Positions 1 to 45,534 of a stretch of 45,534 nt of DNA are shown one piece after another (position 1 is the first letter of the stretch; each line of letters begins with the position of its first letter). Below the pieces are notes generated by a model that searched no databases, was not told where the DNA came from, and worked only from the letters and a program-made list of their open reading frames with translations. This DNA comes from Actinomycetes bacterium (GTDB lineage Bacteria; Actinomycetota; Acidimicrobiia; Acidimicrobiales; RAAP-2), in contig JAJZEN010000104.1 in assembly GCA_021828545.1 (NCBI GenBank), forward strand, positions 313 to 45,846. The letters run 5' to 3'. The position numbers and the translations under genes were made by a program.

Positions 1-20
1 GGCCCGACACCTGTCGGGCC
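1..20. terminator. Perfect GC-rich hairpin at the left edge, possible terminator
   Basis: Bases 1-8 and 13-20 are exact reverse complements (GGCCCGAC / GTCGGGCC) around a 4-base loop, and the two inner loop bases on each side could also pair. There is no T-run on either strand. It may belong to a gene lying to the left of the window, so its role cannot be decided from this sequence. Confidence 0.3.
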
Positions 21-44
21 GAACAACTCCGTGAGGAGTGCAGC

Positions 45-131
45 ATGAGTGGACTCACTAGAACTCACGCGGTTGCAACGGTATTGATTGACGAGGTCCG
101 AGCCGACCCGCGCCTATCAACCAAAGGATAA
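45..131 (+). CDS. Possible 28-residue peptide or 3' end of a gene from the left
   Basis: An ATG at 45 follows a good ribosome binding site (GAGGAG at 33-38, six-base spacer) and opens a 28-codon frame ending in TAA. Its start overlaps a TGA at 46-48 that closes another frame running in from the left edge, an ATGA arrangement like the coupled gene pairs elsewhere in this window. The frame is also open leftwards to base 1, so it could be the tail of a longer gene. The peptide begins MSGLTRTHAV and I recognise no family. It is too short to trust on composition alone. Confidence 0.2.
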   Translation: MSGLTRTHAVATVLIDEVRADPRLSTKG

Positions 132-194
132 TGAATTTGGGTGCCAATCAATGCCGGTTCGGCCGTTCACGATGTGGCGACAGATTTTGCTCAG

Positions 195-268
195 TGGGCC
201 GTACAGGACTTGAACCTGTGACCCCTTCCATGTCAAGGAAGTGCGCTACCAGACTGCGCCAACGGCCC
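195..268 (-). tRNA. tRNA-Val (anticodon GAC)
   Basis: Read on the minus strand this folds into a complete cloverleaf. The acceptor stem GGGCCGT pairs with ACGGCCC and is followed by discriminator A. The anticodon arm is CTTCC-TTGACAT-GGAAG, giving anticodon GAC, and the T arm contains GGTTCAAGTCC. The gene is 74 bases long and encodes no CCA, as is common in actinobacteria. It lies 33 bases beyond the stop codon of the exonuclease gene on the same strand. Confidence 0.95.
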
Positions 269-301
269 CTAAGGTCTCAACCCTACCACTTGAGCCGATT
301 T

Positions 302-973
302 TCAAAGTCCGCGTGTGGGCGAGACCGGAGGCTCAAACCTGAGTGGCAGTGAAATCTGCGGTGAGGACGCACGACGCTCTTCGTCGTTACGCGCCACTTG
401 GGCCAAGAACACTTCCACCGACGCACGTGCGTCGCTCAGTGCATTGTGTCCCCCTGGTTCTACGCCGTAGTATTCGCACAGATGCGTCAGACTCCGCCGT
501 CGACGAGTCACGGAACGAGACTCGATCGCTTCATCGTGTTGAATGACGTCGATCACGGGTAGTCGTTCCACGTGGAGGTCTTCGAACAAGTTCTTCGAGA
601 GCACCGAAGCGTAACTACGCCGCAACATTTCGACGTCGAAAAACCTCACGTTCGCCCCCACGATTGTGGCGCCGCGTCCGAGGTACTCACGAATGATCCC
701 CACCGCACGAATAAGTCCCATCGGCACCGACAGGGCGTCTCGCGACAGGTACTTGCGTTCGAGTTCGTCCATCGAGACCCCGTGGACGCGTTGTGCTCCG
801 GGAGAGATCATTCGGTCGGGCCGTACGTAAAAGTGTTCGCTCCAGACGAATCGCCCGTGGACGTAGGCGCAGAATCCGTAGGAGATGGCTCTCTCGCAAT
901 GGACGTCCAATCCCGTGGTCTCCGTGTCGAAGCCCAACAACAAATCGGGAACACTGAAGTATCGCTTGTGCAC
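302..973 (-). CDS. DnaQ-like 3'-5' exonuclease (DEDD superfamily)
   Basis: A 223-residue protein of the RNase T / DNA polymerase III epsilon superfamily, which removes nucleotides from 3' ends with two metal ions. The three exonuclease motifs are visible: ExoI DTETTG at residues 16-21, ExoII around NVRFFD (108-113) and ExoIII HNALSD (176-181). The His five residues before the last Asp makes it a DEDDh type. It is a stand-alone exonuclease without a polymerase or helicase domain; the last 25 residues look disordered. The start is GTG at 973, preceded by AGGTGGGG. Whether it proofreads, trims RNA or acts in repair cannot be told from sequence. The tRNA-Val gene lies just downstream. Confidence 0.88.
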   Translation of the reverse strand: MHKRYFSVPDLLLGFDTETTGLDVHCERAISYGFCAYVHGRFVWSEHFYVRPDRMISPGAQRVHGVSMDELERKYLSRDALSVPMGLIRAVGIIREYLGRGATIVGANVRFFDVEMLRRSYASVLSKNLFEDLHVERLPVIDVIQHDEAIESRSVTRRRRSLTHLCEYYGVEPGGHNALSDARASVEVFLAQVARNDEERRASSPQISLPLRFEPPVSPTRGL

Positions 974-1030
974 GTCCCCACCTTTGTCGATTGATGTTAC
1001 ATCGACCCTGATTCTCGAGCGCCGCCTACC

Positions 1031-1864
1031 TTAGGACGAGGCGTGATGGGCCTCGAGTTCGCTGGCCAAGACGTCAACGGAACTCACGATCCGAGATGGT
1101 CGATAGGGGAAACGCTGGGCGTCGTCTTCGCCCGACACGCCGGACAAAACGAGCACGGTGTGCAGGCCCGCTTCGAGCCCCGCGACCATGTCCGTGTCCA
1201 TGCGGTCACCCACCATCGCGGTACTCTCAGAGTGAGCGGACAACTCGCGTAAGGCTGAGCGGATCATCAGCGGATTGGGCTTACCGACGAAGTAGGGCTC
1301 CTTGCCCGTCGCTCGACTGATTAACGCAGTGAGAGCTCCGGTTGCGGGAAGCGATCCGTCGAGACTCGGTCCAGTCGGGTCAGGATTCGTCGCAATGAAT
1401 CTCGTTCCGCTCTCGACCAGCCGCACCGCCTTGGTGATGCGCTCGAAACTGTAGTTGCGCGTCTCGCCGATGACCACGTAGTCGGGATCGTTCTCGGACT
1501 GCGTATAGCCCACCTCGTGCAGGGCTGTCGTAAGTCCCACCTCGCCGATCACGAACGCCGAACCACCCGGGCGTTGCGCCGCGAGGAATCCCGCCGTGGC
1601 CAACGCCGAAGTCCAGATGTGATCTTCGGGCACGTTGAGTCCGCCAAAATTCAGTCGAGCGCTGAGGTCGCGACGGGTGTACATGGAGTTGTTCGTCAGG
1701 ACCAGGAACGGAGTGTCAGAATTTCGTAATACGTCAAGGAATCGATTCGCTCCCTCAATTGGGTGTTCCTCACGAACCAATACCCCGTCCATATCGATGA
1801 GCCACGAGCCGATTTCCGACGCGTTGCGGACGTTGGGCCACGTTGCCGAACTCTTTTGGGCCAT
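1031..1864 (-). CDS. NagD-like HAD-superfamily phosphatase (class IIA)
   Basis: A 277-residue HAD hydrolase. Motif I is DMDGVLV (Asp24 nucleophile, Asp26 acid), motif II lies in VLTNNS near residue 58, the motif III lysine is in VGKPNP, and motif IV is VGDRMDTD near residue 217. The cap domain between motifs II and III is the large C2 type of the NagD, 4-nitrophenyl phosphatase and phosphoglycolate phosphatase group. Members dephosphorylate small phosphorylated metabolites; the substrate here cannot be inferred. The ATG at 1864 follows GAAGGAGT. About 175 non-coding bases separate it from the ABC exporter genes upstream on the same strand. A TACAAT sequence (1952-1957, minus strand) in that gap is a weak -10 candidate. 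Confidence 0.88.
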   Translation of the reverse strand: MAQKSSATWPNVRNASEIGSWLIDMDGVLVREEHPIEGANRFLDVLRNSDTPFLVLTNNSMYTRRDLSARLNFGGLNVPEDHIWTSALATAGFLAAQRPGGSAFVIGEVGLTTALHEVGYTQSENDPDYVVIGETRNYSFERITKAVRLVESGTRFIATNPDPTGPSLDGSLPATGALTALISRATGKEPYFVGKPNPLMIRSALRELSAHSESTAMVGDRMDTDMVAGLEAGLHTVLVLSGVSGEDDAQRFPYRPSRIVSSVDVLASELEAHHASS

Positions 1865-2040
1865 AGTGCGCTACTCCTTCAACGATTCACTCTCGCGGGC
1901 GCAGCGATACCGCACGCGGTCGAGACGGCGTGGTCGCCACGATTCCGGACCCATTGTAGGCGAGGACCCGACGACGCCCGTGGTCCGGGAAGAAGCGGCG
2001 GCACGCGTGTACCGCGAACCGGCGGCGCGCCTCGCTCTCC

Positions 2041-3966
2041 CTAGGTCGCCACCCCAGAGAACTGACTGTTGTAGAGGGCGAAGTACACGCCCTGAGCCAC
2101 CATGAGTTCGTCGTGCGCGCCCTGCTCCACGATACGACCGTGGTCCATGACGATGATGGTGTCGGCGTCGCGAATGGTCGAGAGGCGGTGCGCAATCACG
2201 AAACTCGTTCGTCCGTGACGTAGTTTTGCCATCGCCTCTTGAATCAGGACCTCGGTGCGAGTATCCACGTTGCTGGTGGCTTCGTCCAGGATCAGGATGC
2301 TCTGATCGGCGAGAAACGCTCGCGCAATGGTCAAAAGTTGCTTCTGGCCCGCCGACAGGTTCGACGCGTCTTGATCCAGCACGGTGTCGTAGCCGTCGGG
2401 CAACGTGCGCACGAAAGAGTCCACGTGAGCCTCCAGAGCGGCCACGATCACCTCCTCGTCACTCGCCGCCGGACGACCGTAGCGAATATTGTCGCGGATC
2501 GAACCCGAGAACATCCACGTCTCCTGCAGCACCATTCCGTACTGACCGCGAACTTGGTCGCGGGTGAGATCGCGATAATCGACACCGTTAAGAATGATGC
2601 GCCCCGCCTCGATCTCGTAGAACCGTACCAAGAGGTTCACCAACGTGGTCTTACCCGCGCCGGTAGGACCGACAATGGCCACCGTGGCGCCGGGGGCGAC
2701 GTCGAGTGAAAAGTCCTCGATCAGTGGCTCGTCGCTCTCGTAGCGAAATCTCACGTCCTCGAGGCGCACGCTCGCGCCTCGTACGTCCAGTTCACCCACA
2801 GCGCTCTCGGTGGTGACCTCGGGTGACTCTTCGTCCGCGTCGAGAAATTCAAAGACCCGCTCGGCCGAGGCCACTCCGGACTGGAGCATATTCATCTGAC
2901 TGGCGATCTGGGTAATGGGCATCGTGAACTGACGCGAATACTGGATGAAGGCCGTGACCGCGCCGAGCGATAAGAGCCCCGACGCCACCCGGTAGCCACC
3001 GAGCACCGCGATGGCCACGTAGTTGATGTTGGAGATAAACTGCATCGACGGCTGAATAATGCCCGAGAGGAATTGCGCGCGGAAACTGGCGCGAAAGAGC
3101 GAGTGATTATGACTCTTAAACTCGTCGACCACCGCGCGCCCACGGCCGAAGACCTGCACGAGTTCGTGTCCGGTATGGGTCTCCTCCACCAGACCGTTGA
3201 GCGATCCAGTACTTCTCCACTGCTCGGTGAAATGACGCTGCGACCGCTTAGCGATCACGGTCGTGACCACCAGGGCCAGGGGTATCGTCACGAGACTGAC
3301 CAGGGCCAGAAGTGGCGAGATCCACAGCATCACGCCTAAGACACCCACAATCGTGAGTGCCGAGGTGATCAATTGGCTCAGTCCCTGTTGAATCGTGGTC
3401 GTGATGTTGTCGATGTCATTGGTCACGCGGCTAAGGACGTCACCGTGGGGGTGCGAATCAAAGTACCGTAACGGCAGGCGGCCCATCTTGGCCTCGACGT
3501 CTTGGCGCATCCTAAAGACGACACGCTGCGTCACACCCGCCATAGTGAAACCCTGGAGGTAGTTAAAAGCTGATCCCACCACGTAGACCAGGGCAGCGAT
3601 CCCCAAGATCTGGCCCATCTTCGTGATATCCACGCCCGCACCGGGCGTCAGACGCATGCCCGAAATCATGCTGGCCAACTGACCGCGGCCGTGCGAGCGC
3701 AGCGTCGCAATGGCCTGGGCCTTCGTGGTGCCCGCCGGTATCGTCTTTGAGATCAATCCGTCGAAGAGAACGTTGGTCGCGCTGCCCAGAATTTGCGGCC
3801 CCGAGACCACGAAACCCACCGACGCCACGCCCAGGATCAGGGCCAAGACGAGCTTGGGTCGTTCTGGGGCCAAGCGCGCCAGTAGTCGCCGCGTCGATCC
3901 ACGCACGTCCTTACTCTTTCGCGTCGGTCCGATCGGACCGCGCATCGGACCCAGGCCCATGCTCAT
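2041..3966 (-). CDS. ABC exporter half-transporter with the consensus Walker B and H-loop
   Basis: A 641-residue type IV ABC exporter subunit: a six-helix membrane domain at about residues 40-360, then a nucleotide-binding domain. Walker A is GPTGAGKT, Walker B ends ILILDEATS with the catalytic Glu present, and the H-loop is AHRLST. The signature motif, however, is LSAGQ rather than LSGGQ. The preceding gene has the opposite pattern: a good signature but degenerate Walker B and H-loop. The two therefore form a heterodimer with one consensus and one degenerate ATP site, as in BmrCD and TM287/288. The ATG at 3966 overlaps the partner's stop by four bases (ATGA). A drug or lipid exporter is the usual role; the substrate is unknown. 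Confidence 0.93.
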   Translation of the reverse strand: MSMGLGPMRGPIGPTRKSKDVRGSTRRLLARLAPERPKLVLALILGVASVGFVVSGPQILGSATNVLFDGLISKTIPAGTTKAQAIATLRSHGRGQLASMISGMRLTPGAGVDITKMGQILGIAALVYVVGSAFNYLQGFTMAGVTQRVVFRMRQDVEAKMGRLPLRYFDSHPHGDVLSRVTNDIDNITTTIQQGLSQLITSALTIVGVLGVMLWISPLLALVSLVTIPLALVVTTVIAKRSQRHFTEQWRSTGSLNGLVEETHTGHELVQVFGRGRAVVDEFKSHNHSLFRASFRAQFLSGIIQPSMQFISNINYVAIAVLGGYRVASGLLSLGAVTAFIQYSRQFTMPITQIASQMNMLQSGVASAERVFEFLDADEESPEVTTESAVGELDVRGASVRLEDVRFRYESDEPLIEDFSLDVAPGATVAIVGPTGAGKTTLVNLLVRFYEIEAGRIILNGVDYRDLTRDQVRGQYGMVLQETWMFSGSIRDNIRYGRPAASDEEVIVAALEAHVDSFVRTLPDGYDTVLDQDASNLSAGQKQLLTIARAFLADQSILILDEATSNVDTRTEVLIQEAMAKLRHGRTSFVIAHRLSTIRDADTIIVMDHGRIVEQGAHDELMVAQGVYFALYNSQFSGVAT

Positions 3967-5699
3967 TTTGTCGCGGCCTCCCCGAGTTGGGACACGACAA
4001 TCTCACGGTAGGTAGTGGAGGTCGCCACCAATTGCGAGTGCGTACCAGTTCCTACGATACGCCCCTCGTCGAGCACGATGATTTGGTCCGCGTCGATGAT
4101 GGTCGAGACGCGCTGGGCCACAATGACCACGGCGGCGGCGCCGACACCGGTGGCGAGTGCCCGGCGCAAGCGCGCGTCCGTCGCCGCGTCGAGGGCCGAA
4201 AAACAGTCGTCGAATAGATACGCGTCCGCTCGTTTCACCAACGCTCGGGCGATACACAGACGCTGTCGTTGCCCCCCCGACACATTGGTCCCCCCCTGGT
4301 CGATGGGCGCCTCCAGTCCCCCGGGCATCGCGAGAACGAAGTCCGACGCCTGCGCAATCTCGAGGGCCCGCCAGAGTTCCTCGTCCGTCGCGTCCTCGCG
4401 CGCGAAACGCAGGTTTGACGCGACCGTTCCGGAGAACAAGTACGCCGACTGCGGCACAATGCCCAGGGAGCCCCAAAGATCCTCGAGCCGTTGTTGACGA
4501 ACGTCAACACCGTTGACCACGACGCGTCCGTGCGTGGCTTCGAAGAAGCGTGGAATCAAATTGACGAGCGTGGTCTTGCCACTGCCGGTGCCACCAATGA
4601 TGGCGCTCGTCGTCCCCGGCGACAAGGTTAGTGAAATCCCATCGAGTACCGCCCGTTGAGAGCCCGGATACGAGAACGACACCCCCTCGAGTCGAATCTC
4701 CCCGTCGCGCACCACGATGGGTTCAGGATCGAGGGGATTGCTGATCGCCGGGAGAGTGTTGAGTACCTGGTTCACGCGTTCCGCGCTGGCGGCGGCGCGC
4801 GGCAACAGAATCGCCACCATGACCGCCATCATCACCGAGAGCAGAATCTGCATAATGTACGTCAAGAATGCGGTCAGATTGCCAATTGGCATCGAACCCT
4901 CGCTGACCAGACGGCCGCCGAACCAGACGACCGCGACGGACGAGAGATTCAGAATGATCATCATCGCTGGCAGCATGACGGCAAAGGTTCGATTCACGCT
5001 CAGCGCGGTCGACGTAAGCGCACCGTTCGCGTCGGTGAACCGCTCGCCTTCAAAATCGTTACGCACGAAAGCTCGAATCACTCTCACCCCAGTGATTTGT
5101 TCCCGCAACACCTGATTGAGTCGGTCAATCTTGCTCTGCATCGACCGGAATCTCGGTATCACTCTGACCATAATGACGCTGACGAACACTCCCATCACTG
5201 GCATCGCCACGAGAAGTAGCGTCGAAAGTTGAGCGCCCTCGTGCAGGGCCATGGCGATACCACCGAAACACATGATCGGCGCGATGACCATCATGGTGAG
5301 CGCCATCTGAAGGAAGATCTGAATCTGCTGGACGTCATTGGTGTTGCGGGTGATGAGCGACGCCGTTCCGAAACCATTCATGTCGCGCGACGAGAAAGCC
5401 TGGACCCGTTCAAAGACGTCGGCGCGGATGTCGGCACCCGCTCCCATAGCCACTCGCGAGGCCCAATAGATTCCCGCGACGGAGCACAGTCCGATGAGGA
5501 GCGTCAAGAGCAACATCCATTCGCCCGTGTGAACGATATAACTCAGGTGGCCCGTCACGACACCATTGTTGATGATGTCCCCGTTAAGGTTAGGAAGATA
5601 GAGGTTTCCCGCAGTTTGGGCGACCAGTAGGACCACCAAGACCGTGATCAGGCGCAGATATGGCCGCAAGAATCGACGGAGAAGGCGCGTGAGTACCAT
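3963..5699 (-). CDS. ABC exporter half-transporter with the degenerate ATP site
   Basis: A 578-residue partner of the following gene, with a six-helix membrane domain then an ATPase domain. Walker A is GGTGSGKT and the signature is VSGGQRQR, both normal. After Walker B the catalytic Glu is Asp (YLFDDCFSALD) and the H-loop His is Gln (AQRVST), which are hallmarks of the non-catalytic site in heterodimeric exporters. I chose ATG 5699 (MVLTRLLRR) because the frame's extension to 5936 reads as non-membrane, low-quality sequence and would overlap the divergent reductase gene and its leader. A GGGGGAGAGG stretch lies about 13 bases before this ATG. The gene is followed directly by its partner with a 4-base overlap. 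Confidence 0.92.
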   Translation of the reverse strand: MVLTRLLRRFLRPYLRLITVLVVLLVAQTAGNLYLPNLNGDIINNGVVTGHLSYIVHTGEWMLLLTLLIGLCSVAGIYWASRVAMGAGADIRADVFERVQAFSSRDMNGFGTASLITRNTNDVQQIQIFLQMALTMMVIAPIMCFGGIAMALHEGAQLSTLLLVAMPVMGVFVSVIMVRVIPRFRSMQSKIDRLNQVLREQITGVRVIRAFVRNDFEGERFTDANGALTSTALSVNRTFAVMLPAMMIILNLSSVAVVWFGGRLVSEGSMPIGNLTAFLTYIMQILLSVMMAVMVAILLPRAAASAERVNQVLNTLPAISNPLDPEPIVVRDGEIRLEGVSFSYPGSQRAVLDGISLTLSPGTTSAIIGGTGSGKTTLVNLIPRFFEATHGRVVVNGVDVRQQRLEDLWGSLGIVPQSAYLFSGTVASNLRFAREDATDEELWRALEIAQASDFVLAMPGGLEAPIDQGGTNVSGGQRQRLCIARALVKRADAYLFDDCFSALDAATDARLRRALATGVGAAAVVIVAQRVSTIIDADQIIVLDEGRIVGTGTHSQLVATSTTYREIVVSQLGEAATK

Positions 5700-5810
5700 G
5701 CCGCTACAAACTACCTCTCCCCCAACCTCCGCTGAGAGGCCGAATTGAATCGGCGCCTTCGCGCCGCACCCTTTGCGTGACGCCAGCGCCGGGAACCGTA
5801 ACGCCCCTAG

Positions 5811-5843
5811 AGATCGAAAGACAGTAAAGATCGAAAGACAGTA
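5811..5843 (+). repeat. Two tandem copies of a 16-base unit in the reductase leader
   Basis: The 16-base unit AGATCGAAAGACAGTA occurs twice, at 5811-5826 and 5828-5843, with a period of 17 bases and no mismatch. It sits 25-58 bases before the start of the mycoredoxin-reductase fusion gene, just downstream of a GGGAACC sequence (5791-5797) that resembles the -35 element of ECF sigma factors. It could be an operator pair or a slippage duplication. Confidence 0.7.
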
Positions 5844-5868
5844 GATCAACGCAAGGAGAGTAGGCCAG

Positions 5869-7098
5869 ATGTCCCTCGAACCCAATACCCTCACTGTCAT
5901 TGGCGCGAGTTGGTGCCCGGACTGTCGGCGAACCAAGTCGTTCCTCGCAGATCAACGCATAAAGTATGACTGGATCGACCTCGACACGACGCCCGAGGCC
6001 ATCGAGTTGGTGGAGGGACTCAATGGCGGAAGCCGCATCATTCCGACCGTCGTCTTCCCCGACGGTACCCACTTAGCCGAACCCGACAACGATGAACTCG
6101 CCGACAAGCTGGGTCTGGCGCGCGTGGCGTCGGCGCGCGTCTATGACCTCATAGTTATCGGCGGCGGTCCGACCGGCTTGACGACATCGATCTACGCGGC
6201 GCGGGAAAATTCATCGGTCTTGGTTATCGAGAAATCGTCTCTCGGTGGCCAGGCGGGCATTACCGAACGACTCGATAATTACCCCGGCTTCCCCGACGGC
6301 GTCGCGGGACACGATCTCGCCGAGCGAATGACACGGCAAGCTCAGCGATACGGCGTCGAAATGCTCCAAGCGGTCGCCGTGACCGATGTCCACCGAGACG
6401 ACACTGCCAATGGCCTCGTCGTCGAGACGTCCACGGGCGACTCGTATTCTGCGCACGCAGTTCTCGTGGCCACCGGCTCAACCTACCGGCGCACCGGCGC
6501 CGACGGTGAGGCCGACCTCATCGGGGCCGGCGTTCATTTCTGCGCCACGTGCGACGGCCCCTTCTATCGCGACGCGGCGGAGGTCGTGGTCGTCGGAGGA
6601 GGAAATAGCGGTCTCGAAGAGGGGCTATTTCTCACCCAGTTCGCCCATCACGTCACCATTATTGAGCGCTCAGGAGGATTAGTGGGAAGTCGTTTACTCC
6701 ACGACAAGGTCCTGGCGCACCCCAAAATGAGTGTCCGACTCAACACCCAGGTCAGTTCCTTTGAGGCACACGACAACGGAAAGCTCTCCGCGCTGATTCT
6801 CGAGGACCGCACGACACGATCGCGGGAGCGTCACGAGGCCTCGGGTGCGTTCATCTTCATCGGTCAAGATCCCAATTCGCTTTTTCTGGCCACGGCCCTC
6901 CGACGTGACGCTCGTGGCTTCATCAGCAGTGATCAACAATTCCGCACCAATGTCGAGGGACTCTTCGTCGCCGGTGACGTGCGCAGCGGATCTACCAAAC
7001 AACTCGCCAGCGCGGTGGGTGAGGGCGCGGCCGCGGCTATTCAGATCCGCTACCATCTCGACTCGCTGGCGAACCCCGCGCCCCACGAGGGACGTTGA
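5869..7098 (+). CDS. Mycoredoxin/glutaredoxin - thioredoxin reductase fusion
   Basis: A 409-residue two-domain redox protein. Residues 7-84 are a glutaredoxin-fold domain with active site WCPDC (Cys16, Cys19) and the NGGSRIIPTV stretch typical of actinobacterial mycoredoxin-1. Residues 91-400 are a thioredoxin reductase: FAD motif GGGPTG (98-103), redox pair CATC (Cys225, Cys228), NADPH motif GGGNSG (243-248) and a C-terminal VAGDV FAD motif. Electrons should pass from NADPH through FAD and the CATC disulfide; handing them to the attached domain is inference. The start follows AAGGAG. It is the only gene in its transcription unit, diverging from the ABC exporter pair. It may be a mycothiol- or thiol-linked disulfide reductase. 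Confidence 0.9.
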   Translation: MSLEPNTLTVIGASWCPDCRRTKSFLADQRIKYDWIDLDTTPEAIELVEGLNGGSRIIPTVVFPDGTHLAEPDNDELADKLGLARVASARVYDLIVIGGGPTGLTTSIYAARENSSVLVIEKSSLGGQAGITERLDNYPGFPDGVAGHDLAERMTRQAQRYGVEMLQAVAVTDVHRDDTANGLVVETSTGDSYSAHAVLVATGSTYRRTGADGEADLIGAGVHFCATCDGPFYRDAAEVVVVGGGNSGLEEGLFLTQFAHHVTIIERSGGLVGSRLLHDKVLAHPKMSVRLNTQVSSFEAHDNGKLSALILEDRTTRSRERHEASGAFIFIGQDPNSLFLATALRRDARGFISSDQQFRTNVEGLFVAGDVRSGSTKQLASAVGEGAAAAIQIRYHLDSLANPAPHEGR

Positions 7099-7160
7099 GC
7101 CGGGTGATCGCGACAATATTCCCTTCAGGCCCGCTGTCCCTAAGTCGACCGAGCGGCAGG

Positions 7161-7189
7161 TTCCGCCACGCAGTGCGACAGTGGCGGAA
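7161..7189 (+). terminator. Hairpin after the mycoredoxin-reductase gene
   Basis: TTCCGCCAC (7161-7169) and GTGGCGGAA (7181-7189) are perfect inverted repeats around an 11-base loop. The hairpin starts 62 bases beyond the reductase stop codon. The bases that follow are not a clean T-tract, so it is a possible rather than a textbook intrinsic terminator. Confidence 0.45.
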
Positions 7190-7641
7190 TTCGTCGAAGC
7201 CCTGACGCGTTGACTTCACCGATCGTTTCACGTCCCGACAAATGGGATTTGGCCCAATGGAGGACGGTGACGACTGCGACCAACGTCCATCAAGTCAATT
7301 GCACCGACGGTACCTTCTTGTCGCGTACGGGGGCATCGCTTCACTGACGAAAACCAATGTCACGGGCGATCCGCGGCAACGTCGCGATAATCAATGGCGC
7401 GTTGCTTTACTTGGGTGATGGACGATCCTCTACGTAGTCTAAGAGTGGATTTCCAGGGGCGAGGGCTGGGACAGAAATCCTAAACTTCCATCTGCACGAG
7501 GCTTCTCACTCTTTGGTACGGGCCCGCAGGTCTCCTGACTAATTCGCCAATCGAAAGTCACGCGTCGATCGCCGCCGAGATCGGGTTGGACGGACCGCAA
7601 ACTGAATTAGAACGCGACCGCCAGAAGGCAATGATTCAGTG

Positions 7642-7674
7642 GCTTCTGCCCCTCAGAATTTCAGGGGCAGAAGC
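7642..7674 (-). terminator. Strong hairpin downstream of tRNA-Cys
   Basis: GCTTCTGCCCCT (7642-7653) and AGGGGCAGAAGC (7663-7674) pair perfectly over 12 bases around a 9-base loop, with possible G-T pairs extending the stem. On the minus strand it begins 25 bases past the end of tRNA-Cys, where a terminator or 3'-processing signal for that tRNA would be expected. No T-run follows. Confidence 0.55.
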
Positions 7675-7699
7675 TGGGGCAACAAATCCCCGTTTCTCG

Positions 7700-7770
7700 A
7701 GGCGGCGTCCGGATTCGAACCGGAGTACGGGGCTTTGCAGGCCCCTGCCTAACCGCTCGGCCACGCCGCC
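7700..7770 (-). tRNA. tRNA-Cys (anticodon GCA)
   Basis: A 71-base cloverleaf on the minus strand. The acceptor stem GGCGGCG pairs with CGCCGCC, and the discriminator is U, the identity base for cysteine. The anticodon arm is GGGGC-CTGCAAA-GCCCC with anticodon GCA, and the T arm is CCGGTTCGAATCCGG. No CCA is encoded. It lies 12 bases beyond the stop of the small membrane-protein gene on the same strand. Confidence 0.96.
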
Positions 7771-7782
7771 AGAAGGACCATC

Positions 7783-7959
7783 CTACTCGCCGTCGCTCCT
7801 CTTTTTTCTCATCAACACCCGGGCGATCAAATAGATGGCCCCGACGACGATGGCAATTTCAATGATGGTGCGGATGACACTGGTCAATAAGGTGACAAGG
7901 ACCAGCGCCACCACCGCAGCGACGATCACCCCTACGACGGTTCCTTTGGTTTTATCCAT
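7783..7959 (-). CDS. Small membrane protein of 58 residues
   Basis: An ATG at 7959 preceded by GAGGTG (spacer about four bases) opens a 58-residue frame beginning MDKTKGTVVG and ending in a charged tail with the cluster RKKRSDGE. Residues 7-25 and 32-48 are strongly hydrophobic, so it should be a one- or two-pass inner-membrane protein with a short basic cytosolic end. I recognise no family. It diverges from the L,D-transpeptidase gene across 72 bases and lies just upstream of tRNA-Cys. The good ribosome binding site, a membrane-like composition throughout and the lack of a competing frame support it as a real gene. Confidence 0.7.
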   Translation of the reverse strand: MDKTKGTVVGVIVAAVVALVLVTLLTSVIRTIIEIAIVVGAIYLIARVLMRKKRSDGE

Positions 7960-8031
7960 GATTCACCTCGTTCTGATAGTTCACTCAATCGTAAGAGTTC
8001 GCGGTACCCTACGACCATTAGGCTACGTCTC

Positions 8032-9078
8032 ATGAGAAAGTTCGTAGCGCGCACCGTAGCTTTAACTTCCCTGGTCGTTCTGACCTGCGTGCCCGTTGCC
8101 TCCCTCGCCCAGGCCGAAACGCCCACCCTGGTGAATGCCAGTGGCCAGGTCACCTCGACCGTAACGACCTCGATGCCCCTCCTACGACTGCATCTCACGA
8201 GCGCGGTGAACGCCGGTCGCCTGCCCCCACTCAAGGTGACACCGACGTTGGTGACCAGATGGCAACAGATCAGCCCCTTCGAAGTACAAGCGGTGGCGGT
8301 GGGGTCGGCGACTTCGACGCTGGCCTACTCCATCTCCCTCCCAACGTCGTTTCATTGTGCGAGCACCTGCACGGTCGCGACATCGCACATCGTCCAAACA
8401 GTCGTTGACGTGAATACGACGTGGGAAGAACAGCTCCTCGCTGAACTGAACTACCTCCCGGTGTCCTTCACCAGTCTGGTGGCCGATTCGTCGCCATCCT
8501 CACAGGTGCCCGGAGTCTTTTCGTGGCGCTTCCCCTCCTTGCCCGCCTCGTTTATCTCACAGTGGACGCCGGGGGTTCCTAACGTCATCCTGACGGGGGC
8601 GATCATGAACTTCCAGAACGTGCACGGCCTCGCGACGACGGGTGTCGTCGACGCGACCACCTGGAACGCCTTGGTGGCGGCAGCGAACACGCACCAAATG
8701 GACCCGGCGAGTTACAACTACGTGGACGTGACCGAGACGTCACCCGAGGTCCTCACGCTCTACGAAAATGGTGTCGGGAAATTCCGTACGTTGGTCAACA
8801 CGGGGATCGCGGTGTCGACAACTCAAATCGGTACGTACCCGGTCTACCTTCGCTACACCACCCAGACGATGTCGGGTACGAATCCGAATGGCTCGCACTA
8901 CTCCGACCCCGGGATCCCTTGGGTCTCGTATTTCTACGGTGGCGATGCGCTACACGGCTTCATCCGCGCGTCTTATGGATTCCCACAAAGCCTGGGTTGT
9001 GTGGAGATGCCATTTGCCTCCGCCGCCACGGTCTGGCCCCACACGCCCATTGGAACCCTCGTCACGGTGCGGGCGTAG
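8032..9078 (+). CDS. Secreted L,D-transpeptidase (YkuD domain) with a peptidoglycan-binding motif
   Basis: A 348-residue exported protein. Residues 1-29 form a Sec signal peptide ending near SLAQA. A central segment with FQNVHGLATTGVVDATTWNA (about residue 196) matches the helical PG_binding_1 repeat. The C-terminal YkuD domain carries the catalytic set His308 in LHGF and Cys323 in SLGCVEM. Such enzymes make 3-3 cross-links in peptidoglycan or attach proteins to meso-diaminopimelate, which suits the complete diaminopimelate pathway encoded in this window. The start ATG is the first in frame. Its 3' end overlaps the convergent dinB gene by 17 bases. The weak similarity of residues 30-190 to known domains leaves that part unassigned. 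Confidence 0.9.
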   Translation: MRKFVARTVALTSLVVLTCVPVASLAQAETPTLVNASGQVTSTVTTSMPLLRLHLTSAVNAGRLPPLKVTPTLVTRWQQISPFEVQAVAVGSATSTLAYSISLPTSFHCASTCTVATSHIVQTVVDVNTTWEEQLLAELNYLPVSFTSLVADSSPSSQVPGVFSWRFPSLPASFISQWTPGVPNVILTGAIMNFQNVHGLATTGVVDATTWNALVAAANTHQMDPASYNYVDVTETSPEVLTLYENGVGKFRTLVNTGIAVSTTQIGTYPVYLRYTTQTMSGTNPNGSHYSDPGIPWVSYFYGGDALHGFIRASYGFPQSLGCVEMPFASAATVWPHTPIGTLVTVRA

Positions 9079-10405
9079 TCGGACTCTCTGGTCCGAAGGC
9101 GTGACTGCCACGTTGTCGTTCGATGCGTAGACCATCCCCGTAGAGGTCAGACGCTACGCCCACCGAGTTCGCTCCGTAGCGTTGTCGGATGTCGTCGAGA
9201 GCGTCGCGCAGGGCCGCCGAGGACATTTGACGTTCTCGTGAGTGCTCCACCGCCTCGTCGCGCACGTCGCTGCTGACACTCACCCCAAAGCTGAGTTGCA
9301 CCGGGTTGTTTTCGCGTGCGAGAAAAGATGAGGCGTACAGACCCAGCAACCGCACGGGACGCGAGAGGTCGACACTGCCCGCCAGGGCTTGCGCCAGTGA
9401 GCATATGGCGGCTTCGTCATCGACCCCGAAGGGTAACGTCTGCGAACGCGACAAGGACGTGAGGTCGTCGAATCGAAGAACCACCGAGAGGGTCCGCGCC
9501 ACGCGGCCTTGCGCACGTAGGGCTCGGGCGACTACTCCCGCGTGATGACGACATTGGGCGAACACCTCTCCGGGTCCGACCAGGGACGTGGCGAAGGTTT
9601 GGTCGTGGCCCAGGGACTTGAGTTCGCGACGGGAGTCGACGGGCCGGTCGTCCTCCCCGCGAGCGTACGAGGCGAGCGTGGCGGCCATGGCCGATCCCAC
9701 GTGACGCGCGAGTGACGCCTGGTCAACACCGCGTAGATCGCGGACCCAATACAATCCGAGTTGCTGAAGCTTCTTGGCGGTGGCTGGGCCCACTCCCCAG
9801 AGCGCACGCACCGGCATCTCTTCGAGCCAGTTACGTTCCATCTCTCGACTGACCCACACGACGCCGGGACCCTCGAGGAGTTGATGATCCACGATACGGG
9901 GCTTAGATCTCTTGGAGGCGAGTTTGGCGAACAACTTGTTACGCCCGAGTCCGACGCCGCATTCGAGGAACAATTCCTCACGAATCCGTCTCCTCAGTTG
10001 TTGCGCGGCCTCCACGGGTCGAATACGCAAGCGTCGCAAACTGCGCAAATCAGCGAAGACCTCGTCCAGACCGAGGGGCTCGTACTCGGGAGTCAAATCG
10101 TTGACCAATGAGTGAAATCGATGCGAATACTGCTCGTAGCGCTCGAATCGACCGGGAAGAATGATGAGCTCTGGACAAAGGCGGCGCGCAACCACTGACG
10201 GCATCGCACTGGTGACGCCCTGGCGCCGCGCCTCGTAACTCGCGCTCGCAATCACCCCACGCGCGGCGGACCCCCCGACGCAAACAGGACGACCGACGAG
10301 GGATGGGTCATCGAGAATCTCCACCGAAGCGAAGAACGCGTCGAGATCTACGTGCAAGATGGGCACTTCGTGGAGCGAGGGCGAACTATTCGGCGAGTTC
10401 GACAC
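9062..10405 (-). CDS. dinB: DNA polymerase IV (Y family)
   Basis: A 447-residue translesion polymerase. The palm begins HVDLDAFFASVE (residues 18-29, first metal Asp). The second catalytic motif is GLDEV, where most relatives have S-[IL]-D-E; the Asp and Glu are kept. The helix-hairpin-helix region (WGVGPATAKKLQQLG) and little finger (SLGHDQTF) follow in the usual order, so the protein looks complete. The start is GTG at 10405 with GAGG about ten bases upstream; it overlaps the PIG-L gene's end by 20 bases, so the two are probably co-transcribed. No LexA box is visible near it. The last 17 bases overlap the convergent L,D-transpeptidase gene. Confidence 0.92.
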   Translation of the reverse strand: MSNSPNSSPSLHEVPILHVDLDAFFASVEILDDPSLVGRPVCVGGSAARGVIASASYEARRQGVTSAMPSVVARRLCPELIILPGRFERYEQYSHRFHSLVNDLTPEYEPLGLDEVFADLRSLRRLRIRPVEAAQQLRRRIREELFLECGVGLGRNKLFAKLASKRSKPRIVDHQLLEGPGVVWVSREMERNWLEEMPVRALWGVGPATAKKLQQLGLYWVRDLRGVDQASLARHVGSAMAATLASYARGEDDRPVDSRRELKSLGHDQTFATSLVGPGEVFAQCRHHAGVVARALRAQGRVARTLSVVLRFDDLTSLSRSQTLPFGVDDEAAICSLAQALAGSVDLSRPVRLLGLYASSFLARENNPVQLSFGVSVSSDVRDEAVEHSRERQMSSAALRDALDDIRQRYGANSVGVASDLYGDGLRIERQRGSHAFGPESPTTPAP

Positions 10406-11093
10406 TGCGAAAAGCCTCGGCGAAAGGGATCCCGAGTGGCCGGCCCGCCTGCGACGCGCGTCCTCGGACGACGTCGCTCACGGCTCCGACGTCATCGCCC
10501 GTCTGGGAGTGGTGTGCCAACACAGCCTTGACCTTGACGTCGATGGTCGACGTGACGTCAATGGCGACGTCGGGTTCGTGCGTACCGCTGAGCAGTAGCC
10601 ACGATACTTGGTGTGCCACCCCCTGGTCCGGGTAGTACAGGGGCATTGCCGCAGCGGGCGCGGCAGCGTCCAGCAATGCCCATCCCGCCTCACGGTGGTC
10701 ACGATGATTGACGTAGACCCCGCCGAAGAATGTTGCAGTCGGATCGGGGCCCAGGATGACTTCGGGCCGCACACTACGAATGAGCCCGACGAGCGTACTG
10801 CGAAGATGGTCGGAATTGGTGACCTCACCGTCAGGTACCTCAAGACTACGTACCCGAGAAACACCCAGCATGTCCGCGGCGAGTTGTGATTCGGACCGAC
10901 GAACGTCGCGAAGACTTTCGGGCCTCGTTTGTGATCCGTGCGCGCCCTTGGAGCCATCGCAAATGACCACCAGGTGAACCGCGCACCCCAGTGCAGCCCA
11001 CAACGCCATGACGCCACCCGCGGCCACATCGGCGTCGTCGGGATGCGCGTAGATTGCCATCGCCGTGCGCGGCCGCAAATCAAGACTTCTCAT
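10386..11093 (-). CDS. PIG-L (LmbE-like) deacetylase
   Basis: A 235-residue zinc-dependent N-acetyl deacetylase of the PIG-L / LmbE family. The zinc and catalytic motif AHPDD is at residues 16-20 and the third metal-ligand region is VNHRDHREAG. Relatives deacetylate GlcNAc-inositol or GlcNAc-malate (MshB, BshB) or thiol conjugates (Mca). A mycothiol role would fit the mycoredoxin-like domain encoded at 5.9 kb, but the sequence alone does not separate these options. ATG 11093 follows GGAGTTAGAAG. It starts three bases after the nrdR stop and overlaps dinB, so nrdR, this gene and dinB form one leftward unit. Confidence 0.85.
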   Translation of the reverse strand: MRSLDLRPRTAMAIYAHPDDADVAAGGVMALWAALGCAVHLVVICDGSKGAHGSQTRPESLRDVRRSESQLAADMLGVSRVRSLEVPDGEVTNSDHLRSTLVGLIRSVRPEVILGPDPTATFFGGVYVNHRDHREAGWALLDAAAPAAAMPLYYPDQGVAHQVSWLLLSGTHEPDVAIDVTSTIDVKVKAVLAHHSQTGDDVGAVSDVVRGRASQAGRPLGIPFAEAFRSVELAE

Positions 11094-11096
11094 CTT

Positions 11097-11567
11097 CTAA
11101 CTCCGAAGTTTTGGTGCGGTGGTCTTCACCAACATACCGACCTCGCGTGCGAAGTCGTCGGCGTCCTCGAAACCCTTATACACCGATGCGAAACGCACGT
11201 ACGCCACGTCATCGACGTCGCGCAGGGCCTCCAAGGTGGCCACTCCCACCTCTTCACTCGTGACATCACGATTAAGCAACCGCATCGTCTCCTCCACTGA
11301 CTCGGCGATCTCATCGAGACGCGAACCCTCGATCGGGCGATTCTTGAAGGCCGAACGAATGCCCGAGAGGATTTTCCCGCGATCGAACGGTTCGCGGTCT
11401 CCTGAACGCTTCGTCACGTAGAGTCCAACTTCTTCAAGGCGTTCGAAGGTGGTGTAGCGATGTCCGCACGCTGAACATTCCCGTCGCCGGCGAATCGCCA
11501 CTCCGTCTTCCGCGAGTCGAGAATCGACAACGCGGTCGTCGTCAGCGGAACAAAAAGGACAACGCAC
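11097..11567 (-). CDS. nrdR: Transcriptional repressor NrdR
   Basis: A repressor of ribonucleotide reductase genes that senses ATP/dATP. It has an N-terminal zinc ribbon (CPFC near the start, then CSAC before HRYTTFER) and an ATP-cone domain from about residue 45. I chose GTG 11567 because the family starts M-x-C-P-F-C directly; this gives 156 residues. A GTG at 11582 would add five residues (MYRKD) and has a slightly better upstream AGG. The gene follows the SOS-controlled LysM gene by about 30 bases on the same strand, an order shared with mycobacteria and corynebacteria. No nrd reductase gene lies in the window, so its targets are elsewhere. Confidence 0.93.
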   Translation of the reverse strand: MRCPFCSADDDRVVDSRLAEDGVAIRRRRECSACGHRYTTFERLEEVGLYVTKRSGDREPFDRGKILSGIRSAFKNRPIEGSRLDEIAESVEETMRLLNRDVTSEEVGVATLEALRDVDDVAYVRFASVYKGFEDADDFAREVGMLVKTTAPKLRS

Positions 11568-11598
11568 GTCTTTACGATACACCGAAAAGCCTGAAATA

Positions 11599-12036
11599 TT
11601 AGGGAATTAGGACGTGTTCACCAGCGATGACCACGCTCGAATGGAGTTCGGCGACCAGGGCCGCGCGAGCTATACCGGGACGCACCGGATTGACTTCGGC
11701 GGCGATCGTCGAGAGAGTGTCACCCGGTTGGACGACGTAGACCATTCCTGAGGCCAAAGTGGTGCTTGACGCGAGATCGGTCGAAAGTCCAGCACCGTTC
11801 GTCCCGCCGAAAGCATGACCCGGCCACGCCAGTAGTACCAGAGTCGCCGCGAGTAAAGCGACCACGACACTACGCCGACGACGTTGCTTCATTCGCGCAC
11901 GCGCGGCGCGCCGATTCGCGACCAGCGGACCGCGACGGTAATGAGGAAGATTGGTTTCCTCACGAACAACGCGAAGTAGGGGGCGGACGACTTCGACATC
12001 GTCGAGTTCATCGCGGAACATTTCCACTGCGGCCAT
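11599..12036 (-). CDS. SOS-regulated LysM membrane protein, probable cell-division inhibitor (ChiZ/DivS-like)
   Basis: A 145-residue protein with a basic cytosolic N-terminus (residues 1-55, ending KQRRRR), one membrane helix at about 56-75, and an extracytoplasmic LysM domain from about 99 (YVVQPGDTLSTIA) to the end. The promoter contains two LexA boxes, so it should be induced by DNA damage. In Mycobacterium the gene between lexA and nrdR (Rv2719c, ChiZ) and in Corynebacterium the gene divS have the same size range, layout and neighbour nrdR, and they block division during the SOS response. That role is inferred for this gene. ATG 12036 follows GAGGAG. It would be co-transcribed with nrdR. 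Confidence 0.82.
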   Translation of the reverse strand: MAAVEMFRDELDDVEVVRPLLRVVREETNLPHYRRGPLVANRRAARARMKQRRRRSVVVALLAATLVLLAWPGHAFGGTNGAGLSTDLASSTTLASGMVYVVQPGDTLSTIAAEVNPVRPGIARAALVAELHSSVVIAGEHVLIP

Positions 12037-12060
12037 GACGTTCTCCTCATTCTTATACTA

Positions 12061-12074
12061 CGAACACGTGTTCG
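12061..12074. promoter_or_regulatory. LexA (SOS) box 1 of the LysM gene
   Basis: CGAACACGTGTTCG fits the actinobacterial consensus CGAAC-N4-GTTCG exactly. It is the centre of a perfect 32-base palindrome spanning 12052-12083. It lies immediately downstream of the -10 element, so bound LexA would block promoter escape. Confidence 0.9.
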
Positions 12075-12075
12075 T

Positions 12076-12104
12076 AGTATAAGCGAACAGGTGTTCGTAT
12101 GCAA
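12076..12104 (-). promoter_or_regulatory. Sigma-70 type promoter of the LysM gene
   Basis: On the minus strand TTGCAT (12099-12104) and TATACT (12076-12081) are separated by exactly 17 bases. The spacer consists almost entirely of the second LexA box, and the first box follows the -10. Transcription would start near 12069, leaving a leader of roughly 30 bases with GAGGAG before the ATG. Confidence 0.75.
12084..12097. promoter_or_regulatory. LexA (SOS) box 2 of the LysM gene
   Basis: CGAACAGGTGTTCG matches CGAAC-N4-GTTCG exactly and lies between the -35 and -10 elements of the LysM promoter. Its core AACAGGTGTT is shared with the distal LexA box of lexA at 19632-19647. The centres of the two LysM boxes are 23 bases apart. 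Confidence 0.88.
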
Positions 12105-12123
12105 CCTAAATGTGACGGAGAAC

Positions 12124-13461
12124 CTAGAGACGCAGCATTCGCAGCTCCCGTCCGACTCGACCGAACCCTTCACCGATTGAGGTGCGGCCCCGCAGGGTCG
12201 CCTGCACTTCACTCAACCCCCTCACGAGGCGTATTTGATGGCGTTGGACCAAGCGAGCACACTCTAGGGAGAGGCTGTGACAAGGATGATCGTGAGAATC
12301 CGTCACCTGACCATCGGTGACCCAGATCACCGCACCACTGGGGCGAGCATGGCGTAACGCCCAGTGCAGTACGGGTCCGTCGACGCCGTTGCCCACATTT
12401 CCTGCTCGCGCCCGGCTGGCCACGAGGCCCGCCTTGGCTAGGACCCAGACGTTCGGCGTTCCTCCCGTGTCACCAGGTCGGTGGCTATAACCAACGATCA
12501 ACGCCTCCGGCGCGCTGGCGAGGAGCCCATCCAACTCCTCGACGGTGACATCCATTGAACCCGATTGGTCGATCACGATGACTCCTCCCGCACGCGTGGT
12601 CTTGTGCGAAAATGCTCTTTGCTGGGGGTCGGTCAAAAGTCGACTCGGGTGACGCATGACAGTTCCGCTCGTCGCCGGACGATGGCGGCGAGGGCCCCCA
12701 TGGCGCGTCCGAGAGACATAGGACATCGAATCATCAAAGACCAGAGTCGCGAACTGCCCGCTTGGGGCCCGCCGAGCACCCGGTTCGAGGGAACGACGAA
12801 ACCCTCGAAGGGCATCCCTTCCCTCGGGGACACGCGTGGAACCCGCTCGACTGATCAAACGGGCAATGGGGAGGGTCACGTTGGCATAGCCGCACGGAAT
12901 ACCTTCGTCATTGAGGGTGGTGTCACCGATGGAGGCGAGGTCGACATTCTGGATCATTGCGTCAATGCTCTTTTTGATGGTTCGAAAACCAGGGATCCAC
13001 CCTGATCGAGCGGAGCGAATCCCACGAAGGAACTCGGCTTCCGCTCCGGTACCCGCGATGGCCACGAAGAAGCTCACGGCTTCGCTCCATTCGCCCATCT
13101 CGGCCAAGCGTTTACCCCCGGGACGCTCGGATCCGTCACAAAGAATCGAAACATCAAAGGCCAGTCTCGCGAGCAGAAGATTGACCCGGTATTCTTCGGC
13201 GCACTCCAAAGCGCGAACCGAAATCTCCGGGTCTGACGTCGTATGGTCGCGAAGATGGGGACTGACGCGAATATGCATGAGCTCGTGCGCGCGAACGATC
13301 CTCGACAGGCTGTCGCCACCGAGAGGAACCCTCAACACACGCTCGGTCAGATTGCAACTGGCTCCCCCGCGAAGAGCCGAACCCGCTTCAATGGTCCACG
13401 CGCCTTGCGCGAACCCATCATTTCGCCCCTGGACGAGTTCGGGAAAGACGCTCGACCTCAA
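12124..13461 (-). CDS. HEXXH metallopeptidase-like protein with a C-terminal VWA domain
   Basis: A 445-residue cytosolic protein with two recognisable parts. The N-terminal half has a zinc-protease motif HELMH (residues 59-63), with candidate third ligands in ECAEEYR near residue 87. The C-terminal part is a von Willebrand A domain with a MIDAS motif DQSGS (Asp298, Ser300, Ser302) and a later Asp in VTDGQVT (about 383). This order matches the DUF2201 group of predicted metallopeptidase plus VWA-like proteins, which pair with MoxR-type ATPases. It starts at TTG 13461, overlapping the ATPase stop by four bases (TTGA). The target is unknown; such pairs often remodel proteins or help metal-cofactor insertion. 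Proteolytic activity is not shown by sequence alone. Confidence 0.75.
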   Translation of the reverse strand: MRSSVFPELVQGRNDGFAQGAWTIEAGSALRGGASCNLTERVLRVPLGGDSLSRIVRAHELMHIRVSPHLRDHTTSDPEISVRALECAEEYRVNLLLARLAFDVSILCDGSERPGGKRLAEMGEWSEAVSFFVAIAGTGAEAEFLRGIRSARSGWIPGFRTIKKSIDAMIQNVDLASIGDTTLNDEGIPCGYANVTLPIARLISRAGSTRVPEGRDALRGFRRSLEPGARRAPSGQFATLVFDDSMSYVSRTRHGGPRRHRPATSGTVMRHPSRLLTDPQQRAFSHKTTRAGGVIVIDQSGSMDVTVEELDGLLASAPEALIVGYSHRPGDTGGTPNVWVLAKAGLVASRARAGNVGNGVDGPVLHWALRHARPSGAVIWVTDGQVTDSHDHPCHSLSLECARLVQRHQIRLVRGLSEVQATLRGRTSIGEGFGRVGRELRMLRL

Positions 13462-14186
13462 CCGAGTGATCCAATTGATAGCGCATCGATGATGGCTCGA
13501 CCCGACTCGACGCCGAACAGAATTCGGGCCGCACGTTCCGCACCGAGTCGTGCCCTCAATTGGTCGAACGCGTAGAAACTGCGTAGCGAGACGCGCCGCG
13601 CCTCTTCGCCCATCGACCCGTTGAGCGCCGGACCCTTCAAGTCATCACTCAAAGAAGCGACCGCGAGGGGGTGCGGACGATCGATGAGAATGGCGACGGG
13701 GAAGCGATCACGCAAGGCTGGCGGAAGTACCTCAAGATCTTCGAGATTAGTGGTCATGACCACCGAGAAATCAGGTCCGGGTTTAACCCACTGGCCAGTC
13801 TCGGGGTTCCGCCAACGGGCTGATTCCACCGAATCGGTGATAGCGAGCAACGTGCTCAGGGCGTCTCCCGAGGCGCGATCGACCTCGTCCACCACCAATC
13901 GGCCGCCGCGTCCCGAATTGCTGCTCCACGCCCGAATCGCGGGGCCCTCGCGCCACTCCCATTTGCCGGCCCCCGTCGGCATCCACGTCCCAGTAATCTC
14001 ACCCGTCGTCAGATCTTCGGTGCACACCAAACGCTCGGACACTCCCCTCGTGGTACCAAGTTTGAGCGCACCATAGGTCTTTCCGGTCCCGGGTGGTCCG
14101 TAGAGCAAGACTCTCGTGATCCCCGCACACAGTACATCGACGACATCATTCCAGCACTGACCAACTTCAAAATCCCCTACTTCCAC
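13458..14186 (-). CDS. MoxR-type AAA+ ATPase
   Basis: A 242-residue AAA+ ATPase (AAA_5 / MoxR-CbbQ-NorQ type). Walker A is GPPGTGKT (residues 30-37), Walker B is LVVDEVDRA, sensor 1 lies in VVMTTNLED and the arginine-finger region is ALRDRF. I chose GTG 14186 because GAGGAGG stands four bases before it; an in-frame TTG at 14255 would add 23 residues. It overlaps the VWA gene by four bases, a strong sign that the two products act together, the ATPase ring driving the VWA adaptor. It begins 81 bases after livF on the same strand with no hairpin between, so it may be co-transcribed with the transporter genes. Confidence 0.85.
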   Translation of the reverse strand: MEVGDFEVGQCWNDVVDVLCAGITRVLLYGPPGTGKTYGALKLGTTRGVSERLVCTEDLTTGEITGTWMPTGAGKWEWREGPAIRAWSSNSGRGGRLVVDEVDRASGDALSTLLAITDSVESARWRNPETGQWVKPGPDFSVVMTTNLEDLEVLPPALRDRFPVAILIDRPHPLAVASLSDDLKGPALNGSMGEEARRVSLRSFYAFDQLRARLGAERAARILFGVESGRAIIDALSIGSLG

Positions 14187-14267
14187 GTCGCCTCCTCGAA
14201 GGACCCAACGGTCGCACCGAGGAGTCAGGCGCCGACGAAAGTACTCCGGAGTCAACTACGCCAACGA

Positions 14268-14975
14268 CTATTCCACGGCCTCCCCGAGATACACCGCGCG
14301 CACACGGGGATCGTGCAAGAGTTTCTCCGACGTGTCGCTGAAGGCGATGACCCCGTTCTCCATCACGTAGCCCCGATCCGCCAAACGCAGCGCATGCGCA
14401 GCATTTTGCTCGACCACCAGGACCGTGGTGCCCCCGTCGCGGATCTCACCGATAATTCGAAAAATCTGATCGATAATCATGGGCGCCAGCCCCATGGAGG
14501 GTTCGTCCAGGAGCAGTAGACGAGGTTGCGACATCAGCGCCCGACCAATGGCGAGCATCTGCTGTTCACCGCCCGACAGATTGCCACCCAACTGCTTTCG
14601 GCGCTCCTTAAGGATAGGAAAGAGGGAATACATCCTCTCCATATCCCCAACGTAATTATCCTTACGCCCGTAGGCGCCCATTTCGAGGTTCTCCTGCACC
14701 GTCATCTCTGGAAAAATGCGTCGACCCTCGGGTACGTGGCTGATTCCCATCGAACTGAACATATGGGCCTTCACGTTGGTGATGTCGTCGCCGTCGAACG
14801 TGATGGTTCCCGATGTGGGCGCGTGGAGCCCCGACAGCATCCGCAGGGTGGTGGATTTACCAGCGCCGTTGGCCCCCAGGAGCGTTACCACCTCGCCCTG
14901 ATTCACTTCGAAACTGACACCGTGGAGTGCGGTGATCGCCCCGTAGCGCACGACCGCATCTTTAACGCTAAGCAT
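14268..14975 (-). CDS. livF: Branched-chain amino acid ABC transporter, ATP-binding protein LivF
   Basis: A 235-residue ABC ATPase. Walker A is GANGAGKST, the signature is LSGGEQQ, Walker B is LLLLDEPS followed by the MGLAPM stretch typical of LivF, and the H-loop His falls in QNAAHAL. It forms the ATPase pair with LivG under the LivH/LivM membrane subunits. ATG 14975 (MLSVKDAV) follows GGAGG; a longer frame to 15005 has no equivalent signal. Its start overlaps the livG end by eight bases. The substrate class (Leu/Ile/Val or another hydrophobic or amide compound) is assigned from family only. Confidence 0.92.
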   Translation of the reverse strand: MLSVKDAVVRYGAITALHGVSFEVNQGEVVTLLGANGAGKSTTLRMLSGLHAPTSGTITFDGDDITNVKAHMFSSMGISHVPEGRRIFPEMTVQENLEMGAYGRKDNYVGDMERMYSLFPILKERRKQLGGNLSGGEQQMLAIGRALMSQPRLLLLDEPSMGLAPMIIDQIFRIIGEIRDGGTTVLVVEQNAAHALRLADRGYVMENGVIAFSDTSEKLLHDPRVRAVYLGEAVE

Positions 14976-15783
14976 CTCTTGCCTCCTGCGCCACACCAGT
15001 GTCAACAGAGCCCAAGTACGCCTCGATGACGGAGGGATTGCTTCTGATTTCGGCGGGCGTCCCTTCAGCGATGACCGATCCGAAATTCAGCACGTAGAGA
15101 CGTTCGGCGAGCGACATGACCAATTTCATGTCGTGCTCAATGAGCAAAATTGATACGCCCATCTCGTCACGTACCTTACGAATCAATTCCACCAACTCCA
15201 ACTTCTCGGTCGGGTTCGTACCGGCAGCCGGCTCGTCGAGCAACAGAACGTCGGGAGCGGTCGCGAGCCCGCGAGCAATCTCCAGACGTCGTCGAGCACC
15301 GTAGTTAAGTGTCGACGCGATCGCATTCGCCTGTTGAGTGAGACCCACGAATTCCAAGAGTTCCTTGGTGCGTATGTCCGAGCGGTGCTCATCACGACGA
15401 GTACCCGGTCCCTTGAACATCGCCCCCACCACACCCAAACCACGATGTGACTCGGCGCCAATCTTCACGTTCTCGAACGTCGTCATGGCGTTGAACATTC
15501 GCGAAGCCTGAAAGGTCCTCGCCACCCCCGCCGCACTCACGCGAAACGGCTTCTTTCCAATAATTGATATCGCCTTGCCCCGAGAGTTGGTAAAAACGAT
15601 TGCTCCTTCCTGGGGAGCGTAGACACCGGTCAGGGAGTTGAACAGCGAAGTCTTTCCCGCCCCGTTCGGACCGATAATCGCCAGAATCTCCCCTCGACTT
15701 TGGTGCAGGTTGACTTTGTTCAGCGACACGACCCCACCGAATCGCAGCGTCACGTCCCTGACGTCGAAGAGGGGCGAGATCAC
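14968..15783 (-). CDS. livG: Branched-chain amino acid ABC transporter, ATP-binding protein LivG
   Basis: A 271-residue ABC ATPase of the LivG type. Walker A is GPNGAGKTS, the signature region is NYGARRRLEIARG in place of a strict LSGGQ (usual for LivG), Walker B is LLLDEPAAG and the H-loop is IEHDMK. The C-terminal VLNFGSVIAEGTP stretch is typical of the BCA_ABC_TP_C segment. GTG 15783 overlaps the livM stop by four bases (GTGA), and its end overlaps livF by eight, so the genes are tightly coupled. Confidence 0.92.
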   Translation of the reverse strand: MISPLFDVRDVTLRFGGVVSLNKVNLHQSRGEILAIIGPNGAGKTSLFNSLTGVYAPQEGAIVFTNSRGKAISIIGKKPFRVSAAGVARTFQASRMFNAMTTFENVKIGAESHRGLGVVGAMFKGPGTRRDEHRSDIRTKELLEFVGLTQQANAIASTLNYGARRRLEIARGLATAPDVLLLDEPAAGTNPTEKLELVELIRKVRDEMGVSILLIEHDMKLVMSLAERLYVLNFGSVIAEGTPAEIRSNPSVIEAYLGSVDTGVAQEARDA

Positions 15784-17174
15784 GACATCTCCTCCTGCAC
15801 TCGGTTGTGAGGTCCCACGTCAGTGAGCACCGCATCAGGGGCCGTTCCGGCCTCGATCTGATCGATCTCGCGTCGACGTCGGCGCGATGGAAAGAGTCCC
15901 GCGGGTCGAAAAATCATCATGACCACCAGCAAGGCGCCGAGATACATGTACAGGTCCTGGCTGTTGTACCCCGAGGGTGGAGAATGCTCGAGGTACACCA
16001 CGAATATCTGAATGAACAATCCACCCAGGACGACGCCGATAATTGATCCCATGCCGCCAAAAATCACGAGAACCAGGATGTTGATCGAGAACTGAAGGGT
16101 GAACGTCGGAGGGGTCACGAACAGGGTCTGAGACGCGGTGATAACGCCAGCGAAGCCTGCGCTCGCCGCGCCGATCGCGAACGCCATGACCTTATATTTC
16201 AGCGGGTTGATGCCCAGCGACTCTGCGGCGATCTCGTCCTCACGGATGGCGACCCACGCGCGACCCACGCGCGAATGCTCCAGACTCGAAAAGATGATGA
16301 GGAATAGGACGACGAAACCCAGAGTCAGATAGTAATACGGCACCGGATTCAGTCCCCAGAGGTACTTCAAAGACCCCAAGTGAATAGACAGAAACGGGAT
16401 CTCGCGCGTTCCCGTCGCTCCCCCCGTGATGCCAAAAAGGTTATTGGCAAACAGATAAATGATCTCCCCGAAGCCCAACGTGACGATTGCCAGATAGTCA
16501 CCACGTAGTCGTAGCGTCGGAAGTCCGATGAGCACACCACACAGCATCGCCAGAGCGATCGCGAAAGGAATGGCGAAGAATGTGTTGAATTGCATGTGAA
16601 AGGGAGGTGGCGTCGGGAGCGCCCCCGTGACCCACGCCGTGGTGTACGCACCAATGGCGTAGAACGCGACGAAGCCGAGGTCGAGGAGACCGGCGAAACC
16701 GGTGACGACGTTGAGCCCAATCGCCAAGAGAATGTAGACCAGGATTTGCTGGACAATCTGGGTTTGCCACGAATTGTCCGTGATCACGTGGGGCAAAAAT
16801 ATGGCGAGCACCAGCACGATGACGTAGAACACGTAGCGGCTTGACTTCATGTCGAGTCGCCGCCGTAAGGGAGTCCTGGTCGACATCGCGGACGCGTCAC
16901 TCCCTCCACGATGCGCACGATCGTTCCAGGATCGATGGACAAACTTGGCCAAAGCGATGGCGCCCACCACGATGAGGGTGAGCAATGAGAAGACGATCCA
17001 TCGTTGCACGGTGAAGATACCGAAAAATGACGCTTGCGCGGCGAAGGATCCCGTGAATCCCGCCGTAGGCTCTGCGCCGTTACCCTCGGGGCCGGTCATT
17101 ACTGTTACGAGCACCGCAATCAGCATGATCGCGCCAATTCGCTTGACGCGAGGATTCTGCCAGAGATCCTTCAT
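15780..17174 (-). CDS. livM: Branched-chain amino acid ABC transporter, permease LivM
   Basis: A 464-residue membrane protein. Residues 110-440 contain the LivM permease core, with helices such as LLAIGLNVVTGFAGLLDLGF and the cytosolic loop RVGRAWVAIREDEIAAESLG, the coupling segment that meets the ATPases. Residues 10-85 add two extra hydrophobic helices and a basic linker, making it longer than a minimal family member; E. coli LivM also has an N-terminal extension. The last 35 residues are charged and cytosolic. The ATG shares one base with the livH stop (TGATG). Confidence 0.92.
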   Translation of the reverse strand: MKDLWQNPRVKRIGAIMLIAVLVTVMTGPEGNGAEPTAGFTGSFAAQASFFGIFTVQRWIVFSLLTLIVVGAIALAKFVHRSWNDRAHRGGSDASAMSTRTPLRRRLDMKSSRYVFYVIVLVLAIFLPHVITDNSWQTQIVQQILVYILLAIGLNVVTGFAGLLDLGFVAFYAIGAYTTAWVTGALPTPPPFHMQFNTFFAIPFAIALAMLCGVLIGLPTLRLRGDYLAIVTLGFGEIIYLFANNLFGITGGATGTREIPFLSIHLGSLKYLWGLNPVPYYYLTLGFVVLFLIIFSSLEHSRVGRAWVAIREDEIAAESLGINPLKYKVMAFAIGAASAGFAGVITASQTLFVTPPTFTLQFSINILVLVIFGGMGSIIGVVLGGLFIQIFVVYLEHSPPSGYNSQDLYMYLGALLVVMMIFRPAGLFPSRRRRREIDQIEAGTAPDAVLTDVGPHNRVQEEMS

Positions 17175-18124
17175 CAGGCGGACCTCCCCAGACGTTCACC
17201 CAGGATGCCAGTTGGGCGGAACATCAAAACGAGCACCAGCACAGCGAAGGCCACGACGTCGATGTAGGCCCCATTCACGAAGGCGACGGAGAAACTCTCG
17301 ACGATCCCGAGCAGTAGCCCTCCGAGCACCGCACCGCGAAGGTTACCGATGCCGCCGAGAACCGCGGCCGAGAAGGCCTTCAGCGCCGGAGTGAAACCCA
17401 TCGTGTACACCACACCGATCGGGATTGAGTACAAGAAACCCGCGACGCCGCCGAGGAAACCCCCGAGCATGAATGTCACCGCAATGGTGCGGTCGATGTT
17501 CACACCCATCAGTGACGCGGTCTCGGCATCCTGCGCGACGGCGCGAATACCTCGTCCGAGTTTGCTGGTCGCGACCAACCGCTCCAAGGACACCAGCATG
17601 ATGAGTCCCACCACGAAAATCACGATGTAGTAGGTCTGGACCGCTGCTCCGAAGATCGTGAACACCGTGTTGTTGATAAAAGGAGAGTCGATCGAGAGGT
17701 TGATTCGGCCAAATTCTTTTCCGACGAAGTTGTAGATAAAGTACGACGCACCGATCGCACTGATGAGATACGCCAATTTCGGCGCGTGACGTCGACGAAG
17801 AGGGCGATACGCGACACGTTCGAGACCGACGGCCATCACGGCGCCCACGATTCCGCCCGCCAATATACCGACGATCAGGTAGACCACGGACTCGAACGCG
17901 TTCGGGGTCGAATTCCCTACCAGTACCTTCATGAGGAAAAAACTCGCGAAGGCGCCACTCATGAAGATTTCCGAGTGCGCGAAATTTATGAGACGCAGCA
18001 CTCCGTACACCATTGTGTAGCCGATGGCCACCATCGCGTAGATAATTCCATTGGCGATCCCACCAACCAGGAGCCCCCAAAACTCGTGACCCAAGGTAGT
18101 GAAGTGTGAGGAGAAATATGACAC
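17174..18124 (-). CDS. livH: Branched-chain amino acid ABC transporter, permease LivH
   Basis: A membrane permease of about 316 residues with the LivH hallmarks GVLRLINFAHSEIFMSGAF near the N-terminus, RPLRRRHAPKL in the cytosolic loop and LGGIGNLRGAVLGGLLLG near the end. It pairs with LivM to form the channel. The start is GTG 18124 after GCGAGGACG; an adjacent TTG at 18127 would add one residue. It follows livK across 111 bases that hold a very strong hairpin, so its expression is likely set by read-through of that structure. Confidence 0.92.
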   Translation of the reverse strand: MSYFSSHFTTLGHEFWGLLVGGIANGIIYAMVAIGYTMVYGVLRLINFAHSEIFMSGAFASFFLMKVLVGNSTPNAFESVVYLIVGILAGGIVGAVMAVGLERVAYRPLRRRHAPKLAYLISAIGASYFIYNFVGKEFGRINLSIDSPFINNTVFTIFGAAVQTYYIVIFVVGLIMLVSLERLVATSKLGRGIRAVAQDAETASLMGVNIDRTIAVTFMLGGFLGGVAGFLYSIPIGVVYTMGFTPALKAFSAAVLGGIGNLRGAVLGGLLLGIVESFSVAFVNGAYIDVVAFAVLVLVLMFRPTGILGERLGRSA

Positions 18125-18172
18125 CAACGTCCTCGCCCCTACCTTTCATTATCCAGCGACAGGGAAGTCTAA

Positions 18173-18219
18173 ACCAACGACTCTGCCGGGGGCATGATGC
18201 CCCCGGCAGAGTCGTTGGT
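18173..18219 (-). terminator. Perfect 22-bp hairpin between livK and livH, probable attenuating terminator or RNA stabiliser
   Basis: Bases 18173-18194 and 18198-18219 are perfect reverse complements around a three-base loop, with the GC-rich core TGCCGGGGGCA. On the minus strand it begins 16 bases after the livK stop and is followed by TTTAGACTT, a weak T-tract. In binding-protein transporter operons such structures protect the upstream message and reduce transcription into the permease genes, giving excess binding protein. Confidence 0.85.
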
Positions 18220-18235
18220 CAATGACCGTTACTTG

Positions 18236-19453
18236 TTAGTTGTGACCGAACTGAATAATCTTCCCGCCCTGAACCTGGTAGTAGTCAATCTGGCCCGCTC
18301 CGGAGCCCTTGAGGTTTCCGTCGGACTGGAACGCGATCATTCCGGTGATTCCCTTGAGAGAAATCTTGTGCAATTCGGGGATGAGGCTCGCGCGAATCTT
18401 GTTCACCGGCATCTTCGTGTTGACACGGGCCAACGCGTCGATAATGATGCTCGTGGCGTCGAAGGCCTGAGGAGCATAGAGCGCCTTGGCCGACGTGACA
18501 CCGCCCGAAATCTTCAAGAACTGCTTCTCGAGGGCTCCGGTGAAGTTGCCGCCTGAACTACCACCCGCGGCGCTCAAGAACACACCGTTGGCCGCGCTCG
18601 ACGGCGACGTGCCACTGATCAAGGACGACGACTCCGAGCCGTCACCCGACATGATCGCACCCTTGTAACCGGCGCTCCGTAAAGCACCCACGATGAGGCC
18701 GAAGTCACAGTAGTAACCGCCGTAGAACACGGCTCCGGGGTTCGAGGTCTTGATCTGCGTAGCCAACGCCGTGTACTGCGACGTGGGAGCGGTCCCCGGG
18801 GGGCACGACGACGACTGCGGGTAGGAGGCGGTGGTCACTTTGGCACCTAGCGACTTGGCGTCTTGGGCGACAACTTGAGCCAAACCGGCTCCGTAGAACG
18901 AGCCGTCGTTGAGCACCTCGACCGACTTCGCCAGTTTCTTCTTCACGAGGAACGTGGCATCAGCCTGACCTTGGACGTTGTCACCGTAGACCACGCGCAT
19001 GAAGTTGTTGTTGGTCTTCCCGTTGGTCAATCCGGCTGCGGTCGCGGACGGGCTAACCGTCGCGATCTTCGCATTGATGTAGAAGGGCTCCGCCGTCTCC
19101 GTCGCGCCCGAGAACGCCGGTCCGACGACAGCCACGAGGCTCTTGTTCGCAATGGCCTGTTGAGCCGCCGCGGGTGCCAACGTCGACGAACCCTGGTCGT
19201 CGTAGAAGGCCGCCTGCAACTTGAACGGCAACCTGCCCGAGGCGTTAGCGTCCTGGATCGCGAGCTCGACTCCCCACTTCATGTTGATACCCAGTACCGC
19301 ATTTCCACCCGACAACGGTCCCTGGTACCCGATAGTGAAAGTCGGCTTCGACGCCGCGCTCGATGATGACGCGATGCCAATTACCGGCACCGCCATCAGC
19401 ACCAGGGCGCTCGACGAGACCGCAGCCACCGTCTTATTCAAACGAAACTTCAT
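18236..19453 (-). CDS. livK: Branched-chain amino acid ABC transporter, substrate-binding protein LivK
   Basis: A 405-residue extracellular binding protein of the LivJ/LivK (type I periplasmic binding) fold. Residues 1-34 form a Sec signal peptide rich in Ser/Ala; the mature part opens FTIGYQGPLSGGNAVLG, the usual first strand and ligand loop, and contains VVGPAFSGATE. I chose ATG 19453 because GGGAG lies eight bases before it; upstream in-frame codons lack such a signal. There is no lipobox Cys at the signal-peptide end, which is unusual for a cell without an outer membrane, where binding proteins are normally lipid-anchored. Two Cys (in SSCPPG and YYCDF) could form a disulfide. It heads the liv operon and diverges from lexA. 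Confidence 0.92.
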   Translation of the reverse strand: MKFRLNKTVAAVSSSALVLMAVPVIGIASSSSAASKPTFTIGYQGPLSGGNAVLGINMKWGVELAIQDANASGRLPFKLQAAFYDDQGSSTLAPAAAQQAIANKSLVAVVGPAFSGATETAEPFYINAKIATVSPSATAAGLTNGKTNNNFMRVVYGDNVQGQADATFLVKKKLAKSVEVLNDGSFYGAGLAQVVAQDAKSLGAKVTTASYPQSSSCPPGTAPTSQYTALATQIKTSNPGAVFYGGYYCDFGLIVGALRSAGYKGAIMSGDGSESSSLISGTSPSSAANGVFLSAAGGSSGGNFTGALEKQFLKISGGVTSAKALYAPQAFDATSIIIDALARVNTKMPVNKIRASLIPELHKISLKGITGMIAFQSDGNLKGSGAGQIDYYQVQGGKIIQFGHN

Positions 19454-19631
19454 CAGTTCGTCTCCCTTATTTGATTTCAATCTGCATTTCTATGCGCCCA
19501 TCCGAAGCTCCCCGAAGGGCAGCAATGCCGGTGCATTTCATACACGGACCATTTTGGTCACGTAGGCACAGTAGCAGCGGTTTTCGAGAATATATGGTTC
19601 CCTCGTGTTAACAGTTATGACAATTTCGACG

Positions 19632-19647
19632 TCGAACAGGTGTTTGA
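19632..19647. promoter_or_regulatory. LexA (SOS) box of lexA, distal
   Basis: TCGAACAGGTGTTTGA is a near-consensus SOS box (one imperfect half-site, GTTTG for GTTCG) that overlaps the -35 element of lexA. It shares the core AACAGGTGTT with box 2 of the LysM gene. Confidence 0.8.
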
Positions 19648-19672
19648 TTCCTTTAATCCCACGACGTAGAAT
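19644..19672 (+). promoter_or_regulatory. Sigma-70 type promoter of lexA
   Basis: TTGATT (19644-19649) and TAGAAT (19667-19672) are separated by exactly 17 bases. One SOS box covers the -35 and another follows the -10, so LexA represses its own gene. Transcription would start near 19679, about 25 bases before the ATG. Confidence 0.75.
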
Positions 19673-19673
19673 A

Positions 19674-19687
19674 CGAACAACTGTTCG
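19674..19687. promoter_or_regulatory. LexA (SOS) box of lexA, proximal
   Basis: CGAACAACTGTTCG fits CGAAC-N4-GTTCG exactly, inside the longer palindrome ACGAACAACTGTTCGT apart from its two central bases. It lies directly after the -10 element of lexA. Confidence 0.9.
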
Positions 19688-19703
19688 TGAGTGGAGGAAC
19701 CCG

Positions 19704-20327
19704 ATGGCCGATGTCTTGACACCGATGAGACGAAAGATCCTGGAGTACATCGTCACGTGCCAACGAGAACGCAACTTCCCGCCGACTATCCGCGAAATCG
19801 CCGCGCACGTCGGATTAAACGCACCCGCGACGGTCGCCAACCACATCGAAGTACTGAAGAAGGCGGGATACATCGAGAAGAACCCCAAACAGCCCCGGAC
19901 CCTCACCGTGCGACTGGACGCGGAATCGGTACCCCCGGCCCCGGTCATTCGACAGATCCCCTTCGTCGGCGACGTCGCCGCCGGTACCGGGGTGTTGGCT
20001 ACGCAACAAGATCAGGAGGTCATGTCGTTGCCCGAGCAGTTCACGGGACGTGCTGAGTGCTTCGTCTTGCGAGTCCGTGGCGACTCCATGATTGACGCGG
20101 GGATACTTTCCGGGGACTTCATCGTGGTGCAGCGTCAAAATGTCGCCAATACCGGTGAAATCATCGTCGCGGGAATCCCCGGCGACGAGGCCACGGTGAA
20201 GCGGTATTTTCCCCAGGGCGCGCACGTGGTTCTCAAACCAGAAAACTCGACGATGGAGCCCATGGAGTTTGACACGAACGACGTCGTCATCTTCGGTCGG
20301 GTGATATCAGTTCTGCGTCGTTACTAG
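19704..20327 (+). CDS. lexA: SOS repressor LexA
   Basis: A 207-residue repressor and self-cleaving protease. Residues 5-68 are the winged-helix DNA-binding domain (PPTIREIAAHVGL). The C-terminal S24 domain has cleavage site Ala93-Gly94, catalytic Ser128 in GDSMIDAGI and Lys166 in EATVKRY. RecA filaments trigger cleavage and release SOS genes, here lexA itself and probably the LysM gene at 12 kb. I chose ATG 19704 because GGAGG stands six bases before it and the frame upstream would run through the promoter and LexA boxes. Its stop codon interlocks with that of the convergent dapE gene in a single CTAG. Confidence 0.96.
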   Translation: MADVLTPMRRKILEYIVTCQRERNFPPTIREIAAHVGLNAPATVANHIEVLKKAGYIEKNPKQPRTLTVRLDAESVPPAPVIRQIPFVGDVAAGTGVLATQQDQEVMSLPEQFTGRAECFVLRVRGDSMIDAGILSGDFIVVQRQNVANTGEIIVAGIPGDEATVKRYFPQGAHVVLKPENSTMEPMEFDTNDVVIFGRVISVLRRY

Positions 20328-21400
20328 TCGTCGCGCTCGCGCGGCGACGTCCCGCCCAACCAGTCACCAATGACCCGGACGAAATGCTTCACTTCCGACA
20401 AGGTCACACTCTCATCACTTCGATGCGCCAGCAACGGGTCGCCGGCACCGAAGTTGGTCGCGGGCACCGCCAGTTCGTGGAATGTCGCGACGTCCGTCCA
20501 ACCGACCTTCGCACGGGGCGTCGCCCCCGAGAGTTCCACGAGACGATGCAACTCCGCGTTGTCCAGGCTGGGCCGCGCCGAAGGAGCCCACTCGAGAATC
20601 TCGACCTCGTCACCCTCCGACACGCACTCGTGCAGATAATGTCGAAGCCATTCGACTGCCTCATCGCGCGTTCGATCAGGTGCAACACGATGGTTGAGCA
20701 CACATATGGCCGCGTCGGGCACCACGTTGTTCGCGACGCCACCTTCGACACGCACTGCTTGGAGTTGCTCAGTAAAGCTCACGCCATCGATCTCCACGGT
20801 GCGGGGCGCGTAGCGCGCAACGCGCGTCAGCAGATCCCCCATTCGATGGAGCGCGTTACGCCCCGTGAACGGACGCGACGTGTGGGCGCGACTCCCCCGC
20901 AATACCACCCTCACGTGGAGCGATCCCTGACATCCCGCTTCGACGCGACCCCCCGTTGGTTCGGCGAGCACCGCGGCGTCGGCGACCAGCAACTCGGGCC
21001 GAAGTTCGGCGATCTCCCGCAGTCCCGACTCAGAACGCGCGATCTCCTCTCGCGCGTAGAAAACCCACGTCACCTCGACCGGTCGCGGTGTGGCGTCGCG
21101 GGCGAGCTCCAACATGCCCGCCACGGAAGCCTTCATATCGCACGCGCCAAGTCCGCGCAACACGTCACCCTCAATTCGCGAGTTCCTCACGTCGCCGGGG
21201 ACCGTGTCGAGATGTCCCGCGACCATGAGTCGTTTGGGGTGCGGTCCGGTGGTTCGCGCGACGACGTTGTCGCCGATACGTTCCACGTCGAGCGCCGGAT
21301 TCGCCACGAGTTCGTCGTAAACCCGCGCGGCCAGCATCGCTTCATTTCCGCTCACCGAATCAACGCGAACGAGCTCAAGGACGTCATCGAGGTTGATCAC
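20324..21400 (-). CDS. dapE: Succinyl-diaminopimelate desuccinylase DapE
   Basis: A 358-residue M20 zinc peptidase-fold enzyme that removes succinate from N-succinyl-LL-diaminopimelate. Visible motifs are AGHLDTVPGD (zinc His and Asp), GLGACDMKAS (bridging Asp), FYAREEI (catalytic and zinc Glu), LAEPTGG and a C-terminal AHRSDE His. It resembles the Gram-positive DapE group rather than the E. coli form. GTG 21400 overlaps the dapD stop by four bases. It is the last gene of the leftward dap run and converges on lexA with shared stop-codon bases. Confidence 0.92.
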   Translation of the reverse strand: MINLDDVLELVRVDSVSGNEAMLAARVYDELVANPALDVERIGDNVVARTTGPHPKRLMVAGHLDTVPGDVRNSRIEGDVLRGLGACDMKASVAGMLELARDATPRPVEVTWVFYAREEIARSESGLREIAELRPELLVADAAVLAEPTGGRVEAGCQGSLHVRVVLRGSRAHTSRPFTGRNALHRMGDLLTRVARYAPRTVEIDGVSFTEQLQAVRVEGGVANNVVPDAAICVLNHRVAPDRTRDEAVEWLRHYLHECVSEGDEVEILEWAPSARPSLDNAELHRLVELSGATPRAKVGWTDVATFHELAVPATNFGAGDPLLAHRSDESVTLSEVKHFVRVIGDWLGGTSPRERDD

Positions 21401-22221
21401 ATCGCTACGCCGTTCTCTCGCAGGACTTCGTTGAGCGCCACTTTGGAGTGTCGTTCGTTCTCGTCGAGACGCTTAATAATCAAGACGCAGGGTAGAAAAA
21501 ACTCCCCACCTGGATACTCCCGACGTCGTTGGGCCGACACCGCGACGCAGTAATCCGGCACGTAGCCCCTCGATACCTCGGCGCCCGATTGGGCGTCGAT
21601 GACCGGAATCGAAGGATTGAGGATAGTCCCGGCGCCCAGCACCGACCCCTTGCCCACCCTCGCCCCCTCGACGACCATGCAGCGGCTACCGATGAAGGCT
21701 CCGTCTTCGATCACGACCGGAACGGCGTTGGCAGGCTCGAGAACCCCGCCGATGCCGACGCCGCCCGCGAGGTGCACGTTCGCGCCGATCTGTGCACAGC
21801 TCCCCACCGTGGCCCAGGTATCCACCATTGTGCCCGGCCCCACCCACGCACCAATGTTCACGTAGCTCGGCATCATAATGACGCCAGGGCTCAAGTAACT
21901 ACCGCGGCGGGCCGAGGCGCCGGGCACAACGCGCACACCGTGGGCGGCATAATTTGATTTGAGATCGAGTTTGTCATGAAATTCAAAGGGCCCGGACTCG
22001 GTCGTCGTCATGGCGCGCAAACGAAACAAGAGCAAAATGGCCTGCTTGATCCAGTCGTGAACGACCACGCCGTTGTCCACATTGATCTCGGCGACGCGCA
22101 ACTGGCCCTCGTCCAACTTTGTGATGACCAGTTCGACGTCGCGACGCGCCTCGACATTCGTCGGCGTCATCTCCCCGATCAGGTCGTACCAGCGTCGAAT
22201 TCTTGTCTCGAGGTCACTCAT
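21397..22221 (-). CDS. dapD: Tetrahydrodipicolinate N-succinyltransferase DapD
   Basis: A 274-residue left-handed beta-helix acyltransferase that uses succinyl-CoA. The stretches MPSYVNIGAWVGPGTMVDTW and VGSCAQIGANVHLAGGVGIG closely match E. coli DapD, and the length is also that of the E. coli enzyme. Well-known actinobacterial DapD proteins (Mycobacterium, Corynebacterium) are longer and distinct, so this is the proteobacterial-type family. An N-terminal helical domain of about 100 residues precedes the helix repeats. ATG 22221 is 23 bases after dapC; the end overlaps dapE by four bases. Confidence 0.95.
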   Translation of the reverse strand: MSDLETRIRRWYDLIGEMTPTNVEARRDVELVITKLDEGQLRVAEINVDNGVVVHDWIKQAILLLFRLRAMTTTESGPFEFHDKLDLKSNYAAHGVRVVPGASARRGSYLSPGVIMMPSYVNIGAWVGPGTMVDTWATVGSCAQIGANVHLAGGVGIGGVLEPANAVPVVIEDGAFIGSRCMVVEGARVGKGSVLGAGTILNPSIPVIDAQSGAEVSRGYVPDYCVAVSAQRRREYPGGEFFLPCVLIIKRLDENERHSKVALNEVLRENGVAM

Positions 22222-22244
22222 GGACCAATCGTAGTGTGGGCGCG

Positions 22245-23351
22245 CTAGATCGCTTCTCGAAGTCGCGAGACGGCCAATTCCAGTCGTTCGTCGGGCTGCA
22301 CCATCGCGATTCGAACGAATCCTGCGCCCGCGGGGCCGTAAAGATCACCCGGGCTCACGATGAGCCCCGACGCCGAAGCGAGCCACGCGGCTAACTCCCA
22401 TCCATCCATTCCGTCACGTGAACACCATAGGTAAAATGCTCCTTCAGGTCCGGGGCAGTCCAGGCCCGCCGCGCGCAGGGCGTCGCCGACGAGACTGAGC
22501 CGACGACGGTACGTGTTGCGCTGGACCTCGACGTGCGCATCGTCGCCGTACGCGAGGGCCACGGCCGATTGCACGGGCGCGGGCACCATCAAGCCCGCGT
22601 GTTGACGAATGAGGCGCAAGTACGCCACCAGCTCTGGGTCACCCGCGTAGAAGCCCGCCCGGACGCCCGCCAGATTTGAGCGTTTGGAGATTGAGTGCAG
22701 AACGATCACGTTGTCGACGCCGTGGGTCAACATCGTTCGGGGTCGGTCGCTCCAAGTGAACTCGGCGTAACACTCATCACTTGCGACCAGCACGTCGTGT
22801 TCACGCCCCCAGTCGGCGGCTCGACCGAGATCGTCCAAATGTCCCGTCGGATTGGAGGGGGAATTTGACCATAGGACGAGCGCGCGGCCCACGTCGCCGG
22901 GATCGAGGGAGTCCAAGTCGAGGACTCCGTCGACCAGGGGGACCTCGACCGCGCGCAATCCCGCCAGCGTGGCGCCCATTGCGTACGTGGGGTAGGAAAT
23001 AGCGGGGTACAAGACGGTGTCGCGCTCGGGCCGGCGCAGGTGCAGGTACGTCGCCAGAGACGCGACGAACTCCTTCGTACCGATGCACGCCGCCACTTGG
23101 GCCTCGGGAACTTCGACGTCGAAGCGGCGAGCCAGCCAGCGCGCGGCGCCCTCACGGAACTGTCGCGTTCCCGCCGAGGGCGGATACCCGCGCGCACCCG
23201 TAGCACGCGCCAGTTCGGCGACGACGAAGTCCGGTGGCGCGTCGACCGGCGTTCCGATGGAGCAATCGACTGCTCCGCCGTCGTGCTGGGCGGCCGCGAC
23301 TTTGAGTCCCTCGAGACGCTCGTAGGGGTAGGGCGGCGGCGTGAAACTCAC
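22245..23351 (-). CDS. dapC: Succinyl-diaminopimelate aminotransferase DapC
   Basis: A 368-residue PLP-dependent class I aminotransferase. The PLP lysine is in SISKRSNLAG, the Asn of the PLP site is in NSPSNPTG, and the phosphate-binding Arg is in the same SKRSN region. The next genes are dapD and dapE, which fixes the likely substrate as N-succinyl-2-amino-6-ketopimelate. I chose GTG 23351 because GGAGGT lies seven bases upstream and because it gives a GTGA overlap with hflX; another GTG five codons earlier has no such signal. Confidence 0.88.
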   Translation of the reverse strand: MSFTPPPYPYERLEGLKVAAAQHDGGAVDCSIGTPVDAPPDFVVAELARATGARGYPPSAGTRQFREGAARWLARRFDVEVPEAQVAACIGTKEFVASLATYLHLRRPERDTVLYPAISYPTYAMGATLAGLRAVEVPLVDGVLDLDSLDPGDVGRALVLWSNSPSNPTGHLDDLGRAADWGREHDVLVASDECYAEFTWSDRPRTMLTHGVDNVIVLHSISKRSNLAGVRAGFYAGDPELVAYLRLIRQHAGLMVPAPVQSAVALAYGDDAHVEVQRNTYRRRLSLVGDALRAAGLDCPGPEGAFYLWCSRDGMDGWELAAWLASASGLIVSPGDLYGPAGAGFVRIAMVQPDERLELAVSRLREAI

Positions 23352-24628
23352 GCGATGTACCTCCACTGCGCGAATCGCGCGACGCCCACGTCGTCAAGAA
23401 CCACCCGAACGGTCACGTACTCATCATTCACCGACGTCGCCACGACGTCACCCTCGCGATGGGCCGCGGCCACGAGATCTCCTCGGTCAATAGGAAGTCG
23501 AAGCGTCATCACCCGGTCCTTCGTGCGCAGCCGATCACCCACGGTGCCAATCACGTCGTCCAAATTATCTTGGGTCAGTGCCGAGACCCACACGCTGCCT
23601 TCGTAGACCTTGGCCAGATCACGCGAGCGTGAGCCGGGAACGTCAGCCTTGTTGAAGACGAGCAACTCAGGAACGTGGTCGGCGTGAATTTCACGAAGCA
23701 CATCGCGCACCGCCGCGATCTGCGACTCGGCGTCGTCACTAGCGCCGTCGACGACGTGGACCAGAAGGTCGGCGAGCTGGACCGACTTGAGCGTGCTCAT
23801 GAACGCCTCGACCAGTTCGTGGGGCAGATTCGATATGAACCCCACGGTGTCAGTGACCAGGATGGTCTCACCACCGGGCAATTGACGTTGACGCGTACGC
23901 GGGTCCAGCGTGACGAAGAGTCGGTTCTCCGCCGCCACGCCGGCGTCGGTGAGGGCGTTGAGCAGCGAGGACTTGCCCGCGTTGGTGTAGCCCACCAACG
24001 TCACTTCTCGGTGGCGCCCCCGGTCGCGTCCTTGGCGCTGCACCTCGCGCGTCCGGTCGATCTGCTTGAGTTCTTCACGAATGCGATGAATCCGGTGGAC
24101 GAGACGGCGTCGATCCACCTCGAGCTGGGTTTCACCGGGTCCGCGCGTGCCGATGCCCCCGGCCTGCTGGGACAGAGAACCGCCGGCCCGTCGAAGGCGA
24201 GGTAGGCGATACTGCAGTAACGCCAACTCCACTTGGGCTTTGCCTTCGGGAGTGCGTGCGTTCTGCGCGAAGATATCCAAAATCACCGCGGTTCGATCAA
24301 TCGCCGTGCGTCCGAGGATCTTCTCGAGGTTCCGTTGTTGGGCCGGTGAGAGGTTCTGTTCGAACACCACGGTGTCCGAGTCCATCGCGAGGCATATCTC
24401 ACGGAGTTCAATGACCTTACCCGAGCCCAGAAAAGTCGCCGGATCCGGAGCATCCCGGCGCTGCACCACGCGCGCCACCACGTCGGCGCCGGCGGTGTCG
24501 ACGAGCAGGGCCAACTCATCGAGCTGATGATCAAGCTCCTCGACGGTCACACCGGGGAACTGGACGCCCACCAACACGATCTTTTCGCGAAACGAGCGGT
24601 CGATCAGCGTGGTGGGGACGTACGTCAC
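23348..24628 (-). CDS. hflX: Ribosome-associated GTPase HflX
   Basis: A GTPase of about 426 residues. The N-terminal HflX domain contains GSGKVIEL and the linker GGIGTRGPGETQLEVDRR; the G domain has G1 GYTNAGKSS, G3 DTVGF and G4 NKAD. HflX splits 70S ribosomes under stress. I chose GTG 24628 since it overlaps the dapF stop by four bases, as with its neighbours; GTG 24640 would add four residues but has no space for a ribosome binding site. It sits inside a diaminopimelate gene run, between dapF and dapC, which may simply reflect a shared operon. Confidence 0.93.
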   Translation of the reverse strand: MTYVPTTLIDRSFREKIVLVGVQFPGVTVEELDHQLDELALLVDTAGADVVARVVQRRDAPDPATFLGSGKVIELREICLAMDSDTVVFEQNLSPAQQRNLEKILGRTAIDRTAVILDIFAQNARTPEGKAQVELALLQYRLPRLRRAGGSLSQQAGGIGTRGPGETQLEVDRRRLVHRIHRIREELKQIDRTREVQRQGRDRGRHREVTLVGYTNAGKSSLLNALTDAGVAAENRLFVTLDPRTRQRQLPGGETILVTDTVGFISNLPHELVEAFMSTLKSVQLADLLVHVVDGASDDAESQIAAVRDVLREIHADHVPELLVFNKADVPGSRSRDLAKVYEGSVWVSALTQDNLDDVIGTVGDRLRTKDRVMTLRLPIDRGDLVAAAHREGDVVATSVNDEYVTVRVVLDDVGVARFAQWRYIA

Positions 24629-25392
24629 CCCCCGAGCCACTCCACGTTCGCCACGAACTTCACGGGACCCTCGAGTCGGGCACTGCCCTCGCCCAAGGTG
24701 ACGCGCAGCGAACCACCAGGGTTATCGACCGTCACGTCCGATCCGGTCAGACCACGTTGGTGACACACCGCCGCGGTCGCCACCGAGCCGGTCCCGCACG
24801 CCAACGTCCAGCCAACGCCCCGCTCGATGACCCGAATCACCACGTGCGCCTCATCAATGATCTCGACGAATTCAACGTTCGCGCCCCCGAGTTGGAAAGC
24901 AAGCTTCGCGGCCATCTCCTCACGATTGATATCGTCCCAGTCGGGATTGTTGACCACCACCACGTGAGGATTGCCCACGTGCGCCACGCCCAACGCCCCC
25001 TCGAGGGTGCGACCCAGGGTGACGGGACCCATATCGACACTACCCACTCCACAATCCTCGCGCAGGTCCAGCGTGACGAGTCGAACACCAGCCAGGGTGT
25101 TCACACGCATCTCACGGTCACTTCGTCCCGTTGCGCGACGCACCGCGGCGACGAGGCAGCGAATCCCATTGCCGGACATTTCAGCGATGGTTCCGTCCGC
25201 GTTGTAGAGCGTCATCGAGATCGTCGGCGCCACGGTCGCCACCAACAATCCATCCGCGCCCACCCCCAAGTGACGGTCGCACGCGGCGCGCGCGCGATGC
25301 GCGTTCCACCACGGATCGGCACCCTGCTCGACGACGTCGACCAGGAAGTCGTTTCCCGCGCCCTGCCACTTTTGTAATGAACGAAGTGCCAT
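24625..25392 (-). CDS. dapF: Diaminopimelate epimerase DapF, with Ser at the first catalytic Cys position
   Basis: A 255-residue protein of the DapF fold that should interconvert LL- and meso-diaminopimelate. The N-terminal KWQGAGNDFL and the second active site LACGTGS (Cys199) are normal. The first active site, usually N-x-D-G-S-x4-C-G-N-G, reads NADGTIAEMSGNG, so Ser73 replaces the catalytic Cys (codon TCC at 25174-25176, one base from TGC). The adjacent Cys79 (GIRC) is a conserved but non-catalytic position in relatives. Length and all other motifs are normal and no other dapF is in the window. It lies five bases after miaA and overlaps hflX by four. Confidence 0.9.
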   Translation of the reverse strand: MALRSLQKWQGAGNDFLVDVVEQGADPWWNAHRARAACDRHLGVGADGLLVATVAPTISMTLYNADGTIAEMSGNGIRCLVAAVRRATGRSDREMRVNTLAGVRLVTLDLREDCGVGSVDMGPVTLGRTLEGALGVAHVGNPHVVVVNNPDWDDINREEMAAKLAFQLGGANVEFVEIIDEAHVVIRVIERGVGWTLACGTGSVATAAVCHQRGLTGSDVTVDNPGGSLRVTLGEGSARLEGPVKFVANVEWLGG

Positions 25393-25397
25393 AGTCT

Positions 25398-26324
25398 TTA
25401 GTCTCGCACGAACCCATCGGGACTTCCCAGAACCTCCTCGAGTCGTTTCGCCGCGTCGTAGGGGTCGTCAAACCACTCCACGCGCGGATCACGCTGGAAC
25501 CAAGAACGCTGGCGCCGAGCGAGACGACGACTCTGTTGGATCGCGTCTTCTACGCAACGATCCAGGTCGGCACCCTCGTCCAAGTGACGAAGCAATTCTC
25601 GATATCCCACGGCCTGACGGGCCGTGCGACTCATCCCGTGTTCCCTCAGGTGTGCGACCTCCTCTACTAGTCCTCGTTCAATCCAAGCCTCGAAACGTCT
25701 CCGAATTCGCACATCTAAAACATCAAATTCACAATTAAGTCCAACTTGCACGACTCTCGACGGTCCATACTGGCGAAGACCCGCCCCGAAGGACGAAAAC
25801 GGCCGGCCGCTGCCCAGCGTGACCTCGAGCGCGCGTATGACGCGGCGCAGGTTGGTGGGCTCAATTTTCTCCGCCGCCGCCGAATCGAGAAGTCGCAACT
25901 GCTCGTAGAGTCCGACGCCGTCGTCCGCGCGGGCGTCGAGCTCGGCGCGAACCTCCGGAAATCTTCCGGGGATGTCAAGATCGTCCAACACCGCCCGTCC
26001 GTAGAGGCCGGTCCCCCCGACGTAGAGTATCGATCCACCCCGTGCCCATACCTCGCTCGCGGCGGCTCGCGCGGCACCTTGGAACTCGCTCACCGTGTAT
26101 TCGTCCGAGGGGTCCACGAGGTCAAGTAGGTGGTAGTTGACCTCACGGCGTTCGCTCAGCGTCGCCTTCGCCGTCCCGATATCCATTCCGCGATAGACGC
26201 ACATCGAATCGACGCTGAGGATTTCCACGTCACCGTTGGCGAGCGCGAGCTCGTGGGCCAACGCAGATTTGCCTGACGCGGTCGCGCCGACCAGGGCGAC
26301 CGCCATTCCACCGTGGTTCCTCAC
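25398..26324 (-). CDS. miaA: tRNA dimethylallyltransferase MiaA
   Basis: A 308-residue enzyme that adds a dimethylallyl group to A37 of tRNAs reading UNN codons. The P-loop is GATASGKS (residues 13-20), the substrate Asp lies in VDSMCVYRGMDIGTAK, and the later RRVIRALEV and RQAVGYRE motifs are typical. GTG 26324 overlaps the miaB stop by four bases (GTGA), like other pairs here; ATG 26306 would remove six residues and is possible. The preceding miaB acts on the product, so both A37 steps are encoded together. Confidence 0.93.
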   Translation of the reverse strand: MRNHGGMAVALVGATASGKSALAHELALANGDVEILSVDSMCVYRGMDIGTAKATLSERREVNYHLLDLVDPSDEYTVSEFQGAARAAASEVWARGGSILYVGGTGLYGRAVLDDLDIPGRFPEVRAELDARADDGVGLYEQLRLLDSAAAEKIEPTNLRRVIRALEVTLGSGRPFSSFGAGLRQYGPSRVVQVGLNCEFDVLDVRIRRRFEAWIERGLVEEVAHLREHGMSRTARQAVGYRELLRHLDEGADLDRCVEDAIQQSRRLARRQRSWFQRDPRVEWFDDPYDAAKRLEEVLGSPDGFVRD

Positions 26325-27715
26325 GAGTTCAGCAAAGGGATACGCACCTTGTGTCGCGGGCCCCGAACGTAGGACTCGAGTTCGCCGAGTAAGTGGTAGG
26401 GCGCACCGTGGGTGACCTTGACCCGTACCAGTGATCCGCCGCGCAATGGTTGATCGCTCGCGGCGAAGTGGATCAACTTGCCCTGGCGCGTCCGACCCGA
26501 GATCATCTGATCATTGCGCCGCGAGGGACCTTCGACCAACACCTCCTCGACCCGACCTTCGCGGCGGGCGTGGTGACGAAGCGCGGAACGGTCCAGCACC
26601 TCCTTGAGGCGGGTGAAACGCTCGGCGATCACGTCGGCGTCGACAAAATCCGCGCGCAACTCCGCCGCGCGAGTTCCTTCGCGCGGCGAGAAAATGAAGG
26701 TGTACGCCGAATCGAAATCAGCCTCGGCCACCACCGCCAACGTCTCGTCGAAATCGGCGTCGCTCTCGCCGGGGAATCCCACGATCAAGTCCGTCGTCAC
26801 CGCCAAGTCGTCGACGCCCGCGCGCGCGTCGGCGAGGCGACGTAAGTAACGTTCGGCGCTGTAGCCCCGCCGCATCGCCTTTAACACCCTGTCCGATCCC
26901 GACTGCATCGGTAGGTGTAACTGCGGACACACGGCGGGCGTCTCGGCCATCGCCCGAATGGTCTCGGGTCGAAGATCCTTGGGGTGGGGGCTCGTGAAAC
27001 GGATCCGTTCGAGCCCCTCGATTTCGCCCAACGCGCGTAACAAGTCCGCGAAAAGCGGCCGACGCCGAGTGATGTCGCGTCCGTACGAATTGACGTTCTG
27101 GCCCAGGACGGTAATCTCGGTCACCCCTGAACGCGCGAGCATCTCGCCCTCGCGCACCAGGTCGTCGAAGGGGCGACTGATCTCGCCACCGCGTACCGCC
27201 GGCACGATGCAGTAGGCGCAGGTATTGTCACAGCCCGTTTGTATCGTCATCCACGCCGCCCACGGCAACTCGCGAACCGCGTAGAGTGCGGGCGCCATGT
27301 CGCGCGCGGCGTCGGGGTCGGGAGCGTCCCACACTTGCACTACCGGACCCTCGAGCGCGGCGCGGCGCAGTAGTTCGGGGGCGTCAGCCAAATTGTGCGT
27401 ACCAAAGACGACGTCGACCCATCCCGCACGTTCCACGATGCGCCCGCGGTCCTTTTGCGCCATGCAGCCGCCCACGGCGATCTGCATCTCCGGACGCCGT
27501 TGCTTCTCGGCCTTGAGATGACCGAGGGCGCTGTAGAGCTTGAGATCAGCGTTCTCGCGGATGGTGCAGGTATTAAAGATCACCACGTCAGCGTCGCCGT
27601 GAGGGTCGGCGGCCACCATTCCTTCCTTGACGAGCAGCCCCGCCAGTCTCTCGGAGTCGTGTTCGTTCATCTGACACCCAAAGGTCCGAATGGTGAAGGT
27701 TTTGGGACGCGGCAC
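26321..27715 (-). CDS. miaB: tRNA-2-methylthio-N6-dimethylallyladenosine synthase MiaB
   Basis: A 464-residue radical-SAM methylthiotransferase. The N-terminal UPF0004 domain holds the auxiliary-cluster Cys14, Cys50 and Cys84 (FGCQMNEHDSE, NTCTIRE, GGCMAQ). The radical-SAM cluster is GCDNTCAYC (Cys162, Cys166, Cys169). A C-terminal TRAM domain follows from about residue 390. It converts i6A37 to ms2i6A37, directly downstream of MiaA's reaction. The start is GTG 27715. About 40 bases separate it from rhtA; an imperfect inverted repeat there (GCCCCAG / CTGGGGC, 27717-27767) may weaken read-through. Confidence 0.95.
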   Translation of the reverse strand: MPRPKTFTIRTFGCQMNEHDSERLAGLLVKEGMVAADPHGDADVVIFNTCTIRENADLKLYSALGHLKAEKQRRPEMQIAVGGCMAQKDRGRIVERAGWVDVVFGTHNLADAPELLRRAALEGPVVQVWDAPDPDAARDMAPALYAVRELPWAAWMTIQTGCDNTCAYCIVPAVRGGEISRPFDDLVREGEMLARSGVTEITVLGQNVNSYGRDITRRRPLFADLLRALGEIEGLERIRFTSPHPKDLRPETIRAMAETPAVCPQLHLPMQSGSDRVLKAMRRGYSAERYLRRLADARAGVDDLAVTTDLIVGFPGESDADFDETLAVVAEADFDSAYTFIFSPREGTRAAELRADFVDADVIAERFTRLKEVLDRSALRHHARREGRVEEVLVEGPSRRNDQMISGRTRQGKLIHFAASDQPLRGGSLVRVKVTHGAPYHLLGELESYVRGPRHKVRIPLLNS

Positions 27716-27757
27716 CGCCCCAGCCTAATGTTCGTGACCGGATCGGCCCCCCCGGGT

Positions 27758-28627
27758 TCACTGGGGCACCACCTCCTCGGGCGTCCGGGACCGCACCATC
27801 ACCCCGGCGCCGGCCGCCACCACGCAGCCCAGGCCTACCAGTACCCACGGCGTCACGGATTCTCCCAACACGATGAATCCAATGGCGAAGGCGATGGCGG
27901 GGTCGAGGCTCATCAATACCCCCGCCGCCGCGGGTCGGAGACGACGAAGGGCTTGGAGTTCCGCGGCGAAACCCACCACGATCGACATGAGGGCCACCAG
28001 TGCCACCCTCACCCCGAGCGTGGGATGGTCGAGTACCTTGGGGGCCGACGATATAACCCAGGGCGACGTCACCAGAGCGCTCACGCTCATCGAGACCGCG
28101 AGTCCACCGAATCCGCGAGTCGCGCCGCCCACTCGCGATGCGGCCAGGATGTAGCCACCCCACCCGAGACCACTGCCCAGCCCGAAGATGATCCCCGCCC
28201 AAGTGGTACCGCCGCCCGGGTGCGACAGCAGGACGACGCCCACCGCGGCGAGGAGCGCGTATCCGAAGTGTCGCCACGAGCGATGCGCGACGACGGCCAC
28301 ACAGAGAGGTCCGAGGAACTCAATGGTTACGGCGTTGCCCAAGGGAATCCGCGCGATGCACTGATAGAAGCACACGTTCATGAAGGCCACCGTCAGCCCC
28401 AAAATAATCGCCGCACGCCACTGGGGTCGCCGCCACGACTTCAGTGACGGACGTGTCGCACCCCACAAGATCAGCGCCCCGAACGCGAAGCGCCATCCGC
28501 TCGTCGCGACGGGGCCCAACTCCGCGAACGCCGGTCGCACCATCGCCGCCGACCACTGAATCAACGCGGCTCCCAGGATGAGGAAACCAGCCCCCGCCAA
28601 CGACACCCGCGTGGGTGAAGCGCTCAC
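27758..28627 (-). CDS. RhtA-like homoserine/threonine exporter (EamA/DMT family)
   Basis: A 289-residue membrane protein with ten predicted helices in two EamA repeats. The stretches RIPLGNAVTIEFLGPLCVAV and GVLMSLDPAIA match E. coli RhtA, the threonine and homoserine exporter, better than other drug/metabolite transporters I can recall. The gene lies four bases downstream of thrB, homoserine kinase, which supports a role in disposing of homoserine or threonine; that link is inference. GTG 28627 is the first start after the thrB stop and has no clear ribosome binding site, so translation may be coupled. Confidence 0.83.
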   Translation of the reverse strand: MSASPTRVSLAGAGFLILGAALIQWSAAMVRPAFAELGPVATSGWRFAFGALILWGATRPSLKSWRRPQWRAAIILGLTVAFMNVCFYQCIARIPLGNAVTIEFLGPLCVAVVAHRSWRHFGYALLAAVGVVLLSHPGGGTTWAGIIFGLGSGLGWGGYILAASRVGGATRGFGGLAVSMSVSALVTSPWVISSAPKVLDHPTLGVRVALVALMSIVVGFAAELQALRRLRPAAAGVLMSLDPAIAFAIGFIVLGESVTPWVLVGLGCVVAAGAGVMVRSRTPEEVVPQ

Positions 28628-28630
28628 GGA

Positions 28631-29479
28631 CTAGGTGAGCTGCAGGCCACGGCGGTCAGCTTCGAGCCGCCAGACGACGCCCGCCATCGACTGCTCTGTG
28701 AGGAAGGACTCGGCCGCCGTCGCGACCCCGTCACGGGTATCGACGTCACAGAGTGCGAGCATCGTCGAACCCGCGCCCGACCAGCACGATCCGACCGCCC
28801 CGGCGTCACGCAGTCTCGCGAGGAGGGGTTGGGCGAAGGGTAGCAGGGACATCCGGTAGGGCTGGTGAAGATGGTCCCTCATCGATCCCGGCGTGAAATG
28901 GTCGCGATTCGCCAATCCGGCGATCAAGAGACCCAAATTACTCAGATTATGTACCGCATCCTCGAAGGGCACTCGTGACGGCAGCACCCGGCGCGCGTCG
29001 GCCGTCGCGAGTTCCTCGTCGGGGACCACCGCGACGAAACACCAGGCGGGGTCCAGCGTCAGGGAACGAGCGACGACGTTGGCGCGGTCGTCCGTGCCCG
29101 CCACAATCAGACCACCCATCATCGAAGCCGCCGCGTTCTCCGCGTGACCGTCGATATCGGCCGCCACCCGAAGTGCGTCGTCGGAACCCGCGGCGGCGGC
29201 GGCGGCGAGTGCGAGGGCCGCTGACGAACCCAGACCCCGCGACATCGGGATTCGTGAGTTGACGTGGAGGGAGAAGTTCTGGTGACCCAGGACGCGCGCG
29301 GCCACTTGTGCACCGAGATGACGCTCATCGTCGTAGAGACCCGCGCCGAATCCCTCGCTCGAGATCGAGAAGGTATCGGCGAGTTCGACCCGGACCTCGA
29401 CATAAGATGTCAGCGCCAGCGCCAGGGTGTCGAAGCCAGGACCCAGGTTGGCGGAACTAGCGGGAACGCGCGCGAGCAT
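28631..29479 (-). CDS. thrB: Homoserine kinase ThrB
   Basis: A 282-residue GHMP kinase. It opens with ARVPASSANLGPGFDTLALA, has the ATP loop PMSRGLGSSAALALA near residue 78, and the C-terminal glycine motif GSCWSGAGSTML. It phosphorylates homoserine for threonine synthesis. The neighbouring thrA and thrC are not in the window. ATG 29479 lies five bases after the dacA stop, and rhtA follows at once. Homoserine and diaminopimelate both derive from aspartate semialdehyde, which links thrB to the dap genes in the same run. Confidence 0.9.
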   Translation of the reverse strand: MLARVPASSANLGPGFDTLALALTSYVEVRVELADTFSISSEGFGAGLYDDERHLGAQVAARVLGHQNFSLHVNSRIPMSRGLGSSAALALAAAAAAGSDDALRVAADIDGHAENAAASMMGGLIVAGTDDRANVVARSLTLDPAWCFVAVVPDEELATADARRVLPSRVPFEDAVHNLSNLGLLIAGLANRDHFTPGSMRDHLHQPYRMSLLPFAQPLLARLRDAGAVGSCWSGAGSTMLALCDVDTRDGVATAAESFLTEQSMAGVVWRLEADRRGLQLT

Positions 29480-29484
29480 CCCGG

Positions 29485-30702
29485 TCAGCGTAGACGCTGC
29501 GCCAACGTCAGCGGCGAGAGGGCGTGTTCCACGGTGAGTGGGACGTCGTAGACGCTTCCCTCTTGGACCTGTAACGTGCCCACCACCTCACCCGGCGTGA
29601 GCGGCTGGGATTCGGTATCGACGTGCATCGTCACGTTCGCCGACTGCAGGGCGGCGAACCAGTCAAGTCGAAGATGCTTCTTGACCACGACGTTGACGCG
29701 ATCACCACCCCAGCCGATCGTTCCCACCACCGTTCCCGCTGGGATCCACAGGCTCGTGCGACTCGCCAGGATCGAGCGTTCGAGAGCGAGGGCCTCGTCC
29801 CCCGCGGGACCGAGAAGGTCACCCCCGCGCGCGCCCATCACCACGGCGTACGCGATATGGGTACGCCCGGCGAACGTGAAGGTCATCGCCATCGCGTCGC
29901 AGCCGCCCGCGGCCTCGGTGCGACCCGATTTGACGCCCACCACGTTGTTGGATCCGACGAAGGGCGTGTACGAACCCAGCGTTCCCGCGACCGGCAACGT
30001 CACCGTCGCCTGGTCGGCGATGGTGCGGATCACTGGTGACTCCATTAAGAGGGCGGACAATTTCGCCACGTCCAGGGCGGTGGAGACCGAGGCCGAATCG
30101 ATGCCGGCGACGTCGGCGTAGTGGGTGTCCGACAGTCCCAAGACGCGCGCTTCCTCGTTCATACGGGCCACGAACGTCGTGGTGTTGCCCCACGCCAGAT
30201 TGGCGAGCAGCGTCGCGTAGTTGCCCGCGGAGTGCACCATGAGCCCGGCCAACAGTTGATTCTCACACAGCGTCTCGCCCAGCGCCACGGCGGCGTTGGA
30301 CTGGCCCTCTTGCACCACAACGTCGTAATTGGCGACGTCACCCGCATTAATCGTGATGCACGGCCCCGTCTCCCCCGGTGCGAGCGGGAGTTTCTTCAAG
30401 GTGACGTAGGCGGTCATCAACTTCGTCAAACTGGCCATGGGTACGACCTGATCGTGATGAGTCTCCTCAAAACCGAGTGCGGGGATCACCACCGCCGCGC
30501 TACCGACGCTGGGCCAAGCGATGGCGCTGTGCGCGGGGATTTTCAAGCCCGACAGGAGCGACGTCGACGTGGAAGCCTGGTGCAGGAGTGGTAACTGCAT
30601 CATAAAGATCATCCCCGAAGCCATCGTCGCGCCCAGGGTCATCGAAGCCACGCGAGTCGCTAGTCCGCGCAAGGCGGGCGAGTGAGACGACGAACGAGGC
30701 AC
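29485..30702 (-). CDS. D-alanyl-D-alanine carboxypeptidase (PBP5/DacA family)
   Basis: A 405-residue serine peptidase family S11 protein that trims the terminal D-Ala from peptidoglycan stem peptides. A hydrophobic N-terminus (about 17-40) exports or anchors it. The SxxK motif is SLTK (Ser91, Lys94), the second motif region reads HSAGNYA, one residue off the usual S-G-N, and the third is KSG in place of KTG. A C-terminal beta domain of about 90 residues follows, as in PBP5, but I see no clear amphipathic anchor helix at the end. GTG 30702 is nine bases after the ftsK stop. Confidence 0.88.
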   Translation of the reverse strand: MPRSSSHSPALRGLATRVASMTLGATMASGMIFMMQLPLLHQASTSTSLLSGLKIPAHSAIAWPSVGSAAVVIPALGFEETHHDQVVPMASLTKLMTAYVTLKKLPLAPGETGPCITINAGDVANYDVVVQEGQSNAAVALGETLCENQLLAGLMVHSAGNYATLLANLAWGNTTTFVARMNEEARVLGLSDTHYADVAGIDSASVSTALDVAKLSALLMESPVIRTIADQATVTLPVAGTLGSYTPFVGSNNVVGVKSGRTEAAGGCDAMAMTFTFAGRTHIAYAVVMGARGGDLLGPAGDEALALERSILASRTSLWIPAGTVVGTIGWGGDRVNVVVKKHLRLDWFAALQSANVTMHVDTESQPLTPGEVVGTLQVQEGSVYDVPLTVEHALSPLTLAQRLR

Positions 30703-30711
30703 TCGAAAACG

Positions 30712-33123
30712 TTACAGGTTTTCGTCGTAGTCCTCCGGTGCGATGAGCACCTTGCGGGCCTTGGAACCATCACCGGGTCCCACAACTCCCTCGATTTCGA
30801 GTTGATCCATGAGGCGCCCGGCGCGGGCGAAGCCGACGCGCAACTTGCGCTGGAGCATCGAGGTCGAGCCTGATTGATTACGAATCACGATCTCGCGCGC
30901 CTGGCGCAGAATTTCATCGTCGTCATCACCGCCGGTACCCGACGAGCCGTCCGATCGGCCCACGGGCACGTCCAGGGCCACCACCGTCTCGCGCTGCCCT
31001 CCTTGGGCCCGCCAGAATTCCACCACACGCCGCACCTCTTCCTCGGACACCCACGGCGACTGCAGGCGTCGAGCGATGTTGCTCGACGCGGTCACCAAGA
31101 GCATGTCCCCCTTGCCAATAAGGCGCTCGGCTCCCGCCTGGTCAAGAATCACCCGACTATCGGCCAACGACGAGACGGCGAAGGCCATTCGAGAGGGGAC
31201 GTTCGCCTTGATTACACCCGTGATGACGTCGACGCTGGGCCGTTGGGTGGCGAGAACCAAGTGAATTCCCACCGCGCGCGCCATCTGGGCGATACGTACG
31301 ACGGATTCTTCCACGTCGCGCGCGGCCACCATCATCAGGTCGTTGAGCTCGTCGACCACAATGACCACGTAGGGAAGCACCTCGGGCTGTCGACGAACGA
31401 CGCCCGACGCCAGGGACGTCGAGTGCTCGAAGACGTCACCCACCATCTCTTCGGCACTCTCCTCGAGGGCCACGTCGCCCCGCGCCAGCATCTGTTGGTA
31501 ACTCGTAATGTCGCGGGCCCCACTCTCGGCCAGGATGTCGTAGCGCCGCTCCATTTCCTTCACGGCCCACGCCAGGGCCCCCGCCGCCTTCTTCGGGTCC
31601 ACCACCACCGGGGCGAGCAGGTGGGGCAAGTCGTTGTACTGACCCATCTCCACGCGTTTCGGGTCGACGAGGAGCAACTTCAGCTGTTCGGGCGTCGCGC
31701 GCATGACCAGCGACGTGATGAGGGAGTTAATGCACGAACTCTTTCCGGCCCCCGTCGCGCCCGAGATGAGCACGTGGGGCATCTCACCCAGATTCACCAC
31801 CACTGTCTTGCCCGAGATGTCGCGTCCGATGGGCACGTCCAGGGGGTGCGTCGCCGCCACCGCCTCATCCGAGGCCAAAAGATCGCCCAGCGCCACCAGG
31901 GCCCGCTGTCGATTCGGCACCTCCACCCCAATGGCCGAACGGCCGGGAATCGGCGCGAGAATACGCACATCGGGACTCGCCATGGCGTAGGCGATGTCCT
32001 TGTTCAGCGAGGTGACGCGCGACACTTTCACGCCGGGACCGAGTTCGAGCTCGAAACGCGTCACGGTCGGTCCCATCGTGAAACCGACCAACGTCGTCTC
32101 CACGCCGTGGGCCGCCAGCGCGTCGACCAACTCCGCGCCGGCGGCGGCAATTGCGTCGCGATCTTGTCGCTGTTCGCGCGTGCGACCGAGCAACGACATG
32201 GGAGGGAGATCCCAGTGCGAATCACCGATCGCTAGGGGTGGCGACGCCACCGTCGGAGCAGTCGGCGCGAGCATCTCACCGTCGGACGCGGACGTCTCCT
32301 CGTCGGAGTCGACGTACTCCTCGGCGTACTCATCGAAGCCCACCGCGACTGGCGCAGCGGCACCGGACTCGAGCGGCTCAGGGCGGCCATCGCTCTTTCG
32401 ACGTTGTCGCGGCGCAGGTACGATCTCCTCCCCCGATTCCCCGTCCTCGTACCGCGCCTCGGTAGCCTCATGGTCGAACGACGTGGAGGGCCGCGCGCCC
32501 CACCACGAAACCAGGTGGCGAGCGAGATAGGCGAGTAGTGATCCCGCGGCGCGCACCAACGTCACCAAACCCACCGACGTGCCGATCATCAGGGCGATGA
32601 TGAGAATCGCCAGGAGCGCCGCGACCGTGCCGCCTTCACCGATCACTTTCGCGAGTTCCCCACCTGTCACGACACCCAGCCAGCCACCGGCGCGACCTAA
32701 CTGCGCCGACGTGTCGTGAATACTCGGTCGACCGCCAGCGATGTCTCCTAATCCCGAAACGCTGATCAGAGCGAGGGACATACCCCACACGAATCGAACA
32801 CGCTCGACGTCGACGCGGCCCATCACGAGAATCAGACCCAGCCCAATGAGAAGCGCGGGGATGGCGATGCGCCCCACGCCCACCCCCACCTTCAGCCCCG
32901 TGGACACCGCTCGGCCGACGGGCCCGAGTGCATCGATCTCGGCCAGGAGGATCAAGAGACCGGCGAGGATCATCAGTACGATCCAGATATCGCGTTGGTG
33001 GCGCGCCCAAATCGTCTGGCGAGCCTCGCGGGCGCGCGACGCCGCGGGTCCCCGCGCGGCACCCTTCGCCGACCCGCGTGCGGACCGTTTGGCGGGCGTG
33101 GAACTGCGACGAGACGAAGCCAT
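30712..33123 (-). CDS. ftsK: DNA translocase FtsK/SpoIIIE
   Basis: An 803-residue chromosome translocase at the division septum. It has an N-terminal basic segment, four hydrophobic helices at about residues 45-210, an acidic linker, then the RecA-like motor with Walker A GATGAGKSS and Walker B VVDELNDLMM. It ends with a winged-helix gamma domain (SMLQRKLRVGFARAGRLMD) that reads polar KOPS-type sequences. I chose ATG 33123 because GGTGG stands just before it and the longer frame to 33198 would overlap the divergent gene. It is the first gene of the leftward run that continues to dapE. Confidence 0.95.
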   Translation of the reverse strand: MASSRRSSTPAKRSARGSAKGAARGPAASRAREARQTIWARHQRDIWIVLMILAGLLILLAEIDALGPVGRAVSTGLKVGVGVGRIAIPALLIGLGLILVMGRVDVERVRFVWGMSLALISVSGLGDIAGGRPSIHDTSAQLGRAGGWLGVVTGGELAKVIGEGGTVAALLAILIIALMIGTSVGLVTLVRAAGSLLAYLARHLVSWWGARPSTSFDHEATEARYEDGESGEEIVPAPRQRRKSDGRPEPLESGAAAPVAVGFDEYAEEYVDSDEETSASDGEMLAPTAPTVASPPLAIGDSHWDLPPMSLLGRTREQRQDRDAIAAAGAELVDALAAHGVETTLVGFTMGPTVTRFELELGPGVKVSRVTSLNKDIAYAMASPDVRILAPIPGRSAIGVEVPNRQRALVALGDLLASDEAVAATHPLDVPIGRDISGKTVVVNLGEMPHVLISGATGAGKSSCINSLITSLVMRATPEQLKLLLVDPKRVEMGQYNDLPHLLAPVVVDPKKAAGALAWAVKEMERRYDILAESGARDITSYQQMLARGDVALEESAEEMVGDVFEHSTSLASGVVRRQPEVLPYVVIVVDELNDLMMVAARDVEESVVRIAQMARAVGIHLVLATQRPSVDVITGVIKANVPSRMAFAVSSLADSRVILDQAGAERLIGKGDMLLVTASSNIARRLQSPWVSEEEVRRVVEFWRAQGGQRETVVALDVPVGRSDGSSGTGGDDDDEILRQAREIVIRNQSGSTSMLQRKLRVGFARAGRLMDQLEIEGVVGPGDGSKARKVLIAPEDYDENL

Positions 33124-33183
33124 TACCACCCAAGTTACCGAACCAGCATTCGCGGGGGTGCCACCTACGCATAATGTGGGGCA

Positions 33184-33954
33184 ATGCAACTCGCTCAAAA
33201 CCCCAACTCCCTCGACCTCGCCGCGAGATTGGGAGTCCTGGCCCGTAGCTGTTCAGTCGTAACGCAACGTCGTGTGTCCCCTTCGCTCATCGAGGTGGTC
33301 CTGGGAGGGGACGCCGTCGCTCTCGCGGGCGTGCCCGGCAACGACGTCATGGTTCTCGTCGAGGGTGCGCGCGGTGAGCGGCTGCGCCGACGCTACAGCG
33401 TTCGCGACGTGGACGTCGACAACGACACGCTGACCCTGTGGATTTCCACCACCCACGACGGACCGGCCGCACGTTTCCTCACGGCCCTCGCCGCGGACGA
33501 CGTCCTTGACGTTGTGGGGCCCCGCGGCAAGATTCCCCTCGACCCCGTTGCGGACTGGCATCTCTTCGTGGGTGACGTGTCGGCCCTCGGCGCCTTCTAC
33601 CGGATGGCCGAGGCCATCGAGACTCCCGGACGCGCCATCTTTATCGTGGAGATCGACGATGGCGCTGACGCACTCACCACGCCCTTCGACGACGCCCTGG
33701 GCGTCACGGCGATCTTCGTCGACCGCCACGGGCGTGCTCACGACGATCCCGCCGGTCTCCTCAGCGGCCTCGCGGCGTTCACGCTCCCGCCCGACGAAGG
33801 ACACGCGTACCTCTTCGGTGAGTTTCACGTGAGCCGTGCCGTTCGACTCGCGCTCCAGGATCGGGGGCTCCGGACCGATCAGATCAGTCTCAAGGCCTTC
33901 TACCGACTCGGTCGGGCTAACGGCGCCAACGGGGAGCCGGAGAAGGAGTCCTAG
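33184..33954 (+). CDS. Siderophore-interacting FAD flavoprotein
   Basis: A 256-residue protein of the ViuB / SIP family, which reduces ferric siderophores with NAD(P)H or ferredoxin. The FAD motif RRRYSVR is near residue 75, the nucleotide-binding region starts LFVGDVSALGAFYRMAE near 128, and the conserved C-terminal FGEFHVSRAVR and FYRLGRAN regions are present. No siderophore genes are nearby. It diverges from ftsK; CATAAT at 33170-33175 is a plausible -10 and would give a nearly leaderless message. Its TAG stop interlocks with the rnj stop in one CTAG. Confidence 0.85.
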   Translation: MQLAQNPNSLDLAARLGVLARSCSVVTQRRVSPSLIEVVLGGDAVALAGVPGNDVMVLVEGARGERLRRRYSVRDVDVDNDTLTLWISTTHDGPAARFLTALAADDVLDVVGPRGKIPLDPVADWHLFVGDVSALGAFYRMAEAIETPGRAIFIVEIDDGADALTTPFDDALGVTAIFVDRHGRAHDDPAGLLSGLAAFTLPPDEGHAYLFGEFHVSRAVRLALQDRGLRTDQISLKAFYRLGRANGANGEPEKES

Positions 33955-35612
33955 GCCACGACGATCGCGACGAGCAGCACCGGCTGACGACGATACTTCT
34001 GACCGAGGAGCCGTCCAGCGGCGCGTTGCGCCACCTTCGTCAACGACTCGTCGTCGCGATTGCCATCGGCGAGCGCCGTCGTGATCGCATCGCGCACGGT
34101 AGCGGTCACCGCGTCCACCACGCCGCGATCTTGTTCACCTTCGAACCACCCTCGCGTCACCGCCCGCACGGGTTGAGAGATCACGCCCCGCGTCACGTCC
34201 ACGCCGGCCGTGATCTGGACGACGCCATATTCCGCCAACATCCGACGCTCTTCGAGCGGCCGCTCATCGAGATCGCCCGCGGTGCCGTCGATGTAGTGGA
34301 AACCCGCCGGCACCTGACCCGCTCGCTTGATGCCGTCGCGAGTTACGTCGATCTGATCCCCGTCCTCGCAAATCAAGATGCGTTCGTCACCGAGGCCCAT
34401 ACTGGCCGCCAGGTCAGCGTGGTGGCGCAGGTGGCGATATTCACCGTGGACCGGCACGAAATTCTTCGGGCGCAGTAACTGATGAAACGTGCGCAATTCA
34501 CCCTGACGAGCGTGGCCCGATGCGTGCACTGGTTCGTGTTCCGAATGAATCACTTCGGTACCGGCGCGGTGTAAGTCGTCAATGACCCGACCCACGGACC
34601 ATTCGTTCCCGGGTATCGGGTGCGAGGAGAGAATGATGGTGTCGTCTTGCCCCACCGAGAAGTTACGGGCGTCACCACGCGAGAGCTTGGACAGCGCGGC
34701 GAGGGGCTCGCCCTGGCTCCCGGTGCAGATCACGCAGATCTCCCCGGGCTCGTAACGGTCCACGTTCTCGATATCCACGAAGTCCGCCGCGTCGACGTGC
34801 AGGAGATTGAGTTTGCGCGCCAACTTGACGTTGGACTCCATCGACCGTCCCATCAGGGCGATCTTACGATTCTGTTCGAGGGCCACGTCGATAATCTGCT
34901 GCACGCGATGTATGTGGCTGGCGAAGCACGCCACCACCAGGCGACGATGAGGGCGTTCTAAGAAGAGACGGCGCAGGGCGCCACCCACCGAGCGCTCCGA
35001 GGCCGTGAACCCCGGTTCCTCGGCGTTGGTCGAGTCGCACAACAACAGAGTCACGCCTTCGTCGCCCAGTGCCGCGAGACGCGCGATATCCGTGCGGCGA
35101 TTATCGATCGGCGTGAGGTCGAGCTTGAAGTCACCCGAGTGCACGACAAGACCCACCTTCGTCGTGAACGCGAGGGCGTGGGCACTGGGAACCGAGTGGG
35201 TCACCGGAATGAATTCGACCTCGAATGGCCCGATGCGTCGACGTTCTCCGTCGGACACCTCGATGAACGTCAGGTCGTGGGCCACCTTGGCCTCGGTGAG
35301 GCGATGGCGCGCGAAACCCAGGGTCAACGCCGAACCGTAGATCGGGACGTTAACGTCCTTCACGAGGTAGCGCAACGCTCCGGTGTGATCCTCGTGCCCG
35401 TGAGTCAAGACGATGGCGTCCACGCGGTCGCGTCGTTCGATCAACCATCGAAAGTCGGGCAGGATCAGGTCCACGCCGTACATGGTGGGCTCGGGGAACA
35501 TCAGTCCCGCGTCGACCACCACGATGCGCCCGTCTTGTTCGAGCGCCGCACAGTTTCGACCAATTTCTCCCAGACCCCCGAGAAAGGTGATCCGCACGTT
35601 GTCCTTAGCCAC
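33951..35612 (-). CDS. rnj: Ribonuclease J
   Basis: A 553-residue metallo-beta-lactamase / beta-CASP ribonuclease with 5'-3' exonuclease and endonuclease activity. The metal motif HGHEDH is at residues 71-76, HSGDFK and CDSTN mark later lactamase motifs, and GSQGEP and HASGHARQGEL the beta-CASP motifs. I chose GTG 35612 (MAKDNVRITFLGGLGEIG), which matches family N-termini, over a frame extension to 35669. It overlaps the dapA end by eight bases. With pnp in the same region, two RNA-decay enzymes are clustered. Confidence 0.94.
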   Translation of the reverse strand: MAKDNVRITFLGGLGEIGRNCAALEQDGRIVVVDAGLMFPEPTMYGVDLILPDFRWLIERRDRVDAIVLTHGHEDHTGALRYLVKDVNVPIYGSALTLGFARHRLTEAKVAHDLTFIEVSDGERRRIGPFEVEFIPVTHSVPSAHALAFTTKVGLVVHSGDFKLDLTPIDNRRTDIARLAALGDEGVTLLLCDSTNAEEPGFTASERSVGGALRRLFLERPHRRLVVACFASHIHRVQQIIDVALEQNRKIALMGRSMESNVKLARKLNLLHVDAADFVDIENVDRYEPGEICVICTGSQGEPLAALSKLSRGDARNFSVGQDDTIILSSHPIPGNEWSVGRVIDDLHRAGTEVIHSEHEPVHASGHARQGELRTFHQLLRPKNFVPVHGEYRHLRHHADLAASMGLGDERILICEDGDQIDVTRDGIKRAGQVPAGFHYIDGTAGDLDERPLEERRMLAEYGVVQITAGVDVTRGVISQPVRAVTRGWFEGEQDRGVVDAVTATVRDAITTALADGNRDDESLTKVAQRAAGRLLGQKYRRQPVLLVAIVVA

Positions 35613-36501
35613 GGGTCGCCACCAGAGCTGAGACGACCTCGTGCGCCGACTGGTCGAGGACATCGTCACTCAGGCCCAGGGGTAGTCGGCACTGGCCGAC
35701 CGCGAAACCCAGTGACCGCATGGCGGCCTTGGCGGGCAGGGGGTTAGGGTACATGTCACTCGTTTCGAACATACAACTCGGCGCGACGCGCGCGTTCAGT
35801 GCTCTCGCCGCGGTCCAGTCACCCGCGTGAGCGCTGCGGATCAATGCCGCAAACTCCGGTGCGGCCCAGTGAGCGGCCACCGACACCAAGCCCACCGCTC
35901 CAACCGCGAGAAAAGCTAGGATGAGCGCGTCATCGCCACTGTACAGGTCGAGGGACTCACCCAGTGCCGACTTGGTCGCCGCGGCCGCGACGATGTCGGC
36001 CGACGCGTCCTTGAGCGCGACGATATTTCCGTGGGCGCGCACCAGGTCGATGGTGGTCGACGAGGCTATCTTTCGCCCGGTCCGCACTGGAATGTCGTAC
36101 AACATCACCGGTAGACGAGTCGACTCGGCGACGGCGCTGAAGTGAGCCGCGATACCACGTTGACTGGGTCGCGCGTACGCCGGCGTGGTCGCCAGGACTC
36201 CGGCCACGCCGGTCGCGGCCACTCGCGACGTCAGCGCCACCGAGCGCGCCGTGTCCGACGACGTTGTTCCGGCTAGGACGGGAACGCTCACCGCGTCGGC
36301 GACCGCTGCGAACAACGTCATCCTCTCTTCGTCGCTGAGCGACGACCCTTCGCCGGTGGATCCGCCCACCACGAGAGCATCGCTCCCCTGGTCGACGAGG
36401 AAGCGTGCCAGATCGCCGGCCACGTCAAGATCGAGAGCGCCCGCCGCGTCAAATGGTGTGACCATTGCGGTGAGTAATTGTCCAAAACGCGGCGCGACCA
36501 T
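35605..36501 (-). CDS. dapA: 4-hydroxy-tetrahydrodipicolinate synthase DapA
   Basis: A 298-residue TIM-barrel aldolase that condenses pyruvate with aspartate semialdehyde, the first step towards diaminopimelate. The Schiff-base lysine is Lys164 (VALKDAS), the active-site Tyr is Tyr135 (MLYDIPVRTG), and GSTGEGSSL near residue 47 binds substrate. ATG 36501 is the only reasonable start. It follows dapB by 40 bases and overlaps rnj. Confidence 0.95.
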   Translation of the reverse strand: MVAPRFGQLLTAMVTPFDAAGALDLDVAGDLARFLVDQGSDALVVGGSTGEGSSLSDEERMTLFAAVADAVSVPVLAGTTSSDTARSVALTSRVAATGVAGVLATTPAYARPSQRGIAAHFSAVAESTRLPVMLYDIPVRTGRKIASSTTIDLVRAHGNIVALKDASADIVAAAATKSALGESLDLYSGDDALILAFLAVGAVGLVSVAAHWAAPEFAALIRSAHAGDWTAARALNARVAPSCMFETSDMYPNPLPAKAAMRSLGFAVGQCRLPLGLSDDVLDQSAHEVVSALVATRG

Positions 36502-36541
36502 CTAACGAAGTTACCAGTGGGGCCGCGACCCCCGAAGCGCC

Positions 36542-37315
36542 TCAGGCGATGAGGTCGTCGATTCCCCAAGTGAAACCCGGCGTTGAATCCGCGTGACGCA
36601 CCGCGATCGCCACGCCCTGGACGAAACTCACTCGGTCGTAGGAGTCGTGGCGAATGGTGAGACCTTCCCCCGGTCCCCCGAAAAGGATCTCCTGATGCGC
36701 GACGAGCCCCGGGAGTCGCACGGAGTGGATACGTACTCCGCCGCCGGCGTCAGCGCCGCGCGCACCCGCCAGAGTGTCACGCCGGGTTGGTTCCACGGGC
36801 GGGGTTCGACCGGCCCGCGCGCGAGCCTCGACGATCGCCTCGGCCGCGCTGAGTGATGTCCCCGACGGCGCGTCGACTTTACGATCGTGGTGTAGTTCGA
36901 TGATCTCCACGCGATCGAAGTAGGGCGCGGCCATGGCGGCGAAACGCTCACTTAAGACGGCGCCCAGAGAAAAGTTTGAGGCCATGACGATTCCCGTGGA
37001 CATCGCGGCGTCGTCCACGATGGCGCGCTGGGACTCGCTCAGACCCGTGGTCCCGATCACCAGACCACGACGGTGCTCCGCGCACCACTGCGCACTCTGC
37101 GCGACCGAACTGGGTTGAGAGAAATCGACCACGACGTCGATGTCCGTCGGATCAGCCATCGCGAGACCGACCACGTAGTTCGCGCCGAACAAGTACTGCG
37201 GCTCGTGGACGTCCACGAGAGTGCTGACGACCAAACCATCGATCGAATTAAGATTCTCAGCCAACGCCTGGCCCATGCGGCCCGCGCCACCGACGATGGC
37301 GATTCTTTTCATCAT
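36542..37315 (-). CDS. dapB: 4-hydroxy-tetrahydrodipicolinate reductase DapB
   Basis: A 257-residue NAD(P)H-dependent reductase, the second step of the diaminopimelate pathway. The N-terminal dinucleotide site is VGGAGRMGQ, the middle motif VIGTTGLSE, and the catalytic ELHHDRKVDAPSGT near residue 147 holds the His pair and Lys. Two adjacent ATG codons (37315, 37312) follow GTAGGGTGAC; either can serve. It is separated from pnp by a strong hairpin, so it probably has its own promoter or relies on read-through. Confidence 0.95.
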   Translation of the reverse strand: MMKRIAIVGGAGRMGQALAENLNSIDGLVVSTLVDVHEPQYLFGANYVVGLAMADPTDIDVVVDFSQPSSVAQSAQWCAEHRRGLVIGTTGLSESQRAIVDDAAMSTGIVMASNFSLGAVLSERFAAMAAPYFDRVEIIELHHDRKVDAPSGTSLSAAEAIVEARARAGRTPPVEPTRRDTLAGARGADAGGGVRIHSVRLPGLVAHQEILFGGPGEGLTIRHDSYDRVSFVQGVAIAVRHADSTPGFTWGIDDLIA

Positions 37316-37361
37316 GTCACCCTACCGAAACTCTCGGAGGGTTTCGACGACGAGAACGAGA

Positions 37362-37408
37362 ACGAGGTCCCGCTCCGGCGTCGCGGGGACGGCGGAGCGG
37401 GACCTCGT
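37362..37408 (-). terminator. Strong hairpin directly after pnp
   Basis: Bases 37362-37377 and 37393-37408 form a perfect 16-bp stem (core GGTCCCGCTCC / GGAGCGGGACC) with a 15-base loop, beginning eight bases beyond the pnp stop on the minus strand. The following bases, TTCTCGTTCTCG, are T-rich but interrupted. It probably ends or limits transcription from pnp into dapB. Confidence 0.75.
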
Positions 37409-37416
37409 CGCGGTCC

Positions 37417-39885
37417 TTAGCGGCGACGAGGACGAGGTCCGCGACGGTTCCCACCGTCGCCGTCGGAGAATGACGGACCACCGGGACCGAGGTCGCCGAT
37501 CTCGTCGGTCAGTTCAGCCTCGAAGGCTGCTTCAAAACTCGACGTCGGTGACGTCGGTGACGTCGGGCGCGCACTGCGCTCGCCCCGGTCCGGACGATCG
37601 CGACGCTCCGAGCGTTCGCCACGCTCACGTCCACCGCGCTCTCCGCGCTCTCCGCGGTCGAAGCGCTCTCGCGGCGCATCATCTGCGACCATGTCGGCGT
37701 ACTCTCCGGCCAAGGACAGCGAGACTTTCCCCTGCGGATCGATGTCGTCGACCTTGACCTCAATCGACTGTCCCAGTTCGACGACGTCTTCCACCTGGCC
37801 GATGCGCTTGCCACCATTAAGTGGCGACATCTTGGAGATATGTAGCAATCCGTCGCGACCCGGCAGGATGCTGACGAAGGCGCCGAATTTCGCGATGTTC
37901 ACGACACGACCCTGATAAACCGCCCCGACATCAGCGGTCGGCGGGTCGAGAATGAGCGAGATGCGACGTTTGGCTTCCTCGACCGCTCGGCCGTCTTTGG
38001 CCCCGATGGTGACCGTGCCCACGACCCCGTCGTCGTCGACGGTGATGTCTGCGCCCGTCTCTTGCTGGAGAGTGTTGATGACCTTGCCCTTGGGCCCGAT
38101 GACCTCACCGATCTTGTCGATGGGAATCTCGAGCGAGACAATCTTGGGAGCGACCGCCGCCACTTCGGGACGCGGTTCGGCGATCGTTGACGTGATGACG
38201 TCGAGAATCTGCAAACGCGCTTCCTTCGCCTGGTGCAAGGCCTTAGCCAAGACGTCGGCGGGGAGACCATCTATTTTAGTGTCGAGTTGAAGTGCGGTCA
38301 CGGCGTCGGCGGTTCCGGCCACTTTGAAGTCCATATCGCCGAAGGCGTCCTCCGCCCCCAGGATGTCGGTCAGCGTCGAATACACACCGTCCTCGTAGAC
38401 CAATCCCATCGCGATGCCCGCGACGGGCGCTTTGATCGGCACACCCGCGGCCATTAACGACAACGTCGAGCCACAAACCGACGCCATCGACGTCGAACCG
38501 TTGGACTGCAGTACGTCGGAAACGACGCGCAAAGTGTAGGAGAACTCCTGCTCACTCGGTAAGACCGGGACGAGCGCGCGCTCGGCGAGCATGCCGTGAC
38601 CGACTTCGCGGCGCTTAGGTGCCCCGACACGGCCGGTTTCGCCGACGGAGTAGGGAGGGAAGTTGTAGTGGTGCATGTAGCGACGGAACTCGTCGGGGGT
38701 GATCGAGTCGATCTGCTGCTTCATGCGCGGCATCCCCAACGTGGTGACATTGACGACCTGAGTCTCGCCGCGCTGGAAGAGCGCCGACCCGTGGGTCATG
38801 GGAAAGAGGTCCACCTGAGCGCTCAGGGGGCGAATTTCCGACGACGAGCGTCCGTCGATTCGGATGCCCTCGGCAGTGATGCGCTTACGCACGATCTTCT
38901 TAGTGAGCGACTTCACCGCCGCCTTGACCTCGCTAAGTCGATCGGCGAATTCCGGCAACTGTTCGATGATGGTCTTGGTGGCCTGGTCCAACGCCGCATT
39001 ACGGGCGGTCTTGGTGGTGAGCTTGTTGGCGTCGTTCAGCGACGCTTCGCCCACTTCACTCACTCGCGCCAACACGTCGTCTTGGTAGTCGAGGTAAGTC
39101 TTGTACTCAATGGTGGCGATGGGGCCGCGCGCCGCGACGAAGTCGCGCACCAGTTGACGCTGCAGGTTGATTGACTCACGAATCCACAACTTGGACGCTT
39201 CGAGTCCCGCCGCGAGCACTTCCTCAGATACCTTGGGTGCTCCGTCGGCGTACTTTACGAAGGAACCCTCGGTGCCCCCGGCTTCGACCATCATGATGGC
39301 GATGTCAGATTCGACCGATTCCTCGAGCGCGCGGCCCGCGACGACGAGTTCGAAGGTGGCTTGGTCGCCTTCGGCGAAGGTGGGGTGCGGAACCCACTCG
39401 CCGTCGGTGGTGAAGGCCATGCGCACCGCACCGATGGGCCCGTCGAAGGGAATACCCGAAATCATCAGCGCAGCCGAAGCGGCGTTGATGGCCAGAATGT
39501 CATGGGGATTCTCCTGGTCGGCACTAAAGACGGTGCCAACAACTTGGACCTCGTTACGAAAACCCTTGGGGAACGACGGACGCAGAGGTCGGTCGATGAG
39601 GCGGCAAATCAGTACCGCCTGGTCCGAGATCTTCCCCTCACGGCGGAAGAACGAGCCGGGGATTTTGCCCGCTGCGTAGGCCCGCTCCTCGATGTCGACC
39701 GTCAGGGGGAAGAAGTCGATACCCTCGCGCGCGGTACGGGCGGCGGCGACGGTGGCGAGCAGAATCGTGTCACCGATTTGGGCGACGACCGCGCCGTCGG
39801 CGAGTTGGGCGAGACGACCGGCTTCAAAACTCATGGTTTTGTCCGTGCCCGTGATGGGACCACTTACGCGAATTGCGTCAGTCAT
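37417..39885 (-). CDS. pnp: Polyribonucleotide nucleotidyltransferase (PNPase)
   Basis: An 822-residue phosphorolytic 3'-5' exoribonuclease. It has two RNase PH domains with a helical linker, a KH domain (IDKIGEVIGPKGKVINTLQ) near residue 600 and an S1 domain (GAVYQGRVVNIAKFGAFVSI) near 675. The last 85 residues are low-complexity: acidic and arginine-rich RGER repeats, then TSPTSPTS, then a basic tail, likely a disordered RNA- or protein-binding end. ATG 39885 follows AAGGAGC. It lies downstream of rpsO, as in many bacteria. Confidence 0.97.
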   Translation of the reverse strand: MTDAIRVSGPITGTDKTMSFEAGRLAQLADGAVVAQIGDTILLATVAAARTAREGIDFFPLTVDIEERAYAAGKIPGSFFRREGKISDQAVLICRLIDRPLRPSFPKGFRNEVQVVGTVFSADQENPHDILAINAASAALMISGIPFDGPIGAVRMAFTTDGEWVPHPTFAEGDQATFELVVAGRALEESVESDIAIMMVEAGGTEGSFVKYADGAPKVSEEVLAAGLEASKLWIRESINLQRQLVRDFVAARGPIATIEYKTYLDYQDDVLARVSEVGEASLNDANKLTTKTARNAALDQATKTIIEQLPEFADRLSEVKAAVKSLTKKIVRKRITAEGIRIDGRSSSEIRPLSAQVDLFPMTHGSALFQRGETQVVNVTTLGMPRMKQQIDSITPDEFRRYMHHYNFPPYSVGETGRVGAPKRREVGHGMLAERALVPVLPSEQEFSYTLRVVSDVLQSNGSTSMASVCGSTLSLMAAGVPIKAPVAGIAMGLVYEDGVYSTLTDILGAEDAFGDMDFKVAGTADAVTALQLDTKIDGLPADVLAKALHQAKEARLQILDVITSTIAEPRPEVAAVAPKIVSLEIPIDKIGEVIGPKGKVINTLQQETGADITVDDDGVVGTVTIGAKDGRAVEEAKRRISLILDPPTADVGAVYQGRVVNIAKFGAFVSILPGRDGLLHISKMSPLNGGKRIGQVEDVVELGQSIEVKVDDIDPQGKVSLSLAGEYADMVADDAPRERFDRGERGERGGRERGERSERRDRPDRGERSARPTSPTSPTSSFEAAFEAELTDEIGDLGPGGPSFSDGDGGNRRGPRPRRR

Positions 39886-39992
39886 GGATGTGCTCCTTAT
39901 GCGGTTGACAGCACTCCGCCCGGATCCCAGTGAGCAACCGTCGTCGTGGGCGACTGTTCTCCACTGGCCTCCGAGGACTCGGATGTGCTGGA

Positions 39993-40013
39993 CACGTCGA
40001 CGGCGCCGACGTG
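39993..40013 (-). promoter_or_regulatory. Hairpin in the rpsO-pnp spacer
   Basis: CACGTCG and CGACGTG pair over seven bases around a 7-base loop, six bases after the rpsO stop. A second small hairpin, CCGAG-GA-CTCGG, lies at 39971-39982. In E. coli the rpsO-pnp spacer holds a terminator and an RNase III site that controls pnp; a similar role here is a guess. Confidence 0.4.
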
Positions 40014-40019
40014 GACCGG

Positions 40020-40277
40020 TTAGCGACGAATGCCGAGACGACCGATCAACTCGCGATAACGCTCGACGTTGCCGCGCTGCACGTAATCGAGCAGTCGGCG
40101 ACGCTGACCAATGAGCTTCATGAGTCCGCGTCGGGTGTGGTGATCACCCTTGTGAACCTTGAGGTGCTCGGTGAGATGCGAGATCCGGTCCGTCAGAATC
40201 GCGATTTGGACTTCGGGCGAACCCGTGTCCGTTGCGTGAGCCTGATAGTCCTTAATAATCTGCTGCTTCTCAGCCAT
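40020..40277 (-). CDS. rpsO: 30S ribosomal protein S15
   Basis: An 85-residue protein of typical S15 length. It binds the central domain of 16S rRNA early in 30S assembly. The signature stretches [16 protein letters not shown] and [20 protein letters not shown] are intact. ATG 40277 has only a weak AAGG eleven bases upstream. It lies between ribF and pnp on the same strand, 83 bases after ribF. Confidence 0.97.
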
Positions 40278-40360
40278 AACGTTTATGCCTTATGAGTCGG
40301 GGGTCCCGTTGCGAGCCGTCAACGTGACGACCCACACGATCAGCGTCGCTGACCGAAGTC

Positions 40361-41311
40361 CTATCCTAGCAGGACAGACGACGAGGGGGTAAATGTTTGG
40401 AAGATATCCCGACTCCGGTCCACGTCACGGTCCATCTGAGCGAGCAGGTCCTCCAGGGACGCGAATCTCTGCTCGCCGCGTAGCCGCTCGAGGAAGGCCA
40501 CGTCGAGGACGCGGCCGTAGAGATCACCTGCGAAGTCCGGCAGGTGCACCTCGACCAATACCTCGGCCTCGTCGTAGAACTGCGGTCGGGTCCCCACCGA
40601 CACCGCCCCCGCGCGCCACGAACCGTCATCGAGCTGGACGCCGGCGGCGTAGATACCCTGTCCCGGCAGAAGTTGGTGGTCACCGAGGGACAGATTCGCG
40701 GTAGGAAAACCGATCTCGCCTCCCCGACCATCGCCGTGCACCACGTGGCCCCGCAACACGAAGGGGCGCCCCAATACCGCTGCCGCGCGCGTCACGTCTC
40801 CGTCGCGTACCGCGTGGCGCACGGCGGTCGAGCTAAAACGCACCTCGCCCCCGTAGGTGGGCGAGGTGTGAACGCGAAAGCCCCATCGTTCGCCCTCGCG
40901 CCGTAACAAGGCGGCGTCGCCCTGGCGATCACGTCCGAAATGGACGTCGTCGCCGATGACCAGATCGGCCACACCGAGTCGCCCAACGAGTACTCGTTCC
41001 ACGAACGCCTCCGCACTCTCGCGCGCGGACGCCTCATCGAATTCCAGAACGCCCACTTGATCGATGCCCAAACGGGCCAAACCTTCAAGGCGCTGATCAA
41101 GCGTCGCGATGAGGGGCGGGGCACTCTCCGATGAGAGGACCAGCGCCGGATGCGGATCGAAGGTCACGATGCTGGCGGCCGCGTCGTGGCGCTGAGCGAG
41201 GTCCGTCACGTGAGCGATCAGAGCTTGATGTCCGAGGTGGAGTCCGTCGAAGACTCCGAACGCGACGACGCTCGGTCGTTCGAACGTCGCGTCAACCTGA
41301 CTCACTCGCAC
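40361..41311 (-). CDS. ribF: Bifunctional riboflavin kinase / FAD synthetase RibF
   Basis: A 316-residue enzyme that converts riboflavin to FMN and FMN to FAD. The N-terminal adenylyltransferase domain has GVFDGLHLGHQ and later FSSTAVRHAV; the C-terminal kinase domain has GFPTANLSL and GIYAAGV. I chose GTG 41311, six bases after GGGAGG; GTG 41305, in a GTGA overlap with the truB stop, is the alternative, and the longer frame to 41353 lacks support. A weak hairpin at 40338-40354 lies between it and rpsO. Confidence 0.93.
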   Translation of the reverse strand: MRVSQVDATFERPSVVAFGVFDGLHLGHQALIAHVTDLAQRHDAAASIVTFDPHPALVLSSESAPPLIATLDQRLEGLARLGIDQVGVLEFDEASARESAEAFVERVLVGRLGVADLVIGDDVHFGRDRQGDAALLRREGERWGFRVHTSPTYGGEVRFSSTAVRHAVRDGDVTRAAAVLGRPFVLRGHVVHGDGRGGEIGFPTANLSLGDHQLLPGQGIYAAGVQLDDGSWRAGAVSVGTRPQFYDEAEVLVEVHLPDFAGDLYGRVLDVAFLERLRGEQRFASLEDLLAQMDRDVDRSRDIFQTFTPSSSVLLG

Positions 41312-42201
41312 GAGGTCCCTCCCGCGCCCGTGAGGACGATCTCGGGCTTCCACAAGTCACCTCGACGAGTCAGGACGCCGACGAGGGCGCCGCGCGCGTC
41401 GAGGGCGGCAACCTCGCCACCGCTGAAGTGCTGGTCCAGGGCCACGCGTTGACCCCAGCGCATCCTGGCCAGATCATCGTCGCCGAGCGCCACCGATTCC
41501 AGACTCTCGACCATTCGCACCGGGTCCAGCAACACACTCGTGACATCATCACGGCCGGCGAGGCCCTCGAGCGTGTACGCGTCACGCACGTGATGGTGCC
41601 CGCTCGAGACCCGCCGCAGCGCCGTGAGGTGACCGACGGTCCCCACCTTTTGAGCCAAATCGCTCAGCAACACGCGAATGTAGGTTCCCACCGAGCACGT
41701 GACCTCAAAATTCCATTGGTTCGGAGAGGCGCCCGACGAGAGTTGGAATCGGTCAATCACGATTTCACGCGAAGCCCGTTCGACCTCCACACCGGCGCGC
41801 GCTAGTTCGTGTAGGCGCCGCCCCCCGACCTTGATCGCTGACACCATGGGGGGGGTTTGGCGTTGAGCGCCGGACATGGTCTGTGCGATGGCGTTGAGGT
41901 CCTCGAGCGACACGGCGGGCACGGGAGCGCGCTGGGTGACGACCCCGTCGGCGTCGAGAGAATCCGTCGCCACGCCCCACAGGACCGTGCCGACGTAGAC
42001 CTTGGTCTCCGCCTGGGCGAAGCGCAACAGTCGAGTGGCGTTGCCAACGGCGAGCACGAGGAGACCCGTCGCCATTGGATCGAGGGTGCCCGCGTGCCCG
42101 ATACGTCGCTCCCCGAAAAGTTGCCGTAGTCGTCCGACCACGTCGTGGCTGGTGAGCCCCGCGGGTTTATCAATCAGTAACAGACCGCTAGTCGTCGTCA
42201 T
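41302..42201 (-). CDS. truB: tRNA pseudouridine-55 synthase TruB
   Basis: An enzyme of 299 residues that makes pseudouridine 55 in the T-loop of tRNA. The catalytic motif GHAGTLDPMATG places Asp41 as nucleophile; the N-terminal GLLLIDKPAG and later YVGTVLWG are typical. I chose ATG 42201 (MTTTSGLL), which matches family starts, although no strong ribosome binding site precedes it. It overlaps rbfA by 14 bases, so translation may be coupled. Confidence 0.94.
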   Translation of the reverse strand: MTTTSGLLLIDKPAGLTSHDVVGRLRQLFGERRIGHAGTLDPMATGLLVLAVGNATRLLRFAQAETKVYVGTVLWGVATDSLDADGVVTQRAPVPAVSLEDLNAIAQTMSGAQRQTPPMVSAIKVGGRRLHELARAGVEVERASREIVIDRFQLSSGASPNQWNFEVTCSVGTYIRVLLSDLAQKVGTVGHLTALRRVSSGHHHVRDAYTLEGLAGRDDVTSVLLDPVRMVESLESVALGDDDLARMRWGQRVALDQHFSGGEVAALDARGALVGVLTRRGDLWKPEIVLTGAGGTSCE

Positions 42202-42547
42202 GGTGCAGTCGACGCAAGACGTCCTCGACCGCGTTGCCACTCGCGATCGCCGGGTCCGCCATGAACGACAATTTCGGAGTCCGCTTGAGACGGGTCTGGG
42301 CGTTGACCGAACCCTGGATATGCGCCCGACGTTCCTCGAGCGCCTCGGCGGCGCCAGTCTCGAGGGAATCGAAGTACACCATCGCCTGACGCATGTCCGG
42401 CGTCGTCTCCACCCCGGTCACCGTCAAGAACCCCAGACGTTCGTCAACGTCACTCAGGCGCAACAATTCGTCGGAGATCACCTCGCGCAGGATTTGGTTG
42501 ACGCGCGCTGAGCGCGGGTAGGGGTGATGACTCGAGGAATGGGCCAT
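42188..42547 (-). CDS. rbfA: Ribosome-binding factor A
   Basis: A 119-residue KH-like protein that assists late maturation of the 30S subunit. The N-terminal SARVNQILREVISDELLRL helix and FLTVTGVETTPDMRQA strands are characteristic. Length is normal for the family. ATG 42547 lies three bases after the infB stop and the end overlaps truB, in the standard infB-rbfA-truB order. Confidence 0.94.
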   Translation of the reverse strand: MAHSSSHHPYPRSARVNQILREVISDELLRLSDVDERLGFLTVTGVETTPDMRQAMVYFDSLETGAAEALEERRAHIQGSVNAQTRLKRTPKLSFMADPAIASGNAVEDVLRRLHHDDD

Positions 42548-42550
42548 GAA

Positions 42551-45241
42551 CTAGGCCGTTCGCGGAATCTCGCGCTCTTCGAAGGTCTCGATGATGTCGC
42601 CCTCCTTGAGATCTTGGTAGTCCGACAGTCCAATGCCACACTCAAAGCCCGACTGCACCTCACGGGCGTCGTCCTTGAATCGACGCAGCGACGTGATCGA
42701 ACCCTTCCAGATAATGGTGCCCTCGCGCAAGAATCGTACCTTCGAGCCTCGAGTGATGACTCCCTCTCGCACCAAACAACCGGCGATCGCGCCAATACGC
42801 GGCACTCGAAAGACTTCACGCACCTCCGCCTCGCCCGTGACCACCTCTTCGTAGACCGGCGACAACAGGCCCAGCATGGCGGCCTCGATCTCTTCGATCA
42901 ATTTGTAGATGATCTCGTAGGTGCGAATCTCCACGCCCTCGGATTCCGCCAGGTCACGACTTCGGCGATCTGGTCGGACGTTGAATCCGATGATCGTCGC
43001 GGTCGACGCCTTCGCCAATTGCACGTCGTTCTCGGTGATACCACCCACGCCACGATGCACAATGACCAACTTGACGTCGTCACGTTCGAGTTTGCGCAAC
43101 GATTCTGTACAGGCCTCGAGCGACCCCTGGACGTCGGCCTTGAGCACGATGTTGAGCGTCGCGGTCTCGCCACGCTGGATCTGCTCGAAGAGGTCCTCGA
43201 GTCGAGCACCCGACGCCGAGGCAACTGGCTGGTGGCCGACCAAGCGCACTCGCTGGGCACGCGCCTCGGCGAGCGAACGAGCATTGCCCAGGTCCTGGGC
43301 GACGCGCACCTCGTCGCCCGCGAAGGGCGGCTCGGAGAAACCCAGAATCTGCACTGGCGTGGACGGCCCAGCTGATTTGATCTGCTTCCCCTGGTCGTTG
43401 ATAAGCGCCTTCACCTTACCGAAGGCGGCTCCGGCGACCACCGGATCACCCACCTGCAGTAGGCCCGACTGCACCATGACCGTGGCCACGGGGCCGCGTC
43501 CCACCTCAAGGTTCGCCTCGAGCACCGTGCCCGTCGCGCGTCCACTGGGACGCGCTGAGAGTTCGGCGAGTTCCGCCACGAGGAGCACCTGTTCCAAAAG
43601 GTCCTCAATCCCCAGGCCCTGCAGCGCGGAGATCTCCACGGTGATCGTGTCGCCCCCCCACTTTTCGGGGACCAGTCCATGATCACTCAATTGCTGCAGG
43701 ACCCGATCAGGGTTCGCGTCCGCCTTGTCGATCTTGTTCACCGCGACGATGATGGGAACCTCGGCGGCCTTGGCGTGATTGATCGCCTCCACCGTTTGTG
43801 GCATCACGCCGTCGTCGGCGGCCACCACCAAGATCACCACGTCGGTCACCTTCGCTCCGCGCGCGCGCATCGCGGTGAAGGCTTCGTGTCCCGGGGTGTC
43901 GAGGAAGGCGATGGGCTTGGCGTGCCACTGCACCTGGTAGGCACCGATGTGCTGGGTGATGCCGCCCGCTTCGCCGGCGACCACGTTAGTTTTGCGGATC
44001 CGATCGAGCAACTTCGTCTTGCCGTGGTCCACGTGACCCATCACCGTCACAACCGGTGGGCGCGGCGCGGCTTCGATCTCTTCGTCCATCTCCTCTTCGT
44101 CGAAGAAGCGCGCCAGCAACGCGGCCTCTTGTTGCTCGCCCGGGTCGACCATCTTGACCGACGCTCCCACTTCGGCGGCGTAGAGCTCGATCATGTCATC
44201 GGTGAGCCCCTGGACCGCGGTGACGATCTCACCCTGCAAGAAGAGGAATCGGATGATGTCCGCGGCGGAACGATTGAGCTTGGGGCCCACGTCCTTGGCC
44301 GTCGATCCTCGTTCGATGATGATGTCGCCGTCGGGCACGGGCGCCGAACTCGGCTGCCAGGTGGTCATCTGGGTCGGCTCGAGCTCTTCGACGTTGCGAC
44401 GACGCCGACGCGTGGTCTTTCGTTGGGAGCCTCGGGGGCCACCCGATCCACGATTTGCCGGACCGCCACGACCGGGACCAGCGGCGGCACCGCCCGCGGG
44501 AGCGCCGGGACGCGCACCCCCAAATCCCGCTCCGCCACCCGGGCGCGAAGGGGCACCGGGACGAGCGGGACCACCGGTCGAGGGGCGCGCACTCATGGGT
44601 CGCGCACCCGGACTCGACGGACGACCAGTGAGACCACCCGGGCCGGACGGACGACGAACGCCCGGCGGCGGCGGGATCGGTCGGCCCGAGGCGCTCATTG
44701 GTCGCCCCGGCGGCGGCGGAATCGGTCGGCCCGAGGCACTCATCGGCGGGCGCGTCGCTCCCGGGGGAGATTCTCCCGTGTCCGCACTCGAGGGCCGTTG
44801 AGTGGGCCGAATGGTCGTGGGGCCTTCACTGGGCGCTACTCGCGGTGCCACGGGTTTGGGTGGGGCCACCACGCGACTGCGGACCACTCGCGGTGCCTCC
44901 GCTGGAGGTTCCGCGACAATAGCGGATACCGACGCCGGTGCCGGTGCCGGCGCCTCGGTAACTGGTGGGGCCGCGTCGACGGATGCCGGTGCGGGCACGT
45001 CACTCGCCGTGCCTCGAATGGAACGTCCCACCTTGCCCTTGGTCGGCTCCTCGGGCGCGACGGCTCGCCGTAGGCCTTCGACATCCGCCTTACGACGGAT
45101 GCGGTCGGCCTGGGCGTCCTCGATCGAAGCGGAAGGACTCGATGCGCCGATGCCCAATGTCTGGGCCAGTGCGAGCAACTCTTTGCTCGTTAAACCGAGC
45201 TCCTTAGAGAGCTCGTGTACCCGGATCTTCTTCTGCGCCAA
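42551..45241 (-). CDS. infB: Translation initiation factor IF-2
   Basis: An 896-residue GTPase that brings initiator tRNA to the 30S subunit. An N-terminal IF2_N helix ([20 protein letters not shown]) is followed by a long Pro/Gly/Ala/Arg linker to about residue 290. The G domain has [14 protein letters not shown] and NKID motifs, and domains II-IV complete the protein. I chose TTG 45241 because AAGGGA lies five bases before it and homologues begin close to this point; a GTG at 45280 would add 13 residues. The linker contains a 15-residue tandem duplication, listed separately. Confidence 0.95.
44661..44748 (-). repeat. 45-base tandem repeat in the infB linker
   Basis: A 45-base unit occurs twice in direct repeat with three mismatches in the first 40 bases. 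It encodes two copies of a 15-residue element, [13 protein letters not shown] plus two residues, in the disordered IF-2 linker. The period is a multiple of three, so the frame is kept. Copy number probably varies between strains. Confidence 0.85.
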
Positions 45242-45286
45242 AACATTCCCTTGAATCGTGTGCTCGCGGTTCGCAAGCACAGTTCT

Positions 45287-45534
45287 CTATTCTTCCACAA
45301 CTACAACCATTTTCGAGCGCTGCGCGACCTCACGCAACGCTACGACGTCCTCGGCACCCAGCGAACGGCGCAGGGCGCGCGACGCGTGTGCCAGGGTGAC
45401 GCCCGAGCCACACTCCCCCGCGCGACACCACCAGAGCCCCCGACCAGTGCCGCGACCGACATACCAGACCCCGTCGAGGCTCCTACCCACCCGCTGGAGG
45501 TACTCGTCCCCTCGGCGTTGGCGGCACACGACAC
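45287..45534 (-). CDS. ylxR: YlxR-family RNA-binding protein, 5' end outside the window
   Basis: The frame runs in from the right edge with 82 whole codons, reading VVCRQRRGDEYLQRV, then GRGTGRGLWWCRAGEC and ASRALRRSLG. These match the DUF448 / YlxR pattern of a Cys-rich start, a GRG-x-WxC motif and a C-terminal basic helix. The first Cys of the motif and the start codon lie beyond base 45534. It usually sits between nusA and infB, and infB follows here 45 bases later. YlxR proteins bind RNA and are linked to transcription control of RNase P and other genes. Confidence 0.85.
   Translation of the reverse strand, partial: VVCRQRRGDEYLQRVGRSLDGVWYVGRGTGRGLWWCRAGECGSGVTLAHASRALRRSLGAEDVVALREVAQRSKMVVVVEE

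Follow-up and report, generated by a model that had tools for sequence, protein, structure and literature searches.

A predicted diaminopimelate epimerase with serine at the first catalytic cysteine position in Acidimicrobiales

The window analysed here, a stretch of DNA of 45,534 nucleotides from a member of the Acidimicrobiales, carries on its minus strand a dapF gene for diaminopimelate (DAP) epimerase, placed between miaA and a run formed by hflX and three genes of the DAP pathway (Table 1); miaB also lies within the window. The dapF open reading frame has an ATG start and a TGA stop, and its product scores 170.2 bits against the TIGR00652 DapF profile (cut-off 114.65) and 127.6 bits against PF01678 (cut-off 34.7). 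A wrong reading frame is ruled out by the open frame and the full-length profile match. The sequence-only reading had described Ser73, encoded by TCC, at the position of the first catalytic cysteine with Cys199 retained, and when the codons were read again this description proved exact; the motif at position 73 is NADGTIAEMSGNGIRC, the C-terminal motif is ERGVGWTLACGTGS, and the second catalytic Cys is present in A-C-G-T-G. The PROSITE two-thiol signature PDOC01029, which has Cys in C-G-N-G (as quoted in PMC8225329; papers are cited here by PMC number), does not match this protein, in which Ser73 stands instead. The window protein is a member of the DapF sequence family and lies outside PROSITE's canonical two-thiol class.

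Table 1. Features of the window, and loci with other Ser-containing DapF types
Feature	Position or loci	Strand	Evidence
dapE, succinyl-diaminopimelate desuccinylase	20324..21400	minus	TIGR01900 380.6 bits, cut-off 304.2
dapD, tetrahydrodipicolinate N-succinyltransferase	21397..22221	minus	NF008808 318.8 bits, cut-off 204
dapC-like succinyldiaminopimelate transaminase	22245..23366	minus	TIGR03539 343.7 bits, just below cut-off 355.65
hflX GTPase; listed ORF overlaps the end of dapF	23348..24640	minus	TIGR03156 427.4 bits, cut-off 216.75
dapF, Ser73/Cys199-type diaminopimelate epimerase (predicted), 255 aa	24625..25392	minus	ORF, profile scores, AlphaFold model
Codon TGC for Cys199, second catalytic Cys, retained	24796..24798	minus	Codon read
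Codon TCC for Ser73, position of first catalytic Cys	25174..25176	minus	Codon read, alignments
miaA, directly upstream of dapF	25398..26324	minus	TIGR00174 225.4 bits, cut-off 148.65
Acidobacteriota Ser/Ser loci	L224–L251 in part, L282–L301, L219–L221, L333–L402 in part		
Cys/Ser mirror-image loci, motifs such as ASGSG or ASGTG	L252–L281 (family f45); L156, L158, L312, L317 (family f32)		

We denote each DapF by its residues at positions 73 and 199, the window protein being Ser/Cys. Some of our alignments hold the same gene more than once, and distinct counts are used where stated. The PROSITE signature is matched by none of 135 Ser/Cys rows, none of 95 Ser/Ser rows, not by the single Thr/Cys row, by 93 of 118 Cys/Cys rows and by all 39 Cys/Ser rows, counts that include duplicates. 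For annotation, this means that signatures demanding Cys miss Ser-type DapFs.

The window DapF has a place in a DAP pathway, with dapE, dapD and the dapC-like gene beside it (the dapD product stays below the TIGR00965 cut-off, 242.9 against 375.4 bits) and with lysA (401.1 bits) and murE (456.6 bits, with a DNPR motif) in the same genome. We take this DNPR motif to be typical of MurE enzymes that add meso-DAP. Of 20 genomes whose DapF has a Ser at either position, 73 or 199, the window's own among them, 17 have a LysA match above cut-off; of the other three, G009 (a close relative) and G118 gave no LysA match, and that of G050 is below cut-off. A bypass through DAP dehydrogenase was also considered and rejected. 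No match above cut-off occurs in 20 Ser-type genomes (10 Ser/Cys, 5 Cys/Ser, 5 Ser/Ser) or in 30 further Acidobacteriota genomes (27 Ser/Ser, 3 Cys/Ser), the weak partial matches in 6 of the 20 and 6 of the 30 all falling below it; each of the two profile searches also covered 14 control genomes, of which 2 passed. On this evidence, these genomes have no recognised way to turn LL-DAP into meso-DAP other than their Ser-type DapF. Of published work in this class, whole-cell hydrolysate of Actinospongicola halichondriae (Iamiaceae, Acidimicrobiia) is reported to contain meso-DAP, which is the Iamiaceae pattern with one exception, the table and text of that source disagreeing on which species this is (PMC12263773). 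The record titled Aquihabitans sp. (L048), a genus placed in Iamiaceae by the same paper, has a Ser/Cys DapF, and so does genome G172 (L199). For Ilumatobacter coccineum the authors describe an LL-DAP aminotransferase pathway, which likewise ends at LL-DAP (PMC3910706).

The search of the window's own assembly for a second dapF, which the sequence-only reading had proposed, turned up none: the PF01678 matches are to this dapF alone, as two halves of one gene, and because the assembly is only 91% complete a second enzyme could be missing from view. Relative G060 has two Ser/Cys dapF copies on two contigs. A further Ser-type dapF, this one broken, lies on a separate contig of a genus genome (L178, G014:C116) and is either contamination or a decayed copy.

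Profile searches gave a DapF match in 59 of 61 genomes (the window's own, 36 of its genus and 24 of its order), and the two without a match are among the 37 of the genus, own genome included (G012 and G018). When aligned to its closest relatives, the window protein is not exceptional: Ser73 with Cys199 is found in all 30 genus genomes read (its own and 29 others, from 35 with a match), in all 3 from elsewhere in the family, and in every one of the 28 DapF genes read in the order outside that family, which span 24 family codes. The idea that the lineage uses a Ser variant is supported by everything read in genus, family and order. An error of sequencing or assembly, TCC for TGC, had been the competing suggestion, and the difference is indeed a single base in a draft assembly; it is refuted by the independent genomes with Ser, the codon being TCC in the window and AGC in another genome of the order, G139 (L330), and we give it practically no credence. 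Counted over 304 distinct sequences, whatever their type, Ser at position 73 is encoded by AGC (71), TCG (53), TCC (26), AGT (15), TCA (3) and TCT (3). What had been framed as one odd protein is shared across the clade, and it belongs to a set of several Cys-to-Ser swaps that affect the first and the second catalytic position alike.

Among 66 named public records, Ser/Cys is the type of all 27 titled Acidimicrobiia, of all 8 titled Actinomycetes and of 10 from Actinomycetota without a class (one more being incomplete); those titled Acidobacteriota are 3 Ser/Ser and 2 Ser/Cys, and all 15 from Bacillota, Planctomycetota and Alphaproteobacteria are Cys/Cys. Two records titled Acidobacteria bacterium (L033 and L035) have a DapF 91% identical to the window's, and their titles are probably wrong. 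Elsewhere in the class the types are mixed, with 21 Ser/Cys, 33 Cys/Cys, 4 Cys/Ser and 1 Thr/Cys among 59 sequences. The last of these, L148 (family f97), is a lone case of a DapF that pairs Thr at the first catalytic position with Cys at the second. The class search found a DapF match in 138 of 139 genomes, and where more than one was listed (G364, G386 and G449) they are pieces of one gene.

All groups, those further afield included, were surveyed by profile, and part of the matches was then read, namely the best-scoring loci and chosen stretches. The 376 distinct DapF sequences or fragments read in total comprise 122 Cys/Cys, 121 Ser/Cys, 90 Ser/Ser, 36 Cys/Ser, 1 Thr/Cys and 6 incomplete ones. 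Ser/Ser is the commonest type in Acidobacteriota (84 of 124 distinct DapFs read, with 37 Cys/Cys and 3 Cys/Ser); the phylum-wide search alone gave 41 Ser/Ser, 26 Cys/Cys and 3 Cys/Ser at 70 loci read of 112 genomes with a match, about half of the full Acidobacteriota set being from the class of genome G462. The mirror image of the window's arrangement, Cys/Ser, was met in family f45 of the window's own phylum, in which 30 of 39 genomes have a match, 29 sequences are Cys/Ser and one genome has fragments only; one of these dapF genes adjoins a gene that resembles dapA by eye. Family f32 has 4 Cys/Ser and 4 Cys/Cys DapFs.

Two minor groups of sequences came up in the same survey. Families f49 and f62 have a second dapF-like gene (L302–L306 and L217) whose product is Ser/Ser, has an NPDAS motif and mostly has Thr in place of Asn141; in f49 genomes G246 and G321 this paralogue is beside a Cys/Cys DapF. 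Seven Acidobacteriota genomes (G601, G613, G625, G636, G646, G674 and G682) have a weak DapF-like match, mainly to profile positions from 152 on and in some of them beside a full DapF, which is perhaps another PLP-independent epimerase.

In a tree of 271 sequences (those left of 386 after removal of near-duplicates, with residues 73 and 199 masked) there are at least 10 type changes, 7 at each position, although several branches, deep ones too, are weakly supported here and in the smaller tree below, and such counts give no direction. One of the 7 changes at position 73 is the Ser/Thr change of L148, so that Cys/Ser changes number at least 6 at 73 and 7 at 199. The long-branch row L350 and the f49/f62 paralogue each supply one change at each position; when both are left out, position 73 retains 4 Cys/Ser changes and position 199 retains 5. 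A smaller tree, of 254 among 313 usable sequences, has 6 changes at 73 and 4 at 199. Cys/Cys row L207, whose branch is very long, falls in or beside the Ser/Cys clade, and its placement there may be wrong. Cys/Cys, Cys/Ser and Ser/Ser DapFs stand side by side in one Acidobacteriota clade, which suggests a stepwise path. As judged from these alignments and trees, Cys-to-Ser swaps recur in DapF and reach a form without a catalytic Cys.

We take N14, N64, N75, N141, N172, E190 and R191 to be the positions that contact DAP. All are invariant in 96 Ser/Cys sequences except N141, which is present in 98%. When four type groups are compared (these 96, 39 Ser/Ser from the class of G462, 24 Cys/Ser of f45 and 82 Cys/Cys), N141 is conserved at 93–100% and the others at 96–100%, and it is the catalytic positions that separate the types. 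The window DapF has the Asn, Glu and Arg equivalents of the DAP-contact residues, a role drawn in part from PMC5296763. In a wider set N141 is present in 70% of Cys/Cys, 94% of Acidobacteriota Ser/Ser and 99% of Ser/Cys sequences. The Cys/Cys DapFs of Acidobacteriota have Val for Asn141 in 89% and are otherwise less canonical than the Ser/Ser ones. Many columns differ between Ser/Ser and Cys/Cys DapFs within Acidobacteriota, and as the two are distant clades no column can be named as a compensation.

Median dN/dS is 0.080 for Ser/Cys (135 pairs), 0.154 for Ser/Ser (13), 0.169 for Cys/Ser (16) and 0.171 for Cys/Cys (31), from pairs of 80–97% identity and dS below 2 that are not independent, some genes being in two record copies. 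By these ratios all four DapF types are under purifying selection. The AlphaFold model of the window DapF (pLDDT 94.3) has Ser73 and Cys199 directly before helices 74–88 and 200–212, and a model of a Ser/Ser protein (L087; pLDDT 95.1) has Ser72 and Ser207 before helices 73–86 and 208–221. The window model has the DapF fold, matching the solved DapFs among the listed structures with Z of 28.1–31.4 and rmsd of 2.2–2.8 (Z 24.6 and rmsd 3.7 for one RppH complex of DapF); its best matches tie between O-ureidoserine racemase (Z 31.5) and C. glutamicum DapF (31.4). The Ser/Ser model is best matched by Anabaena DapF (Z 35.7, rmsd 1.9, 256 aligned).

Compared with canonical DapF (TIGR00652; the enzymes of H. 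influenzae, C. glutamicum, Anabaena and Arabidopsis), the window enzyme has the profile, fold, pocket, pathway context and second Cys in common, and differs in its Ser for the first catalytic Cys and its failure to match the PROSITE signature. The same replacement is found in the C73S form of H. influenzae DapF (PDB 2q9h; Z 28.8, rmsd 2.7 and 246 aligned to the window model), but that change was engineered in a Cys/Cys enzyme, and such changes are said to hinder catalysis (PMC12039745). Cys-to-Ser mutants of PddB have less than 0.1% activity, with the like reported for M. tuberculosis DapF (PMC8225329), and C. glutamicum DapF C83A and C221A are almost inactive (PMC5296763). Since such laboratory mutants are nearly dead, one would not expect Ser types in nature, least of all the thiol-free Ser/Ser ones, and the natural Ser enzymes must have compensating features or be slow. 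Among the open-access papers listed by the literature searches, none names a natural Ser-type DapF in its title or in the start of its abstract.

Natural pairs of hydroxyl and thiol are on record in other families. A 4-hydroxyproline 2-epimerase of the proline racemase superfamily with a Ser93/Cys pair is described as active, its Ser being assigned to the trans-to-cis (L-to-D) direction; text and legend of that source differ on the accession of the enzyme and on whether the Cys is 255 or 236 (PMC4113996). It is of the same fold class as the window DapF and likewise has Ser first and Cys second, but it has another substrate and belongs to another family, and the likeness rests on the Ser/Cys pair; PDB entry 4lb0, which by its title we take to be this epimerase, is 15% identical to the window DapF in structure alignment. 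An aspartate/glutamate racemase with Thr for one Cys (reviewed in PMC8142540) is a cofactor-free racemase with a natural hydroxyl/thiol pair, as is present in Ser/Cys DapF, yet it too is of another family and is described as irreversible in one direction.

The near-inactive mutants lend themselves to two readings other than an ordinary enzyme. In one of these the Ser-type DapF is inactive or otherwise employed and an unrecognised enzyme makes meso-DAP. Genome G247 of the same order, 97% complete and with no DapF match at all, would fit this, and so would the f49/f62 paralogue, which lacks Asn141 in most of its 6 copies and implies that Ser forms can leave the DapF role. Set against it are the position of the window dapF as the sole DapF found in its genome, among other dap genes, the 50 genomes tried that have no DAP dehydrogenase above cut-off, and pocket residues and purifying selection as in Cys/Cys DapFs, and we think it quite improbable. 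The suggestion made from the sequence alone that the protein has a changed role finds no support either: context, pocket, selection and the lack of a substitute enzyme among those searched favour ordinary DapF duty.

The other reading is that of a tolerated slow enzyme, in which Ser lowers the rate and is kept by drift because the cell needs little lysine and DAP. Slow growth would be plausible in these lineages, many of which are uncultured. This reading likewise draws on the mutants (PMC8225329), but it is at odds with a Ser that is stable across an order, that was reached more than once at both positions and that is accompanied by continued purifying selection; it seems unlikely to us, though it deserves some weight. 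The reading we prefer, and consider likely, is that the window DapF functions as a diaminopimelate epimerase and represents a natural Ser/Cys type, one present in everything read from Acidimicrobiales. Its catalytic activity and the roles of Ser73 and Cys199 are predicted from sequence, very probably correctly.

In a working enzyme of this kind, dapD, the dapC-like gene and dapE would make LL-DAP, and DapF would invert one of its alpha-carbons, supplying LysA and MurE with meso-DAP. In the closed site the two catalytic residues would each sit at the N-terminus of a central helix, Ser73 on one as the substitute for the first catalytic Cys and Cys199 on the other in its usual role. In Anabaena DapF the inhibitor L,L-aziDAP alkylates the first Cys and D,L-aziDAP the second (PMC12039745). 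By analogy with these aziridine inhibitors, Ser73 would be the acid/base of the L face, taking the proton from LL-DAP while Cys199 donates one, with the roles reversed in the back reaction. The Ser hydroxyl might be activated by the helix dipole, by backbone amides and by desolvation on closure. Anabaena DapF has no basic residue within 4 Å of either catalytic sulphur (PMC12039745), so there is nothing obvious to activate a Ser.

That last observation also counts against a relay in which Ser73 is not the base and the proton passes via His143, Glu190 or water, with Ser as a bridge or spacer. Such a relay is compatible with a Glu190 that is invariant in all types and a His143 present in 100% of Ser/Cys sequences; of 84 Acidobacteriota Ser/Ser sequences, however, only 52% have His at position 143 and 36% have Gln. 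Position 73 moreover is only ever Cys, Ser, Thr or missing in the 376 distinct sequences or fragments (Thr in L148 and in one misaligned fragment of L281), from which a hydroxyl or thiol is apparently needed there. We regard the relay as rather improbable.

It is an enduring problem how a weak base, unaided by a cofactor, can remove an alpha-proton with a pKa of about 29, and the usual explanation invokes an unusual thiol-thiolate pair (PMC12039745). Natural Ser in DapF, and two Ser in many Acidobacteria, call the textbook requirement for two thiols into question. The loss of both catalytic thiols in the Ser/Ser DapFs, outside the window, is the more interesting case. The chances seem to us about even that DAP can be epimerised free of cofactor and without a thiol-thiolate pair, that Cys and Ser have been exchanged several times at either position, and that most of the Acidobacteriota DapFs read are thiol-free alpha-carbon epimerases whose hydroxyls are activated by the closed pocket. 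Because nature offers the series Cys/Cys, Ser/Cys, Cys/Ser and Ser/Ser in a substrate pocket that is otherwise largely the same, whether thiols are needed can be tested directly in wild-type proteins. Inhibitors that alkylate the catalytic Cys may spare Ser-type DapFs.

In C. glutamicum DapF a disulfide between the two catalytic Cys is the off state, and activity is lost with H2O2 (PMC5296763). Ser at either position removes an inhibitory disulfide of this type, so selection for oxidation resistance is a possible reason for Ser. Mean non-catalytic Cys per protein is 3.61 in Ser/Cys, 4.94 in Ser/Ser, 4.26 in Cys/Ser and 4.09 in Cys/Cys rows, and as this content is not lower in the Ser types taken together, Cys is not avoided in general in them.
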